Assembly: GCA_905181885.1 (NCBI GenBank) | Contig: CAJIZI010000003.1 | Coordinates: 310,001 to 374,000, forward strand | From: an uncultured Gammaproteobacteria bacterium | GTDB lineage: Bacteria > Pseudomonadota > Gammaproteobacteria > Nitrosococcales > Methylophagaceae | Direction: 5' to 3' | DNA length: 64,000 bases | Shown here: piece after piece, positions 1-64,000 of the stretch | Numbering within the stretch: position 1 is the first letter of the stretch | How the letters are laid out: each line of letters starts with the position of its first letter | Position numbers and translations under genes: made by a program | Notes under the pieces: generated by a model | The model's database searches: none | What the model was told of the DNA's origin: nothing | What the model saw: only the letters and a program-made list of their open reading frames with translations

Positions 1-371
1 CGACTTTGCATTGTTAAATTGTCATAAACCATGTTGTACAAAGCTAGCTCATCATCATCTAGAGTGATTTGAGCAAATATTCGATCTTTATCAATCATAA
101 AGTCAGAGATTTGCAAATCATTAAACAAATCATCTTGCTGTAGGTTTTTACTTAACTTAATACGTTGCATTAAGAAGCTCAGCTGTGTTGGCAAAGCAGA
201 TTGACGGGGGTGAGTATAGAACTTTTCTAAAAAAGGGTTTCGTTCTGGTTCTTCAAGCAATGTTGTCCCTGAAAAGCTTGAAGCCAGGCGATTAGCTAAA
301 TGGGTTTTCCCCACACCTATCGGGCCTTCAACAACAATATAACGATGTGGTAATGTTGTTTTTACATTCAT
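1..371 (-). CDS. Deoxynucleoside kinase (dGK/dAK family), 3' part cut off by window edge
   Basis: The first 123 residues of a deoxynucleoside kinase, which phosphorylates deoxypurine or deoxypyrimidine nucleosides in the salvage pathway. The sequence shows a P-loop GPIGVGKT at residues 16-23, an acidic EEPERNPF segment at 40-47 that matches the substrate-binding region of the family, and DFMIDKDRIFA at 90-100 resembling the family's SDY/F..DK..F region. The C-terminal part with the lid lies beyond base 1. The ATG at 369-371 overlaps the folK stop (ATGA), so the two are translationally coupled; a folK-dNK pair is known in some gammaproteobacteria. Which nucleoside it prefers cannot be read from this part. 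Confidence 0.85.
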   Translation of the reverse strand, partial: MNVKTTLPHRYIVVEGPIGVGKTHLANRLASSFSGTTLLEEPERNPFLEKFYTHPRQSALPTQLSFLMQRIKLSKNLQQDDLFNDLQISDFMIDKDRIFAQITLDDDELALYNMVYDNLTMQS

Positions 372-850
372 TTACTTATCAACCGTTCTAAACCGTCTCG
401 TGGACACTCTGCTAATAGATTTGTGATTAACCCTATACCGGGGATCATAATATCAGCATCAATTTCTGCTAAAGGATAAAGCACAAAGGCGCGTTGGGCT
501 ATTCCTAAATGTGGTACTTTTAACCTAGCATCTGCTAACAGTTCGTCACCATATAATAACAAATCTAAGTCTATTGTCCGCTCGCCCCAGTGCCGTCCTT
601 TGACTCGCCCTTGCTGCTGCTCTATTTTCTGTAAGCAATCAAGTAGGTCATGTGGTGATAATAACGTTTCTAACTCTGTGACAGCATTAATATAATCAGG
701 CTGATCTTGTGGCCCCATTGGTGGGCTTTTATACATTGATGAGCATACTACGAACCGTGTCATTGGTAATGTCATTAGTGCTTGTTGCGCGGAATGAACC
801 TGATTTTCAGGGTCAGCTATATTGCTACCTACACCTATAAAAACACGCAT
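368..850 (-). CDS. folK: 2-amino-4-hydroxy-6-hydroxymethyldihydropteridine pyrophosphokinase
   Basis: HPPK transfers pyrophosphate from ATP to 6-hydroxymethyl-dihydropterin in folate synthesis. At 160 residues it has the usual family length. Visible signatures are IGVGSNI near the N-terminus, YKSPPMGPQDQPDY at about 40-53 (pterin-binding loop), and GERTIDLDLLLYG at 89-101, whose D94 and D96 are the magnesium-binding aspartates. The start ATG shares one base with the pcnB stop, and the end overlaps the start of the deoxynucleoside kinase, so pcnB-folK-dNK reads as one operon. Identification is secure. Confidence 0.96.
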   Translation of the reverse strand: MRVFIGVGSNIADPENQVHSAQQALMTLPMTRFVVCSSMYKSPPMGPQDQPDYINAVTELETLLSPHDLLDCLQKIEQQQGRVKGRHWGERTIDLDLLLYGDELLADARLKVPHLGIAQRAFVLYPLAEIDADIMIPGIGLITNLLAECPRDGLERLISK

Positions 851-2223
851 TACGTTTTATTTTCAGCTACTTTCTTAACGCTAGGCTTTCTTCTCCGCCG
901 ACGTTTTTTTTGCTTATCTGGTGCTAAGGCAGTTACCATTTTTTGCTGCTCATCTTCTGTAGAAAATTGAAAAGTTGTCCACCACTGAGCTAAATCCTCA
1001 TAAGGCTCTCCTGAATCAACACGAAGTAGTAAGAAATCATAGGCTGCACGAAACTTGGGATGCGTTAAGAGCCTATATCCACGTTTGCCTTGTCGCATAT
1101 TTAACCTTATCTGCATTATCCAGATATCTTTCGTAACCAACGTAAATCTTTTGGGAATAGCTACTCGCCGCACTTGCCTTGAAATAACATTTATTGCTGC
1201 CTGTTGTAAGGCCGGTATGGCGGGAATATTATGGTCCTGATTCTGTTGCCATTCTTTCGCAACAGGACCCCATAAGATAGCCGCAAACAAAAAAGCTGGT
1301 GTTACTGGTTTTGATTCTTCAATACGCTTATCCGTGTTCTCTAATGCTCTATTGAGTAACTTCACAGCTAATCCTTCGGGCTCTGTCTTCAATATGTTGC
1401 CAGTTTCGGGAAAAAGAAAATCGAATATGCCATATTGCACAAGCAACTTATGAGTTGACACCGCATTACCTGACAAATAAAGTTTCAAACACTCATCAAA
1501 TAGGCGTGCAGCAGGAATATTTACTAATAGCTTTGCTAGTTTAGGCAAGTGATGTTCAGTGTTTTCATCAAGCTTAAGATTTAGCTTCCCTACAAAGCGC
1601 AAGGCTCTCAACATGCGCACTGGATCTTCACGGTACCGTGTTTCAACATCACCAATTAGGCGTATTTTACCTGCTTGTAAATCAGCAATACCCCCAGTGT
1701 AATCAACTATTGAGAAATCACGAATATTGTAATACAAGGCATTGATCGTAAAGTCACGACGCCACGCGTCCTGTTCTAATGACCCAAAGACATTATCCTG
1801 AACGATCTTACCTTGCTCATCAATATGTTGTGTTGCTTCAGGTGGAGCCCTAAATGTAGCAACTTCAATAACATCTCTACCAAAGCCGACATGAACTAGT
1901 TTAAAACGCCTACCTATCAGACGACTTTTACGAAACAAACGATTCACCTGCTCAGGTGAAGCATTGGTGGCGACATCAAAGTCTTTGGGTTCATGACCCA
2001 GTAAAAGGTCACGTACACAACCACCAACTAAGTAGGCTTCATAACCGGCATCGTTGAGACCATACAGTACTTTTAAGGCTTGGGAGCTTACCTGAGAACG
2101 CGACAAAGTATGATCGCTTCTAGGCACAACCAAAGGCATAGCATCTTGTATCTGTTGATGTTCAGACTCTTCGCTTAACTCCATCGCAGGACGTCGTCGA
2201 AAAATTTTATTTAAAAATGACAT
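850..2223 (-). CDS. pcnB: Poly(A) polymerase I
   Basis: Class II nucleotidyltransferase that adds poly(A) tails to RNA 3' ends and so promotes RNA decay. The head domain has LVGGCVRDLLLG at about 65-76 followed by DFD at 81-83 (metal-binding aspartates), then RRDFTINALYYN and EDPVRMLRALRF, all typical of the polymerase/CCA family. The extended N-terminus, the length of 457 residues and the very basic C-terminal tail (RRRRRRK, residues about 440-446) fit PcnB rather than the CCA-adding enzyme. It is followed immediately by folK, the same pairing as in E. coli. A 70-base spacer separates it from rnhB. Confidence 0.93.
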   Translation of the reverse strand: MSFLNKIFRRRPAMELSEESEHQQIQDAMPLVVPRSDHTLSRSQVSSQALKVLYGLNDAGYEAYLVGGCVRDLLLGHEPKDFDVATNASPEQVNRLFRKSRLIGRRFKLVHVGFGRDVIEVATFRAPPEATQHIDEQGKIVQDNVFGSLEQDAWRRDFTINALYYNIRDFSIVDYTGGIADLQAGKIRLIGDVETRYREDPVRMLRALRFVGKLNLKLDENTEHHLPKLAKLLVNIPAARLFDECLKLYLSGNAVSTHKLLVQYGIFDFLFPETGNILKTEPEGLAVKLLNRALENTDKRIEESKPVTPAFLFAAILWGPVAKEWQQNQDHNIPAIPALQQAAINVISRQVRRVAIPKRFTLVTKDIWIMQIRLNMRQGKRGYRLLTHPKFRAAYDFLLLRVDSGEPYEDLAQWWTTFQFSTEDEQQKMVTALAPDKQKKRRRRRKPSVKKVAENKT

Positions 2224-2293
2224 TAATAGCTATCATAGCATGTCTACTCTAATTAACAGCGCTGAAAATAATGCGTAATATTCCATTGGGACC

Positions 2294-2893
2294 TCATAAA
2301 TTGTGAGCCTCTATCACCAGTTGTACAGGCTTAAATGAGCGGCGATGAATCTCTGACACTCCCAATTTCATTAAAGCATCTTGATGCATTTTTGTTGGAT
2401 AGCCTTTATGTTTTGCAAAACCATAGCCCGGAAAATACTCTTCCATTAATATCATTTCTTTATCACGGGACACTTTCGCTATAATTGATGCTGCTGCAAT
2501 AGCAGGTTCCGTTTGATCTCCCTTAATAATAGTAGTCACTGGGCACATTAAATTTGGTGCTTGATTGCCATCTACTAACGCATGGCTCGGCACTATACTC
2601 AAACTTTCAACTGCTCTTTTCATTGCTAATAAAGTAGCCTGTAATATATTAAGTTGATCAATTTCTTCTGGTTCTGCCCTACCAATTGCCCACGCCAATG
2701 CATCTTGCTTAATAGTAGCTGCGAGAATTTCACGACTCTTTTCTGTTAATTTTTTAGAGTCTGCTAGGCCTAATATCGGTCTATTTGGATCGAGAATAAC
2801 TGCTGCAGTGACAACAGGCCCTGCCAAAGGGCCACGTCCCACCTCATCAATCCCAGCAATATATCCAGTCGAATACTCCCTATTTAAAATCAT
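2294..2893 (-). CDS. rnhB: Ribonuclease HII
   Basis: RNase HII removes ribonucleotides misincorporated in DNA. The four catalytic acidic residues are all visible: D16 and E17 in [13 protein letters not shown]108 in LVDGN, and D126 in [13 protein letters not shown]. The C-terminal [14 protein letters not shown] and RRSFKP motifs are also intact. Length 199 residues is normal. Its ATG overlaps the lpxB stop (ATGA), so it is translationally coupled behind lpxB, the same lpxB-rnhB order as in E. coli. Confidence 0.96.
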
Positions 2894-4029
2894 TGAGCTA
2901 ACTTCACGAGAATCTGCTCAGCTGCATTGTAGGCTCCACCTGCTGGTCCTAGTGATAAACGAACTTCTTGACCAACCTTTGCAGCGACAACTTGGCTATC
3001 GTCTCGCGTCAACCTATCATGTATTTCTTCTTCTAAGCGGTCGACAGTAACTTCATCTTGTATGATTTCAGTGATTAGCTTCTTACCCGTAATAATGTTG
3101 CATAATCCGACATAGGGTATTTTTACTAATCGACTCATGATTCCATAAGTCAACGGTGATACTCGATAACAAATAAAGTGCGGCACATTCAACAAAGCTA
3201 TTTCTAACGTCACCGTTCCTGAAGCTGCAACAATTACATCGCAGGCTGATGTTAGTTCGTAGAAATCACTGGAAACAACTTGAACTGGTATTAGCGCATG
3301 AGCTAAAATAGAAGTAAATATAGTTGCATCCAGACCAGGGGCGATAGGTAAAACAAATTGGAGATCAGGATCGTTCTCATATAGTTTACTACCTGCTTGA
3401 ATCATCAAGGGCAGTAGCACTTCAACTTCGCTGAGGCGACTGCCAGGAAATAAACCCACGACTTTATGACCTTCATCTAATCTCAGTTTTTTTTTGGCTT
3501 GTTCGGTTGTTAATTTTCTCTGAACCGCATCAATTAATGGATGACCAACACACTTGACTGAGACACCCGCCTCCTCATATATCGGTAATTCAAATGGAAA
3601 CAACACCAACATCTCATCCACAACTTGTTTGATTGTTTTTACTCGACCTTTCCGCCACGCCCATACTTTTGGACTGATGTAATACACCACCGGAATCGAT
3701 AGTCTTTTGGCTGCTTTAGCTAGTTTTAAATTAAAGCCAGGATAATCTACTAAAACTAATAAGTCTGGCTTTTCTGTTTTTAACAACTCAACCATTTGGT
3801 CAAAGATTTTTTTTAAGAATCGGTATCGCTTTAGTACTTCTAATAAGCCCATAACTGCAAGCTCTGAAAAGTCGATGATAACGTTCATGCCTGCTGCACG
3901 TAGATTATCGCCACCAATGCCGCTGACTCGTGTGTTAGGTGACTGCTTTTTTAACTCTGTAATAACTCGCGCGGCATGCGCATCTCCAGAGGCTTCTCCC
4001 ACGACCAGCATGATGTGCTTATTATTCAA
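2890..4029 (-). CDS. lpxB: Lipid-A-disaccharide synthase
   Basis: LpxB condenses UDP-2,3-diacylglucosamine with lipid X to form the lipid A disaccharide, a peripheral inner-membrane step of LPS synthesis. Recognisable segments are [12 protein letters not shown] near the N-terminus, [38 protein letters not shown] and [10 protein letters not shown]. Length 379 residues is normal. It overlaps ribBX upstream by four bases and rnhB downstream by four bases. In E. coli lpxB follows lpxA/fabZ; here it follows a riboflavin gene, so the lpx cluster has been split in this lineage. Confidence 0.95.
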
Positions 4030-5147
4030 CCTTCTTGTGGCCCTTTGGCATAACCTACTAACTCTAAGCCAAAACCAGATAATCCTGTCAATTTTGTTGG
4101 CGTACCCATTACACGCATTTTCTTAACTCCTAGCTCTGCCAATATTTGAGCACCAACACCAAAAGTACGCATATCCCAACCCACTTTGGGGCCGGTTAAT
4201 ATTTCACTCCTGTCTTGCTGCTGGTAAAGTTCGACTTTATCGGCTAGACGTTTGTTTTGTTGAGGCTGTCTTAAGACGACGAGAATACCTTTACCTACTC
4301 GTTGGATTTCAGCCATCACCTCATCCAAAGGCCAATGCACTGTGTCTCGTGTAGCTCCTAATAAGTCGTTTAAAGGATCCGCCATATGAACTCTAACTAG
4401 TGTCTCTTCTTCCGTTTTAATATCGCCATAGACAAGCGCAAGATGAACTTGTCTGTTGACTGTATCTTGAAAGCTAACAAGCTCGAAGTCACCTTGCTCT
4501 GTTGGCATGTGACATCGTGATAAGCGTTGTATGGTCATCTCATTTTCTAAGCGATAACTAATTAAGTCCGCTATAGTGCCAATTTTTAGTTTGTGGAACT
4601 CAGCAAAGCTTTCTAAATCTGCCCTCCTAGCCATACTGCCATCTTCATTAAGAATTTCAACAATCACTGCTGATGGTGCTTTTCCTGACAATTGTGCTAA
4701 ATCACATCCTGCTTCAGTATGACCTGCCCGAGTTAATACCCCACCTAATTGCGCCTTCAATGGAAAAATGTGTCCGGGCTGAACTATATCTTCAGCTTTA
4801 GCTTCTGGGTTAACTGCAGCGCGAATGGTAAGTGCACGATCAGATGCCGATATCCCTGTTGTGACACCCTTTGCAGCTTCAATAGATACTGTAAAGTTTG
4901 TGGCATAAGCAGCTTGGTTATCTGAAACCATTGGCGTCAAGCGTAACTTTTTGCAATGTTGTTCTGTTAATGTAAGACAAATCAAGCCCCTGCCAAAGCG
5001 CGCCATGAAGTTAATATCTTCAGGCGTCACACATTCAGCAGCCATGACTAGGTCACCTTCATTTTCCCTATCTTCATCATCCATGATGATAACCATCTTG
5101 CCTTGCTTAAAATCATCGATAATTTCAGCAGTTGTATTTAATTTCAT
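4026..5147 (-). CDS. ribB: 3,4-dihydroxy-2-butanone-4-phosphate synthase fused to a degenerate GTP cyclohydrolase II domain (RibBX)
   Basis: The first ~200 residues are a complete RibB domain: DDEDRENEGD at 23-32 (metal and ribulose-5-phosphate binding) and GHIFPL...RAGHTEAGCDLA further on. It makes the four-carbon unit of riboflavin. The remaining ~170 residues align with GTP cyclohydrolase II, but the zinc-binding stretch is lost: where active enzymes have RVHSECLTGD followed by RCDCG, this protein reads RVHMADPLNDLLGATRDTVH, without any of the three zinc cysteines. This matches the RibBX variant described in Proteobacteria, in which the second domain is not a cyclohydrolase. A separate ribA must therefore exist elsewhere. 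It overlaps ribE upstream by one base and lpxB downstream. Confidence 0.9.
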   Translation of the reverse strand: MKLNTTAEIIDDFKQGKMVIIMDDEDRENEGDLVMAAECVTPEDINFMARFGRGLICLTLTEQHCKKLRLTPMVSDNQAAYATNFTVSIEAAKGVTTGISASDRALTIRAAVNPEAKAEDIVQPGHIFPLKAQLGGVLTRAGHTEAGCDLAQLSGKAPSAVIVEILNEDGSMARRADLESFAEFHKLKIGTIADLISYRLENEMTIQRLSRCHMPTEQGDFELVSFQDTVNRQVHLALVYGDIKTEEETLVRVHMADPLNDLLGATRDTVHWPLDEVMAEIQRVGKGILVVLRQPQQNKRLADKVELYQQQDRSEILTGPKVGWDMRTFGVGAQILAELGVKKMRVMGTPTKLTGLSGFGLELVGYAKGPQEG

Positions 5148-5788
5148 TATTTCAAAAACCCGTGTTTGAGCAATTTATCCTGTGTAACATTACTTTTTTC
5201 TCCAGGTACCAGTCGTTCTAAATACCGAGCAATCAAGTCCACCTCTAAATTTACACGTGTACCAACTTGATAATCTTTAATGATAGTCTCTTCTAATGTA
5301 TGCGGAATGATATTCACCTCAAAAATATCCTTTGATACTCCATTAACTGTCAAACTAACACCATCAATAGATATAGAACCTTTTTCAGCTATGTAACGTT
5401 CTAAATTACTAGGTACTTTAAACTGAAATATAATTGAACGTGCGGAAGTTTCTCTTTTTATACATTCACCCATACCATCAACATGGCCACTAACAAAATG
5501 ACCACCGAGCCTGTCACTTACTGCCAATGCTTTTTCTAGATTTATCTCTGAACCAACTTTAGCTGTCCCTATGCTACTTCGCTCCAGTGTTTCTTTTGAT
5601 ACATCAAAATATACGCTGTCACTTTGCATAGAAATTACAGTTAAGCAGACACCATTGACCGCAATACTATCCCCCAACTTAACATCATTTAATTCCAACT
5701 TCTGAGTTGCAACTTCCAGGCGGACATCTCCACCTTTTGCTTTGACAGCGACTACTTTCCCAAGCGCAGCAATAATACCCGTAAACAT
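5147..5788 (-). CDS. ribE: Riboflavin synthase, alpha subunit
   Basis: Catalyses dismutation of two 6,7-dimethyl-8-ribityllumazine molecules into riboflavin. The protein begins MFTGIIAALG, as this family does, and has two lumazine-binding repeats: GDSIAVNGVCLTV and KGSISIDGVSLTVNG mark equivalent positions in each half, and LGGHFVSGHVDG lies between them. 213 residues is the usual length. It is 38 bases downstream of ribD and overlaps ribBX by one base, so all three belong to one transcription unit. No FMN riboswitch is visible upstream. Confidence 0.96.
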   Translation of the reverse strand: MFTGIIAALGKVVAVKAKGGDVRLEVATQKLELNDVKLGDSIAVNGVCLTVISMQSDSVYFDVSKETLERSSIGTAKVGSEINLEKALAVSDRLGGHFVSGHVDGMGECIKRETSARSIIFQFKVPSNLERYIAEKGSISIDGVSLTVNGVSKDIFEVNIIPHTLEETIIKDYQVGTRVNLEVDLIARYLERLVPGEKSNVTQDKLLKHGFLK

Positions 5789-5826
5789 ATTTATTCTTCC
5801 TATTGATATTTCAAATGTCTAGAGAT

Positions 5827-6912
5827 TCATCCGTATATCGGAGAAGCTGTGATACGCCAATCACTACCTACGGCACGAATATCAGTAATGTTTAACGCTA
5901 TGTTCTGTGACATTTTTTGTAAAGCTGGCAGATGAAACAGACCTTGCGCACTATCACCCAATAATTTAGGCGCCATGTAAATAACTAATTCATCAACTAA
6001 GCCTGCTTGAACCAACGCCCCATTGAGTTTTGACCCAGCTTCGACCATAACGTCATTTATTTCACGTTCGGCTAACCGATTCATTAGCTTTTTCAGATCA
6101 ACATGTCCTCTGTCAGCCTGGATGACCATAACGTTCACCCCCTTTTTATCTGAAGGCTTTATACTCACAACCAACGTCTCGGCTTCTGAATTAAGGATCT
6201 TAGCATTAAGAGGTATTCTCAAATTACTATCAATGACGACTCTTAGTGGTTGACGAACCAATTCCCCCTGAGGATACCAATCTCCTGGCCTGACACTCAA
6301 ACTTGGGTCATCAGTTAATACGGTGCCAATGCCTGTCAGTATTACTGAACTTTGTGCTCGCAATTTTTGCACATCTTGCCGCGCATCCTGACTGGTGATC
6401 CATTGGCTTTCGCCTGAGGCCATTGCTGTTTTACCATCAACACTCATTGCTAGTTTACTTCGAATATATGGCCTACCCATTCGCATTCGTTGACAAAACC
6501 CTTGGTTTAACTTTTCTGCCTGCTCTTCCAACACACCAAGAACAACTACAATACCCACCTGTTTAAGCTTTTCGATACCACGGCCTGCCACCATGGGATT
6601 TGGGTCTTTCATAGCGATAATCACGCGTTTAATACCAGCTTTAATTATGGCGTCACAACAGGGCGGCGTCCTGCCATCGTGACTACAAGGCTCAAGAGTA
6701 ATATAACAATCAGCACCATTTGCTTCTCTTTGATTAAGCTGCAATAGAGCATTAACTTCCGCATGGGCCTCACCCGCTCTATGGTGCCAACCTTCGGCGA
6801 TTATCACTTCATTCTTTACAATTACACACCCTACTCTTGGGTTTGGTGCTGTAGTAAAGACCCCTCGCTCGGCCAATAATAATGCTCGCGCCATTAATGA
6901 TTCTTGTGACAT
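5827..6912 (-). CDS. ribD: Bifunctional diaminohydroxyphosphoribosylaminopyrimidine deaminase / 5-amino-6-(5-phosphoribosylamino)uracil reductase
   Basis: Carries out the second and third steps of the pyrimidine branch of riboflavin synthesis. The N-terminal deaminase has HAEVNAL and TLEPCSHDGRTPPCCDAI, the zinc-binding His/Cys set. The C-terminal reductase shows KLAMSVDGKTA, SQWITS, and TGIGTVLTDDPSL. I start it at the ATG at 6910-6912; a TTG one codon earlier is possible but less likely. About 361 residues, normal for the family. It lies directly after a 45-residue small ORF and nrdR, the usual nrdR-ribD neighbourhood in gammaproteobacteria. Confidence 0.95.
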   Translation of the reverse strand: MSQESLMARALLLAERGVFTTAPNPRVGCVIVKNEVIIAEGWHHRAGEAHAEVNALLQLNQREANGADCYITLEPCSHDGRTPPCCDAIIKAGIKRVIIAMKDPNPMVAGRGIEKLKQVGIVVVLGVLEEQAEKLNQGFCQRMRMGRPYIRSKLAMSVDGKTAMASGESQWITSQDARQDVQKLRAQSSVILTGIGTVLTDDPSLSVRPGDWYPQGELVRQPLRVVIDSNLRIPLNAKILNSEAETLVVSIKPSDKKGVNVMVIQADRGHVDLKKLMNRLAEREINDVMVEAGSKLNGALVQAGLVDELVIYMAPKLLGDSAQGLFHLPALQKMSQNIALNITDIRAVGSDWRITASPIYG

Positions 6913-6918
6913 CAAATA

Positions 6919-7056
6919 CTAATTACGTACTTCACAAAAATGAAAACTATTATCAGTTCCAACCGGCTCACTCGTGCATTTCCTATACCAATTCTCTCTG
7001 GTGGCTTGGATGCATTCCTGTTCAAAGGCGTAGTTTGAAAGAATAACTTGAAGCAT
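6919..7056 (-). CDS. Small ORF, 45 residues, unknown function
   Basis: An ATG-started frame of 45 residues fills the space between nrdR and ribD. It is preceded by AAAGGAG with a 7-base spacer, one of the strongest ribosome-binding sites in the window; that site overlaps the nrdR stop codon, and the ATG comes 4 bases after that stop. The frame ends 6 bases before the ribD ATG. The product starts MLQVILSNYAFEQE, contains three cysteines (C15, C27, C42) and an ENWYRKC segment at 22-28, and has no membrane segment. I do not recognise it. Position and ribosome-binding site favour real translation, either as a small protein or as a coupler that carries ribosomes from nrdR to ribD. Confidence 0.5.
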   Translation of the reverse strand: MLQVILSNYAFEQECIQATRENWYRKCTSEPVGTDNSFHFCEVRN

Positions 7057-7060
7057 AGAC

Positions 7061-7534
7061 CTACTCCTTTAATAAAGGATCTGAAAGACCTTCCATTCGT
7101 TCAATTTCTTCACGAAAGGCATTAACATCCTGAAAACTTCGGTAAACTGATGCAAAGCGAACATAAGCAACTTCATCTAGTTTATGTAATGCATCCATCA
7201 CCCAGTCACCAACTAGTCGGCTAGGAATTTCCCTCTCTCCTGTGGCTCTCAACTTATGGATAATTCCTTTTACCGCACTATCGACAGCATCAATACTAAC
7301 TGGTCTTTTTTCAAGTGCTCTAAGGAAACTTGCTCGTAATTTATTTTCGTCAAATATAGCTCTGGATTTATCGCGCTTTATCAGCCGAGGTAAGATTAGC
7401 TCAGCTGTTTCATAGGTAGTAAAGCGTTCGGTACAATCAGTGCAAAGCCTTCGCCTTCTGATAGAGTCAGCTTCAGCTGAAAGGCGAGAGTCGATAACTT
7501 TTGAGTCATCTGCACCACAAAATGGACAACGCAT
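7061..7534 (-). CDS. nrdR: Transcriptional repressor NrdR
   Basis: Nucleotide-sensing repressor of ribonucleotide reductase genes. The N-terminal zinc ribbon is complete (C3, C6, C31, C34) and followed by RFTTYE and the ATP-cone domain beginning LIKRDKSR...F. Length 157 residues is normal. It sits upstream of ribD as in E. coli. Downstream there is a small ORF with a strong ribosome-binding site located in its last codons. A small GC hairpin lies between nrdR and glyA. Confidence 0.96.
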
Positions 7535-7552
7535 ATATTACAACCCTTTAGT

Positions 7553-7578
7553 TTGTCTATGCGCCATTGCGCAGACAA
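7553..7578 (-). other. Hairpin in the glyA-nrdR spacer
   Basis: TTGTC...TGCGC CATT GCGCA...GACAA forms an imperfect stem of two 5-bp arms with a two-base bulge. It lies just after the glyA stop and 19 bases upstream of nrdR on the same strand. There is no run of T after it in the minus direction, so it is not a convincing intrinsic terminator; it may be an mRNA-stabilising or processing structure. Confidence 0.3.
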
Positions 7579-7610
7579 TATAGATACTAACTTTCCCCAT
7601 CAAGGACTGA

Positions 7611-8864
7611 TTATGAGTAAACAGGGTGTATTTGGCAAATGCCTTTCACTTGCTCTCTGACACTTTTAACAACAGCCTCATCTCCACCACTGCTAATCAC
7701 ATCACACATCCAACCCGCCAAAACCTTACAATCTTGCTCGTTAAAACCACGGGTTGTGACTGCAGGGGTTCCGATACGTATTCCTGAAGTGACAAAGGGA
7801 GACTGTGGATCATTTGGAACAGAATTTTTATTAACCGTGATATGGGCATCTCCCAACCAAGCATCGATATCCTTTCCCGTCAGGCCAGCATCAATAAAGC
7901 TCACTAAAAACAAATGATCGTCAGTACCTTTAGATATGACATCATAGCCTCTCGTCATAAATACTTCCGCCATAGCTTGTGCATTTTTAATTACCTGTTG
8001 CTGATAGATTTTAAAATCAGGCAGCATCGCTTCTTTAAAAGCCACAGCCTTTGCTGCAATCACATGCATCAAGGGACCGCCTTGATATCCTGGAAACACA
8101 GCCGAATTTAATTTCTTTTCAATCACTGCATTTGATTTAGCTAAAATCAAACCACCACGCGGACCACGCAATGTTTTGTGTGTAGTGGTAGTAGTTACGT
8201 CAGCAATTTGTACTGGGCTGGGATACACACCAGCAGCGACTAAACCTGCTATATGCGCCATATCAACAAGTAAATATGCACTTACTGAGTCAGCAATCTC
8301 ACGAAACCGTTGCCAGTCAATTATTCGTGAATAAGCAGAAAAACCCGCAATTACAAGTTTAGGTTGATGCTCCTTAGCTTTTGCTGCAACTTCATCATAA
8401 TCTATTTCACCAGTTTCAGTATTGATACCATAAGAAACAGAATTATAAATTTTACCTGACGCGCTAACTTTTGAACCATGGGTTAAATGGCCACCATGCT
8501 CCAAACTCATACCAAGAATCATATCTCCGGGTTCTAATAAAGCAAGATAGACAGCTGCATTAGCTTGAGAACCTGAGTGAGGTTGTACGTTCGCATAATC
8601 TGCACCAAATAAGGCTTTAGCACGATCTATAGCTAGCACCTCAGCTTTGTCAACATGCTCACAACCACCGTAGTAGCGTTTGCCAGGATAACCTTCTGCA
8701 TATTTATTCGTTAATAAAGAACCTTGCGCTTCCAGAACTCGAGGGCTTGTGTAATTTTCTGAAGCGATTAACTCGATATGATCTTCTTGGCGCTGATTTT
8801 CGGACTCAATCGCAGCAAATAGTTCATCATCAAACCCAGCGATGGTCATGTTTTTCTTGTACAC
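7611..8864 (-). CDS. glyA: Serine hydroxymethyltransferase
   Basis: PLP enzyme that interconverts serine and glycine and loads tetrahydrofolate with a one-carbon unit. [12 protein letters not shown], the YYGGCEHVD segment and the PLP-lysine motif [14 protein letters not shown] are intact. I place the start at GTG 8862-8864 because an AGGGGA ribosome-binding site lies 5 bases ahead of it, whereas the ATG five codons later would be ~20 bases away; the E. coli protein has the same short N-terminal extension and the same length of 417. It is transcribed towards nrdR and diverges from the dehydrogenase gene at 8976. Confidence 0.96.
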
Positions 8865-8975
8865 AATCTTCCCCTGCTTCTACTGTAATATAAGCTACTA
8901 TTCTAACCCACTCTACACAAGTCATCTATATAGGCAGTTATAGATTCACTAACCATAAAATGGAAAATTAATACA

Positions 8976-9845
8976 ATGAATATCGCCATAATTGGAACCG
9001 GCCTGATGGGGCAAGCATTGGGAGAGCGCTTGCTAGCAAAACAACAGTCTTTGACACTATATAATCGAACCCAAGATAAGACACATTTACTCCAAGAACT
9101 CGGTGCTTCTGTTGCTACATCTGCGCAACACGCTATTGATAACAGTAATATTTCTTTGCTACTTTTAAGCGATGCTTGTGCGATTAATACTGTCTTAGAT
9201 ACTATAGAACCATCTACTTTCAATAGAAAAATTCTAATTCAAATGGGTACCATTTCACCCGACGAGTCTAGGGCTATTGCTAAACGCTTGCATAAAGTAA
9301 ATGGCCTTTATTTGGAATGTCCTGTTTTAGGCAGCTTACCTGAAGCTAGGAGCGGTAAGCTTATCTTAATGACTGCTGGTCAATATGATGTATTTAGTGC
9401 CGCTCTGCCATTATTGAACCTAATAGGGGAAAAACCCTGCTACTTTGGGAAAACAGGTCAAGCTTCTACTGTAAAATTAGCTATGAATCAGTTAATTGCA
9501 GGATTAACTGCAAGTTTTTCCTTGAGCTTGTCTTTAATCGAAAAAGAACAGGTTAATATTGAACAGTTTATGTCTGTGGTACGTAAAAGTGCACTCTATG
9601 CACCAACTTTTGATAAAAAACTCGACCGCATGCTCAATAGTGACTTTAGTAAGCCCAACTTCCCTACTAAGCACCTCGCTAAAGATATTGAGCTATTTTT
9701 AACCGTAGCTAAAAATCTTGGAATAGAAACTTGTGCCCTGAAAGGCGTTAATGAACTACTAAATAAAACCTTAGAACAAGGCCTAGCTAACACTGACTAT
9801 TCGTCAATCTATGCTGCAGTTAACTCAAGCATATTACACAAATAG
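8976..9845 (+). CDS. NAD(P)-binding beta-hydroxyacid dehydrogenase family protein (3-hydroxyisobutyrate dehydrogenase-like)
   Basis: 289-residue oxidoreductase of the 6-phosphogluconate dehydrogenase/3-hydroxyisobutyrate dehydrogenase superfamily. It has the dinucleotide-binding IGTGLMG at residues 6-12, a GSLPEARSGKLILM substrate-binding segment, and the helix with GQASTVKLAMNQL that carries the catalytic lysine. Substrate could be 3-hydroxyisobutyrate, tartronate semialdehyde, or a succinic-semialdehyde-type aldehyde as in GLYR1-like enzymes; the sequence does not decide. It is an isolated plus-strand gene between divergent glyA and convergent purA, with no pathway neighbours. Confidence 0.85.
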   Translation: MNIAIIGTGLMGQALGERLLAKQQSLTLYNRTQDKTHLLQELGASVATSAQHAIDNSNISLLLLSDACAINTVLDTIEPSTFNRKILIQMGTISPDESRAIAKRLHKVNGLYLECPVLGSLPEARSGKLILMTAGQYDVFSAALPLLNLIGEKPCYFGKTGQASTVKLAMNQLIAGLTASFSLSLSLIEKEQVNIEQFMSVVRKSALYAPTFDKKLDRMLNSDFSKPNFPTKHLAKDIELFLTVAKNLGIETCALKGVNELLNKTLEQGLANTDYSSIYAAVNSSILHK

Positions 9846-9855
9846 ACTTTTTTTA

Positions 9856-12334
<2,479 letters not shown>

Positions 12335-12338
12335 TTAA

Positions 12339-12536
12339 TCAATGTACCCAATATAATAAAGTTAGACCTAAACACATGCTGAAAAGACCTATACCTCTAA
12401 GCGACTCATCACTCATACCCATCATTTTACTCAGTGTACGACGAAACATTGCAGGTACAATAAAAGGCATTACACCTTCAATAATTAACATCAATGCTGT
12501 TGCTATGAACAGACTTTCAAGTAATGCTTCATTCAC
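12339..12536 (-). CDS. DUF2065 small membrane protein (YjeT family)
   Basis: 65-residue protein with two hydrophobic stretches, about residues 8-26 and 47-64, separated by a basic loop with MFRRTLSKMMGM. This pattern, the E-G-x-x-P-F motif in the first helix and the position immediately after hflC match the DUF2065/YjeT family. Function is unknown. Its 6-base distance from hflC and 4-base distance to hisZ mean it is part of the same transcript, and an association with HflKC has only genomic-context support. Confidence 0.85.
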   Translation of the reverse strand: MNEALLESLFIATALMLIIEGVMPFIVPAMFRRTLSKMMGMSDESLRGIGLFSMCLGLTLLYWVH

Positions 12537-12542
12537 TCTGTA

Positions 12543-13406
12543 TTATTTAGTCGATTTTTTAAAGTGATTGAAGAACTCACCTTTTGGCTCAATAACTAAC
12601 ATGTCATCACTATCAAAAATATTCTCGTATGCCGTGAGGCGACGATAAAGTGAATAAAACGTACTATTCTGTTGGTATGCTTGAGCATAGATATTTGTTG
12701 AACTTGCGTCACCATTACCGCGCAGTATTTCCGCTTCACGATTTGCATCAGCTAAAAGAATTGTCCGCCTACGATCCGCATCAGAGCGAATTTTTTCAGA
12801 TTCTTCAGCACCTTGAGATCGTAACTCTTTGGCAACTCTTTCACGTTCAGCTTCCATACGAGTATAAACAGATGAACTTACTTCACTCGGTAAGTCGATA
12901 CGCTTTATTCGTACACTAACAATTTCAATACCAAACTTAGTTGCAACTTTATTAGCATCAAACATCATTTGGGAAACCATTGAAGTACGGTCTCCTGACA
13001 CAACTTCTTGGATAGTACGTTTACCAAACTCTCCGCGTAAGCCATCTTTGATGATTTGAGAAATACGTGATTGAGCTCTCGCTTCATCACCGCCCATTGA
13101 ACGGTAGTAAACAGCTTCATTATCAATACGCCAGAGAATAAATGAATCAACTGATACATTTTTCTTTTCACCGGTTAAATAACGTGCTGGTGTGGCATCT
13201 AACGTCAATATTCGGCTATCAAAACGTTTAACATTATTGACAAATGGTACTTTAAAATGGATACCAGGTTCATAGTCCGCACGTTCAATTTGGCCTAATC
13301 TTAATAAAATAACTTTTTCGCGTTCTTCCACGAAAAAAATTGCTGAACTGACTAGAATAAAAGCGGCAAGCGCCATGAAAATAATTATGTTTGTACGAGC
13401 AGACAT
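12543..13406 (-). CDS. hflC: HflC, inner-membrane SPFH protein of the FtsH regulator complex
   Basis: Partner of HflK; the HflKC complex encloses the FtsH protease and modulates membrane-protein degradation. One N-terminal membrane segment (about residues 6-25) is followed by an SPFH/Band 7 domain starting near EEREKVILLRLG and a coiled, charged region rich in ERERVAKELRSQG. I start at ATG 13404-13406 (MSARTNIII), one base after the hflK stop; an earlier in-frame start inside hflK would add an unlikely hydrophilic leader. About 287 residues. Confidence 0.94.
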   Translation of the reverse strand: MSARTNIIIFMALAAFILVSSAIFFVEEREKVILLRLGQIERADYEPGIHFKVPFVNNVKRFDSRILTLDATPARYLTGEKKNVSVDSFILWRIDNEAVYYRSMGGDEARAQSRISQIIKDGLRGEFGKRTIQEVVSGDRTSMVSQMMFDANKVATKFGIEIVSVRIKRIDLPSEVSSSVYTRMEAERERVAKELRSQGAEESEKIRSDADRRRTILLADANREAEILRGNGDASSTNIYAQAYQQNSTFYSLYRRLTAYENIFDSDDMLVIEPKGEFFNHFKKSTK

Positions 13407-13407
13407 A

Positions 13408-14598
13408 TTATCGGCCCCCTCTAGTACGTGAATCAACTGGTGCTTGATTGCTCTTCGTTGATGAATTGTTACTTGCAGGATAGGTATTCACATTGCCAAG
13501 ATTCATTTTATCTTGCTGCGCTGCACCCATGCTCCTCATTTTATCAAGTGGAAGGTACAACATATTGTTGCTACCTTTCGTAACATCAATCATAACTTTT
13601 TGGCTCTGCGTATAAACAGACTCCATTGACTCTAAATACAAGCGCTCTCGGGTTATTTCTGGTGCTTTCTCATATTCATTCATCACCTGTAAGAAACGAC
13701 TGGTATCACCTTGAGCTTTTGCAATAACTTGCTTTTTATAAGCCTCTGCTTCTTGCACTAAACGAAACGCCGCACCACGAGCCCTTGGTACAATATCATT
13801 TGCATACGCTTCCGCTTCATTTTTCTGGCGAACTTCATCCTCACGAGCTTTAACAACATCCGCAAAGGCTGCCTGAACTTGCTCAGGCGGTTGAACATCT
13901 TGCATATTGACACTAGTTATGGCTAAACCTGTTTGAAGTGAATCTAACATTGATTGCAGTAAAACTTCAGTACTCGCTGCAATGGCACTTCGCCCTTCTG
14001 TCAGTACAAAATCCATTTCAGATTGGCCTACAGTCTCGCGAACCGCACTCTCTGTCATTTGACGAAGCGTTAAATCTGGGTTTCTGACATTGAACAAGTA
14101 GGCCTCTGCATCTTTAATTTTGTATTGCACAGCAATTTTTAAATCAACGATGTTTTCATCCTTGGTAAGCATAAGTGATTCTGAAAGTATAGTACTTCCA
14201 GCACGACCTGTATTAGAACGATAACCTATCTCAGCATTCCTACTTTGCTCAACGTTAACTACTTCAACTGCTTCAATTGGATATGGGATATGCCAATGTG
14301 GGCCGGGTTGTGTCACATCATTGAATGCGCCAAAACGGATAACAACTCCTCTTTCAGCAGGATCCACGATGTAAATGCCAGATAATATCCAAACAAGGAA
14401 TGCAACAAGTAAAATAAGGCCAATCCCGGCAGGCCCAGCATTGGTTATCTCACCCCCATCAGGTGAAGAGCCTCCAAAAATGCCGTCTAATTTACGTTTC
14501 ATGTTACGTACCACTTCATCAATATCGGGTGGGCCTTGATCATTACGATCACCGCCCCACGGATCTTTGTCACCTTTACCAGGTTCGTTCCAAGCCAT
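13408..14598 (-). CDS. hflK: HflK, inner-membrane SPFH protein of the FtsH regulator complex
   Basis: Larger subunit of HflKC. The N-terminal ~50 residues are glycine-, proline- and aspartate-rich and cytoplasmic (MAWNEPGKGDKDPWGGD), then a single membrane helix (about 56-75, LILLVAFLVWILSGIYIV) precedes the SPFH domain, with PAERGVVIRFG at its start and a coiled-coil region with VVKAREDEVRQKNEAEAYAN. Length 396. A GGAG site four bases before the ATG supports the start. 194 bases separate it from hflX, enough for its own promoter. Confidence 0.95.
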   Translation of the reverse strand: MAWNEPGKGDKDPWGGDRNDQGPPDIDEVVRNMKRKLDGIFGGSSPDGGEITNAGPAGIGLILLVAFLVWILSGIYIVDPAERGVVIRFGAFNDVTQPGPHWHIPYPIEAVEVVNVEQSRNAEIGYRSNTGRAGSTILSESLMLTKDENIVDLKIAVQYKIKDAEAYLFNVRNPDLTLRQMTESAVRETVGQSEMDFVLTEGRSAIAASTEVLLQSMLDSLQTGLAITSVNMQDVQPPEQVQAAFADVVKAREDEVRQKNEAEAYANDIVPRARGAAFRLVQEAEAYKKQVIAKAQGDTSRFLQVMNEYEKAPEITRERLYLESMESVYTQSQKVMIDVTKGSNNMLYLPLDKMRSMGAAQQDKMNLGNVNTYPASNNSSTKSNQAPVDSRTRGGR

Positions 14599-14792
14599 TT
14601 AGCACTCCAAGCTGAGAAAATTTCAGATTAATAAATATTAAAAGTTTATTTTACGGACATAATAGTAATTATGGAACCGTTGATTAGTTGTAACTTTAAC
14701 TATTACACAAATTTGTCTATAGATTTGACGTGAAAGTTCCATTCATAATAATTCCATTTACCATTAGAACCTTTAAACTTCCTCGCATTCTA

Positions 14793-15938
14793 TCATTCTT
14801 CTCTGTACGGAGACTCTTCAGGAAAGTTTTCTAATAAAACCTGTCTCAACAAATCAATACCCTCTCCTGTCTGCGCTGATAACCAAACACGCCAGATTCG
14901 GCCATCTTCATCTCGGTCAATTCTTGCTTGACGACCATCTGTCTGATCTATTTTAGTACATACTATTACTTGTGGTACTTCATCCGCACCTATTTTATGT
15001 AGTACCTCATTGACGTGTTCCAACAATTGTTCCCTTTCTGATGATCCAGCATCAACTATGTGCAATAACAAAGCAGCACTGCGCGTTTCTTCCAGTGTTG
15101 AACTAAATGATTCCACCAAATCATGTGGTAACTTTCTTATAAACCCAACTGTATCTGCCATAACTAAGCCTTGTGTTTTCATCAACTTTAAACGGCGAAG
15201 TGTTGGGTCTAAGGTCGCAAATAGTCGATCGTCTGCATAAACGTCTGAACTTGTCATTCGATTGAATAATGTTGATTTACCCATATTGGTGTAGCCAACT
15301 AAAGACACTACCGGGACATCAGCTCTTTGCCTTGAGCGTCTCCCTTGCTCTCGTTGTGAACGAACTTTACTGAGTCTTTTTTTAAGGGATTTAATACGGT
15401 GGCCTAGTAAACGCCTATCTGTTTCTAGCTGTGTTTCACCAGGGCCACGCAGCCCAATACCACCCTTTTGTCTTTCTAAATGCGTCCAACCACGAACTAA
15501 ACGCGTTGAGATGTGTTTGAGTTGGGCTAACTCGACTTGTAGCTTACCTTCATGAGAGCGAGCTCTTCGAGCAAATATATCAAGGATAAGTCCTGTTCTA
15601 GCAATCACCCTACACTGAATTTTTTCTTCTAAATTACGTTCTTGGCTTGGCGACAATTCATGATTAAAGATAACAACAGTAGCTCCGGAAGCGATTACAT
15701 TTTCTCGAATTTCATCAACTTTTCCTGTACCAGCGTAAAACTTAGAATCAGGCACCCTTCGTTTACCATGGACAATAGTCGCTACTTTCGCACCAGTTGA
15801 ATTAACTAGCTCGATAAACTCTTTTTCAGATTCATCAAAGTTAATATCGTTAAAGTTTAAGTGAACAAGAACAACAGCCTCTTTATTTTCTGATACATCA
15901 AATGCTGCATTACTACTAGGACGATCAAACAAACACAC
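14793..15938 (-). CDS. hflX: Ribosome-associated GTPase HflX
   Basis: GTPase that splits or rescues stalled 70S/50S ribosomes. The N-terminal HflX domain has SPSQERNLEEKIQCRVIART and the glycine-rich linker GGIGLRGPGETQLETDRR; the G domain has GYTNMGKST (G1), DTVGFIRKLP (G3) and TKID (G4). Two starts compete: GTG at 15936-15938 and TTG two codons later (15930-15932), which would give MFDR as in E. coli and lies 8 bases after an AGGAG site. The TTG may be the true start. Position between hfq and hflK is the classic gammaproteobacterial order. Confidence 0.95.
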   Translation of the reverse strand: MCLFDRPSSNAAFDVSENKEAVVLVHLNFNDINFDESEKEFIELVNSTGAKVATIVHGKRRVPDSKFYAGTGKVDEIRENVIASGATVVIFNHELSPSQERNLEEKIQCRVIARTGLILDIFARRARSHEGKLQVELAQLKHISTRLVRGWTHLERQKGGIGLRGPGETQLETDRRLLGHRIKSLKKRLSKVRSQREQGRRSRQRADVPVVSLVGYTNMGKSTLFNRMTSSDVYADDRLFATLDPTLRRLKLMKTQGLVMADTVGFIRKLPHDLVESFSSTLEETRSAALLLHIVDAGSSEREQLLEHVNEVLHKIGADEVPQVIVCTKIDQTDGRQARIDRDEDGRIWRVWLSAQTGEGIDLLRQVLLENFPEESPYREE

Positions 15939-15965
15939 TTCTCCTAAATATCTTATCTCTAATCA

Positions 15966-16169
15966 TCATGTTTCAACTGGCACAATTGTTGAAATTGCAT
16001 GCTTGTAAACCATCTGACTAACTGAATTTTTCAAAAGGATGACACTTTCATCAAAGGTTTCAACTGCTCCATGCAGTTTAATCCCATTAACAAGATAAAT
16101 AGATACTGACACTTTTTTACTCGCTAAGTCAGATAAAAAAGAGTCTTGTAATAATTTTACTTTAATCAT
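15966..16169 (-). CDS. hfq: RNA chaperone Hfq
   Basis: Hexameric Sm-like chaperone for small regulatory RNAs. [12 protein letters not shown] (Sm1) and [15 protein letters not shown] (Sm2 with the YKHAIS motif) are intact. The ATG at 16167-16169 is chosen because GGAGA lies 6 bases before it; an ATG five codons upstream contains that ribosome-binding site and is rejected. At 67 residues the protein has almost no C-terminal tail, unlike the 102-residue E. coli form. The usual QDPFLN start of the core reads QDSFLS here. Followed by hflX. Confidence 0.95.
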
Positions 16170-16254
16170 TATTCTTCTCCACATATTTATTAGCTTTTGC
16201 CCATATGAATCATCGTGTTTCTACATAATCATTTTAGAAGAAGTATCGATATCA

Positions 16255-17229
16255 TCAAGCCTTGTTATTTAACTCTGATATATTGCGTGTTAAGTATGAT
16301 GTCACTTGTGCCTGTACGAGACTATCCTCACTATCAAACCATATAGTATCATTTTGAGCCCTTAACCATGTTAACTGTCTTTTTGCCATTTGCCTTGTAG
16401 CGATGATGGCTTTTTCTATACATGTCTCTAGATCATAATCACCACTCAGATATTTTAATACCTGACGATATCCCACAGCTCTCAATGAAGTTAATTCATT
16501 ATGATTTTCATATGATTCATATAAATTAGTAACTTCTTCCAACAGACCATTCCCCATCATCATTCGGAATCGCTTCTCTATTCTTTGATGTAGAATTTTT
16601 CTATCAAACGGACTTAAAACAATTTTAGTAACTTGGTAGGGAAGTAGAGTTTCTGGGGCTTGTGTTAGTGCGGTTAGAGATTTACCTGATAATTCATAAA
16701 TTTCCAGAGCACGTTGTATGCGCTGAGGATCATTTTTATGAATCCGTTTAGCCGATGCTGGATCAACTTCTGCGAGACGATTATGCAGGTGGAGTAGCCC
16801 TTTGTCTGATGCTTCTGCGGAAAGACGCGCTCTTATAATAGGATCAGCTGAGGGTAAATCGGCTAAACCGTATTGCAACGCTTTAAAATAAAGCATCGTC
16901 CCCCCGACTAACAATGGAACCTTTCTCCTTGATGTAATATCAAGCATTAATGCCAGTGCATCTTGGCGAAAATTCCCAACGGAGTATGACTCTGTTGGTT
17001 CCAGAATATCAATTAAATGATGAGGATACTTTTTAATAACTTTTGGCAATGGTTTAGCTGTGCCAATATTCATGCCACGATATACCAAGGCTGAATCAAC
17101 ACTAATAATCTCAACTGGGTAATCTTTGGCTATACTGACCGCAAGATCGGTTTTACCGGCCGCCGTCGGACCCATGATAAATATTGCCGACGGAAGTTTC
17201 TTTTGTGCTTCTACTTTATCTACGATCAA
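16255..17229 (-). CDS. miaA: tRNA dimethylallyltransferase
   Basis: Adds the dimethylallyl group to N6 of A37 in tRNAs that read UNN codons. P-loop GPTAAGKT at 20-27, [16 protein letters not shown] and DLPSADP segments, and RAVGYRQ near the C-terminus are typical. Length about 324. The start appears to be TTG at 17227-17229, which overlaps the rho stop (TTGA); no ribosome-binding site is obvious, so translation is probably coupled to rho. Leads the miaA-hfq-hflX-hflKC group. Confidence 0.93.
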
Positions 17230-18485
17230 CCGTGTTTCATCGAATCAAAGAATTCAACATTAGTCTTAGTAGCTTTTAACCTTTCCATCAGAAATTCCAT
17301 TGAATCAACAGGCTCCATTGGAGCTAATAGCTTACGCAACAACCAAAGTTTATGCAGGTCGTCAGGTTTGGTAAGAAGCTCTTCACGACGTGTGCCTGAA
17401 CGTGTGACGTTTATTGCCGGGTAGATACGACGATCAGCTAGTTTACGTTCCAACATAAGTTCCATATTACCAGTCCCTTTGAACTCTTCAAAGATAACCT
17501 CATCCATCCGAGAACCTGTTTCAACTAAGGCAGTTGCAATAATTGAAAGACTCCCACCCTCTTCGATATTTCGAGCTGCGCCAAAGAAACGTTTTGGACG
17601 CTGTAATGCATTGGCGTCAACGCCACCCGTTAAAACTTTTCCTGATGATGGTGCAACGGTGTTGTAAGCCCGCGCTAAGCGGGTAATAGAGTCTAACAAT
17701 ATGACGACATCATGTTTGTGCTCAACTAATCGTTTTGCTTTTTCAATTACCATTTCAGCAACTTGTACATGGCGTGTAGCCGGCTCATCAAATGTGCTCG
17801 ATACCACCTCGCCACGAACGGACCGTTGCATTTCAGTCACTTCTTCTGGACGCTCATCTATCAATAATACAATTAGATAGCTATCTGGATGATTCGCAGT
17901 GATTGCTTGCGCTATTGACTGTAAAATCATTGTCTTACCTGATTTTGGTGGTGCGACAATCAAACCTCGTTGACCTTTACCAATTGGAGATGCCAGATCA
18001 ACAATCCGTGGAGTTAAGTCCTCTGTACTGCCGTTGCCTCGTTCAAGCGAATAACGTTCGTTTGGAAATAATGGGGTTAAATTTTCAAAAGGAACTTTAT
18101 TCTTAGAGTTTTCAGGTTTTTCAAAATTAATTTCTTCAACTTTTATCAGTGCGAAATAGCGTTCGCTATCTTTTGGTGCCCTGATTTTACCTTTTAAAGT
18201 ATCTCCCGTTCTAAGATGGAAGCGTCTAATTTGACTCGGAGAAACATATATATCATCTGGACCTGCTACATAGGAATCTTCTGGAGACCTTAAAAAACCG
18301 AATCCATCAGGCAACAACTCTAGCGCACCTTCTGTGTAGACTTCATCACCATTTTTTGCATGTTCTTTAACAATAGCAAAAATTAAATCTTGTTTACGGT
18401 TACGAGCTAAACCATCGAGCTTCATTGAGATGGCAAGTTCCATCAGTTGGGCAGCGGACTGCTTTTTCAGATCAGTTAGATTCAT
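17226..18485 (-). CDS. rho: Transcription termination factor Rho
   Basis: Hexameric RNA helicase that ends transcription. Begins [18 protein letters not shown] (Rho N domain), continues with a cold-shock-like RNA-binding domain ([13 protein letters not shown]), then the ATPase core with [17 protein letters not shown] (Walker A), [12 protein letters not shown] and the Q-loop region near [19 protein letters not shown]. Length 419 equals that of E. coli. The gene upstream of rho is not trxA here; 207 bases without a gene precede it and serve as its leader. It overlaps miaA. Confidence 0.97.
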
Positions 18486-18692
18486 GTATTACCTAAAAAG
18501 GGGGATTTATGTGGATAGTATTGTGCACGCTAAAGGTGCATTCAAAGGGAGAGGTACGATTCAGAAATTTCACAAATAATAACAATAAAATATAATCAGG
18601 TCTACTTAAAACCTAAAATATTCCTTCGTCGCACTACTTCTTGGCTGTTACGGTAATGTGGCAGCTAGTTTTGAATCATCTAGTTATTTGAA

Positions 18693-19892
18693 CTAAATAA
18701 CAAATATTTTAGCATATTTTCGTTTACCTACTTGGAAAATATGACCTTCGCCCTTCATTATGACAAGACTACGATCATCAATTTTTTGACTGTCCATTTT
18801 CACTGCGCCTTGTTTTAACATTCTAATTGCCTCAGATGTGCTAGTTGTAAGGCCCGCATCTTTTAGTACGTTTGCAATTGGGATCCCTTCCTTGACAGTG
18901 CTTAGTTTTATTTCAGGTATGTCCTCTGGGATTTTTCCTTTTTTGAACTGGTTTTCAAAACCTTCTCGTGCCTGTTTTGCTGCTGCAGTATCATTAAATC
19001 GCTCAACCATTTCTTCAGCAAAGTCTTTTTTAATTTCGATTGGATTTTTACCTCCAGCAACATCATCACGCCATTTCTGAATTTCAACAACAGTCCTAAA
19101 GCTTAATAAATTGATGTAGCGCCACATCAATTCATCTGAAATAGACATCAATTTACCAAAAACATTTTTAGGGCTATCATTTATTGCTATAAAGTTATTC
19201 AATGATTTCGACATTTTTTGTATGCCATCTAAACCTTCTAGAATTGGCATCGTTAAAATAGATTGTTGGGGTTTACCATAAGATTTTTGTAACTCACGGC
19301 CCATCAGTAGGTTGAACTTCTGATCTGTACCACCTAATTCAACATCCGCATTTAGTTCAACAGAATCGTAACCTTGTATCAAAGGATAAAGAAATTCATG
19401 AATAGCAATAGATTGCCCATTTTTATAACGCTTATCAAAATCGTCTCTTTCTAGCATTCTAGCTACCGTGTGGTTTGAAGCAAGACGGATCATATCTGAG
19501 GATGTCATCAAATTCATCCAATGAGAATTAAAAACAACTGTTGTTTTTTGAGGATCTAGAATTTTGAAAACCTGTTCTTTGTATGAATTAGAGTTTTCTT
19601 TGACTTGTTCTGTTGTTAGAGGCTTACGAGTAACATTTTTTCCTGTCGGATCTCCAATCATTGCGGTGAAATCACCAATTAAGAATAATATTTCATGTCC
19701 CAGGTCCTGGAATTGCTTTAGTTTATTTAACAGTACCGTGTGGCCTAAATGTAAATCGGGCGCTGTTGGGTCAAATCCCGCTTTTATTCGAAGAGGCCGC
19801 CCTGACTCCAGTTTCTCTATCAGTTCACTTTCAACTAAAATTTCTTCTGCTCCCCGTTGAATTTCCGCCAACGCTACCTTCACAGGAACCAT
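18693..19892 (-). CDS. tyrS: Tyrosyl-tRNA synthetase (TyrZ-like, ~400-residue type)
   Basis: Class I synthetase that charges tRNA-Tyr. HIGH-like motif HLGH in [14 protein letters not shown], the KMSKS motif as KMSKSLNN, and a C-terminal S4 domain with [14 protein letters not shown] start at ATG 19890-19892 ([14 protein letters not shown]) because GGAGA lies 5 bases ahead; an in-frame start 75 bases upstream has no such support. The resulting length of 399 residues is that of the second bacterial TyrRS type. Confidence 0.95.
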
Positions 19893-20014
19893 AACTTTCT
19901 CCAATTTGATAATTCTTCTGGCCAGAATAGTATCATAATCAACATAAACAAAGGCTTCCATTCTCATAGAAATGCTGCGAGAATGCCCGGTATTGCTACA
20001 ACTTTGAGTCTTCG

Positions 20015-21493
20015 ATGAAACGAAACCGATTAATCAGACAGGTCAACCATATAAAACTTGTATCCGATACTACGGTTATGTTTATTAAGCATCCCTATAT
20101 TGGTGGACTTGTTGTGCTATCTATAATTGGCTTTTTTCTATTTTTTTCCTCTTCCCCAGACACACAAGATAATACGCCTCGCTCTCTAGTTATTGACTTA
20201 CCTGGTATAGCAATAAAAAACACTTCTGCTTCCTACCCTCCCTCACTTATTAACTCACCGAACTTTACTAAGCCTTTTGCCCCGAGTTCAAATTCTACAT
20301 TAGTAAAAAAAGTTAATACTAAAGAGGTTCCTCACCAAAAGATTGTCAAAGGTTTAGATGATGCTAAAGCTTCTTTCTTAGCTTGGGATGAAGTGGCAGT
20401 TCAGTCTGGCGACAACTTATCCCTTATTTTTCCACGTGTTGGTTTAAATGCCAGAGATGTTTACCTTGTTACACAACTTGATAAAAAAGCTCTTGCTCCC
20501 CTATTAAATCTCAAGCCCGGTCAAGTGCTCCGTTTCGGCACTTTAATGCAAAAAGATGGAACCCTTTCACTTGAGGCTTTAAAAGTTACTCTTAACCCGA
20601 TAGAAACCATTCATGTTCGGAAGGTAAATCAAGTTTATTATGCGGATACAATCAAGCTTGAAGTCGACTTAATACAAAAACAAATCACTGGTAGAATTGA
20701 TAGCTCATTATTTGAAGCTGGTCTGACAGCTGGATTAACAGATAAAGTTGTAATGGAAATGGCTCATATCTTTGGCTGGGACATTGATTTTGCGCTTGAT
20801 TTACGAAAAGGGGACCACTTTAAACTTATCCTTAATGAAGCCTTCATCGATGGCAAGAAAGTCAATGATGGCAACATCCTAGCTGCTGACTTCACTAATC
20901 GTGGCAAAACTTTCCGAGCCATACGTTTTGCTGATAGCACGGGCTCAGGCCGCTACTATTCTCCAGATGGTGATAGCATGCGTAAAACCTTTAATCGAAC
21001 ACCAGTTCCATTATCACGAATTAGTTCTCGTTTTAACCCTAACCGAAAACATCCAATATTAAAAACTAACCGTCCCCATCGTGGCGTTGATTATGCAGCT
21101 AAAAAAGGCACACCTATTTTAGCAACAGGTGATGGCAAAGTAGATTTCATGGGCACAAAGGGTGGCTATGGCAGAACTGTAATTTTGTCTCATGGTGGAA
21201 AATACACAACACTCTATGCTCATATGTCCCGCTACAAAAAAGGTATCCGCTCAGGAAAGCGTGTTAAACAGGGACAAACTATTGGGTATATTGGCAGCAG
21301 TGGTTTAGCCACTGGTCCTCATTTACACTATGAATTTCGAGTCAATGGCACCCATAGAAACCCATTAACTGTTAAATTACCGAAAGCTCAGTCTTTACCT
21401 AAAAAATATCGCGCACAATTCAAAGCACAAGCTACTCCACTTATTACTCAGCTTGACATTCTAGGCAGCACTTCCCTTGCTCAAAGCAAATAA
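20015..21493 (+). CDS. M23 family metallopeptidase with OapA/LysM-like domain (MepM-type murein endopeptidase)
   Basis: Envelope-anchored peptidoglycan endopeptidase. A single membrane segment at about residues 26-46 is followed by a low-complexity periplasmic linker, an OapA/LysM-like region around [17 protein letters not shown], then the LytM catalytic domain: [16 protein letters not shown] and [12 protein letters not shown] hold the zinc and catalytic histidines, and [12 protein letters not shown] is also present. Both zinc motifs are intact, so it is likely active, unlike EnvC-type proteins. 492 residues. It diverges from tyrS and is followed 10 bases later by anmK; both act in murein turnover, which makes this a functional pair. 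Confidence 0.93.
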
Positions 21494-21503
21494 AGGCTGA
21501 TAT

Positions 21504-22610
21504 ATGCCCTATTTCATTGGTGTAATGTCAGGGACGAGCTTAGATGGTGTCGATGTCGTTATCGTTGACTTTACAGGCGTAGCAAGCTGTGAGCTTATTG
21601 CTGCTAAAACATTTTCATTTCCAATTGAGTTGTATGAGCAGCTACAATCAGCTATTTACAGTCCAAAATTTCACTTAAAAGAATTAGGACATCTAGATGT
21701 AACCTTAGGCCAATTTATCGGTAAAATGATCCAGAAAGTTTTAGATGAGCAAAATATATCATCAAGTATGATATCGGCTATCGGTAGTCACGGACATACA
21801 CTATTTCACTCTCCCAATGGCTTAACACCCTTTAGCCTACAAATTGGTGATCCCAATGTCATTGCCGAGTTAACTGGTATAACTACAATTGCAAACTTTC
21901 GCCAGCGTGATATAGCCGCAGGAGGGCAAGGTGCCCCACTTGTTCCTGCATTTCATGCTGACTTTTTTTCTGACCCTGAACAGCCAAGAGCTATTATTAA
22001 TATTGGTGGTATTGCCAATATTACTTTACTTGATAAAAGACACCCTATTCTGGGTTTTGACACTGGGCCTGGGAATGGTTTGCTTGATGCGTGGAGTTTG
22101 CTACACCAAGGGAAACCTTACGACGACAATGGCAACTGGGCAGCTAGCGGGCAGTGCCATAATGGCTTGTTAGCACAGATGCTTATGGACCCTTATTTTC
22201 ATGAGCCAATCCCGAAAAGCACTGGGCGTGAATATTTCAACCTCAAATGGCTAGAACATCAGTTAAAACCCTTTGGAAAAAACTTACTCACCGCAGATGT
22301 TCAAGCTACATTACTAGAATTAACAGCCCACACTATTAGCCTTGATATTTTGCACTACTGCAGCAGTGTTGAGGCAGTTTATGTTTGCGGGGGTGGGTTT
22401 CATAACGAACATCTCTTGAAGAGTTTACAACGATTATTAAAAAATAAAGCCGTTCTGAGTACGGAACGATTAGGTCTTCATCCCAACTGGGTTGAAGCAA
22501 CCGCTTTTGCATGGCTTGCTTATCGTACACTTAACCGAAAGACTGGTAATTTGCCATCTGTTACAGGGTCTCGTCGTGCTGTTATTTTAGGTGCTATTTA
22601 TCTGGCTTGA
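21504..22610 (+). CDS. anmK: Anhydro-N-acetylmuramic acid kinase
   Basis: Phosphorylates and opens 1,6-anhydroMurNAc during peptidoglycan recycling. VMSGTSLDGVDVVIVDF at the N-terminus, GSHGHTLFH, NIGGIANIT and FDTGPGN are the nucleotide- and sugar-binding motifs of the family. 368 residues, normal. It lies directly after the M23 peptidase gene, so a murein hydrolase and a recycling kinase are probably co-transcribed. It converges on gcvH. Confidence 0.95.
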   Translation: MPYFIGVMSGTSLDGVDVVIVDFTGVASCELIAAKTFSFPIELYEQLQSAIYSPKFHLKELGHLDVTLGQFIGKMIQKVLDEQNISSSMISAIGSHGHTLFHSPNGLTPFSLQIGDPNVIAELTGITTIANFRQRDIAAGGQGAPLVPAFHADFFSDPEQPRAIINIGGIANITLLDKRHPILGFDTGPGNGLLDAWSLLHQGKPYDDNGNWAASGQCHNGLLAQMLMDPYFHEPIPKSTGREYFNLKWLEHQLKPFGKNLLTADVQATLLELTAHTISLDILHYCSSVEAVYVCGGGFHNEHLLKSLQRLLKNKAVLSTERLGLHPNWVEATAFAWLAYRTLNRKTGNLPSVTGSRRAVILGAIYLA

Positions 22611-22630
22611 TTAATCTGTCTATATTGGAC

Positions 22631-23014
22631 TTATTCATTCAGTGACTCTTCATACTCAGTCAATGACATCAAGGTTTCAATATCAATAGTGTTCTCTGGT
22701 GCTAGTTTAAATAACCATCCTGCACCGTAAGCATCTTGATTAATTAATTCTGGTTCGTCCTCTAAAGCTATATTTAATGCAGTTATTTTACCGCTGACAG
22801 GCATATAAATATCGGATGCTGCTTTAACAGACTCCAACAACATACAACCCTCATTGCCTTTAATATACTTACCTAACTCGGGGAATTCCACAAAAACGAC
22901 ATCACCCAATAGATTCTGAGCATGCTCACTAATACCAACCATAAGCTCTCCAGACTCCTCCAGACGAACCCATTCATGAGTTGTTGCGTACTTTAACTTC
23001 TCCAAATCAGTCAT
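22631..23014 (-). CDS. gcvH: Glycine cleavage system H protein
   Basis: Lipoyl carrier of the glycine cleavage complex, also used as a lipoate relay. The lipoylated lysine is in LESVKAASDIYMPVSG. The start is set at ATG 23012-23014 (MTDLEKLKYATTHEWV), preceded by GGGGTGG 8-11 bases upstream; the GTG four codons earlier would overlap that site. About 127 residues. No gcvT or gcvP is next to it, which is unusual, so either those genes are elsewhere or this copy serves another lipoyl role. Confidence 0.93.
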   Translation of the reverse strand: MTDLEKLKYATTHEWVRLEESGELMVGISEHAQNLLGDVVFVEFPELGKYIKGNEGCMLLESVKAASDIYMPVSGKITALNIALEDEPELINQDAYGAGWLFKLAPENTIDIETLMSLTEYEESLNE

Positions 23015-23094
23015 TAATTGGTCCACCCCTATGATTAATTTAACTATTAACTCTAGTGCTAAAAAGCCAAATATATTTAGTTTTGCCCGACTCC

Positions 23095-24735
23095 TTAGCG
23101 CTTGGTCAACTGTCTAATCAAATTAATTAAGCTTGTTGTTGAACTGTCATGACCAGATATGTCAGCGTCTTTTTGTAGCTCAGGCACAATAGCCTTTGCT
23201 AGTTGTTTTCCCAGTTCAACCCCCCACTGATCAAAAGAGTTAATATTCCATATTGCGCCTTGAACAAATACCTTATGTTCATATAAGGCAACCAGCTGCC
23301 CCAACATTTCAGGCGTTAATTTCGGAAATATAAGTGTGTTACTGGGCCTGTTTCCTGGGAATATCTTGTGCGGCTGTAAAGCCTCTAACGCCTCGCCTTC
23401 ATAACCTTCATTAACTAATTCAGTGCGAACTTCTTCAGCAGATTTCCCCTTCATTAGAGCCTCTGATTGAGCCAAGCCATTTGCAAGCAAAATAGATTGA
23501 TGATCACATTCAGGGTAGTGACTGTTAACTGGCAGGACAAAATCAACTGGGATGAGTTGAGTCCCTTGATGAATTAGTTGAAAGTAAGCATGCTGACCAT
23601 TTGTTCCGGGCGTACCCCATATAACGGGGCCTGTACTATAGCTTATACGCTGCCCTTGCCTATTGGTAAGCTTTCCATTACTTTCCATATCCAATTGCTG
23701 CATATGACTGGGAAAACGCGTTAGGGAGTGATCATAAGGAACAATTGCATGGGTTTGTGAACCAAAGAAATTAACATACCAAACTCCTAACAAACCCATA
23801 ATTACCGGCATATTGTTTTCGAATGGTTGTTTTCTAAAATGATTGTCCATTTCATGACCACCATCCAGTAGTCTCTCAAAACTCTCCATCCCTACATATA
23901 ATGCAATAGGTAAACCTATCGCGCTCCATAGAGAGTAACGGCCACCTACCCAATCCCATATCTCAAACATATTATCAGTATTGATACCAAACTTTGCTAC
24001 TGCATCAGCATTGGTAGAGACTGCAACAAAATGTTTTGCAATATCCTCCACCCCCCCAGCTCGCAGGAACCAAGCTCTTGCTGACTGTGCATTAGTCAAG
24101 GTTTCTTGAGTAGTGAAAGTTTTGGATGCTACGATAAAAAGTGTTGTCTCTGGGCTTAGTTTTTCAAGGGTTGTACTTAAGTCTGTGCCATCGACATTTG
24201 AAACAAAATGAACATTCATACCGGCTATCGCATAAGGTTCTAATGCTTCGCATATCATTGCAGGCCCCAGATCAGAACCTCCTATACCAATATTGACAAC
24301 ATCACTAATACGCTTGTCTGTATAACCCAACCATTTACCTTGATGAACTTGATCACAAAACTGCTTCATTTGGGCCAACACAGCATTAACGGCTGGCATG
24401 ACATCCTTACCATCAACTTTAATTGGTCTATTACTACGGTTACGCAGGGCGATGTGTGAAACAGCACGTCCTTCTGTTGTGTTGATTGATTCGCCCGTAT
24501 ACATTCGTTCTATCCAGTCGGATAAACCTAATGATTTTGCCAAAGCAATTAATTTTTCTATAGTTTCCTTTGTGATGCGGTTTTTTGAGTAATCCAGCAA
24601 GAGTTCGCCACTATTTAGTGAAAACCTCTCAAAACGACCTGAGTCTAGAGCAAACTCATCTCGCATGGAGACATATTTGAGGTCCGTGTAATGTCGGTCT
24701 AAAGATTGCCATTCAGGTGTATTCAAAGGGGTCAT
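23095..24735 (-). CDS. pgi: Glucose-6-phosphate isomerase
   Basis: Interconverts glucose-6-phosphate and fructose-6-phosphate. [11 protein letters not shown], the signature [17 protein letters not shown] and the C-terminal [18 protein letters not shown] are intact. 546 residues, close to the E. coli length. It lies between hisS (16 bases upstream) and gcvH and is probably in the same transcript as hisS. Confidence 0.96.
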
Positions 24736-24751
24736 ATTTTTCTTCTATTTT

Positions 24752-26008
24752 TTATGATTGTAAATAATTTGCTAACATATCCCAGGAAACTGTTTCCTGT
24801 TCTCCTGTTGCCATCGCTTTTACACCAATGACTTTTTTGTTAATTTCATCGTCGCCCAAAATCAAGCTCCACGTAGCACCACTGCGATCTGCATGTTTAA
24901 ATTGACTCTTAAAACTCCCACCACCACAATGAGTAATCAGTTTCAAATCAGGAACCTGATCGCGTAAATGTTCTGCCAGCAATAAAGCATGCCTAGCTGC
25001 ATTATCACCAACAGCTACTAAGTACGCATCGATAGTTTCGACCTTAGGTAAAGCATCCATAGCTTCCAATAAGGAAATTAAACGATCTAAGCCAATTGCA
25101 AAGCCAATTGCTGTCGCTGCTTTTCCGCCCAACTGGCTTACCAATCCATCATAGCGTCCGCCAGCACAGACTGTTCCCTGTGAGCCGAGGTGCTCTGTAA
25201 CCCATTCAAATACTGTTTTACCATAATAATCCAAACCACGAACTAAACGCGGGTTTATTTCATAACTGAGACCGACGGCATCAAGCGCTTCACAAAGTGC
25301 CCTAAATTCTTGTTCCGACTCTTTATCAAGGTGGTCTAATAACTTAGGAGCACCATCATTAAGTCTCTGCATTTTTGGGCTTTTACTATCTAGGATCCGT
25401 AAAGGATTACTATGCAAACGACGTTGGCTATCTTCATCTAATTGACTCCGATGTGATTCAAAATAGTTAATTAATTTTTCTCTATATGCTAGGCGTGCTT
25501 CCGTTGAACCCAGTGAATTTATCTGCAACTTCAATCCCGTCAAGCCTAATTGCTTCCATAATCTTGCTGTCATCAAAATCATTTCAGCATCAATGTCAGG
25601 TCCCTTAAAACCATATGCTTCAACACCAATTTGCTGAAATTGACGATAACGACCCTTTTGAGGCCGTTCGTAACGAAACATTGGCCCTTGATACCATAAC
25701 CGTTGAGTTTGGTTGAGTAAGCCATTCTGCATTGCAGCACGCACACATCCAGCTGTACCTTCGGGCCTAAGCGTTAGACTCTCTCCATTACGATCATCGA
25801 AACTATACATTTCTTTTTCAACAATATCAGTAACTTCACCAATAGACCTACAAAATAAAGCCGTCTTTTCAACTATAGGAAAGCGAATTTCTTGGTAGCC
25901 ATAACTACTAAGCACCTCATTTACAGTTGTCTCTACAGACTGCCAGTAAGGCGTTACATCCGGAAGAATATCATTCATTCCCCGAACAGAGCGAATAGTA
26001 TCTGCCAC
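24752..26008 (-). CDS. hisS: Histidyl-tRNA synthetase
   Basis: Class II synthetase charging tRNA-His. N-terminal [11 protein letters not shown], motif 2 around [19 protein letters not shown], histidine loops [15 protein letters not shown] and GGRYDGLV. 418 residues. The start is GTG at 26006-26008, two bases after the ispG stop. The cognate tRNA-His gene lies at 37899-37975. ispG-hisS is the usual order. Confidence 0.96.
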
Positions 26009-26010
26009 GA

Positions 26011-27138
26011 TTAACTTATTTCCTTTATAGGTATGATTTTATCTTGTTGTACAGTATTTTTCTGGCGTGCAATTCGTTCTCTAATCTCTCTCTCAAGTTC
26101 ATCCACTAGAAACTCCTTTTCAACTTTATGGCTTGGCTTACCATCTTTATAAAGTAAGTTTGGTGAGCCACCCGCTATACCTATAGCTGCTTCCTTAGCT
26201 TCGCCGGGCCCATTGACTATGCAACCAATAACCGCAACATCCATAGGCTCGGTGATATCTTCCAGTCGTGCTTCAAGTGCATTAACAGTTGATATAACAT
26301 CAAATTGTTGTCGTGAACAAGACGGGCAAGCAATTAAATTAATGCCTTTATTACGAATTCGCAAACTTTTTAAAATATCAAAACCCACACGGACTTCTTC
26401 AACGGGATCGGCTGCTAGCGATACCCTAATGGTATCTCCAATGCCTTCTGACAATAGCATGCCCAGACCAATAGCCGACTTTACAGCCCCAGAGCGAAGA
26501 CTGCCTGCTTCTGTAATACCTAAATGTAAAGGTTGCTCTATCTGATTGGCCAGTTGTCGGTATGCATGGACTGTCATAAAAACATCTGATGCTTTGAGGC
26601 TTACCTTAAAGTTTGGAAAGTTTAAACGGTCTAGAATATCAATATGACGCATTGCAGATTCCACTAAAGCTTTAGGTGTCGGTTCACCATATTTCTTTTG
26701 CAAATCTTTTTCTAGTGAGCCTGCATTGACTCCAATTCTGATTGGGATCCCATGATCCCTTGCACTCTCTACTACAGCTTTTACCCGAGCTTCTCGCCCG
26801 ATATTACCAGGGTTTATTCTTAAACAATCCACCCCAAGTTCAGCCACCCGCAGCGCTATTTTATAATCAAAGTGAATGTCAGCAATAAGTGGTAAGTTTG
26901 CTTGTTGCTTTATTTTACCAAATGCTTCAGCTGCTTCCATTGTGGGAACTGATACCCTAACTAAATCGGCACCAGCTTTTTCTAACGCCAAAATCTGGGC
27001 CACTGTTGATGCTACATCGCAAGTTTCTGTGTTAGTCATACTTTGAACTGCTATAGGTGCACCGCCACCGATAGCAACATTACCAACCATCACTTGCCGT
27101 GACTTTCTGCGTACGATGTTGTGCTCTGTTCCACTCAC
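26011..27138 (-). CDS. ispG: 4-hydroxy-3-methylbut-2-enyl diphosphate synthase (flavodoxin), GcpE
   Basis: 4Fe-4S enzyme of the MEP isoprenoid pathway. The three cluster cysteines are in [11 protein letters not shown] and [12 protein letters not shown]-terminal VGGVAIGG-like stretch [20 protein letters not shown] is present. 375 residues. In many relatives rlmN-pilF-rodZ-ispG-hisS are contiguous; here only 125 bases with no recognisable gene lie between rlmN and ispG, so pilF and rodZ are not in this position. Confidence 0.96.
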
Positions 27139-27263
27139 TATCTGTATTCTCTTACAATCATTTTCATCACTGTCTCACTGCAATTTGATTTAGAGGTCAA
27201 TTTCAATCGATAATTGCTATGTTATTCTCGTTTGGACTATTTTAAATTAGTAGTTCTTCTTCA

Positions 27264-28358
27264 TCAGGCTGGAATAGCCTCTGTTTTATTAATGCTTTGC
27301 GTCCGACGCGTTTTATCTTGTACTTCACCAGCAAGCTGACCGCAGGCAGCTACAATATCATCGCCACGTGTTTTGCGCACTGTTGCTATACACCCTCCAT
27401 CAAGCAATTGCTGTTTAAAACGTGCAATCACTTTCTTAGATGAGCACGTATAATTAGTACCTGGAAATGGATTGAATGGTATTAAATTTATTTTAGTCGG
27501 CAAATCTTTCAATATCCGCATCAAATCACGGGCGTCTTTTTCCGAATCATTGATCCCAGCTAGTAAAACATATTCTATTGTTATATGACGGCGCTGATGC
27601 CCTTCAACATATCGTTTGCAGGCATCTAATAAAACAGCAATCGGGTATTTTTTATTCAAAGGAATAATTTCATCACGCAACTTATCATTTGCGGCGTGTA
27701 ATGACACCGCTAGGCTAACGTGACAGTCTTCACGCAATTTATCTATCATTGGCACCATTCCAGCAGTACTCAATGTCACTCTTCGCCATGAGATCCCATA
27801 GGCTAAATCATCACGCATTAAATTCATCGCAGCTATCACATTATTGTAGTTAGCTAGTGGCTCACCCATTCCCATCATGACAACATTAGTGACTACTCGC
27901 CGCCCCTTTGGATCCTTACCTAAATACTTGTTTGCTAACCATAATTGCCCAATAATCTCACTCGCTTCTAAATTCCGATTAAATCCCTGTGCACCAGTAG
28001 AACAGAAAGTACAGGCTAAAGCGCAGCCTACTTGTGATGAAACACATAGTGTCCCTCGATCACCTTCAGGAATGTATACCGCTTCAATTGCATTGCCACA
28101 AGATAGCCGCATAACCCACTTTCGAGTGCCATCAACTGAAATATATTCATGTAAAACTTCTGGGAGGCTTAGTGTTGCTTTCTCTGACAGCGTTTGACGT
28201 AATGTTTTACTGAGATTGGTCATATCCTCAAAATTGACAACTCGATACTGGTGTATCCATTGCAGTAACTGACGTGCACGAAAGGGCTTCTCGCCAATCT
28301 CAGTGAAAAACCCTTCCAGACCTGCGAGATCTAAACCTAATAGATTTGTAGGTGCCAT
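27264..28358 (-). CDS. rlmN: Dual-specificity 23S rRNA (A2503) / tRNA (A37) C2-methyltransferase
   Basis: Radical SAM methyltransferase. The cluster motif is CALACTFC, in [30 protein letters not shown] and [11 protein letters not shown] are also typical. The start is ATG 28356-28358 ([14 protein letters not shown]), which gives about 364 residues; a longer frame exists that runs into ndk but its N-terminus is not protein-like. It begins about 19 bases after the ndk stop, the normal ndk-rlmN order. Confidence 0.95.
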
Positions 28359-28377
28359 TAGATGTATAACCCTTGCC

Positions 28378-28809
28378 TCATCGAGTTCGAGCGCACATTT
28401 GATCTTCAGTAAAGAAGTAAGCAATCTCACGTGCCGCACTTTCAGCTGAATCAGAGCCATGCGCTGCATTTTCGTCAATGCTTTGCGCAAAATCAGCACG
28501 AATGGTTCCTGCATCTGCTTCGGATGGATTCGTAGCACCCATCAGATCACGGTTTTTAATGATGGCACTTTCACCTTCTAAAACTTGAACCATAACTGGA
28601 CCAGAAATCATAAAACTAACTAATGCGCTAAAGAATGGGCGCTCCTTGTGCTCTGAATAAAACCCTTCAGCCTGCTCTTGACTTAAGTGAATCATTCTTG
28701 CCGCTACAATTTTCAAACCCGCTTTTTCAAAACGTGTGTAAATATCACCAATTACGTTTTTCGCTACTGCATCAGGTTTAATAATAGAAATTGTACGTTC
28801 GATCGTCAT
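28378..28809 (-). CDS. ndk: Nucleoside diphosphate kinase
   Basis: Equalises nucleoside triphosphate pools by a phospho-histidine mechanism. [18 protein letters not shown] at the N-terminus and the active-site histidine in NAAHGSDS near residue 118. 143 residues; the C-terminus [12 protein letters not shown] matches the E. coli-type tail. It diverges from nadK across a 178-base spacer and leads into rlmN. Confidence 0.97.
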
Positions 28810-28987
28810 TGTTGTTCCTTAGATATAAAGTTACTAAAATTCAATTATTTTAGCATTTTATGGCTGTCATGATGGAATTATTGCGATAGAATCACATTTG
28901 AAAGTATATAAAATAAAATTTCCATCTTCTACAACTGTTGAAGTGTAAAGTCCCACTTCAGCACAAAATTAGGTTTTTTAACACACT

Positions 28988-29857
28988 ATGCCTCAACCAT
29001 TTAAATATATTGGCCTGTTTATCCGTAAGGATGATCCTATTCTCGAGAATGCGGTTGTTCAGGTGTGTCAGTTCTTGAATGCACGCGGCTTATCGATGGT
29101 TATTAACGAACCACTGAGTTTTTTAACTGACTTAGAAGTTATTAGTATTTCTGATTTCCCACAACATTGTGATCTTACAATCGCAATAGGTGGTGATGGA
29201 ACAATACTCTCGGCTTCGCGTGCTCTGGCCGGTAGTGAATTACCTTTAGTGGGCATTAATGTAGGTCGACTTGGATTTCTTGCTGATGTCACTTTAGATA
29301 AATTAGACAGTCAATTATCTCAGATCCTTGCTGGGAAATATCGCGAAGACACTCGTTTTTTAATGCAGGCAACAATAAATAATGCCAATAAACCCATCGG
29401 CTTAGCCATGAATGATGTCGTTATTCATGCCAATCAAAGTTTGCATATGATCGAATTTGAAACTTTTATAAATGGGCGCTTTCTAAATAGTCAACGGGCT
29501 GATGGTATCCTCGTTGCTACTCCTACAGGCTCTACAGCCTATGCTATGTCTGCCGGAGGCCCTATTCTTGATGTTGATTCGGATGCCTTGGTATTAGCTT
29601 CGGTTTGTCCTCACACATTAAGTAATCGCCCTCTAGTCTTAGCCGCAAATAGTATCATCGACATTACGCTAAGTGATAAAACTGTGGGAAGCTGTATGAC
29701 CACTTGCGATGGTCGCCTAGGCCATATTATTCAACCTGGAGATACTATTCGTATCGAGCGCGCACCCAACACCATCAAACTTTTACATCTTGAAGATCAC
29801 GACCACTATTCTATTTTGAGAGCAAAATTAGAATGGGGCCGGAAATTAACATGTTGA
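28988..29857 (+). CDS. nadK: NAD kinase
   Basis: Phosphorylates NAD to NADP. The GGDGT motif is at about 68-72, followed by NVGRLGFLADV and LAMNDVVIH; TPTGSTAYAMSAGGPI is the second substrate-binding segment. 289 residues. Its last codons overlap the recN ATG (ATGTTGA), as in E. coli and many relatives. NAD synthase (nadE) is elsewhere in this window at 44233. Confidence 0.96.
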   Translation: MPQPFKYIGLFIRKDDPILENAVVQVCQFLNARGLSMVINEPLSFLTDLEVISISDFPQHCDLTIAIGGDGTILSASRALAGSELPLVGINVGRLGFLADVTLDKLDSQLSQILAGKYREDTRFLMQATINNANKPIGLAMNDVVIHANQSLHMIEFETFINGRFLNSQRADGILVATPTGSTAYAMSAGGPILDVDSDALVLASVCPHTLSNRPLVLAANSIIDITLSDKTVGSCMTTCDGRLGHIIQPGDTIRIERAPNTIKLLHLEDHDHYSILRAKLEWGRKLTC

Positions 29858-31530
29858 TTCACTTAAGCGTTCGCCACCTTGCTGTCGTCGATGATATTAC
29901 ACTCAGCTTCGAACAGGGGATGACCTCGTTGACTGGTGAAACTGGTGCTGGAAAGTCTATCTTGGTTGATGCTTTGGGCCTCGTTTTAGGTGACCGAGCA
30001 GATTCAAATATGGTTCGCCATGGATGTGACCGTGCTGAAATTGAAGCCAGCTTTGATATCACTAACAATATAGCGCTTCAGCAATGGCTTATTGAACAAG
30101 AGCTAGACGAGCAAAAACAATGTCATCTTCGAAGGACCGTTTCCAGCGAAGGTCCCTCTCGAGGCTATATCAACGGACGCGTTGTACCATTAAGCCAGTT
30201 ACGAATAATTAGCGAAAATAGCATTGATATTCATGGACAGCATGCACATCAGTCCTTGATTCGTAGCGATACTCAGCGTTTACTCCTCGATACCGTCGCA
30301 AAAACTAAACCATTCCTTGCTAAGCTGGCCGTTGCTCACCACCAATGGCAGACTCTTAAACGTACTGTGGCTGAGCAAGAACTTCAATCAGAGCAACACA
30401 TAGCTCAACTTGAACTTTTGCAGTACCAAATCAATGAACTTGAGCCATTAGATTTAAGTGAAAGTAATGTTAGAGAGCTAATTAATTCACAGAAAAAATT
30501 AGCTCATGCCTCCGAGTTGATGACAACAGCTCAAACCAGCTTGCATTTACTTTATGACCAAGAAGAGGGTGCAGCATATAGCCACATTACTCAGGCCTTA
30601 TCAAATATTGAGGCTCTTGCAAATATAGAACCTCGGTTTGCTAATATCGTTGAAGTCCTCAATTCAACTGCCTTACAACTTGACGAGGCTGCTAGTGAAT
30701 TGAGACAGTATCTTGATAGCGGCGAACTAGATACCGATCTCTTATCCGAAGTTGAAAATCAACTATCGGCTTTGCATGCCATTGCACGCAAACACCATAT
30801 AGAGGTAGAGGCATTACCCGCACATTACAACCTCCTTTGCGACCAATTATCACAACTCACAAATCGTGATGAGCATCACACTCAGTTGCAGAAACAGCTT
30901 GTCCAACAAGAAAGTATCTGTCTTGAGTTATGCCAGAAAATTGGTCACATGCGTCAACAAGCTGCTGGACCACTTGCACAGGAAATCTCAGCTACAATCC
31001 AACAATTAGCAATGCCAGGTGGACGTGTTGAGTTTGTCATTATGCCAATGGCAAATGGTAGTTTCAATGACACAGGTGCGGATCATGTTCAACTGCTCGT
31101 AACTACTAACCCTGGACAAGTTCCGGGCGATCTAGGGAAAGTGGCTTCCGGAGGGGAACTTGCTCGTATTAGTCTCGCGATACAGGTCGTAACAGCAGGT
31201 ACACGTAGTGTCCCAACCTTGGTCTTCGATGAAGTTGACGTTGGTATAGGGGGAAGTATCGCAGAAATAGTCGGCCAACATTTACGTCAACTGGCTAGTA
31301 CGCAACAGGTTATATGTATTACTCACCTTCCACAGGTCGCAGCACAAGCACATCGACAAGTCCAGGTTAGTAAAAAGCAATTGAAAAATACAACACACAT
31401 TGAGCTGCTTGAACTAAGTCAACCACAGAGAATTGAAGAAATTGCGCGCATGTTAGGCGGCGTCACTATTACACAGAAAACGCTTTCTCATGCAAAGGAA
31501 ATGCTCGAACAGACACCTCCTAAGCTATAG
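29851..31530 (+). CDS. recN: DNA repair protein RecN
   Basis: SMC-like ATPase of double-strand-break repair. The start is ATG 29851 (MLIHLSVRHLAVVDD), overlapping the nadK stop; an in-frame ATG 18 bases upstream is inside nadK and unlikely. Walker A GETGAGKS at 29-36, a central coiled-coil region, then the signature KVASGGELARISLAI and Walker B VFDEVDVGIGG. 559 residues. I see no LexA box near nadK or recN. The 3' end overlaps the convergent fur gene by six bases. Confidence 0.95.
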   Translation: MLIHLSVRHLAVVDDITLSFEQGMTSLTGETGAGKSILVDALGLVLGDRADSNMVRHGCDRAEIEASFDITNNIALQQWLIEQELDEQKQCHLRRTVSSEGPSRGYINGRVVPLSQLRIISENSIDIHGQHAHQSLIRSDTQRLLLDTVAKTKPFLAKLAVAHHQWQTLKRTVAEQELQSEQHIAQLELLQYQINELEPLDLSESNVRELINSQKKLAHASELMTTAQTSLHLLYDQEEGAAYSHITQALSNIEALANIEPRFANIVEVLNSTALQLDEAASELRQYLDSGELDTDLLSEVENQLSALHAIARKHHIEVEALPAHYNLLCDQLSQLTNRDEHHTQLQKQLVQQESICLELCQKIGHMRQQAAGPLAQEISATIQQLAMPGGRVEFVIMPMANGSFNDTGADHVQLLVTTNPGQVPGDLGKVASGGELARISLAIQVVTAGTRSVPTLVFDEVDVGIGGSIAEIVGQHLRQLASTQQVICITHLPQVAAQAHRQVQVSKKQLKNTTHIELLELSQPQRIEEIARMLGGVTITQKTLSHAKEMLEQTPPKL

Positions 31531-31956
31531 TATTTTCTTCTCTGCTTGGCAGCGTTTACAAACACCATAAATATATAAACTATGTTCTGTCATTTTAAAA
31601 CCTTTATCTTCCGCAATCGCTCGCTGGCGCTGCTCAATAACTTCATCAACGAACTCTTCTATCTGGTTACAGCTGACACAAAGAAGGTGGTCGTGATGTA
31701 TACCATCTTCCAGTTCAAACACCGCATGACCACCATCAATACTTAAGCGAGATACTAAACCTGCATCTTCAAATTGTGTAAGTACACGGTATACCGTAGC
31801 TAAACCTATTTCCTCGCCTGTTTCTAGTAATGCTTTGTAAACATCCTCTGCGCTCATGTGACGCTGCTCGGAGACTTCTAATATTTCTAGGACTTTGAGT
31901 CTTGGCAAAGTGATTTTTAGGCCTGCCTTTTTTAGATCTTGTCGTTCCATACTCAT
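31525..31956 (-). CDS. fur: Ferric uptake regulator Fur
   Basis: Iron-responsive repressor. The winged-helix domain includes ATVYRVLTQFEDAG; metal ligands H87, H88, H90, C93, C96, C133 and C136 are present, so both the regulatory and structural zinc sites look complete. 143 residues. It diverges from bamE (omlA), the usual fur-bamE-recN neighbourhood in gammaproteobacteria. The 73-base spacer shows no clear 19-bp Fur box by eye. Confidence 0.96.
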   Translation of the reverse strand: MSMERQDLKKAGLKITLPRLKVLEILEVSEQRHMSAEDVYKALLETGEEIGLATVYRVLTQFEDAGLVSRLSIDGGHAVFELEDGIHHDHLLCVSCNQIEEFVDEVIEQRQRAIAEDKGFKMTEHSLYIYGVCKRCQAEKKIL

Positions 31957-32029
31957 AAAGATGCCTCGTCGAAACTGAGTGATTAGCGTATCATCACAGT
32001 TTGGTAATTAATTAAGATGTTAAATATAA

Positions 32030-32818
32030 ATGAAAATCGTCATCATTTACACTTTTTCGTTTCTAATCCTTCTGATTAGTGGTTGTAGTAGCTATAAAAC
32101 TCCAGGGGTTTATCGTATTGATATCCAACAGGGTAATTATATTACACAAGAGATGATCAGTCAGCTAAAACCAGATATGTCCAAGAGCCAAGTCTCATAT
32201 GTATTGGGCACTCCACTCATTATAGACACCTTCAATCCCGATCGCTGGGACTATCTCTACAGCTTTCGACCTGGTAATGGTCTTCGAGAGCAACGTAATA
32301 TCACTATCTATTTTAAGAAGGACAAATTAGATTACCTCACAGGGGATACACGGACAGCCACTGGCGATGAATTAATTCCAGTCTTGCGCATCGATAGTAA
32401 CGTTATTGTTCCCTTCACCGATAAGAAGATAAGTTTCTTCAGTGAAATGAAAAAAACTATAGGAATTGAAGTTGAGCCTGATGAGAATACCTCACAGCAT
32501 AAACGTGATTTTTTAAATAATAGACCTGTTCCCATACCGAAAAAATCGGCAAGTTTTATTGACCATATTGTCGACTCTATGAGCTCTCGTAAGATTCAAA
32601 ACTCAGCTCAAGAACTCAATTCAAAAGAGTCCAGTCTGCTAAAGCGTTTTATTAGTTTAGGTAAAGATGAAATTATTGAAGAAAAAGTCGCTTCCGCCTC
32701 TAATAAGCGCCCGGAAACTAAAGAACCTACCCCTAGTGTAACTTTAGCTAAAGATCCCGGCTTCTTTGATCAGCTCAAAAATGCTATTGGTCTAGGTAGC
32801 AACACACCACTCGATTAA
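32030..32818 (+). CDS. bamE: BamE/OmlA outer-membrane assembly lipoprotein with long C-terminal extension
   Basis: Accessory lipoprotein of the beta-barrel assembly machine. Lipobox LISGC gives a lipidated C19. The BamE domain spans about 28-105: YRIDIQQGNYITQEMISQLK, QVSYVLGTP and RWDYLYSF. The family is usually ~110-200 residues; this one has 262. The extra ~130 residues are hydrophilic and contain four short amphipathic segments, two of them alike: FFSEMKKTIGI at 136-146 and FFDQLKNAIGL at 245-255, with FIDHIVDSM at 176-184 and LLKRFISLG at 203-211 as looser versions. Convergent with the carbonic anhydrase, overlapping by three bases. Confidence 0.9.
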   Translation: MKIVIIYTFSFLILLISGCSSYKTPGVYRIDIQQGNYITQEMISQLKPDMSKSQVSYVLGTPLIIDTFNPDRWDYLYSFRPGNGLREQRNITIYFKKDKLDYLTGDTRTATGDELIPVLRIDSNVIVPFTDKKISFFSEMKKTIGIEVEPDENTSQHKRDFLNNRPVPIPKKSASFIDHIVDSMSSRKIQNSAQELNSKESSLLKRFISLGKDEIIEEKVASASNKRPETKEPTPSVTLAKDPGFFDQLKNAIGLGSNTPLD

Positions 32819-33444
32819 CTGACTGAGATGAACTTATTTTGCTGTGGTTCATAAGTAAGTATGTCACCACCTTTAATATCAAAATACCAACCATGAATGC
32901 TGAGCACACCCAGCTCGACTCGCTCTTTGATAAAAGAGAAACTTAATAAGTTTTCTAATGATACTAAAATAGCTTCTTGCTCACATGCGATTAATTGTTT
33001 CTCTGGGGATAGGTTGTTACATTCTAGTTTTACTTTATCTTTTGCACGCTTAGCAATAGAGACCCAAGGCTGTATAAATTGTGATGACTCGCCACCATGA
33101 CCTTCCCAAAGCGCATTAATTCCACCACAATTAGCATGCCCCATAACTATAATGTTTTCTACATTTAGACTATTAACCGCAAATTCTAAGGCAGCACTAG
33201 TACCATGATAATGCCCATCATCCTCACAGGGTGGTACAAGGTTAGCCACATTCCGCACAATGAATAAATCACCAGGGTTACAACCAGTCAAAATAGCTGG
33301 ATCTACTCTCGAATCACAACAGGCTATCATTAATGTCTTTGCCGGCTGTCCATCTTTCATACTGGCATAAAGCCGGTTATCACCTTCAAAATATTCCTTC
33401 TGGAAACCTTTAAAGCCTGCTAACAAATTTTCTATTTTAGCCAT
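32815..33444 (-). CDS. can: Beta-class carbonic anhydrase
   Basis: Interconverts CO2 and bicarbonate. Zinc ligands are C42 (in CCDSR with D44 and R46), H103 and C106 (in GHANCGG). 209 residues, cytoplasmic, no signal peptide. The stop overlaps the convergent bamE end. The WYEAN-repeat gene lies upstream on the same strand, 184 bases away. I could not find a convincing promoter in that spacer, so co-transcription is possible but unproven. Which physiological role (housekeeping bicarbonate supply or something linked to the neighbour) is open. Confidence 0.95.
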   Translation of the reverse strand: MAKIENLLAGFKGFQKEYFEGDNRLYASMKDGQPAKTLMIACCDSRVDPAILTGCNPGDLFIVRNVANLVPPCEDDGHYHGTSAALEFAVNSLNVENIIVMGHANCGGINALWEGHGGESSQFIQPWVSIAKRAKDKVKLECNNLSPEKQLIACEQEAILVSLENLLSFSFIKERVELGVLSIHGWYFDIKGGDILTYEPQQNKFISVS

Positions 33445-33598
33445 AGAACTCTCTATCTCATCCCTTTCAAAATTTCATCTTACGTACTCGACATACTAAT
33501 GCTTAGCATTAAATAAAGAATTATTACTACAAGAAAATAATCATTTGACACAAGAGCTTTAGGTATACTTTTAAATTTCTTAATAAGTTTAGAACTTA

Positions 33599-33620
33599 AG
33601 CTACTCGCTTATGAGTAGCT
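33599..33620 (-). other. Perfect hairpin just after the WYEAN-repeat gene
   Basis: AGCTACTC, a 6-base loop, and GAGTAGCT form an 8-bp perfect stem 9 bases downstream of the repeat-protein stop codon on the minus strand. The bases that follow are AT-rich but have no continuous T run, so it may be a weak terminator or a 3'-end stabiliser between this gene and can. Confidence 0.4.
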
Positions 33621-33628
33621 AAATACCT

Positions 33629-34237
33629 TCACTTATCTTTTTGTTTTTCTCGTGCTATTTTAACGTTAGCTTCGTACCATTTTTTCTTAATATTTTTTGT
33701 TCGTGCGAGGCTAATGTTAGCTTCATACCATTTTTCTTTCACTCCAGCATGAGGGTCAACTATTAAATTTGCCTCATACCAGGGTCTGTTGGCACGAGCA
33801 ATCCTTGCCGTAGCTAGGTTTGCTTCATACCAATGTTTTTTTGTATCACTGGTTCTTTCTTCATTAAATTCATACCAATGCTTTTCTGTAACTAACTGGT
33901 CTAAATTAGCTTCATACCATTTAGTTCGGCTCACACGTGCAACCTCTAAATTAGCCTCATACCATTTTTTCGTGATCTCAGCATCTAAGCTATTATCAAG
34001 GTTAGCTTCATACCAAGGTACTGTTGCTGATTTCTGTTGCTGATTAGCTTCATACCATTTTGCACGTGTTGCCTTAAACGAGGACTCAGCTTCTTTGAGA
34101 TTTGCCTCGTACCACTTTTTCTTAGTATCTAGATGTTTTGTCATATTTGCTTTATACCAGGGTTTAATTCTATTTTTAGTCGTTTCTTCCTGATGCCTAT
34201 CAGACCAGATTGTATTAGCATCTATTGTTGTGCTCAT
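33629..34237 (-). CDS. WYEAN-repeat protein, 202 residues, unknown function
   Basis: I do not recognise a family. The protein is built from eleven copies of [KPH]-W-Y-[EK]-[AF]-N, with tryptophans at 27, 42, 61, 75, 92, 107, 121, 136, 153, 170 and 187; nine copies are exactly WYEAN, one is WYKAN (first) and one WYEFN (seventh). The unit is about 14-19 residues, with a loose consensus WYEANL-x-x-A-R-x-x-R-x-K-K. It has no cysteine, one glycine, no signal peptide and no membrane helix, and is strongly charged. The codons of the motif vary synonymously (TAT/TAC, GAA/GAG, GCT/GCA, AAT/AAC), so selection appears to act on the peptide. An AAGGGA site six bases before the ATG supports the start. It lies between coq7 and a carbonic anhydrase, with no modifying enzyme adjacent. 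Confidence 0.85.
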   Translation of the reverse strand: MSTTIDANTIWSDRHQEETTKNRIKPWYKANMTKHLDTKKKWYEANLKEAESSFKATRAKWYEANQQQKSATVPWYEANLDNSLDAEITKKWYEANLEVARVSRTKWYEANLDQLVTEKHWYEFNEERTSDTKKHWYEANLATARIARANRPWYEANLIVDPHAGVKEKWYEANISLARTKNIKKKWYEANVKIAREKQKDK

Positions 34238-34500
34238 AGTCTGTCCCTTGATACCTATTTAATACCTACAAGACTGATATTAACTCAGAAACACTCTAAA
34301 TTCCAACTCAACATTCTTCTAATTAAATCTTGTTTTGTTCCCAAAGTTAGCGTGCAGAGTTCTTCTTACCTTGATTTTCAAACTGAAATTAACCCTGATA
34401 AGCTAATGAGCAAAGAAATTTAACCTCTAGGAGCTACTGTCAAGCTCGTAAAGATTTATTACAAATCAGCATTTATCATCATATAGCTTATGTCATACTG

Positions 34501-35139
34501 CTAGATACGATAACTACTAGCAGTCATTATTTTCGAGACTAATGACATAGCTATCTTTATTGACTTTGGTAAATCAATGCCTCCTGCTTCTCGAGCGACT
34601 TTGCCGTGGTGAGCCTCATCTATTTTCATTTGTTCTAAAATAGCATGACTTTTAGTATCATCCTGGCAGAGCTTCTCTAAATGTTCATCTATATGTTTGA
34701 CAACTTGGGCTTCTGTCTCTGCAACAAATCCTAAGCTCCATTTATCTCCTACTCTTCCTGCAACTGCACCCAGTATAAAAGAACCGGAATACCACAAAGG
34801 ATTCAAAATGCTCGTGTGCCCTCCGAGCTCGGTTAGACGTTGATTGCACCATACTAAATGATCATTTTCTTCAATGGCGGCTTGTTCCATTGTTTCTCTA
34901 ACACCCGGTAATTTTGCAGTCAATGCTTGGCCTTGATACAAAGCTTGTGCAGAGACCTCTCCTGCATGATTAACTCGCATCAACTTTATTGCCTGTTGTC
35001 TTTCTTCAGCAGTCAATATTGGAGCGGGTAAGTCATGCCCTGGTTGGGTTCTACTGCTATTTTTTGGGGTGTCTAGTACAGTTTTAATTGCTCTATCACA
35101 CTCTAAAACAAAGGTATCGATAATATTATAATTTCGCAT
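34501..35139 (-). CDS. coq7: Demethoxyubiquinone hydroxylase
   Basis: Di-iron monooxygenase that performs the C6 hydroxylation near the end of ubiquinone synthesis; membrane-associated. Ferritin-like ligands are visible: E in NHAGEVSAQALYQGQ, EENDH, E in AETEAQVVKHIDEH, and EAHH in KIDEAHHGKVA. 212 residues, typical of bacterial Coq7 (as opposed to UbiF). Its presence implies aerobic ubiquinone-based respiration. Transcribed alone; 263 bases separate it from the WYEAN-repeat gene downstream. A short inverted repeat overlaps its stop codon. Confidence 0.94.
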   Translation of the reverse strand: MRNYNIIDTFVLECDRAIKTVLDTPKNSSRTQPGHDLPAPILTAEERQQAIKLMRVNHAGEVSAQALYQGQALTAKLPGVRETMEQAAIEENDHLVWCNQRLTELGGHTSILNPLWYSGSFILGAVAGRVGDKWSLGFVAETEAQVVKHIDEHLEKLCQDDTKSHAILEQMKIDEAHHGKVAREAGGIDLPKSIKIAMSLVSKIMTASSYRI

Positions 35140-35638
35140 TAGTGCTCAATTTAAAAAGTAATACTTATAAATAGATAGTCGCGGATATGTTGTACTTTGC
35201 ACCACAACCCTCACCTACTACTGAAAAAATGGTATTTTGACACTTACAAGACTCAAATTAAACTTTTGTCAAAGCTACTTTATATAATTTATAGTATTTT
35301 TATTATAAATGGTCAAGTGCCCTGTCATCTAAAACAATGGCTTTTTCATCTTCAATTTACCCGGTAAAATAATCACAACACACTCTTTGGCATAAATTAA
35401 AATTAGAGACTGCTAAATATCATATTGTGAAAAAATCACCTTAATCCTAGTAAATAGGGGTAAAATAGTATCACAATTAAGAGCTTATACCGTCTAAGAG
35501 ACAGTCGTGCTTGTGGTTAATCAAACTTCCACTTTCACTTATCAGTCCTCCAACACGATCTCTTATCCTCTTGTTCGCCTCCACATAAATCGCCAACAAC
35601 GATGGGGCACCCACTATAAACGGAAGTAAGTCATCCCA
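35140..35638. other. 499-bp spacer between divergent coq7 and rnr
   Basis: No recognisable gene or RNA. The part near rnr is more C-rich than the rest. It contains a GTG-started 38-residue frame at 35513-35629 that ends nine bases before rnr; its product does not resemble anything I know and its ribosome-binding site is weak. A possible sigma-70 promoter on the plus strand is TTGTGA (35425-35430), 17 bases, TAGTAA (35448-35453), which would give a leader of roughly 180 bases for rnr. Confidence 0.4.
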
Positions 35639-37807
35639 ATGTCAGACAAAAATTTAAATGATCCATACTCAAACCGAGAAGCTGAAAAATATCAAAATCC
35701 AATCCCGAGTCGTGAGTTTATACTTGATCTCCTCAATCAAAATGATCGCCCCCTCACACAACGCAACATCAGTAAATTACTAGGCTTAACTAGTGACGAT
35801 GAAATTGAGGCTTTGCGGAGAAGACTTCGTGCTATGGAACGAGATGGTCAGCTTTTACGAAATCGTAAGAATGCCTACGGTGTCCTTTCTAAAATGAACC
35901 TAATTACAGGTAGAGTTACAGGCCACCAGGATGGTTATGGTTTTTTAATACCCGATGAAGCAGGAGAAGATTTATTTCTAAACCAACGTGAAATGCAGGT
36001 TGCACTGCATGGCGACCGTGTTGTTGCACGTGTTACGGGTATAGATCGAAGAGGCCGAAAAGAAGGAGCTATTGTTGAAATTATCAAGCATGCTAATGAG
36101 CGAATTGTAGGTCGCTTATTTGTAGACGCCGGAATTTATTATTTGATCCCTAATAATCGTCGTATTAGTCAAGATATTTTAATACCCGCTGAAAGCTTAA
36201 TAGGCGCAAAAGAAGGTCAGATTGTCGAAATAGAAATTACCGCTCACCCTAGCCGGCACCGTTCGCCCCTGGGTAAAGTAGCAACCATTCTCGGGGACCA
36301 CCTTGCACCTGGAATGGAAATAGATATTGCCTTGCGTGATTTTGAACTTCCTCACGTCTGGACACCCGAAGCACTAACGCAAGCAGAATCCTATGGTGAT
36401 AGCATTCCCAAAAGTGCTATTACAGGCCGGCTTGATCTTCGTGATCTTCCGTTAGTGACCATTGATGGTGAAGATGCCCGTGACTTTGATGACGCCGTAT
36501 ACGCTAAACAATTAGAATCTGGTGCATGGCGCTTGTGGGTCGCCATAGCCGATGTTTCCTATTACGTAGACCCTCAAAGTCCATTAGATAAAGATGCTCA
36601 AGATCGTGCCACTTCAGTGTATTTCCCAAGCCAAGTAATTCCTATGCTACCAGAAGCTTTATCTAATGGATTATGTTCGCTTAATCCACAAGTTGACCGA
36701 CTATGCATGGTCTGTGAAATGGTCATTGGGGTTGATGGCCTACTAGAATCACATACCTTCCATCAAGGTGTCATGAATTCTAAAGCTCGTTTAACCTATA
36801 CAGAAGTTGCCGCTATATTGGTTGATGCTAATGCTTCATTACGGGAAAAATATGCTCATGTATTGCCTGGTTTGGAATCTATGTATGGTTTGTACAAAGC
36901 TATGCTATTTGCTCGAAAACAACGAGGTGCTATTGATTTTGAATTAACGGAAACTCAGTTTATTTTTGATTCACAGCGTAAAATAAAGGCAATTGAACCG
37001 CGAGAACGTAATGAAGCTCATCGCCTAATTGAAGAGTTTATGGTCGCAGCTAATGTCTCTGCAGCTCAATATATACTAAGTCACGAGATCCCAGCCCTAT
37101 TCAGAGTTCATGAAACTCCTTCAGAAGAAAAGCTCTCAGGGCTGCGAGAATTTCTAGCAGAATTAGGCTTATCACTCGGCGGAGGTGATGATCCACAGCC
37201 TAGTCATTATGCTCAACTGTTAAAGGTCGCCAGCCAACGTGACGACGGGCATTTATTACAGACTGTTATGTTACGTAGCATGAAGCAGGCTATGTACAGC
37301 CCAGATAACCTCGGCCACTTTGGTTTAGCACTAGAAGCTTATGCACACTTCACGTCGCCAATTCGACGATATCCTGACTTATTAGTACATAGAGCTATTT
37401 GTCATATTATCAACAAGAAAAAACTATCTAAATGGCACTATTCTCACGAGTCTATGCTCCAATTAGGTGAACACTGTTCTATGGCAAGTCGCCGCGCCGA
37501 TGAAGCAACAAGAGATGTTAGCGACTGGCTGAAGTGCGAATTCATGCAGGAAAATGTTGGAAAAGTTTATGATGGCGTCATTAGTGGAGTCACTAGCTTT
37601 GGTTTATTTGTTGAATTGAGCGATATTTACATAGAAGGCCTAGTCCACATCACAGCATTAAAAAATGATTATTATCAATTCGATGCATCAGCACACCGTT
37701 TAACCGGCGAACGTACAAAAACAATCTATCGCCTTGCAGATAAAGTTAAAGTCAAAGTAGTACGTGTAGATTTAGATGACAAGAAAATTGACCTAGAACT
37801 GGCTTGA
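35639..37807 (+). CDS. rnr: Ribonuclease R
   Basis: Processive 3'-5' exoribonuclease of the RNase II family, active on structured RNA. Domains in order: N-terminal winged helix (about 20-85, LTQRNISKLLGL), cold-shock domains (about 90-240), the RNB catalytic domain with TIDGEDARDFDDAVY holding the catalytic aspartates, and a C-terminal S1 domain (VGKVYDGVISGVTSFGLFVEL). 722 residues; E. coli RNase R is longer because of a basic C-terminal tail, which is absent here. The usual downstream partner rlmB is not present; a tRNA-His gene follows 91 bases later. Confidence 0.95.
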   Translation: MSDKNLNDPYSNREAEKYQNPIPSREFILDLLNQNDRPLTQRNISKLLGLTSDDEIEALRRRLRAMERDGQLLRNRKNAYGVLSKMNLITGRVTGHQDGYGFLIPDEAGEDLFLNQREMQVALHGDRVVARVTGIDRRGRKEGAIVEIIKHANERIVGRLFVDAGIYYLIPNNRRISQDILIPAESLIGAKEGQIVEIEITAHPSRHRSPLGKVATILGDHLAPGMEIDIALRDFELPHVWTPEALTQAESYGDSIPKSAITGRLDLRDLPLVTIDGEDARDFDDAVYAKQLESGAWRLWVAIADVSYYVDPQSPLDKDAQDRATSVYFPSQVIPMLPEALSNGLCSLNPQVDRLCMVCEMVIGVDGLLESHTFHQGVMNSKARLTYTEVAAILVDANASLREKYAHVLPGLESMYGLYKAMLFARKQRGAIDFELTETQFIFDSQRKIKAIEPRERNEAHRLIEEFMVAANVSAAQYILSHEIPALFRVHETPSEEKLSGLREFLAELGLSLGGGDDPQPSHYAQLLKVASQRDDGHLLQTVMLRSMKQAMYSPDNLGHFGLALEAYAHFTSPIRRYPDLLVHRAICHIINKKKLSKWHYSHESMLQLGEHCSMASRRADEATRDVSDWLKCEFMQENVGKVYDGVISGVTSFGLFVELSDIYIEGLVHITALKNDYYQFDASAHRLTGERTKTIYRLADKVKVKVVRVDLDDKKIDLELA

Positions 37808-37898
37808 GTCTAATATTTTCCTTGACCAGAAAAAAAAAGGCCGTAGAATTACCAGCTTGCCAAATGATTACCAGTACTTTGCTGGTTCATATTATAGT

Positions 37899-37975
37899 GG
37901 TGAGTGTAGCTCAGTTGGTAGAGTCCCGGATTGTGATTCCGGTTGTCGTGGGTTCGAGCCCCATCATTCACCCCA
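37899..37975 (+). tRNA. tRNA-His (anticodon GTG)
   Basis: A full cloverleaf can be drawn: acceptor arms GTGAGTG (37900-37906) and CATTCAC (37965-37971), D arm around AGCTCAGTTGGTAGAG, anticodon stem CCGGA/TCCGG with loop TTGTGAT, and T arm GTGGG-TTCGAGC-CCCAT. The anticodon is GTG. The extra G at 37899 (G-1) faces C at 37972 (C73), the identity pair of tRNA-His, and CCA is encoded at 37973-37975. No promoter is evident close upstream, so it may be read through from rnr. Confidence 0.97.
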
Positions 37976-38164
37976 TTTACTTTAATATTAAGTAAATTGT
38001 CTCTGGATATAAGCAGTCATAACATTAGTCAAAATTAAACTGTTATTATTTTTCGTTGATTATCACAATCTTTATATGTGCTGCATAGAAAATAATTGAT
38101 GCTAAATTATATAGATAATAAAACAGTCTTTTTGCAGCATGCCTTTGTTATAAACATATAGATC

Positions 38165-38191
38165 ATAGGAAACACACTTAATGTTTCCTAT
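38165..38191. repeat. 10-bp perfect inverted repeat
   Basis: ATAGGAAACA, a 7-base loop CACTTAA, and TGTTTCCTAT. It lies between the tRNA-His gene and the 3' end of the PP0621-like gene. Neither strand has a T run after it, so it is not a classical intrinsic terminator. It could still end or protect the transcript of the small protein gene. Confidence 0.45.
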
Positions 38192-38226
38192 AAGCCTTAA
38201 ATGACTTTACGGACTCTCATACCATA

Positions 38227-38442
38227 TTATTTTTTTTCTGCATCACGGTGGTCCTCTGAACAATAATACTTATTGTCTAATGAAACCGCTTCTTTCTCTG
38301 CAATGTGTAATCCGCAATGGTCGCAAGATACCATTTTTTCTGCACTTTCACTTGACAATGGAGACTGTTTATTCTTGCGTAAAATACTCCCAACAATTAT
38401 ATAGAGTAATAAACCAATCGCAATTAAAACTAAAATCCGCAT
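38227..38442 (-). CDS. PP0621-like small membrane protein with zinc-finger motif
   Basis: 71-residue protein with one N-terminal membrane helix (about 3-20), a short basic/serine linker, then a putative metal site: C40 and C43 in VSCDHCGLHI and C61 and H65 in YYCSEDH. The CxxCGxxI...YCSxxH layout matches the PP0621 family of small membrane-anchored zinc-ribbon proteins found in many proteobacteria. Function unknown. It is transcribed away from typA in its own unit with 71 bases between them. Confidence 0.75.
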   Translation of the reverse strand: MRILVLIAIGLLLYIIVGSILRKNKQSPLSSESAEKMVSCDHCGLHIAEKEAVSLDNKYYCSEDHRDAEKK

Positions 38443-38513
38443 ACTAAAGTCCTACACACATAAAATTAATGATACACAATAAGGACACGCTTTATTGTTA
38501 AAAGTTGCTAACA

Positions 38514-40346
38514 CTATAGCCGAGAAGCTCGCTTCCGTTCATGCTCTAGCAAGAATTTCTTACGAACTCGCAGTGATTTAGGCGTCACTTCTAACAATTC
38601 ATCCTCTCCGATAAATTCAAGTGCTTGTTCTAGGCTCATCCTAATAGGCGGCGTTAGCGCAATTGCTTCATCCGTTCCCGATGCCCTGACATTAGTCAAC
38701 TGTTTACCTTTCAAAGGATTGACGACTAAATCATTATCGCGAGAATGAATTCCAATAACCATACCTTCATAAACTTCATCTCCATGACCAACAAACATTC
38801 GACCACGTTCTTGTAAATTAAAAATAGCAAAGGCAACTGCTTTACCTACACCATTAGCAATTAGAACTCCATTGAGCCGATTACCGAAATCTCCGGGCTT
38901 CACTGCAGCATAATGATCAAAGACACTATATATAAGACCTGTACCTTGGGTTGCTGTCAAGAACTCAGTTCTAAAACCAATCAAGCCTCTTGAAGGAATA
39001 GTAAAGTCTAGGCGTACACGTCCTTTTCCATCTGGAACCATGTTGGAGAGCTGAGCACCCCGCTCTCCCAATTTTTCCATAATCGTACCTTGATGTTCTG
39101 CTTCAACATCTGCCGTCACAGATTCGTATGGCTCTTCTTTGATCCCATCGACTTCACGAATGATTACTTCAGGACGAGACACTCCCATTTCATAACCTTC
39201 ACGGCGCATATTTTCGATTAAGACAGATAAATGTAGTTCACCTCGTCCAGACACTCGAAACTTATCAGGATCTTCCGGTGTTTGTTCAACACGCAAAGCA
39301 ACATTATGAATTAGCTCTCTCTCTAAGCGCTCTTTGATTTGACGTGTAGTAACAAACTTGCCCTCTTTACCAGCAAAAGGTGAATTATTAACTTGAAAGG
39401 TCATCGTGACCGTTGGCTCATCTACGGTCAATGGTGGCAGAGCTTCAACGGCTGTAGGATCGCACAACGTATCTGAAATGTTAAGTGGGTCTAAACCAGT
39501 AAAAGCAATAATATCTCCAGCCTGAGCTGACTCGACTTCTTCGCGCTTCAATCCCATAAAGCCCATGACTTTCAGGACACGACCATTACGTGTTTTGCCT
39601 TCAGTATCTATAACCGTAACTGGAGTATGCGCTGTGACTGTACCCCGCTCAATACGGCCAACACCAATAACACCAACATAACTATTATAATCAAGTGACG
39701 TAACTTGCATACGGAAAGGTCCGTCTGCATTGACTTTTGGTGCTTTGACTTTATCTACCACTAACTGGAATAACGGTGTCATATCACCTGATCTCACGTC
39801 ATTTTCCATTCCCGCGAAGCCATTTAGTCCAGAAGCATAAATGACCTCAAAATCGAGTTGCTCATCTGTTGCATCCAAGTTCGCAAACAAATCAAAAGTT
39901 TGGTCTAGTACCCAACCCGGTCTAGCACTCGGTTTATCTATTTTATTTATGACTACAATTGGTTTCAATCCAAGAGCCAATGCTTTCTGGGTAACGAAGC
40001 GAGTTTGTGGCATAGGACCTTCAGAAGAGTCAACTAATAATAGTACTGAATCAACCATTGATAAAACACGTTCCACCTCGCCACCAAAATCAGCATGACC
40101 TGGAGTATCTACGATATTGATGTGGTAGTCGTTCCAACGAATAGCAGTATTTTTGGATAAAATCGTGATGCCACGCTCACGTTCTAAATCGTTTGAATCC
40201 ATTACACGTTCTTGTAACTCTTCGTGTTCGCTAAAGGTACCCGACTGCCGCAATAACTGATCAACCAAGGTCGTTTTACCATGATCGACATGCGCAATTA
40301 TTGCGATGTTACGTAACTTGCTAATTTCTCTTTTAGTAGATGTCAT
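38514..40346 (-). CDS. typA: GTPase TypA/BipA
   Basis: Translational GTPase that binds the ribosome and supports growth at low temperature and under stress. G1 AHVDHGKTTL, G2 region RERGITI, G3 [12 protein letters not shown] and G4 NKIDKP are intact; EF-G-like domains III and V and the BipA-specific C-terminal domain follow. 610 residues, normal. It lies 64 bases after suhB on the same strand. Confidence 0.97.
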   Translation of the reverse strand: MTSTKREISKLRNIAIIAHVDHGKTTLVDQLLRQSGTFSEHEELQERVMDSNDLERERGITILSKNTAIRWNDYHINIVDTPGHADFGGEVERVLSMVDSVLLLVDSSEGPMPQTRFVTQKALALGLKPIVVINKIDKPSARPGWVLDQTFDLFANLDATDEQLDFEVIYASGLNGFAGMENDVRSGDMTPLFQLVVDKVKAPKVNADGPFRMQVTSLDYNSYVGVIGVGRIERGTVTAHTPVTVIDTEGKTRNGRVLKVMGFMGLKREEVESAQAGDIIAFTGLDPLNISDTLCDPTAVEALPPLTVDEPTVTMTFQVNNSPFAGKEGKFVTTRQIKERLERELIHNVALRVEQTPEDPDKFRVSGRGELHLSVLIENMRREGYEMGVSRPEVIIREVDGIKEEPYESVTADVEAEHQGTIMEKLGERGAQLSNMVPDGKGRVRLDFTIPSRGLIGFRTEFLTATQGTGLIYSVFDHYAAVKPGDFGNRLNGVLIANGVGKAVAFAIFNLQERGRMFVGHGDEVYEGMVIGIHSRDNDLVVNPLKGKQLTNVRASGTDEAIALTPPIRMSLEQALEFIGEDELLEVTPKSLRVRKKFLLEHERKRASRL

Positions 40347-40410
40347 TATTCTCAGTTCTTTTTAAAGTTCTATTTTTATATCTAAATGTGTTCGCAAATA
40401 TATGAAAAAA

Positions 40411-41208
40411 TTATTTTTTCAACGCTTCTGAAAGATGGGGTTTAATCTGATTGAGTAATTGTTGATGAATATTGAAGTTACCTGCGACTAAGTTACCGTG
40501 TTCTATGTGATTTTCACCACCAGTAAAATCACTCACAACTCCACCAGCTTCTTCTATCAGAAGGACGCCAGCCGCTAAATCCCATTTCTGCAGTCCTAGT
40601 TCCCAGTAAGCATCAACACGTCCCGCCGCAACATATGCCAAATCTAATGCCGCAGATCCTCCACGTCTTAAATCAGATACTTCTGGAAAAACAGCATTAA
40701 AAGTCGCTAGGTAGGCAGGGAAATGTTCATGGTATTTGAATGGAAATCCAGTAGAAATTAGACTTCCGGCCAAGGTTTTTTGTTTTGTAACTCGTAGCCT
40801 ACGATCATTTAATTGCGCTCCTGCCCCACGTGATGCAGTGAACAATTCATCTCTTAATGGATCATAGATCACGCCATGTTCTATTCTTCCTCGGACCATT
40901 ACGCCAATTGAGACACAGTAATGCGGAAAACCATGTAGAAAATTCGCCGTTCCATCCAGGGGATCAATTATCCAGATCGTCTCACTGTCACCCTGCTCAC
41001 CCGATTCTTCAGCCAAAATAGCGTGGTCAGGATAGGATTTGTGTATAACACTAATGATTTCTTGCTCGGCGAGCCGATCTACATCAGTAACGAAGTCGTT
41101 GCGCCCTTTTGTAGTCACTTCAAGGTGTTCAACATGCTGGAGTGAACGAATAATAATATTACCCGCACTACGCGCTGCTCGAATAGCAATATTCAACATT
41201 GGGTGCAT
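40411..41208 (-). CDS. suhB: Inositol-1-monophosphatase family protein SuhB
   Basis: Magnesium-dependent phosphatase fold; in E. coli SuhB also takes part in the ribosomal-RNA antitermination complex. Metal-binding motifs: EEESGEQG-like LAEESGEQGD, IDPLDGTANFLHGFPHY and the C-terminal WDLAAGVLLIEEAGG. 265 residues. It diverges from the small lipoprotein gene at 41435. Confidence 0.94.
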   Translation of the reverse strand: MHPMLNIAIRAARSAGNIIIRSLQHVEHLEVTTKGRNDFVTDVDRLAEQEIISVIHKSYPDHAILAEESGEQGDSETIWIIDPLDGTANFLHGFPHYCVSIGVMVRGRIEHGVIYDPLRDELFTASRGAGAQLNDRRLRVTKQKTLAGSLISTGFPFKYHEHFPAYLATFNAVFPEVSDLRRGGSAALDLAYVAAGRVDAYWELGLQKWDLAAGVLLIEEAGGVVSDFTGGENHIEHGNLVAGNFNIHQQLLNQIKPHLSEALKK

Positions 41209-41364
41209 AAACTGATTTTCCAGGGCAAATAAAACAAATAGTTAGCACGAAAAGACTGAATCAGTAGTGCGCCTAACAAAGCCAGACATTATAACAATAA
41301 ATCATTTCTCTATCAGATTAAGTTTCAACTAGTTGGACAGCCTAATTAAATCCTGCTAGCCTCC

Positions 41365-41407
41365 TTGTCATTGCTTAAAACGCAATAATACAATGGAACA
41401 TGTTCCA
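41365..41407 (+). promoter_or_regulatory. Sigma-70-like promoter with adjoining perfect palindrome upstream of the Lpp-like gene
   Basis: TTGTCA (41365-41370) and TACAAT (41389-41394) are separated by 18 bases, a good sigma-70 match. Immediately after the -10 box is a perfect 14-bp palindrome TGGAACATGTTCCA (41394-41407), at or just before the predicted transcription start, where a repressor could act. The palindrome is about 27 bases upstream of the ATG. The factor is unknown. Confidence 0.6.
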
Positions 41408-41434
41408 GCAAATAATTACTAAGGAGTACAGAAA

Positions 41435-41671
41435 ATGAAATCGTTAACAAAATTAGGTGCATTGGTTTTACCATTAGTCTTGATAACTGGTTGTGCTACA
41501 CACAGTCATACTTTAGCTGACATTAGTAACATTCAAGCTGTCAAAGATCACTTTGCTCGTGTTGAAGCTCACGTTGGACAAGTTGAAAACACTGCTAATG
41601 TCGCGTTAACAACAGCACGTGATGCAAGTAAAAAAGTTGACCGTATGTTTCATAAAGCAATGAGCAAGTAA
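41435..41671 (+). CDS. Braun-type (Lpp-like) small outer-membrane lipoprotein
   Basis: 78-residue lipoprotein precursor, the same length as E. coli Lpp. Signal peptide with lipobox LITGC, lipidated C20. The mature part is helical and alanine-rich (VENTANVALTTARDASKKVD) and ends in lysine (K78), the residue through which Lpp is linked to peptidoglycan. A strong AAGGAG site lies before the ATG, and a strong terminator follows, consistent with high expression. It faces an L,D-transpeptidase gene, the enzyme type that makes the Lpp-murein link. Exact homology to Lpp is inferred from architecture, not sequence identity. Confidence 0.75.
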   Translation: MKSLTKLGALVLPLVLITGCATHSHTLADISNIQAVKDHFARVEAHVGQVENTANVALTTARDASKKVDRMFHKAMSK

Positions 41672-41693
41672 AACACTTCGTTTAAGCTTTTCT

Positions 41694-41728
41694 AAAAAAA
41701 ACCGAGAATTTATTCTCGGTTTTTTTTT
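41694..41728. terminator. Bidirectional intrinsic terminator
   Basis: A-run, then ACCGAGAAT/ATTCTCGGT stem (41701-41720) and a run of T to 41728. It is flanked by A and T tracts on both sides, so it can end both the Lpp-like transcript (+) and the convergent L,D-transpeptidase transcript (-). Confidence 0.92.
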
Positions 41729-41751
41729 GCCTGAAATCCTGCTAATTACCC

Positions 41752-42903
41752 CTATAATACCTCACCAGGCATCAAAGATACCCAAACTGACTCACCCGAT
41801 AACTGCATAACATCTTCCGCTATTTCACTCGCTCGTTGCTGACTGTCGAATGGCCCAACTAGTACTCCACCTTCAGTCCCTCTGAGTGGCCAAAAATAAC
41901 TATCCAAACCCAATGTAGCCATCGCTAAATTCAGTTTTTTCTTTGCGTCATTAGTTACACCAGAATGAATAAACCAAACATCCTCTACTACTCTATTTTC
42001 AAATTTTTCAATAGCTTGAGATACGCCCAACTGCTCTTCAATCATAGCTCGTGCAAACAACAAGTCATCGTTATAAAGTTTATCTTTTTCCGCCATAATA
42101 GCTTTAACTACAGGCGTCATATTGTTTTTATCAACCTCCATATCTTTGTATAATTCATGTGCTTCAACATAGAGTCTCCCTCGATACATTGCAGCCTTAA
42201 AAGGTTGGTAAACAATTTCAACTTCTGTATTGAGAGGTACTTTCCCAAACAAATGTTCAATATCTTCAGGGTATAGGCGAATACAGCCGTGGCTCACACG
42301 GAGGCCTACACCATAAGGCTTGTTCGTCCCATGTAATAAGTAACCCGGCATACCTAGACGCATTTTAAAGGCCCCTAAGGGATTATCAGGGCCCGCAGGC
42401 ACAACTTTTGGTAACGGGTCACCATTTGCTAGATGTTCTGCTAGCACAGATTCTGGGACTGTCCAAGTCGGATTCTTGACCTTTTGAATTATTTTAGACT
42501 TACCTAAGGGTGTTTGCCAACCTTCGCGACCGATACCAATAGGATGCGTAATAACTTTTTTAGGCTGACCTGCTTCTTGCTTTGGATAATAATACAATCG
42601 CATTTCTGCTAAATTAATCACGATCCCTTTCTGGGCCCCTGCCGGTAAAATAAATTGATTAGGCACAAGTACACGTTGCCCGCTCCCAGGTAGCCAAATA
42701 TCTACACTAGGATTTGCGCTGGCCATCTCACTATAGCCAATATCAAAACGTCGCCCGATATCTAGCAGTGTGTCTTCAGCCCGACTAAAAACAATTAGAT
42801 TGTGCCCCACGACACGAGTTTTATCATCTGGTAAATAAAATGTAGTCGCATTGCCTGAAGGCATAGCCAGACAGACAAAAAGCCAACTAATCAAATAACG
42901 CAT
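41752..42903 (-). CDS. L,D-transpeptidase (YkuD domain) with LysM-like and SPOR-like regions
   Basis: Secreted (signal peptide ~1-19) peptidoglycan crosslinking enzyme. Residues ~34-85 form a LysM-like unit (VFSRAEDTLLDIGRRFDI); the YkuD domain spans ~93-230 with H191 in LLHGTNKPYG and catalytic C207 in SHGCIRL. The C-terminal ~80 residues (VGPFDSQQRASEIAEDV) resemble a SPOR murein-binding domain. 383 residues. Related E. coli enzymes (ErfK/YbiS/YcfS) join Braun lipoprotein to murein; the convergent small lipoprotein gene makes that the likely job here. Confidence 0.92.
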   Translation of the reverse strand: MRYLISWLFVCLAMPSGNATTFYLPDDKTRVVGHNLIVFSRAEDTLLDIGRRFDIGYSEMASANPSVDIWLPGSGQRVLVPNQFILPAGAQKGIVINLAEMRLYYYPKQEAGQPKKVITHPIGIGREGWQTPLGKSKIIQKVKNPTWTVPESVLAEHLANGDPLPKVVPAGPDNPLGAFKMRLGMPGYLLHGTNKPYGVGLRVSHGCIRLYPEDIEHLFGKVPLNTEVEIVYQPFKAAMYRGRLYVEAHELYKDMEVDKNNMTPVVKAIMAEKDKLYNDDLLFARAMIEEQLGVSQAIEKFENRVVEDVWFIHSGVTNDAKKKLNLAMATLGLDSYFWPLRGTEGGVLVGPFDSQQRASEIAEDVMQLSGESVWVSLMPGEVL

Positions 42904-43048
42904 TCTTTTTCCTAAGTCACCACAACATTGACTTGCTTATTGTACATGGATTTATTTTTTGATTCTAAAGCAAATTATTTACAACTAAAGCTAACAAGAT
43001 AGTAAAATCTGCTTTGCCTTCATTCCACGGCTAGCGTAATCTAACGAC

Positions 43049-43831
43049 ATGAAAAAATACTATTTACTAATCATTTTTATCTTAGCAGCTCTCTCTGGCT
43101 GCTCCACACTTAATACCGACCCTATTCCTGATCCCGAGGAAAGTTGGAATGTCGAACGAATATATTCAGAGGCCACAAAAGCGTTAGAAAATGAAGATTA
43201 TACTAAAGCGATTAAGTACTTCGACCTAATAGAGGCTCGTTTCCCCTTTGGTGAATATGCCCAGCAATCTCTAATAGATAGTGCTTATACTCACTATGAA
43301 GCAGGTGAGCCCGAAAAAGCCTTAGCCACAATCGACCGATTTATTCGTGTTTACCCTCTGAATCCTAAGCTTGACTACGCTATCTATCTTCGTGGGCTCA
43401 TTAACTTCACACGTGATGTAGGTATTATAGAAAAATATATACCTCGAGACGAAACGCAACGAGATCCAGGATCTGCCCAATTTGCTTTGCAAGACTTTAC
43501 TAATCTGATTAATCGCTATCCAAGCAGTCAATATAGTAAAGATGCTAGCCAGCGTATTGTTTATTTGCGTAACCGTTTAGCACAACATGAGATTAACGTC
43601 GCACATTTTTATCTTCGCCGAGGTGCTTATGTTGCCGCTTTGAATAGAGGCAAATATGTTATTGAAAATTACCAGAGAACACCTGCTATGCCGGAAGCAT
43701 TAGTAGTGACAGCCAGGGCCTATAAAATATTGGGCCTTCAAGAGCTCTCAGATGATACTATACGTGTACTTGAATTTAATTATCCTCAGTATCCTGGTCT
43801 CGATTCATTAAGAGAAATAATTCTCGAATAA
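43049..43831 (+). CDS. bamD: BamD, outer-membrane assembly lipoprotein
   Basis: Essential TPR lipoprotein of the beta-barrel assembly machine. Lipobox ALSGC, lipidated C18. TPR segments include YTKAIKYFDLIEARFPFGEYAQQ, a BamD hallmark, and FTNLINRYPSSQYSKDA. 260 residues, normal. With bamE at 32030 this window encodes two of the BAM accessory proteins. Divergent from the L,D-transpeptidase and convergent with glnB. Confidence 0.95.
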   Translation: MKKYYLLIIFILAALSGCSTLNTDPIPDPEESWNVERIYSEATKALENEDYTKAIKYFDLIEARFPFGEYAQQSLIDSAYTHYEAGEPEKALATIDRFIRVYPLNPKLDYAIYLRGLINFTRDVGIIEKYIPRDETQRDPGSAQFALQDFTNLINRYPSSQYSKDASQRIVYLRNRLAQHEINVAHFYLRRGAYVAALNRGKYVIENYQRTPAMPEALVVTARAYKILGLQELSDDTIRVLEFNYPQYPGLDSLREIILE

Positions 43832-43886
43832 CGATCACCATAAAACTGATTTTTGTTATATATTTTACTAACTTCAAGTGGCTTTT

Positions 43887-45875
<1,989 letters not shown>

Positions 45876-45876
<1 letters not shown>

Positions 45877-46751
45877 TAACGATTAGCCATTGCAGCCAGC
45901 ATAGTCTCACCCATTTCAGCAGGTGAGTTAGCTATCTTTACTCCAGCCGCTTTTAAAGCTATTAGTTTTGCTTCTGCAGTACCCATACCACCACTAATAA
46001 TTGCACCAGCATGTCCCATTCTTTTACCTGGTGGCGCTGTTAAACCAGCAATATAAGCGACGACTGGCTTTGTCACATACCCTTGAATGTATGCTGCAGC
46101 ATCTTCTTCTGCTTCGCCACCAATTTCTCCCACCATTACAATACCTTCCGTTTGTGGATCAGCTTCAAACAACGCTAAACAATCAATGAAGTTCATGCCA
46201 TGAATTGGATCTCCACCTATTCCTACACATGTACTCTGACCTAAGCCATTTTTGGTGGTTTGATCCACAGCCTCATAAGTCAATGTACCTGAGCGAGAAA
46301 CAATGCCAATTTTTCCAGCTAAATGAATATCCCCTGGCATAATACCAATTTTGCATTCACCAGGCGTTATTAAACCTGGGCAATTTGGCCCTATGAGAAT
46401 AGCGCCATATTGTTTTAGAGCATGCTTCACTCGCAACATATCCTGAACGGGAATTCCTTCAGTAATGCAGGCAATAATTTTAATACCCGCATCTGCCGCT
46501 TCTAATATAGCATCGGCCGCAAAAGCCGCGGGTACATAAATCATAGTCGCATCAGCACCAGTTTCCAAAACCGCATCATAAACAGTATTGAATACAGGTA
46601 GTTCCAAATGCCTTTGCCCTCCTTTGCCTGGTGTAACACCACCAACAAGCACGGTACCATAAGCAATTGCTTGTTCAGAATGAAACGTGCCTTGTTTGCC
46701 TGTAAACCCTTGGCAAATAACTTTAGTTTTGCTATTTATTAAAATGCTCAC
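45876..46751 (-). CDS. sucD: Succinyl-CoA synthetase, alpha subunit
   Basis: Alpha subunit of the ADP-forming enzyme that makes ATP from succinyl-CoA. CoA-binding [12 protein letters not shown] near the N-terminus and the phospho-histidine H247 in [15 protein letters not shown]. 291 residues. The start is GTG, sharing a base with the sucC stop. A malate-CoA ligase (MtkB) is a close relative; full-length similarity to E. coli SucD and lack of serine-cycle neighbours favour SucD. Confidence 0.9.
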
Positions 46752-47920
46752 TACTTCGCCTCCTTGGCAGCAAACACCGCTTGTCTTGCAGCATCAGTTA
46801 AATTATCCGCTACCCTGATCGTCATCAGACTATTAGTTAATAACTCTCGACCCAATTCGGCATTTGTACCTTCAAGCCTTACAATAACTGGTAAGGATAA
46901 ACCTATTTCTTTTGCAGCTTGTATAATTCCTTCAGCAATTAGATCACAACGAACAATGCCTCCAAAAATATTCACCAAAATTGATTTCACTTTGGTATCA
47001 GACATAATCAATTTAAAGGCATGAGCAACGCGCTCAGCTGTAGTCCCTCCACCAACATCTAAGAAGTTAGCTGGCTGCCCTCCTTCTTGCTTGATTAAAT
47101 CCATGGTAGCCATCGCTAAACCGGCTCCATTGACCATGCAGGCTACCTCACCATCCAATGATATATAATTTAGGCCATGTTGCTGTGCAACTACTTCAGC
47201 TTCATCTTCTTGTGCAGGGTCAAACATTGCAGCCAACTCAGAATGTCTAAAAACCCCATTGTCATCTAAATTTAGTTTTGCATCTACAGCTAATAATTCA
47301 TTTTTATCAGTGACTACTAGTGGGTTAATTTCCACTAAGTGGACATCATTATCGATAAATAATTGGTAAAGGCCTTGCATGACATGTTGTAATTGCTTGA
47401 ATGCCTCACCTTGAAGATCTAGAAAGAACCCAGCCCTTCGACACTGATAAGTTTGCAGTCCTACGATTGGGTCTATAAATAAGTTTAATATTGCTTCAGG
47501 ATCTTTTGATGCAACTAACTCAATGTCCATTCCACCTTGTGCGGAAACCATACACACTATTCGTTGACTGATACGATCTACTAAAATCGCTATGTATAGT
47601 TCTCGCTGAATACTAGATGGCTGCTCTACTAGAACTTGGTTAATTGGTAATCCGTGTTTAAGAGTTTGATGAGTCACTAATCGGCGACCTAATAAGTCAT
47701 AAGCTGCATCAGCCACGCCATCAAGCGTATCAATAATTCTGACTCCTCCAGCTTTGCCACGTCCGCCACTATGTACTTGGGCTTTCACTACCCAGAGTTT
47801 CCCCCCAAGTTGTTCTGCAGCTTGCCTAGCTTGTGAACCACTAGTAACAACTTGTCCCTCTGGTGTAGGAATCCCATAACGAGAAAACAATTGTTTAGCT
47901 TGAAACTCATGCAGGTTCAT
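46751..47920 (-). CDS. sucC: Succinyl-CoA synthetase, beta subunit
   Basis: ATP-grasp beta subunit. N-terminal [20 protein letters not shown], grasp lysine region [17 protein letters not shown], and C-terminal [20 protein letters not shown] and [10 protein letters not shown] match E. coli SucC closely over 389 residues. The pair is separated from sucAB/lpd, unlike E. coli. It is the first gene of a four-gene operon; a 919-base spacer lies upstream. Confidence 0.92.
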
Positions 47921-48382
47921 ATATTGGATTTACCTTCTATCGTTCTTGTATTGTTATGAAAATAATATATTAAGTAGCTATTTTCTCGCAATCATCAATT
48001 AATTACCATCTATAGTCATAGATATAGTTCAAACCAGACTATCAATAAAAAAATAAATCAGCTCGATCATGTCAGAAAGTTATCGATTACTTTGTTTTTA
48101 TACGAAGTTTAACCTTAATTCAATGGACTTCACTGAAAGAAGTTTTTCTTATCATGCACTAACATAACAAACCAACTTTAAGATAGTATAAAGGTTATTC
48201 ATCATATCTAGTTCAATGCCTAATTTAGGCTCGTAACTCTCATCTTTTGGAAATAGATAAGCACTATAATTAATAAATATTTGGCCTGATAGCCAAACAA
48301 AAAATATTATATTTAGCAAAAATGTAACCTAAGCTACAAATTTCTTGCTGAATTTTCTCATCTTATCAAAAAGTAACTCAAA
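47921..48382. other. Spacer upstream of sucC, with a doubtful small ORF
   Basis: AT-rich, with stops in all frames for most of its length. It must hold the promoter of the sucCD-nadE-glnB operon, although I cannot point to clear boxes. A TTG-started minus-strand frame lies at 48152-48319 (see the separate entry). The rest shows no recognisable gene. Confidence 0.4.
48152..48319 (-). CDS. Possible 55-residue small protein or gene remnant
   Basis: A TTG-started frame with AGG 8 bases ahead. The product begins with a hydrophobic stretch (MLNIIFFVWLSGQIFINYSAYL) of about 22 residues, shown here in two pieces MLNIIFFVWL and SGQIFINYSA, then a charged PKDESYEPKLGIELDMM and a hydrophobic end. It looks protein-like, but a frame of this size can occur by chance in such AT-rich DNA. 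It may be the end of a decayed gene, like the dtd remnant beside it. I do not recognise a family. Confidence 0.25.
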   Translation of the reverse strand: MLNIIFFVWLSGQIFINYSAYLFPKDESYEPKLGIELDMMNNLYTILKLVCYVSA

Positions 48383-48765
48383 TTAATTGCTTTATTACAG
48401 CGTGTTAGAAAGGCTACTGTTGAGGTTTAACAGCATGTGATTGCATGAATAAATCAGGGGTTGTCGGTTTTTATAGACATTTAAGTCAATGATACAACAA
48501 TGCTGATCGAATATTACAGCGACTACTGTCTTATAGGATTTACGACGACTCAAATGAAAAATTGAATTTATCCCTGAAAGATACCAAGTGATGTTTATTA
48601 CTAGTTTCTCAATTTACGTTAGCAGCTGATACAAGAAATCGTTTGAGACCTAGTTTGTATTGCGCAGTGGAGCCTAACAGCAAAACAGTTATTTCACCAC
48701 ATATGCAGGGAGCATAAACACCATCATTTATAACTTGGGCAGTTTGGTAGCAATATGGAGCTTTT
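48383..48765 (+). pseudogene. dtd: Decayed D-aminoacyl-tRNA deacylase gene
   Basis: Translated segments in three frames match Dtd in order. Frame 1 (from 48386): IALLQRVRKATVEV, then stop, INQGLSVFIDI. Frame 2 (from 48493): NADRILQRLLSYRIYDDSNE, KLNLSLKDTK, stop, then CLLLVSQFTLAADTRNRLRPS, which contains the Dtd active-site signature SQFTLAAD. Frame 3: a degraded NLGSLVAIW where intact proteins have NDGPVTFW. At least two frameshifts, several stop codons, no good start codon, and an apparent loss of about 14 residues before the end. The gene cannot make active Dtd. Converges with the Mth938-domain gene. Confidence 0.85.
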
Positions 48766-48839
48766 TTATTACCGGTTGACCACATATCTCGGTTAAAAAA
48801 TACTTGGGAAAATAAGATTAGCTAAAATTACTGTCTTCA

Positions 48840-49226
48840 CTATTCAAAGTTAATGACTAAAGCGACTCTTCTGCCCTCAGAAATGAGTAAGTTGTATGTC
48901 CTACAGGCCGAGCCTATAGGCATTTGTTCTACACCAATAGCTTGTTCTGAAAATTTGACTAGTATAGGTCCCGGAAGCCTGGTTACTTTTGGCTGCCCAA
49001 TAATTAGTACCTCGATATCAAGTGATTTAAAGTAATCAGCATCATCAGTATTAAAATCTAGAACCACATTAATTGGATAGACTGTAACTAATCGATCGAT
49101 ACTCAGTATAAATGGTGTTGTCATCGTTGTTGACTCTGACTTATCAGCAGATTGTATAACAACAGATTTCTTGTCATAAGACTTAATGCTATGAGAATCA
49201 GTCATATCTTCTTGACTAAACTTCAC
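48840..49226 (-). CDS. Mth938-like domain protein (DUF498/COG3737)
   Basis: 128-residue protein whose C-terminal ~90 residues match the Mth938/NDUFAF3-like fold: IEVLIIGQPK, then GVEQMPIGSACRTYNLLISEGRRVA, a hallmark of this family. The first ~35 residues are polar and probably flexible. The start GTG at 49224-49226 has GAGAG six bases ahead. It follows ihfB by 12 bases. Function in bacteria is unknown; the mitochondrial relative assists complex I assembly. Confidence 0.82.
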   Translation of the reverse strand: MKFSQEDMTDSHSIKSYDKKSVVIQSADKSESTTMTTPFILSIDRLVTVYPINVVLDFNTDDADYFKSLDIEVLIIGQPKVTRLPGPILVKFSEQAIGVEQMPIGSACRTYNLLISEGRRVALVINFE

Positions 49227-49238
49227 TCTTGACTCTCA

Positions 49239-49529
49239 TTAAAACCCAGCAGCGTTATTTACCCTATCACGTAATTCTTTACCGGGTTTGAAGTGTGGTA
49301 CATGTTTATCTTCAAGTGTTACGGACTCACCACTTTTAGGATTCCTTCCAATTCGTGCAGGTCTATGGTGAAGTGTAAAGCTACCAAAACCACGAATTTC
49401 GATACGTTCTCCACTCGCCAAGTTTTCACTCATTTGTTCAAGAATTAATTTTACTGCTAACTCAACATCACGATAATTTAATAGTGATTGCCTGTCTGAC
49501 AGTATTTCGATTAAATCAGATTTAGTCAT
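49239..49529 (-). CDS. ihfB: Integration host factor, beta subunit
   Basis: DNA-bending protein of the HU/IHF family. [13 protein letters not shown] at the N-terminus, [21 protein letters not shown] carrying the beta-arm with the intercalating proline, and [14 protein letters not shown]. 96 residues. Position directly downstream of rpsA identifies it as the beta rather than the alpha subunit. Confidence 0.95.
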
Positions 49530-49605
49530 GTTTATATTTCCCTAAGAACCGCGAGCAATCTATTTTTTAATAACTTAATAAAATTTAATTGTCATCTGTT
49601 TTCAA

Positions 49606-49642
49606 CAAAAAAAGAAGCACCTAGGTTAAAAACTAGGTGCTT
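49606..49642 (-). terminator. Intrinsic terminator after rpsA
   Basis: AAGCACCTAG/CTAGGTGCTT 10-bp stem (49615-49624 and 49633-49642) with an 8-base loop, followed on the minus strand by CTTTTTTT. It lies 24 bases after the rpsA stop and separates rpsA from ihfB, which therefore needs read-through or its own promoter. Confidence 0.9.
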
Positions 49643-49665
49643 TACAATTTCACAATACTATAGCT

Positions 49666-51336
49666 CTATTTTTGATCCATTTGCTCTTTTAGCAAATCAC
49701 CTAATGTTGTGTTACTACCATTAGATGCACTCGAATACTCTTTCACCGCTTCTGTTTCATCTTGTGAATCTTTGGCCTTAATAGACAAGGTCAGTGTGCG
49801 ATCTTTTCGAGATGTACCCGTGAATTTCGCCTCAATCTCATCACCTACTGATAGAACTTTACTCGCGTCATCAGTGCGTTCACGTGAAATATCTGCAGCT
49901 CGAATGTAACCATCAACACCCTCCGCTAGCTCAATTGTAGCACCACGTGCATCCACTTCAGTCACTTTACCCGTAACTACAGTTCCGCGTGGATTTTGTG
50001 ACATATACTCAGAGAACGGATCGTCTTGTAATTGTTTAACACCCAATGAAATACGTTCACGTTCAGGATCAATTGCTAATACAATAGCTTCTAACTCATC
50101 ACCTTTCTTAAAGTCACGAACAACCTCTTCATTTTCATCTTCCCAAGTAATATCTGAAAGGTGAATCAGGCCATCTATACCCCCGTCTAGACCAATAAAT
50201 ATTCCGAAATCAGTGATAGATTTAATAGAACCAGAAACCTTATCACCCTTGTTATGAGTCATTGAAAACTCTTCCCAAGGATTAGATTGGCACTGTTTCA
50301 TTCCTAATGAAATTCGTCGACGATCGGCATCAATATCTAAAACCATTACACCGACTTCGTCACCAAGCTGTACTAATTTTGATGGATGAACATTTTTATT
50401 GGTCCAATCCATTTCAGACATGTGAACTAGACCTTCAACACCATCTTCAATTTCCACGAAACAACCATAGTCTGCAATATTAGTGACTTTACCTTGAATA
50501 CGACTGCTATTTGGATAGCGATTTGCAATATCTTTCCACGGATCATCGCCCATTTGTTTAAGGCCTAATGATACTCGTTCACGCTCTTTATCAAATTTTA
50601 ATACTTGTACTTCTATTTCGTCGCCAATAGCAACTACCTCAGACGGATGTTTTACACGTTTCCATGCCATGTCTGTAATATGTAATAGACCATCAATACC
50701 GCCAAGATCTACGAAAGCACCATAATCTGTTAGGTTTTTAACTACACCTTTAACATTTTTACCTTCTTCTAATTCTTCTAGAAGGGCATCTCGTTCAACA
50801 CTGTTTTCAGCTTCCATAATTGCGCGACGAGAAACAACGATATTATTACGAGGACGATCTAATTTGATCAGTTTGAACTCAAGTTCTTTGCCTTCCAAAT
50901 GCGTTGTATCACGAATTGGACGAACATCTACCAAGGAACCGGGCAAAAATGCACGTACGTTTTCAAGCTCCACAGTAAAACCACCTTTTACTTTACCGGT
51001 CATAACACCGATTACAGTCTCATTGGCTTCAAAAGCATGCTCAAGCTTGATCCATGCCTCAGCTGCTTTGGCTTTTTCGCGTGATAATTGTGTCGCACCG
51101 AAACCATCTTCTAATGTTTCTAATGCTACATCAACGATATCACCAACTACAACAGTGACCTCACCTTTTTCATTTTGAAATTCTTCGGCAGGAATGGCAC
51201 CCTCTGATTTTAAACCAGCATTGACCATAACCACATCGGAACTAACACTTACTACCATGCCAGATACGATCTTACCCGTTTGCATTGGTGTGGAATTTAG
51301 ACTCTCTTCAAAGAGTTCAGCAAAGCTTTCGCTCAT
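49666..51336 (-). CDS. rpsA: 30S ribosomal protein S1
   Basis: mRNA-binding ribosomal protein with six S1 repeats; repeats 3-6 show clear signatures such as [27 protein letters not shown] and [17 protein letters not shown] (in part). 556 residues matches E. coli. AAGGG lies eight bases before the ATG. It follows cmk and precedes ihfB, the classic cmk-rpsA-ihfB arrangement. Small hairpins lie in its leader. Confidence 0.97.
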
Positions 51337-51351
51337 TATTAATACCCTTGA

Positions 51352-51397
51352 TTTTACTTAAGTAGTAAAACCGCCCTTGATACCTGCTTAGCGCAGG
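51352..51397 (-). promoter_or_regulatory. Hairpins in the rpsA leader
   Basis: Two small stems precede the rpsA ribosome-binding site: CCTGC/GCAGG with a 5-base loop (51383-51397) and TTTTAC/GTAAAA with a 7-base loop (51352-51370). In E. coli S1 represses its own translation through a structured leader; these stems are a candidate equivalent, but this is inference. Confidence 0.4.
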
Positions 51398-51448
51398 AAG
51401 TAAAAAAAACCTACCTTTCATCATTAAAAGATAAGCACCTATTATCTG

Positions 51449-52111
51449 TCAGCGCAATATTGCTCTGACACGATCAAATACATTTTCAATTCCCAAGCTG
51501 GTTGAATCCAGCTGTATAGCATCAGCAGCAGGCCTTAGTGGCGCTACTGATCGATTATAATCTCGCTCATCTCGCTCAGAAATTTCAGTAATAAGAACGG
51601 AAATGTTACTCCTAATTCCTTTTTCTTTCAACTGCTTATGCCTTCTTTGTGCTCGCACCTCGGCACTAGCATTTAAAAATATTTTATATGGTGCATCAGG
51701 AAATACCACAGTACCCATATCTCTACCATCTGTTACTAAACCTGGAAGCTGTCTGAAGTCACGCTGACGCTCAAGTAAAGCATTTCTAACTAGGGCTAAT
51801 GCAGCAACTTTTGAAGCCGCATTACCTGCCTGCTCACTACGAATCAACGTACTGACATTCTGCCCTTCTAATAAGACTTCTAGCTCATCATTTTTGACTG
51901 AAAATACTACATCTAAATTTTGAGCTAAAGTACTTACCGAGGTTTCATCTCCCAACTCAAAACCATGTTTAATAGATGCTTGTGCCAATACCCGATAAAG
52001 AGCCCCACTATCTAGGTAATGCCAACCTAAGTCTTTTGCTATCAGTTGAGCAACTGTCCCTTTTCCTGATCCACTCGGTCCATCAATAGTCAAGACAGGG
52101 ATATTAATCAT
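51449..52111 (-). CDS. cmk: Cytidylate kinase
   Basis: Phosphorylates CMP and dCMP. P-loop [28 protein letters not shown], and [10 protein letters not shown] are typical. The ATG at 52109-52111 ([11 protein letters not shown]) with GAAG six bases ahead is preferred over a TTG four codons upstream. It overlaps the aroA end by eight bases. About 220 residues. Confidence 0.95.
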
Positions 52112-53462
52112 CGTGTTCTTCAATTACCAAGCCAGCATCTGTGGCCAAATCTACAAAATTAGGAAATGAGGTTTTTACATTTGTGCAGTTTCTAATCACA
52201 ATAGTGCCGCCGGCTTGTAATCCTGCTATGGCAAATGACATTGCAATACGATGGTCACCATAACTATCTACCTCACCAGAGCCTATCATACCTCCATAAA
52301 TAATCATTCCATCATGAGTCGCAGACGCGTCAATACCTAATAATTTCAAACCATCAGCCATTGCTTTTATACGATCACTTTCTTTTACACGTAATTCTTC
52401 TGCACCAGTTAACACTGTTACACCATCTGCACACGCTGCTGCAATAAAGATAGCTGGGAACTCATCAATAGCTAAAGGCACTTGCTCAACAGGAACATCA
52501 ATCCCATTCAATACTGCGTAACGAACACGAATGTCTGCAACAGGTTCACCACCTGTTTTTCTCTCATTACTGATTGTAATATTAGCTCCCATTTGACGTA
52601 AGATATTTATCACACCAGTACGAGTTGGGTTGATACCAACATGTTTTAAGGTTATATCTGAGCCTTTCGCAATAGTAGCACCGACAATAAAAAATGTTGC
52701 AGATGATATATCTGAAGGAACATCAATTTCAGTTGCTGTAAGTTTACCACCGCCCTCAATTGTCACTTTATTTCCATCAACTTGTATCGGATAACCCATA
52801 CCTGTCAACATTCTCTCTGAGTGATCTCGTGTAGGTGCTGGCTCCGTAATAGTCGTTTTGCCTTTCGCATACATCCCTGCAAACAATAAGCATGATTTTA
52901 CTTGTGCACTTGCCATTGGTAATTCATATGTAATGGCAGATAAGTCTTTTCCACCTTGTACATATAGTGGTACTTTACCTTTATCACTCCCAATAACTGC
53001 TCCCATCTCGACTAAAGGGTCAATTACCCGGCCCATGGGCCGCTTAGCAAGAGAATTATCTCCTTTTAAAATGGTATTAAATTTTTGGCCAGCTAATAAA
53101 CCGCAAAGTAGTCGTATTGATGTACCAGAATTACCTAAATCTAGTGTATCTGTTGGTAACGATAAGCCATGCATTCCAACACCATGGACTGTTATACATC
53201 CATTTTTAGGACCCTCTATCATAACTCCCATTTTTCTGAAGGCTGATAAAGTAGATAAGGCATCTTCACCTTCTAAGAAACCAGTAACTTCTGTTACGCC
53301 ATCAGCTATAGCGCCTAACATTATAGCTCGGTGCGAAATCGATTTGTCTCCAGGCACACGTATTGTTCCAGTCAGCTTTCCACCTGGTTGAACGATATAT
53401 TGTATTTCTTGTTTTGCACTCAAACTTGTATCAACTCCACTTAATCCATTCCAAATAGTCAA
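52104..53462 (-). CDS. aroA: 3-phosphoshikimate 1-carboxyvinyltransferase (EPSP synthase)
   Basis: Sixth step of the shikimate pathway. [13 protein letters not shown] near the N-terminus, [11 protein letters not shown], and [15 protein letters not shown] and [11 protein letters not shown] further on are active-site motifs. The longest frame starts at TTG 53460-53462, overlapping the tyrA stop (452 residues); a later TTG 13 codons in ([11 protein letters not shown]) would give a length nearer the family's and is an alternative. Confidence 0.95.
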
Positions 53463-54349
53463 ACTTCACTGCTATCCTTTAAGCTTGGCTCATTGAAACA
53501 AGTATCTCGTGCTTGTTTCGCACGTTCAAATACTGCTATTAAATAGTCACCATCTTGCTGTTCTATAGCTTGATGTAATAAGCTCATTTGATGCTGATAT
53601 TTATTCAAAAGGCTCAAAATAGCAGTGCTATTTGTCAATGAAATATCCCTCCACATCTCTGGGTCACTTGATGCTATACGCGAAAAATCTCTAAACCCAC
53701 CAGCAGCATAGCGTAAAACCTCAGCCACATCAGCATCTTCCTCTGCAAGCATATCAACCAAATTAAAGGCTAAAAGGTGTGGCAAATGACTAGTTGCCGC
53801 TAATACATCATCATGATGTTCTGCAGTCATTATTGATACTTCAGCACCGGCTGCTATCCACATATTACAAACTTTCTTTACAGCTTCTTCATCAGTTTGT
53901 TTGGTTGGCGTTAAAACTACTCTGTGCTCTTGATATAGTTCAGCAAACGCAGCTGCAGGACCACTTTTTTCTGTACCTGCAATGGGGTGGCCAGGTACAA
54001 ACTGCCTAAACTTATCGCCTAGAGCTAATTTTGCTGAATCCACAACTTGGGCTTTTACGCTACCCACATCAGTGATAATCATATTATCTTTCACATATGG
54101 CGCTATGCTTATCAAAGTATCGGCTATTGCACCCACAGGTACTGCTAAAACTACTATCTCTGCATTCTTTATAGCGTCCGCGATATTACATTCAGCCGAA
54201 TCAATAATACCTAACGACAATGCTTCACTTCGTGTTGAAGCCTGCCTAGAAAAGCCAACAACGTGTTTAACTCTGCCTGCTTGTTTAAGTGCTAGTGAAA
54301 GTGAACCACCAATTAAACCCATTCCAATTATTGCCAGACGATTAATCAT
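53459..54349 (-). CDS. tyrA: Prephenate dehydrogenase
   Basis: NAD(P)-dependent oxidation of prephenate in tyrosine synthesis. Dinucleotide-binding GMGLIGGSLSLAL at 9-21, PGHPIAGTEKSGPAAA and HLPHLLAFNLV carry substrate-binding histidines. 296 residues: a monofunctional enzyme without chorismate mutase or ACT domain. Overlaps hisC by eight bases and aroA by four. Confidence 0.94.
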   Translation of the reverse strand: MINRLAIIGMGLIGGSLSLALKQAGRVKHVVGFSRQASTRSEALSLGIIDSAECNIADAIKNAEIVVLAVPVGAIADTLISIAPYVKDNMIITDVGSVKAQVVDSAKLALGDKFRQFVPGHPIAGTEKSGPAAAFAELYQEHRVVLTPTKQTDEEAVKKVCNMWIAAGAEVSIMTAEHHDDVLAATSHLPHLLAFNLVDMLAEEDADVAEVLRYAAGGFRDFSRIASSDPEMWRDISLTNSTAILSLLNKYQHQMSLLHQAIEQQDGDYLIAVFERAKQARDTCFNEPSLKDSSEV

Positions 54350-55442
54350 AATTTAACTCTAATATTTTCGCTAAAGCACTAAGGCAGCGTTCATTTTCTG
54401 ATGTTTGGCCAATACTAATCCGAAGATGTTGTGGCAGATTATAACTACCAATTGGCCTTGTGATAACACCTTGTTGTAACAAAGCTTCAAATACATGTCC
54501 TGCATCCGTTTCAACATTGACACAAATGAAATTACCTTTCGAAGGGATAAAGTCTATACCTAAACTACGAAAACCTAATTTAAACTGCTGCATTCCAGCA
54601 TCATTGAGCTCTCTTGTCTTCACTATATAGTCATTATCCATCAATGCAACTACTGCTGCAGCTAATGCAAAACTATTGACATTAAAAGGTTGACGAATAC
54701 GATTTATAATATCCGCCACATCAATATGCGAGAGGCTATATCCCACTCTTAGTGCTGCTAAACCATAAGCTTTTGAAAAAGTACGTGTGATAACTAAGTT
54801 TGGGTAAGTATCAAGCCAATCTATTGTATTAACAGTTTGTGTCGTGTATTCGACATATGCTTCATCTAGTATCACAATAATCTTACTGGAAATAGACTCT
54901 ATAAAATCTTTAATTTCCTCAGGCGCTAAGGCTGTTCCAGTTGGGTTATTCGGATTAGCAATAAAAATGAGTTTGGTCTTATTGGTAATTAATCTCTTCA
55001 TTGCATCTAAATCGTGACCATAGTCACGGGCAGGAGAAATTACTGGTATTGCTCCTATTGCCTGAATAAGAAGTGGGTATACAGCAAAAGCGAATTGTGA
55101 AAAGATCACTTCATCCGACGACGATACGAAACTACGGGCCAACAATTCCAGCACATCATTTGAACCATTACCTAAGGTCACCTGATTAATATTAAGTTGA
55201 TGTTTTTTGGCTAATGCAGCTTTGAGGGCAAAACCATTTCCATCCGGGTAGCGGCTGACATCTCTACAAGCATCAGCCATAGCCGATAATACTGCTGGTG
55301 ACGGGCCTAATGGATTTTCATTTGAAGCTAATTTGATAATATTACTGATACCTAATTCACGCTCCAACTCCTCAATGGGCTTGCCAGGCTGATAGGCTTG
55401 TATAGCAGTAATATTAGGAAGTGCTAAATCATAGATACTCAT
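54342..55442 (-). CDS. hisC: Histidinol-phosphate aminotransferase
   Basis: PLP class II aminotransferase for histidine synthesis; the version linked to tyrA-aroA (HisC2 type) may also transaminate aromatic precursors. KLASNENPLGPSP, NPNNPTG and the PLP-lysine region RTFSKAYGLAALRVGY are intact. 366 residues. pheA, which often precedes it in this cluster, is absent; instead it follows lspA with a four-base ATGA overlap. Confidence 0.93.
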   Translation of the reverse strand: MSIYDLALPNITAIQAYQPGKPIEELERELGISNIIKLASNENPLGPSPAVLSAMADACRDVSRYPDGNGFALKAALAKKHQLNINQVTLGNGSNDVLELLARSFVSSSDEVIFSQFAFAVYPLLIQAIGAIPVISPARDYGHDLDAMKRLITNKTKLIFIANPNNPTGTALAPEEIKDFIESISSKIIVILDEAYVEYTTQTVNTIDWLDTYPNLVITRTFSKAYGLAALRVGYSLSHIDVADIINRIRQPFNVNSFALAAAVVALMDNDYIVKTRELNDAGMQQFKLGFRSLGIDFIPSKGNFICVNVETDAGHVFEALLQQGVITRPIGSYNLPQHLRISIGQTSENERCLSALAKILELNYD

Positions 55443-55900
55443 GCTGTTTCTGACTTAAAACTATCCGCAACTAATAGTATGGCACCAATACAAATAGCCG
55501 AATCTGCGATATTAAAAACTGGCCAATGATTATGACCTATATAGAGATCAATAAAATCGATCACATAACCATATGAAATTCGATCAATGACATTACCTAT
55601 AGCACCACCTAAAATCAAGCTCAGTGAAATCGCCTCTAGTTTTTCTGTTGGTTTTAATTTTGCTAACCAAACCAACAGCACTACACTAATAACTAATGCC
55701 AACCCAATAAATAACCAACGTTGCCAACCACCTGCTTGAGATAAAAAGCTAAATGCTGCACCTTCATTATGAGCCATAGTCAAATTAAAGTATGGCATAA
55801 CAACGACAGTTTCATATAATGATAACCACGACACCATAAGCCACTTACTGACTTGATCAAACACAATCACCAAGCTCGTAATGAACAAATATTTCAACAT
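55439..55900 (-). CDS. lspA: Lipoprotein signal peptidase (signal peptidase II)
   Basis: Inner-membrane aspartic protease that cleaves prolipoprotein signal peptides. Four hydrophobic segments; catalytic aspartates in GNVIDRISYGYVIDFID and FNIADSAI. 153 residues. It follows ileS by 12 bases as usual. It would process the BamD, BamE and Lpp-like lipoproteins in this window. fkpB and ispH, its usual next neighbours, are replaced here by hisC. Confidence 0.95.
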   Translation of the reverse strand: MLKYLFITSLVIVFDQVSKWLMVSWLSLYETVVVMPYFNLTMAHNEGAAFSFLSQAGGWQRWLFIGLALVISVVLLVWLAKLKPTEKLEAISLSLILGGAIGNVIDRISYGYVIDFIDLYIGHNHWPVFNIADSAICIGAILLVADSFKSETA

Positions 55901-55912
55901 GAATAGTACGCC

Positions 55913-58690
55913 TTAAGCATAGAGGCGATGTTCACCGTCGCCATCGATATTACCAATACAACGGTCGCACAGTTCAGGATGCACTGAATTTTTACCCACT
56001 TCATCTACCTGGTGCCAGCAACGATCACAACGCTTGTAGCCTGAGGCGACCACTTGAATCTCTATAGCTGAATCTGAAACATCGTCAAGAATTAATTCCA
56101 CCTTGGATGTAATCAATACAAACTTTAGTTCTTCACCTACTAGTCGCAAAGGCTTAAACCACTGCTCGCCAGCTTTAATGGTAACTTCTGTTGTTAAGCC
56201 GCCCTTGACTAGTCCTGCATTACGTTTTTCTTCTATTGCTTTAGAGACAATATCACGCACTTTAAAAATTTGTTCCCAAGATACCAGGTCGATTTTTTCT
56301 GTCTCAGGCAAAGGTGCTAACTGATCATACCAAGTATTAAGCATCACAGATTCATTGCGCTCACCAGGTAGATATTCCCACAATTCATCAGCTGTGAAAC
56401 TAAGGATGGGGGCTACCCAACGTGTTATAGCCTCCAGAATGTGATACATGGCCGTTTGTGAGGAGCGCCGGCCAATACTATTTTCACCCATAGTATATTG
56501 CCGATCTTTTGTTATATCTAAATATAAGCTTCCCATTTCATTAGAACAGAAGTTATGTACTTTCTGATAAATGGTATGAAATTGATAACTATTATAGGCC
56601 GTAATAATATCTTGTTGGCAGTCATAAGCTCTATCAACAGCCCATTTGTCTATGGCTAACAAGTTTTCAGTAGCTACAATATCTAGAGCGGGATTAAAGT
56701 CGGATAAGTTCGATAACAAATAGCGAGCAGTATTACGAATACGTCGGTATGAATCAGCAGTTTGTTTTAAAATATCATCAGACACATTCATTTCTGCAGT
56801 ATAATCGGACGATGCGACCCACAGACGAATGATATCTGCACCCAGGTTATTTACTATTTTTTGTGGTGCAATTACATTCCCTTTGGATTTAGACATTTTC
56901 ATGCCCTGTGCATCGACCGTAAAACCATGTGTTAATACATTTTTATACGGGGCTTTACCAGTTGATGCTACCGAAGTTAATAAGGATGATTGGAACCAAC
57001 CACGATGTTGATCGCTACCTTCCAAATAAAGATCAGCCGGAAGACCTAAATATTCACGACGCGCTAAAACGCAGGCATGAGACACACCTGAATCAAACCA
57101 AACATCCAGAGTATCAGTAGCTTTGTCATAGTCCGCAGCTTCATCTCCTAACAAACTCTCTGCATCTAGATCAAACCAAGCATCAATACCTAGTTCTTCT
57201 ACTTGCAATGCCACTTGCTCCATTAAAACTTGAGTATTGGGATGTAGCTCACCAGTCTGTTGGTGTACAAATAAAGGAATGGGTACACCCCAAGTTCGCT
57301 GCCTAGAAACACACCAATCCGGCCTGCCATCAACCATACCTTCAATACGTCTCTGACCCCAGTCTGGCAGCCAGGTCGTGTCGTTGATCGCTTTGTGTGC
57401 TGCTTCGCGAAGACCCTTTTGATCCATGCTAATAAACCATTGGGGTGTAGCACGGAAAATAATAGGACTTTTATGACGCCAACAATGTGGATAACTGTGT
57501 TGAATGTCAACATGGCTTAACAAGGCACCATTTTCATTAAGTAATTCAATCACATTCGGGTTAGCTTTAAATACTGATTGGCCTGAAAAGAATTCTGTGT
57601 CGGGCAAGAAGCAACCATTTACTCCAACCGGGTTGTTAACTTCTAATTGATATTTCAAGCCAATTGTATAGTCATCTTGACCATGACCTGGCGCAGTATG
57701 CACGGCACCTGTTCCAGCTTCAGCAGTTACATGATCACCTAGAATAATAGGCACTTTGCGCTCATAGAACGGGTGTTGTAATAGTAAGCCTTCTAAAACT
57801 GAGCCTTTGCAACGAATAATGACTTCACCTGTCATACCGTAACGTTCTAATGCATTTTTGTATAAGTCTTCAGCAAGTAACAGCCTCTCGTTCCCACACT
57901 GCAGCAGTAAATAGTTATATTCAGGGTTCAGTGCTACAGCTTGATTAGCCGGCAATGTCCATGGTGTCGTAGTCCAGATTGGGACACTGATTGTTCCATG
58001 CCCTGATGCACCGGAGATCTTTTCAAATTTTACAGTATCAATAACATTAAAACGTACATCAATTGCTGGTGATTTCTTATCTTCGTGTTCTACTTCAGCT
58101 TCCGCTAGGGAAGAACGGCAATCCACGCACCAATGGACAGGTTTAATCCCTTTATGTAAGTGCCCTTGTTTTACAATATCAGCTAGGGTTCGAATGATAT
58201 CGGCTTCATAACTAAAATCCATAGTGAGGTATGGGTTCTCCCACTCGGCTTGAATACCTAAACGCTTAAAGTCTTCGCGTTGGCCATCAACTTGCTTTTG
58301 AGCATATTCACGACAAGCTTTTCTAAACTCACTGGCTGGTATTTTGATGCCAGCTTTACCTACTTTCTTTTCAACATTGAGCTCAATCGGGAGTCCATGA
58401 CAATCCCAACCGGGCACATAAGGCGTATCAAAACCTGATAATGTTTTTGATTTTAAAATAATATCTTTCAGAATCTTATTAACCGCATGGCCAATATGAA
58501 TATCACCATTAGCATACGGTGGGCCATCATGCAGAATAAATCTCGGCTTACCTTTACCATTATCACGCATCTTCTGGTATAGGTTTAATTCCTGCCAACG
58601 CTTTAATATCAGTGGTTCACGATTGGGCAAGCCCGCCTTCATTGGAAACTTTGTTACAGGCAGGTTTAAGGTGTGTTTATAATCAGCCAC
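55913..58690 (-). CDS. ileS: Isoleucyl-tRNA synthetase
   Basis: Class I synthetase, 925 residues. HIGH motif in [17 protein letters not shown] in [13 protein letters not shown]1 editing region with [11 protein letters not shown], and a C-terminal zinc site CDRCWHQ...CDRC. ribF, the usual upstream neighbour, is not present; 257 bases with no gene separate it from prfC. Confidence 0.97.
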
Positions 58691-58947
58691 AATTTTCCAT
58701 TACTATTAATTAACCAATCTTTTTATTATACCGGTTTTTATGGTCGACCTAAATCATAGAGTAGCGTTTTATGGGATCTTTTATGCTTAGATATGAACTT
58801 TTTAAAATAAAATATACAATAATTCATGACTTCACCATATGTGCTGCCTAGAGACTTTTATATTTTATTTAATAACAAAGATCGCTAAAGTTTTTCTCCA
58901 TAAATATAAACTCACCTATAAAGAAAAATAACAACGTGACATCATAC

Positions 58948-60522
58948 TTATGTATGTTCCCGAGTCGACTTAAACTCAATATCTGGCCATCGTTCCATAG
59001 TCAAATCAAGGTTCACTCTTGTAGTGGCAATGTAAGTAAGTCCTCCAGCTCCATCTAGTGCTAGGTTTTGTGAAGCTTTTTTCTTGAATTCCTCGAGTAC
59101 CTTGTCATCCTCGCAATAAACCCAGCGCGCAGTGTGTACTTGTACCGCCTCGTAAACACAATCAACATTGTATTCTCCTCTAAGTCGATGAACCACCACA
59201 TCAAACTGCAGCACACCGATAGCACCTAAAATTAAGTCATTATTATCTAAGGGCCTAAATAACTGAGTAGCACCTTCTTCACTCAATTGTTGCAGACCTT
59301 TTGATAACGCTTTCATTTTCAGAGGATCTTTTAAACGAACTCGTCTAAATAGTTCAGGGGCAAAGTATGGAATGCCAGTAAATTGTATATCTTCACCTTC
59401 TGTGAAGGTATCACCAATCTGGATTGTACCGTGATTATGTAAACCCAAAATATCACCCGGCCAAGCTTCTTGTGCCTGCTCACGTTCGGCCGCCATGAAA
59501 GTCACGGCATTAGCAATAGTTATATCTTTCCCTACCCGTGTTTGGCGTAACTTCATACCTTTCATATATTGACCAGAACAGACGCGAAGAAATGCTATTC
59601 TATCTCTATGTTTAGGATCCATATTGGCTTGTATTTTAAAAACAAAGCCACTAAAAGCCTCCTCCTTTGCTTCTACCACGCGAGTTTTAGTTTCTCGAGA
59701 TTGTGGCTTAGGAGCATAGTTGATAAAAGAATCCATTAGCTCAGTAATACCAAAGTTATTCATGGCACTACCAAAAAATGTAGGGGATAACTCTCCCGCT
59801 AAAAACTTATCCAAATCAAATTCATAGCTAGCCCCCCTTACGAGCTCAATCTCTTCTCGGAACTCTTCGACTAAATCACCAAAGAGTTCATCAAGACGGG
59901 GGTTGTCTAGTCCTTCTACTATTTCACCAACTTCACTACTGTGTGGCTCAAAAATATGTACGCTATCATTTAGTAGGTGAAAAATACCTTTGAAGTTTTT
60001 GCCCATACCAATAGGCCAAGTAATTGGTGCACATTGAATATTCAGTATTTTTTCGATCTCATCCAACACATCGATTGGGTCACGCCCCTCTCTATCTAGC
60101 TTGTTGATGAAGGTTAAAATTGGAGTATCTCGAAGGCGACATACTTCCATTAATTTAATGGTACGTTGCTCGACACCTTTGGCGCTATCTATTACCATCA
60201 AAGCAGAGTCTACTGCTGTTAACGTTCGATATGTATCTTCGGAAAAGTCTGCATGTCCGGGAGTATCAAGTAAATTTACAACTCGCTCTTTGTAATTAAA
60301 CTGCATCACAGAGGACGTTACGGATATCCCCCGTTCTTTCTCCATTTCCATCCAATCAGATGTCGCATGACGATCGGATTTACGTGATTTAACGGTACCT
60401 GCAACTTGGATCGCACCACCAAATAACAATAACTTTTCAGTGATTGTTGTTTTACCTGCGTCTGGATGCGAAATGATCGCAAACGTACGCCGTTTGTTCA
60501 ATTCTGTCTGTAAGTTAGCCAT
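58948..60522 (-). CDS. prfC: Peptide chain release factor 3
   Basis: GTPase that recycles RF1/RF2 after termination. G1 SHPDAGKTT (18-26), G2 [11 protein letters not shown]3 [15 protein letters not shown]4 NKLDREGRD. 524 residues, normal. Single-gene unit between ileS and the DUF2909 gene. The flanking spacers contain no recognisable genes. Confidence 0.96.
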
Positions 60523-60808
60523 TCGAAAAATGTATTATGGAAAATGTTCTATTCTACATGACTAACATTTGTTCAGTGATAAATTTAAGGACTACAAGCA
60601 CTTGAACTAGAGACAAAAGAGAATATTTAAGTGCCCTTATTAACATTCATTAATACTTTACTCTAGTGCGTTATTAAAATACGTTTCCACCAACACAATT
60701 AGCTTGTTAGATTACTCAAACTAGTTATTAAACTTAGAAAATTAGACAACGTTAATTAAAGTTATTGATTTTTAAGCACCAGTAAAATATTTAGAGTCTT
60801 TATTTTCT

Positions 60809-61084
60809 CTACCCATCTTCCTTTAGACTTTTTTCTTCTTGGTTTTGCTCAATTGAAGGTGCTAATCTCGGATCTTGATAAGGTCCATGTAATTCTATCC
60901 AACCGGCATAATTTGCAACCACTATAAAACCAATCAAAATGGCAGAGAAAGTCACTCGTAGCATTAAAAAATTAGCAACACCCTCGCCTTGCTTTGGTCC
61001 TTTTAGCGTCACCATGAAGTATAAGGCTCTAAACAGACAAAACAGTACGATCAAGCCTAGACCTATAATTATTGCATTTACCAA
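60809..61084 (-). CDS. DUF2909 twin-transmembrane protein
   Basis: About 91 residues with two membrane helices (approximately 3-25 and 43-64 from the chosen start) and the pattern ALYFMVTLKG...RVTFSAILIGFIVVANYAG typical of DUF2909. I choose TTG 61082-61084 (MVNAIIIGLG) because AGAGG lies seven bases ahead; an ATG at 61138 would add 18 polar residues. The last ~20 residues are charged. In other bacteria the family sits near cytochrome oxidase genes; here it is between prfC and pnp, so context gives no help. Confidence 0.7.
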   Translation of the reverse strand: MVNAIIIGLGLIVLFCLFRALYFMVTLKGPKQGEGVANFLMLRVTFSAILIGFIVVANYAGWIELHGPYQDPRLAPSIEQNQEEKSLKEDG

Positions 61085-61224
61085 TTGAGAACCTCTTGTA
61101 TTTTGATACGAATCTTCGTGAAAATTCACAATCATCATTAATGAAAAAACAGTTCAATGATTAAGGACATCATATATAAACAATACCCACAAGTCATTAA
61201 TATAGAAAAACACTATCTAAATCC

Positions 61225-61252
61225 AAAAAAAAGCCTCGAATTATCGAGGCTT
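61225..61252 (-). terminator. Intrinsic terminator after pnp
   Basis: AAGCCTCGA/TCGAGGCTT 9-bp stem (61231-61239, 61244-61252) with a 4-base loop, followed on the minus strand by a run of T (A run at 61225-61230 on plus). It lies 24 bases after the pnp stop. Confidence 0.92.
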
Positions 61253-61275
61253 TTATTAAAATATAGATACTTTAT

Positions 61276-63369
61276 TTAGTCAGCACTTTCTTCACTGACT
61301 GCTTTCATGCTCAAACGAATACGACCTTGGCGGTCAACTTCTAAGACTTTTACTTTGATGCTATCTCCTTCAGATAATTTATCGCTGATATTCTCAACAC
61401 GTTCATCTGATATTTGTGATATGTGAACTAAGCCATCTTTGCCAGGTAGAATAGTAACAAATGCACCAAAGTCCATTAATTTAGCAACTGTACCTTGGTA
61501 TATTTTACCAACTTCAACTTCAGCTGTTATTTGTTCGATACGATGTAAGGCATCTTGTCCTGCATTATAATCAGATGAAAAGATCATAACAGTACCATCA
61601 TCCTGAATATCAATCACGGCGCCAGTTTCTTCCGTCAAGGCACGAATGGTAGCACCTCCTTTTCCAATCACGTCACGAATCTTATCCGTATGAACTTTAA
61701 TTGTAATAATACGAGGCGCAAACTCAGACATTTCTTCACGATGCGTTGAAAGATTAGCGTTCATAGTTTCTAGAATGGTTAAACGACCGTCACGTGCTTG
61801 TGCCAAAGCGGTACGCATGATTTCTTCGTTAATACCTTCAATCTTAATGTCCATTTGGAGGGCAGTAATACCTTCATTTGTACCAGCGACCTTGAAGTCC
61901 ATATCACCTAAATGATCTTCATCACCTAAAATGTCTGTAAGAACAGCATAGCCATTCTCTTCTTTTATTAATCCCATAGCGATACCAGCTACAGGGGCTT
62001 TAATTGGGACACCTGCATCCATTAAAGCCAAACTGGTACCACAAACAGAAGCCATCGAACTCGAACCGTTTGATTCAGTGATTTCAGATACCACTCGAAC
62101 TACGTATGGGAAATCTTCAGCGGATGGCATAACCGCTTGAATACCACGTTTAGCTAATTTACCATGACCAATTTCACGACGTTTTGGGCTACCAACAAAA
62201 CCCGTTTCACCAACACAGAATGGAGGAAAATTATAATGCAACATAAAACGATCACGGTACTCACCTTCAACGGCATCAATCATTTGTGCATCACGTTCCG
62301 CACCAAGTGTAGCTACAACAATCGCTTGTGTTTCACCTCGAGTAAATAAAGCAGAACCGTGTACTCGTGGTAGTACAGTAGTTTCAACACTGACTTGTCG
62401 GACAGTCGAAGTGTCACGCCCATCGATACGTGGCTCACCAGCAATAATTCTGCCTCTAACTAACTCTTTTTCTAATTTAGCAAAAGCATTTTTAACATCA
62501 TCTGCAGACATTTCAGAGTCTTCGCCTGCTATTGCTTCAACGGCAATGTCACGAATTTTAGTTAACTCTTCTTGGCGAATCATTTTATCGCTAATTGCAT
62601 AAGCTTTTTCAATTCCCGAGTAGGCGTTGGCTTTGACAGCAACATAGATAGAAGGATCTTTCTCTGGTGCTGCCCAATCCCATGCTTCTTTTCCTACTTC
62701 AGTTTTTAATTCTTTAATTAAATCAATTGCTGGCTGCAATTTTTCATGCCCGAACATGACAGCACCCAACATAACTTCTTCAGCTAGTTCGGATGCTTCA
62801 GACTCAACCATTAAAACAGCACTGTCAGTACCTGCGACAACTAAGTCTAAATCACTTGTTTTTAATTGTTCTTTACTAGGATTCAGTACATAGCCCTCAT
62901 CGATATAACCCACACGGGCACCAGCAATCGGTCCACTGAATGGAATACCAGAAATAGCTAGAGCTGCAGAGGCACCAATCATTGCAGGAATATCTGGATC
63001 AATTGCCGGATCTAATGCAATAACTGTTGCAATTACCTGAACTTCATTCAAGAAACCTTTTGGAAACAATGGTCTTAAAGGGCGGTCAATGAGGCGACAT
63101 GTTAATGTTTCTTTTTCAGAAGGACGACCTTCACGTTTGAAAAAGCCACCTGGGATTTTACCTGCCGAATAAGTCCGTTCCTGATAGTTAACTGTTAGCG
63201 GAAAAAACCCCTGTCCTGGCTGAACATTTTTTTTACCTACAACGGTAACCATTACTGAAGTTTCTCCAAGGCTAGCAATGATGGCACCACTTGCTTGACG
63301 CGCAACTTTACCGGTCTCAAGACTTAAAACATGGTCGCCATATTGAACTACCTTTTTTACTGAATTCAC
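61276..63369 (-). CDS. pnp: Polyribonucleotide nucleotidyltransferase (PNPase)
   Basis: Phosphorolytic 3'-5' exoribonuclease of the degradosome. Two RNase PH domains (FGRE-like [11 protein letters not shown] in the first and [16 protein letters not shown] in the second), then KH ([18 protein letters not shown]) and S1 ([21 protein letters not shown]) domains. 697 residues. It follows rpsO as in E. coli, with an intrinsic terminator in between. Confidence 0.97.
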
Positions 63370-63439
63370 GGTTTCTTTCCTTTATCTGACTGATTGTGTG
63401 ACCGGCTTATTCCGCTCACTATCGTTTTTTTATAACAAA

Positions 63440-63476
63440 AATGCCCCTGAAACTAGTAGCTTCAGGGGCATTTTTT
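63440..63476 (-). terminator. Intrinsic terminator between rpsO and pnp
   Basis: AATGCCCCTGAA/TTCAGGGGCATT, a 12-bp GC-rich stem (63440-63451 and 63461-63472) with a 9-base loop. Runs of A and T on its two sides allow it to act on the minus strand after rpsO. It probably gives partial read-through to pnp, as at the E. coli rpsO-pnp locus. Confidence 0.9.
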
Positions 63477-63549
63477 AAATACTTATACCTTGTTGATTAC
63501 ACAACAAGAATATGGTTTTTTTATTAAATTCTTTCACTTTTACCGATGT

Positions 63550-63819
63550 TTAACGGCGTAAACCTAGACTTGCAATTAGATCACGATAACGTGCTATGTC
63601 TTTCTTTTTCAAATAATCTAGCATCTTACGACGGCCACTGACCATTTTCAATAGGCCTTGGCGAGAATGATGGTCGTGTATATTATCTTTAAAATGATCT
63701 GATAAATCAGCAATTCGTGCAGTTAACAAAGCAATTTGTACCTCGGCAGAGCCTGTGTCTGTCTCGTTACGCTTGTATTTATCGACCACTACTTTGGTTT
63801 GTTCTAGGGATAATGACAT
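63550..63819 (-). CDS. rpsO: 30S ribosomal protein S15
   Basis: Primary 16S rRNA-binding protein. [20 protein letters not shown] and [22 protein letters not shown] are family hallmarks. The start is ATG 63817-63819 ([12 protein letters not shown]), preceded by GGAG; a TTG four codons earlier overlaps that site. 89 residues, as in E. coli. It is followed by a terminator and pnp and preceded by truB. Confidence 0.97.
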
Positions 63820-63820
63820 T

Positions 63821-63852
63821 AAAAGCTCCAACTTTTTGTAGTTTTATACTAC
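63821..63852 (-). promoter_or_regulatory. Paired hairpins in the rpsO leader, one with the ribosome-binding site in its loop
   Basis: On the minus strand GTAGT-5 bases-ACTAC (63838-63852) is followed at once by AAAAG-TTGGAG-CTTTT (63821-63836), whose loop is the GGAG ribosome-binding site. E. coli S15 represses its own mRNA by trapping the ribosome at a leader pseudoknot; this could be a local equivalent. The second stem is weak (A-T rich). Confidence 0.4.
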
Positions 63853-63949
63853 TAGCTAAATTCTGGTCTATTCCAGTTCATAGGAACCAAAATATCCAAC
63901 TAATTAAGGATGATGATTGTACCCAGTTTCTACTTGATAAACAAGCATC

Positions 63950-64000
63950 TTAAGAGCTTTCATCCACAACAAAAACCCGCTTTGGTGAGATGATACCTTT
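63950..64000 (-). CDS. truB: tRNA pseudouridine(55) synthase, last 16 residues only
   Basis: An open frame that enters from the window edge ends with GIISPKRVFVVDESS and a TAA at 63950-63952. The GxxxPKR pattern near the C-terminus and the position just upstream of rpsO match truB. The rest of the gene lies beyond base 64000. Confidence 0.6.
   Translation of the reverse strand, partial: KGIISPKRVFVVDESS

Follow-up and report, generated by a model that had tools for sequence, protein, structure and literature searches.

A conserved eleven-unit WYEAN-array protein of the Methylophagaceae and its likeness to the repeat of phage nucleases

Repeat arrays in phage nucleases and related systems

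Phage proteins of the HNH/endonuclease VII type (PHROG 1035 and 7091; Xanthomonas phage FoX2 gp61 and Vibrio phage 1.133.O gp04 are examples) carry tandem arrays of a short, charged, helical unit. The same tandem layout and the same charged helical make-up are found in a protein encoded within a stretch of 64,000 nucleotides from an uncultured member of the Methylophagaceae, a stretch that we call the window. The units of both share the column order basic-basic-[WY]-x-[E]-x-N-x-E-x-[AVI]-[RA]. In the phage HNH proteins the array lies between a CxxC/zinc-finger-like segment and the nuclease, its period is nearly constant at 15 residues, its net positive charge is greater and its units are more uniform, whereas the Methylophaga protein possesses no other domain, has mixed spacing and keeps its units in a fixed order. 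The same unit is also found C-terminal to the nuclease in arrays that follow GIY-YIG domains (IMGVR_UViG_3300037400_003633, loci L133/L164; also L184), which differ from the Methylophaga protein in that a catalytic domain is present and the array is short. Gene20 of the Chlorobiaceae phage CV-1-33 is likewise free-standing, with about eleven units in 204 residues, but its period is strictly 15, its units are nearly identical and it is a phage gene situated beside ERF/Gp157 genes. At L137 (positions 595-1209) and at L162 we recorded a phage array that stands alone, is made up of about eleven 15-residue units with hardly any difference between them and lies next to Gp157 and ERF genes. There is no Pfam model for the phage array and no relative of it in the PDB, and a search of open-access papers found no literature on either the WYEAN motif or the phage array.

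A search with a consensus array yielded 20 viral array proteins. Thirteen of them carry HNH-like or GIY-YIG signatures, recognized partly with Pfam or PHROG and partly by motif only; one more is HNH-like by eye and six have no such signature. The string KWYEAN is spelled exactly in some of the viral contigs (L165, L172, L176 and L178). One Methylophagaceae assembly includes a phage-like contig (G019:C159) on which a protein composed of a CxxC segment, a 15-residue array and an HNH-like part (L159, 3857-4600, minus strand) is encoded beside a terminase-like gene, and phages that infect this group of hosts may therefore carry such arrays.

The linkers CsoS2 and EPYC1 offer another point of comparison, since in each a single protein carries several short motifs. 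No sequence relation between these linkers and the Methylophaga array was detected, and the window's genome has no Rubisco.

The array gene and its eleven units

The features of the locus are as follows.

33629 to 34237, minus strand: WYEAN-array gene, stop codon included, with its ATG at 34237 and a product of 202 amino acids.
33641 to 34165, minus strand: super-repeat of about 175 residues (amino acids 25-199), comprising eleven units in fixed order, as defined by unit-to-unit comparison with orthologs.
33893 to 33970, minus strand: units 5-6 (amino acids 90-115, KKWYEANLEVARVSRTKWYEANLDQL), the best fit to the phage-nuclease repeat profile at 19.6 bits and also the stretch matched in the whole-genome search.
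34244 to 34249, minus strand: Shine-Dalgarno-like AAGGGA, recognized from the sequence, 6 bases 5' of the ATG.
34276 to 34306, minus strand: promoter-like element TTG-N21-TAATATC, 39-69 bases 5' of the ATG, which follows a pattern shared by most copies in the family.

A preliminary description of this locus had reported eleven motifs spaced by 14-19 residues in a cysteine-free protein of 202 residues, preceded by a ribosome-binding site, and had argued from synonymous variation between the copies that selection acts on the peptide. All of this holds at the coordinates given above. The WY[EK][AF]N motifs begin at residues 27, 42, 61, 75, 92, 107, 121, 136, 153, 170 and 187, and the successive spacings are 15, 19, 14, 17, 15, 14, 15, 17, 17 and 17, so that a period of 15 accounts for only 3 of the 10 and spacings of 14, 17 and 19 make up the others. 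Across 20,000 shuffled versions of the protein the mean motif count was 0.002 and the highest was 1. The eleven motifs are written with nine different 15-base spellings, and the dN/dS values reported below likewise agree with selection on the peptide. The protein is basic (pI 9.35) and about 12% of its residues are aromatic.

Of 38 upstream regions taken from the family, 34 have the pattern TTG-N19-22-TANTATC, compared with 0.36% of shuffles, the TTG usually lying about 60-69 bases before the ATG; the 34 regions come from related copies and are not 34 independent observations. The conserved promoter-like element suggests that the array gene is transcribed on its own.

Searches of Pfam, NCBIfam and the PDB produced no credible match to the window protein, which upholds its earlier description as a protein of no known family. 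The PDB matches to NarQ, Cadmus and a xylanase were at chance level and were discarded. A Pfam search of the relatives likewise gave no credible domain, and by Pfam no zinc finger, HNH or GIY-YIG nuclease domain is present in the window protein or its relatives.

The homologues range from about 230 to 450 residues and contain the super-repeat once, once plus a part, or twice; the window protein is of the single form. When 488 aligned ortholog units were compared with the units of the window protein, 332 of them (68%, with 9% expected by chance) were most similar to the unit in the corresponding position, and for units 1, 2, 9 and 10 this was almost always so. The invariant columns include H35, K39, W42, Y43, N46, L47, R101, K106 and K167. 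A lysine before the W is conserved, a basic cluster precedes W-Y in most Methylophagaceae units, and the linkers HLDTKKK and DPHADIKKK are well conserved together with the motifs. Judged by sequence comparison, the WYEAN units are position-specific and not interchangeable.

This anatomy bears on a suggestion made in the preliminary description, that the protein is a multi-core precursor of modified peptides, cleaved at K/R residues between units. Tandem short aromatic motifs with K/R in between are what such a precursor might look like. On the other hand, the linkers are conserved along with the motifs, the units cannot be exchanged for one another and no boundary between leader and core can be discerned. 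The earlier remark that no maturase gene is adjacent was borne out on a larger scale, in that neither a maturase nor an exporter gene was found within about 6 kb on either side of the array gene in more than 30 genomes, and the sole nearby protease is LonC-like and absent from the window's genome. We regard a precursor as highly improbable.

The protein had also been thought to be probably disordered, a view that the structural predictions do not favor. For the window protein AlphaFold2 returned long helices of moderate confidence at residues 27-66, 86-110, 121-149 and 164-200 (pLDDT 67.9, pTM 0.22) and no overall fold. A relative with two super-repeats was again modeled with helices and no fold (pLDDT 46.1, pTM 0.16). 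Such helices might serve as a structural rod or spacer, stiff and charged, which would hold the nuclease domains apart in the phage proteins and, when alone, form rods or filaments by self-association. A period of 15 residues to four turns of the helix is known from right-handed coiled coils (PMC9858780, PMC4786415), there is a modest excess of opposite charges at i,i+3, and a fixed unit order would suit self-assembly. However, the four predicted helices have no hydrophobic stripe, their moments being below the shuffle mean (p 0.87-0.995), and this absence of amphipathic character argues against coiled coils, whether heptad, hendecad or pentadecad, and against membrane-binding helices, both of which we rejected. 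The spacing is moreover variable. In the family as a whole 15 is the commonest spacing (307 of 725), 14, 17 and 19 are also common, and Pro/His breaks are present. Together with the low pTM of both single-chain models, which gave no confident tertiary fold, these features make a rod or spacer unlikely.

Conservation in the family and the gene neighborhood

A first search for relatives of the array gene found them in 33 of 59 genomes, and a profile search found the gene in 53 of 57 Methylophagaceae genomes, so that the frame, whose conservation the preliminary description had left to be checked, is conserved in relatives. Named matches belong to Methylophaga and to uncultured Methylophagaceae or 'Piscirickettsiaceae'. 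Neither the 6 other genomes of the order nor approximately 365 others of the class yielded the gene, and a tblastn search of phage and plasmid records with the whole window protein gave no match. Four Methylophagaceae genomes are without the gene: G022 (1.2 Mb, 84% complete) and G029 (1.1 Mb), both of them small, G031, the sole representative of a fourth genus, and G418 (85% complete). In related pairs dN/dS was 0.011-0.16, with substantial synonymous divergence. The array gene is real and under strong purifying selection. The family sequences, 13,118 residues in all with some near-duplicates included, contain no cysteine. A paper on the DMS proteome of Methylophaga thiooxydans mentions many unknown proteins among those expressed (PMC6548844).

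The usual gene order around the array is Coq7, a PilZ protein, a LonC-like protease, a small exported protein that we call c1, the WYEAN gene, a metallo-beta-lactamase-fold hydrolase, a beta-carbonic anhydrase, BamE, Fur, RecN, NadK and Ndk. This order holds in most family genomes, some of which lack the protease and the hydrolase. At window positions 33445-35139 the protease, c1 and the hydrolase are all absent and the array gene is kept. Across the 1.5 Mb of the window's genome the LonC-like protease is matched by no more than a short Lon-type stretch and no relative of c1 was found, although 51 of 57 family genomes have c1. The protein c1 has no Pfam model and follows the pattern LPPVPxEPIYFEPPVV ... 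SC..LD..I..LxPxxYxxxPxFYxD ... KAxKxCFE; its gene was seen directly upstream of the array gene at 32 loci (for example L016:5499-5903). In several other gammaproteobacterial families relatives of c1 occur beside HtpG-like, ABC-transporter-like and cysteine-synthase-like genes, with no WYEAN array.

Candidate partners were examined against these distributions, and none was retained. The protein c1 is missing from the window's genome and has relatives elsewhere without the array, and the window's genome also lacks the LonC-like protease, which is unlinked elsewhere. The carbonic anhydrase is uncoupled from the array gene by presence and absence: the gene-bearing genomes G013 (99% complete) and G018 (93%) lack it, and G029 and G031 have it without the array gene. 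A Rubisco-condensing linker of the CsoS2/EPYC1 kind was discarded likewise, because no RuBisCO large subunit was found in the window's genome and because no indicative Pfam or NCBIfam match was obtained; the large subunit is absent from 26 of 53 gene-bearing genomes, and RuBisCO is present in the same G029 and G031. Across the family, RuBisCO large-subunit genes occur in 29 of 57 genomes and in all four genera, yet many near-complete genomes are without them. Since these candidate genes are uncoupled from the array gene, the neighborhood is best regarded as synteny and not as an indication of function.

These observations also bear on the idea that the protein is a multivalent protein scaffold. 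The fixed-order units would then bind one or more protein partners, other than Rubisco or carbonic anhydrase, and condense or organize them in the cytosol, and the likeness to the phage arrays would come from a shared helical unit and not from a shared ligand. Position-specific units, a near-neutral charge balance with invariant W, Y, N and L, strong purifying selection and the helical segments predicted by AlphaFold2 are all in keeping with such a role. Nevertheless, no partner gene travels with the array, whose neighbors are unrelated housekeeping genes, the window's genome lacks three genes that flank the array elsewhere, and carbonic anhydrase and RuBisCO are uncoupled from it by presence and absence. 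A protein scaffold is thus possible, if somewhat doubtful. Of the scaffold through W-Y motifs that the preliminary description proposed, the part that survives is a multivalent array that binds something, which is the most natural reading, and the part that finds no support is a Rubisco or carbonic anhydrase partner. The tally of gene neighbors that it recommended brought out no functional partner gene. Profile searches matched the repeat unit to the repeat of phage HNH/GIY-YIG nucleases, which that description did not mention.

The phage-nuclease repeat and a possible nucleic-acid ligand

The match arose from searches of several kinds. When viral contigs were scanned with the family profile, the one relative obtained was a GIY-YIG nuclease whose C-terminal array includes KKWYEANKEKKKESHRKWCEANKDK. 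A tblastn search with an idealized WYEAN array retrieved phage HNH/endonuclease VII proteins and the free-standing phage array. The phage 15-residue repeat, which is mostly located between a CxxC segment and an HNH domain, has the consensus R-K-[YW]-[RY]-E-[EQA]-N-[KP]-E-K-[VIL]-[RA]-E-x-x. The window protein scored 23.6 bits against a 30-position profile of the phage arrays. When the profile was built without the free-standing phage array, the score was 19.6 bits, a value that none of 2000 within-unit permutations reached. This null, in which positions were shuffled inside all units alike so that composition, periodicity and conservation were preserved, was also applied to nine other family members; for 7 of them the real score was unreached in 500 trials and the remaining 2 failed.

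To these results may be added those obtained with A3, a phage-only profile of 45 positions, whose first row is a consensus written by us and whose other 35 rows are natural. In the window's genome the array gene was the only locus that A3 matched (E 4e-6), and every gene-bearing relative searched was matched as well. At E<=1e-4 only three of 229 class genomes gave a match, in each case at the array gene, and among 398 phylum genomes A3 found the array gene and one other charged-repeat protein. In that other protein, 273 residues long (L161:1234-2055, genome G739), charged W-rich repeats precede a C-terminal part of a different kind. Profile-profile comparison gave a probability of 93.7% and E 1.8e-7. 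The reverse search, in which the narrower WYEAN profile was run on phage proteins, was weak, and PHROG scans of the family proteins gave no strong match. Taken together, these comparisons make it probable that the resemblance is real and that the phage-nuclease unit is what the free-standing Methylophagaceae array is built from. Common descent with the phage array would account for it more readily than convergence on a charged helical repeat.

What might such an array bind? The arrays accompany nucleases that act on DNA, they are basic and helical, and in the Methylophagaceae a basic cluster precedes W-Y in most units; nucleic-acid binding is therefore the simplest reading. For the phage arrays themselves, DNA binding is inferred from their position in nuclease proteins. 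We tentatively favor the view that the Methylophagaceae protein, as a free-standing and host-fixed array of the phage-nuclease type, may bind nucleic acid multivalently. The protein would be cytosolic, multivalent and mostly helical, the helical state in the cell being surmised from the predictions. The K-K-[K]-W-Y cluster of each unit would touch nucleic acid through backbone charge and aromatic stacking, and the protein would thereby bind or bridge DNA or RNA along its length. Several observations weigh against nucleic-acid binding, namely a low net charge per residue (+0.05 on average in Methylophagaceae arrays vs +0.14 in phage arrays), the weak reverse search, the failure of 2 of 9 family members in the permutation test, the lack of a strong PHROG match and the mixed spacing. 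The invariant aromatic residues and the fixed order of the units would, moreover, suit a protein-binding scaffold just as well.

A bolder version of the nucleic-acid reading is that an array from a phage homing/HNH nuclease lost the nuclease and became a domesticated host protein in the ancestor of most Methylophagaceae. The array has neither zinc finger nor nuclease in these bacteria and resides in a single-copy chromosomal gene, where its eleven units would have become position-specific; the nuclease may have been lost or may never have been present. The domesticated protein would coat or bridge nucleic acid, with the fixed unit order encoding a defined architecture. We offer this history as a conjecture that is rather less likely to be right than nucleic-acid binding as such.

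Repeats of this kind are already represented in phage databases inside nuclease families, and what is new here is a phage-nuclease-type repeat in the form of a free-standing, host-fixed and order-specific protein. An orphan protein thus becomes a testable case, conserved and strongly selected in a family of methylotrophs and built from a unit that is missing from Pfam and the PDB yet recurs on phage nucleases. Its ligand would reveal the role of a common phage-nuclease array and whether part of a phage became a host protein. If that ligand is a protein, the array would be an unusual multivalent scaffold of fixed order, and if the domestication reading is true, it would represent a new, lineage-specific class of nucleic-acid-organizing protein.

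Follow-up and report, generated by a model that had tools for sequence, protein, structure and literature searches.

In the window (the whole stretch of 64,000 nucleotides that was analysed), two intact genes of the minus strand, sucC (46751-47920) and a gene for a DUF498 protein (PF04430; 48840-49226), are separated by 919 bases that hold the relic of a dtd gene, encoding D-aminoacyl-tRNA deacylase, on the plus strand (48383-48763). The left flank, sucC, stands in the same order as in the relatives. Upstream of it lies a conserved stretch (47978-48031), located in the relatives between the divergent genes sucC and pip; near this position, 12 of 28 congeners show DNA matches of 75-88%. It is followed by a non-coding stretch (48032-48382) at the position of the relatives' pip, without a recognisable pip relic. 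Past the dtd relic, a scar (48764-48839) marks the place where relatives carry the cco (cbb3 oxidase) cluster, a sensor-kinase gene or both, and past the DUF498 gene follow an intact ihfB-like gene (49239-49529) and an intact rpsA (49666-51336), both on the minus strand. We take the names of pip, ihfB, rpsA and sucC from sequence and place, and those of the sensor kinase and some cco genes are likewise presumptive, being assigned in part by position. No RNA family was found in 47900-48900 up to an E-value of 1, and no relative of SucC was found in viral contigs.

The assignment of the relic rests on a frameshift-aware translated alignment of 48300-48850, which returned 48383-48763 for all eight intact Dtd proteins compared, with scores of 218-265; none of 20 shuffled versions of this DNA scored above 33. 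A Dtd remnant at 48383-48765, as read by the earlier note from the letters of the DNA, is thus borne out. The relic covers residues 1 to 131 or 132 of the approximately 146-residue proteins of the relatives, at 46-56% identity (56-67 identical residues in 120-121 aligned codons). Moreover, the Pfam profile PF02580 (Tyr_Deacylase) matches the two main pieces with E-values of 6.6e-13 and 4.2e-6 (49.2 and 27.2 bits, the curated cut-off being 25 bits), and in a search of the 1.50-Mb genome it matches nothing else, so that a second Dtd is absent. Both the profile scores and the chromosomal place, which is that of the orthologs, identify the relic as dtd by ancestry.

The stops and frameshifts seen by the earlier note are present as five in-frame stops and two frame changes. 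Its description of pieces in three consecutive frames was right as to the three pieces; according to the six-frame translation they occupy only two reading frames, both of the plus strand. The start codon is missing at the start position of the relatives. At the other end, where we presume the Gly-cisPro motif of Dtd to sit, the C-terminal NDGP (Gly-Pro) segment has been lost, since the alignment ends at about residue 131 and the following DNA contains no such segment. The middle piece retains much of the core and the sequence SQFTLAADT, including the previously noticed SQFTLAAD; its SQFTL agrees with SQxTL, which we take to be a Dtd motif, and intact dtd copies of the genus have PQFTL at this point. 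The relic thus offers no single open frame with a start codon, nor the Gly-cisPro motif that is given as a feature of Dtd in the available part of one report (PMC4880308).

We consider it very probable that 48383-48763 is a non-functional dtd pseudogene and the product of ordinary decay within a general genome reduction. An intact gene garbled by faulty assembly or sequencing might be suspected, as the genome is known from a single assembly of three contigs, but about nine lesions fall within 390 bases, and the surrounding sucC, sucD, nadE, ihfB, rpsA, cmk and aroA are all open. Since these flanking genes are open, the lesions do not reflect sequence error, and an artefact of this kind is hardly conceivable. 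A gene that still works through recoding or as split pieces has an equally negligible chance, in spite of the SQFTLAADT sequence and the core preserved in the middle piece: start codon and Gly-Pro segment are gone, every piece has stops, and translation table 11 serves normally for the genes on either side.

In most of the close relatives an intact dtd is present at this locus, divergent from sucC and mostly after pip. The two genes adjoin, with or without pip between them, in ten of the eleven dtd-bearing loci, the eleventh (G016) being cut after pip, and likewise in 17 of 20 shorter loci; one genome (G011) has dtd without pip. Past dtd the relatives have, in several cases, a sensor-kinase gene, followed by the cco cluster, the DUF498 gene, ihfB and rpsA. 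Eight genomes (G003, G009, G012, G013, G016, G017, G021 and G025) carry an intact pip-dtd pair in the same place and orientation, with about half of the residues shared with the relic. In contrast to this pair, the copy in the window is broken and pip is gone; the sensor-kinase gene and the cco cluster are absent as well. The comparison of the locus proposed by the earlier note shows intact dtd in relatives; in the sister genome (G022), two contigs (C29 and C57) break off to the left and right of this region. A relic of pip was looked for in 47921-48383 with 14 pip N-termini (14 open reading frame records from 11 genomes), none of which gave forward scores above the shuffles. One pip C-terminus with a score of 39 was too weak, since 1 of 30 shuffles reached it, and a score of 61 against the pip of G016 stemmed mainly from an over-long reading frame that extends into the conserved upstream region. 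No relic of the gene of 201-226 amino acids that follows dtd in some relatives was found in 48701-49300.

The losses at this locus are not isolated. The genome (G000) has 1,504,707 bases in three contigs, is rated 99.73% complete and is the smallest among the genomes of the genus with a completeness of 90% or more. G013 has a block collinear with the window (C16:230533-309803), which measures 79 kb there and 56 kb here. Of the 64 open reading frames of that block (at least 90 amino acids), 47 are matched in the window in order and one, dtd, is the relic, which makes it the one lost gene of the block still seen as a relic; 16 are unmatched, a few of them being short frames that may not be genes. 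Eight of the 16 were compared with Pfam and proved to be photolyase, an exonuclease with a GIY-YIG domain, ccoN, ccoP, ccoI, pip, GlgB and 4-alpha-glucanotransferase. Along the window, the cco cluster of the relatives is missing at 48764-48839 (compared with L139, L141, L142 and L143), a four-frame block of G013 with GlgB and 4-alpha-glucanotransferase at 23024-23097 (L156, L157), and the G013 genes for photolyase and exonuclease/GIY-YIG at about 60505-60826 (L154:3613-6824). A 202-residue protein at 33629-34237 matches a 387-residue one (G013:C16:275718-276881) several times, a pattern suggestive of lost repeat units.

CcoO, the one product of the missing genes that was sought genome-wide, was present in four of seven genomes and was found in none of G000, G012 and G022. 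G012 lacks the cco cluster and has retained dtd. A five-protein tree pairs G000 with G022 as its sister (support 100) and groups G012 with G003 (94) and G013 (98); because of these positions, the loss of cco in G012 looks separate from that in the G000 lineage, G022 being an incomplete genome. The suggestion that the genome is shrinking is thus supported by its size, the missing collinear reading frames and the loss of CcoO. Indeed, genomes without a working dtd (n = 8, G000 included) are smaller than those with one (n = 35; Mann-Whitney P 0.0004), in a statistic that ignores kinship, uses rounded sizes and covers 43 good genomes, 16 of 59 having been left out as less than 90% complete or more than 5% contaminated. 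Genome size is only a proxy, as dtd is kept in G009, G011 and G013 (1.7-1.9 Mb).

For the timing of the loss, we compared codon positions, taking the mean of the differences at positions 1 and 2 over those at position 3. The relic gave ratios of 0.53-0.61 against six of the available intact dtd genes, over 126 codons with stop codons included and frame-change codons left out. The 15 pairs of intact dtd genes gave 0.27-0.58 and three sucC pairs 0.20-0.21; the relic's range overlaps with that of the intact dtd pairs, so that any dating from these sequences is rough. Third positions still differ most, so most of the divergence goes back to the time when the gene was functional, and its loss is younger than the split from the compared dtd-bearing congeners. 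The recent loss claimed by the earlier note holds in that sense; with about nine lesions, "recent" applies only loosely. The decay is seen in a single assembly of the species; the sister genome (G022) is 95% identical to it in DNA along 1245 bases of the rpsA-cmk region.

The ancestor would accordingly have had an intact dtd divergent from sucC, probably after pip, as mostly found in the relatives. Selection on dtd probably lapsed in the G000 lineage. The gene accumulated stops and frame changes and suffered a terminal deletion, and pip, the sensor-kinase gene and the cco cluster were removed as part of the general reduction. We infer that relaxed selection and deletion bias, rather than a benefit from the loss of Dtd, were the driver.

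It is very unlikely that the loss was permitted by another D-aminoacyl-tRNA deacylase that took over, as the earlier note had suggested. The editing domains of AlaRS and ThrRS are present, and AlaRS keeps the motifs HxxxH and CxxxH, to which we ascribe a role in editing; this is the one exception to an otherwise negative picture. The genome has no match to the DTD2 profile (PF04414) and no second Dtd. Two SAD-domain proteins were found in it, as in each of five compared genomes, and in all six their open frames have the lengths of ThrRS and AlaRS, so that there is no free-standing AlaX. The TatD family, which includes the cyanobacterial DTD3, is represented by two proteins, as in each of five congeners, without an extra gene. 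The AlaRS is 81% identical to that of the dtd-bearing G013, with the editing motifs kept in both. In the available part of one study, E. coli cells lacking dtd showed no glycine toxicity as long as their AlaRS was normal (PMC5409826). By analogy, the AlaRS editing domain may suffice to hold Gly-tRNA(Ala) in check. Since no replacement deacylase was found, the cell probably gets by with reduced proofreading.

The statement that Dtd is conserved in most bacteria needs tempering. The class sample includes 229 good genomes, of which 169 have a Dtd match and 60 have none (61 genomes without a match in the whole sample). In the family, a match was found in 53 of 57 genomes, the relic counted; G005 (73% complete) and G022 (84%) are too incomplete for an absence to count, and G029 is the only one without a match among the 36 good genomes. 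The split dtd of G031 does not count as a lesion, as it results from 377 consecutive or near-consecutive positions given as N within the reading frame. According to the accessible portion of PMC4014445, Dtd orthologs occur in nearly all bacteria, and among Mollicutes only Acholeplasma laidlawii has a homolog. As in that case, Dtd is absent here from a lineage with a reduced genome; unlike there, a relic can still be read, and the host is a gammaproteobacterium. The absences in the class sample and in Mollicutes make dtd loss a known, repeated event, and as one of many genes lost from a small genome the present case is real but ordinary.

A more specific reading would be that this family, which is probably methylotrophic, tolerates the loss of Dtd time and again, its main D-aminoacyl-tRNA load being turned into formaldehyde adducts, which are reported to be removed only by archaeal-type DTD2 (PMC10942605). 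As bacterial-type Dtd would be unable to clear them, it would buy little there. Most of the family keeps dtd, which counts against this, and we regard it as very unlikely. The locus remains a clean example of decay in progress in a translation-proofreading gene that the closest relatives keep intact. It is useful for comparisons of the amount of proofreading that is dispensable to a small genome, and leaves current views unchanged.

The loss in G029 (1.1 Mb, same family, rated complete) is separate from that in G000. There, an intact pip and the gene after it are separated by 156 bases (L144:3554-3709) from which dtd is cleanly absent, with no recognisable relic, unlike in the case described here. 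In the same genome, a TatD-family gene lies in two adjoining pieces (C23:188728-189481), perhaps owing to a frameshift.
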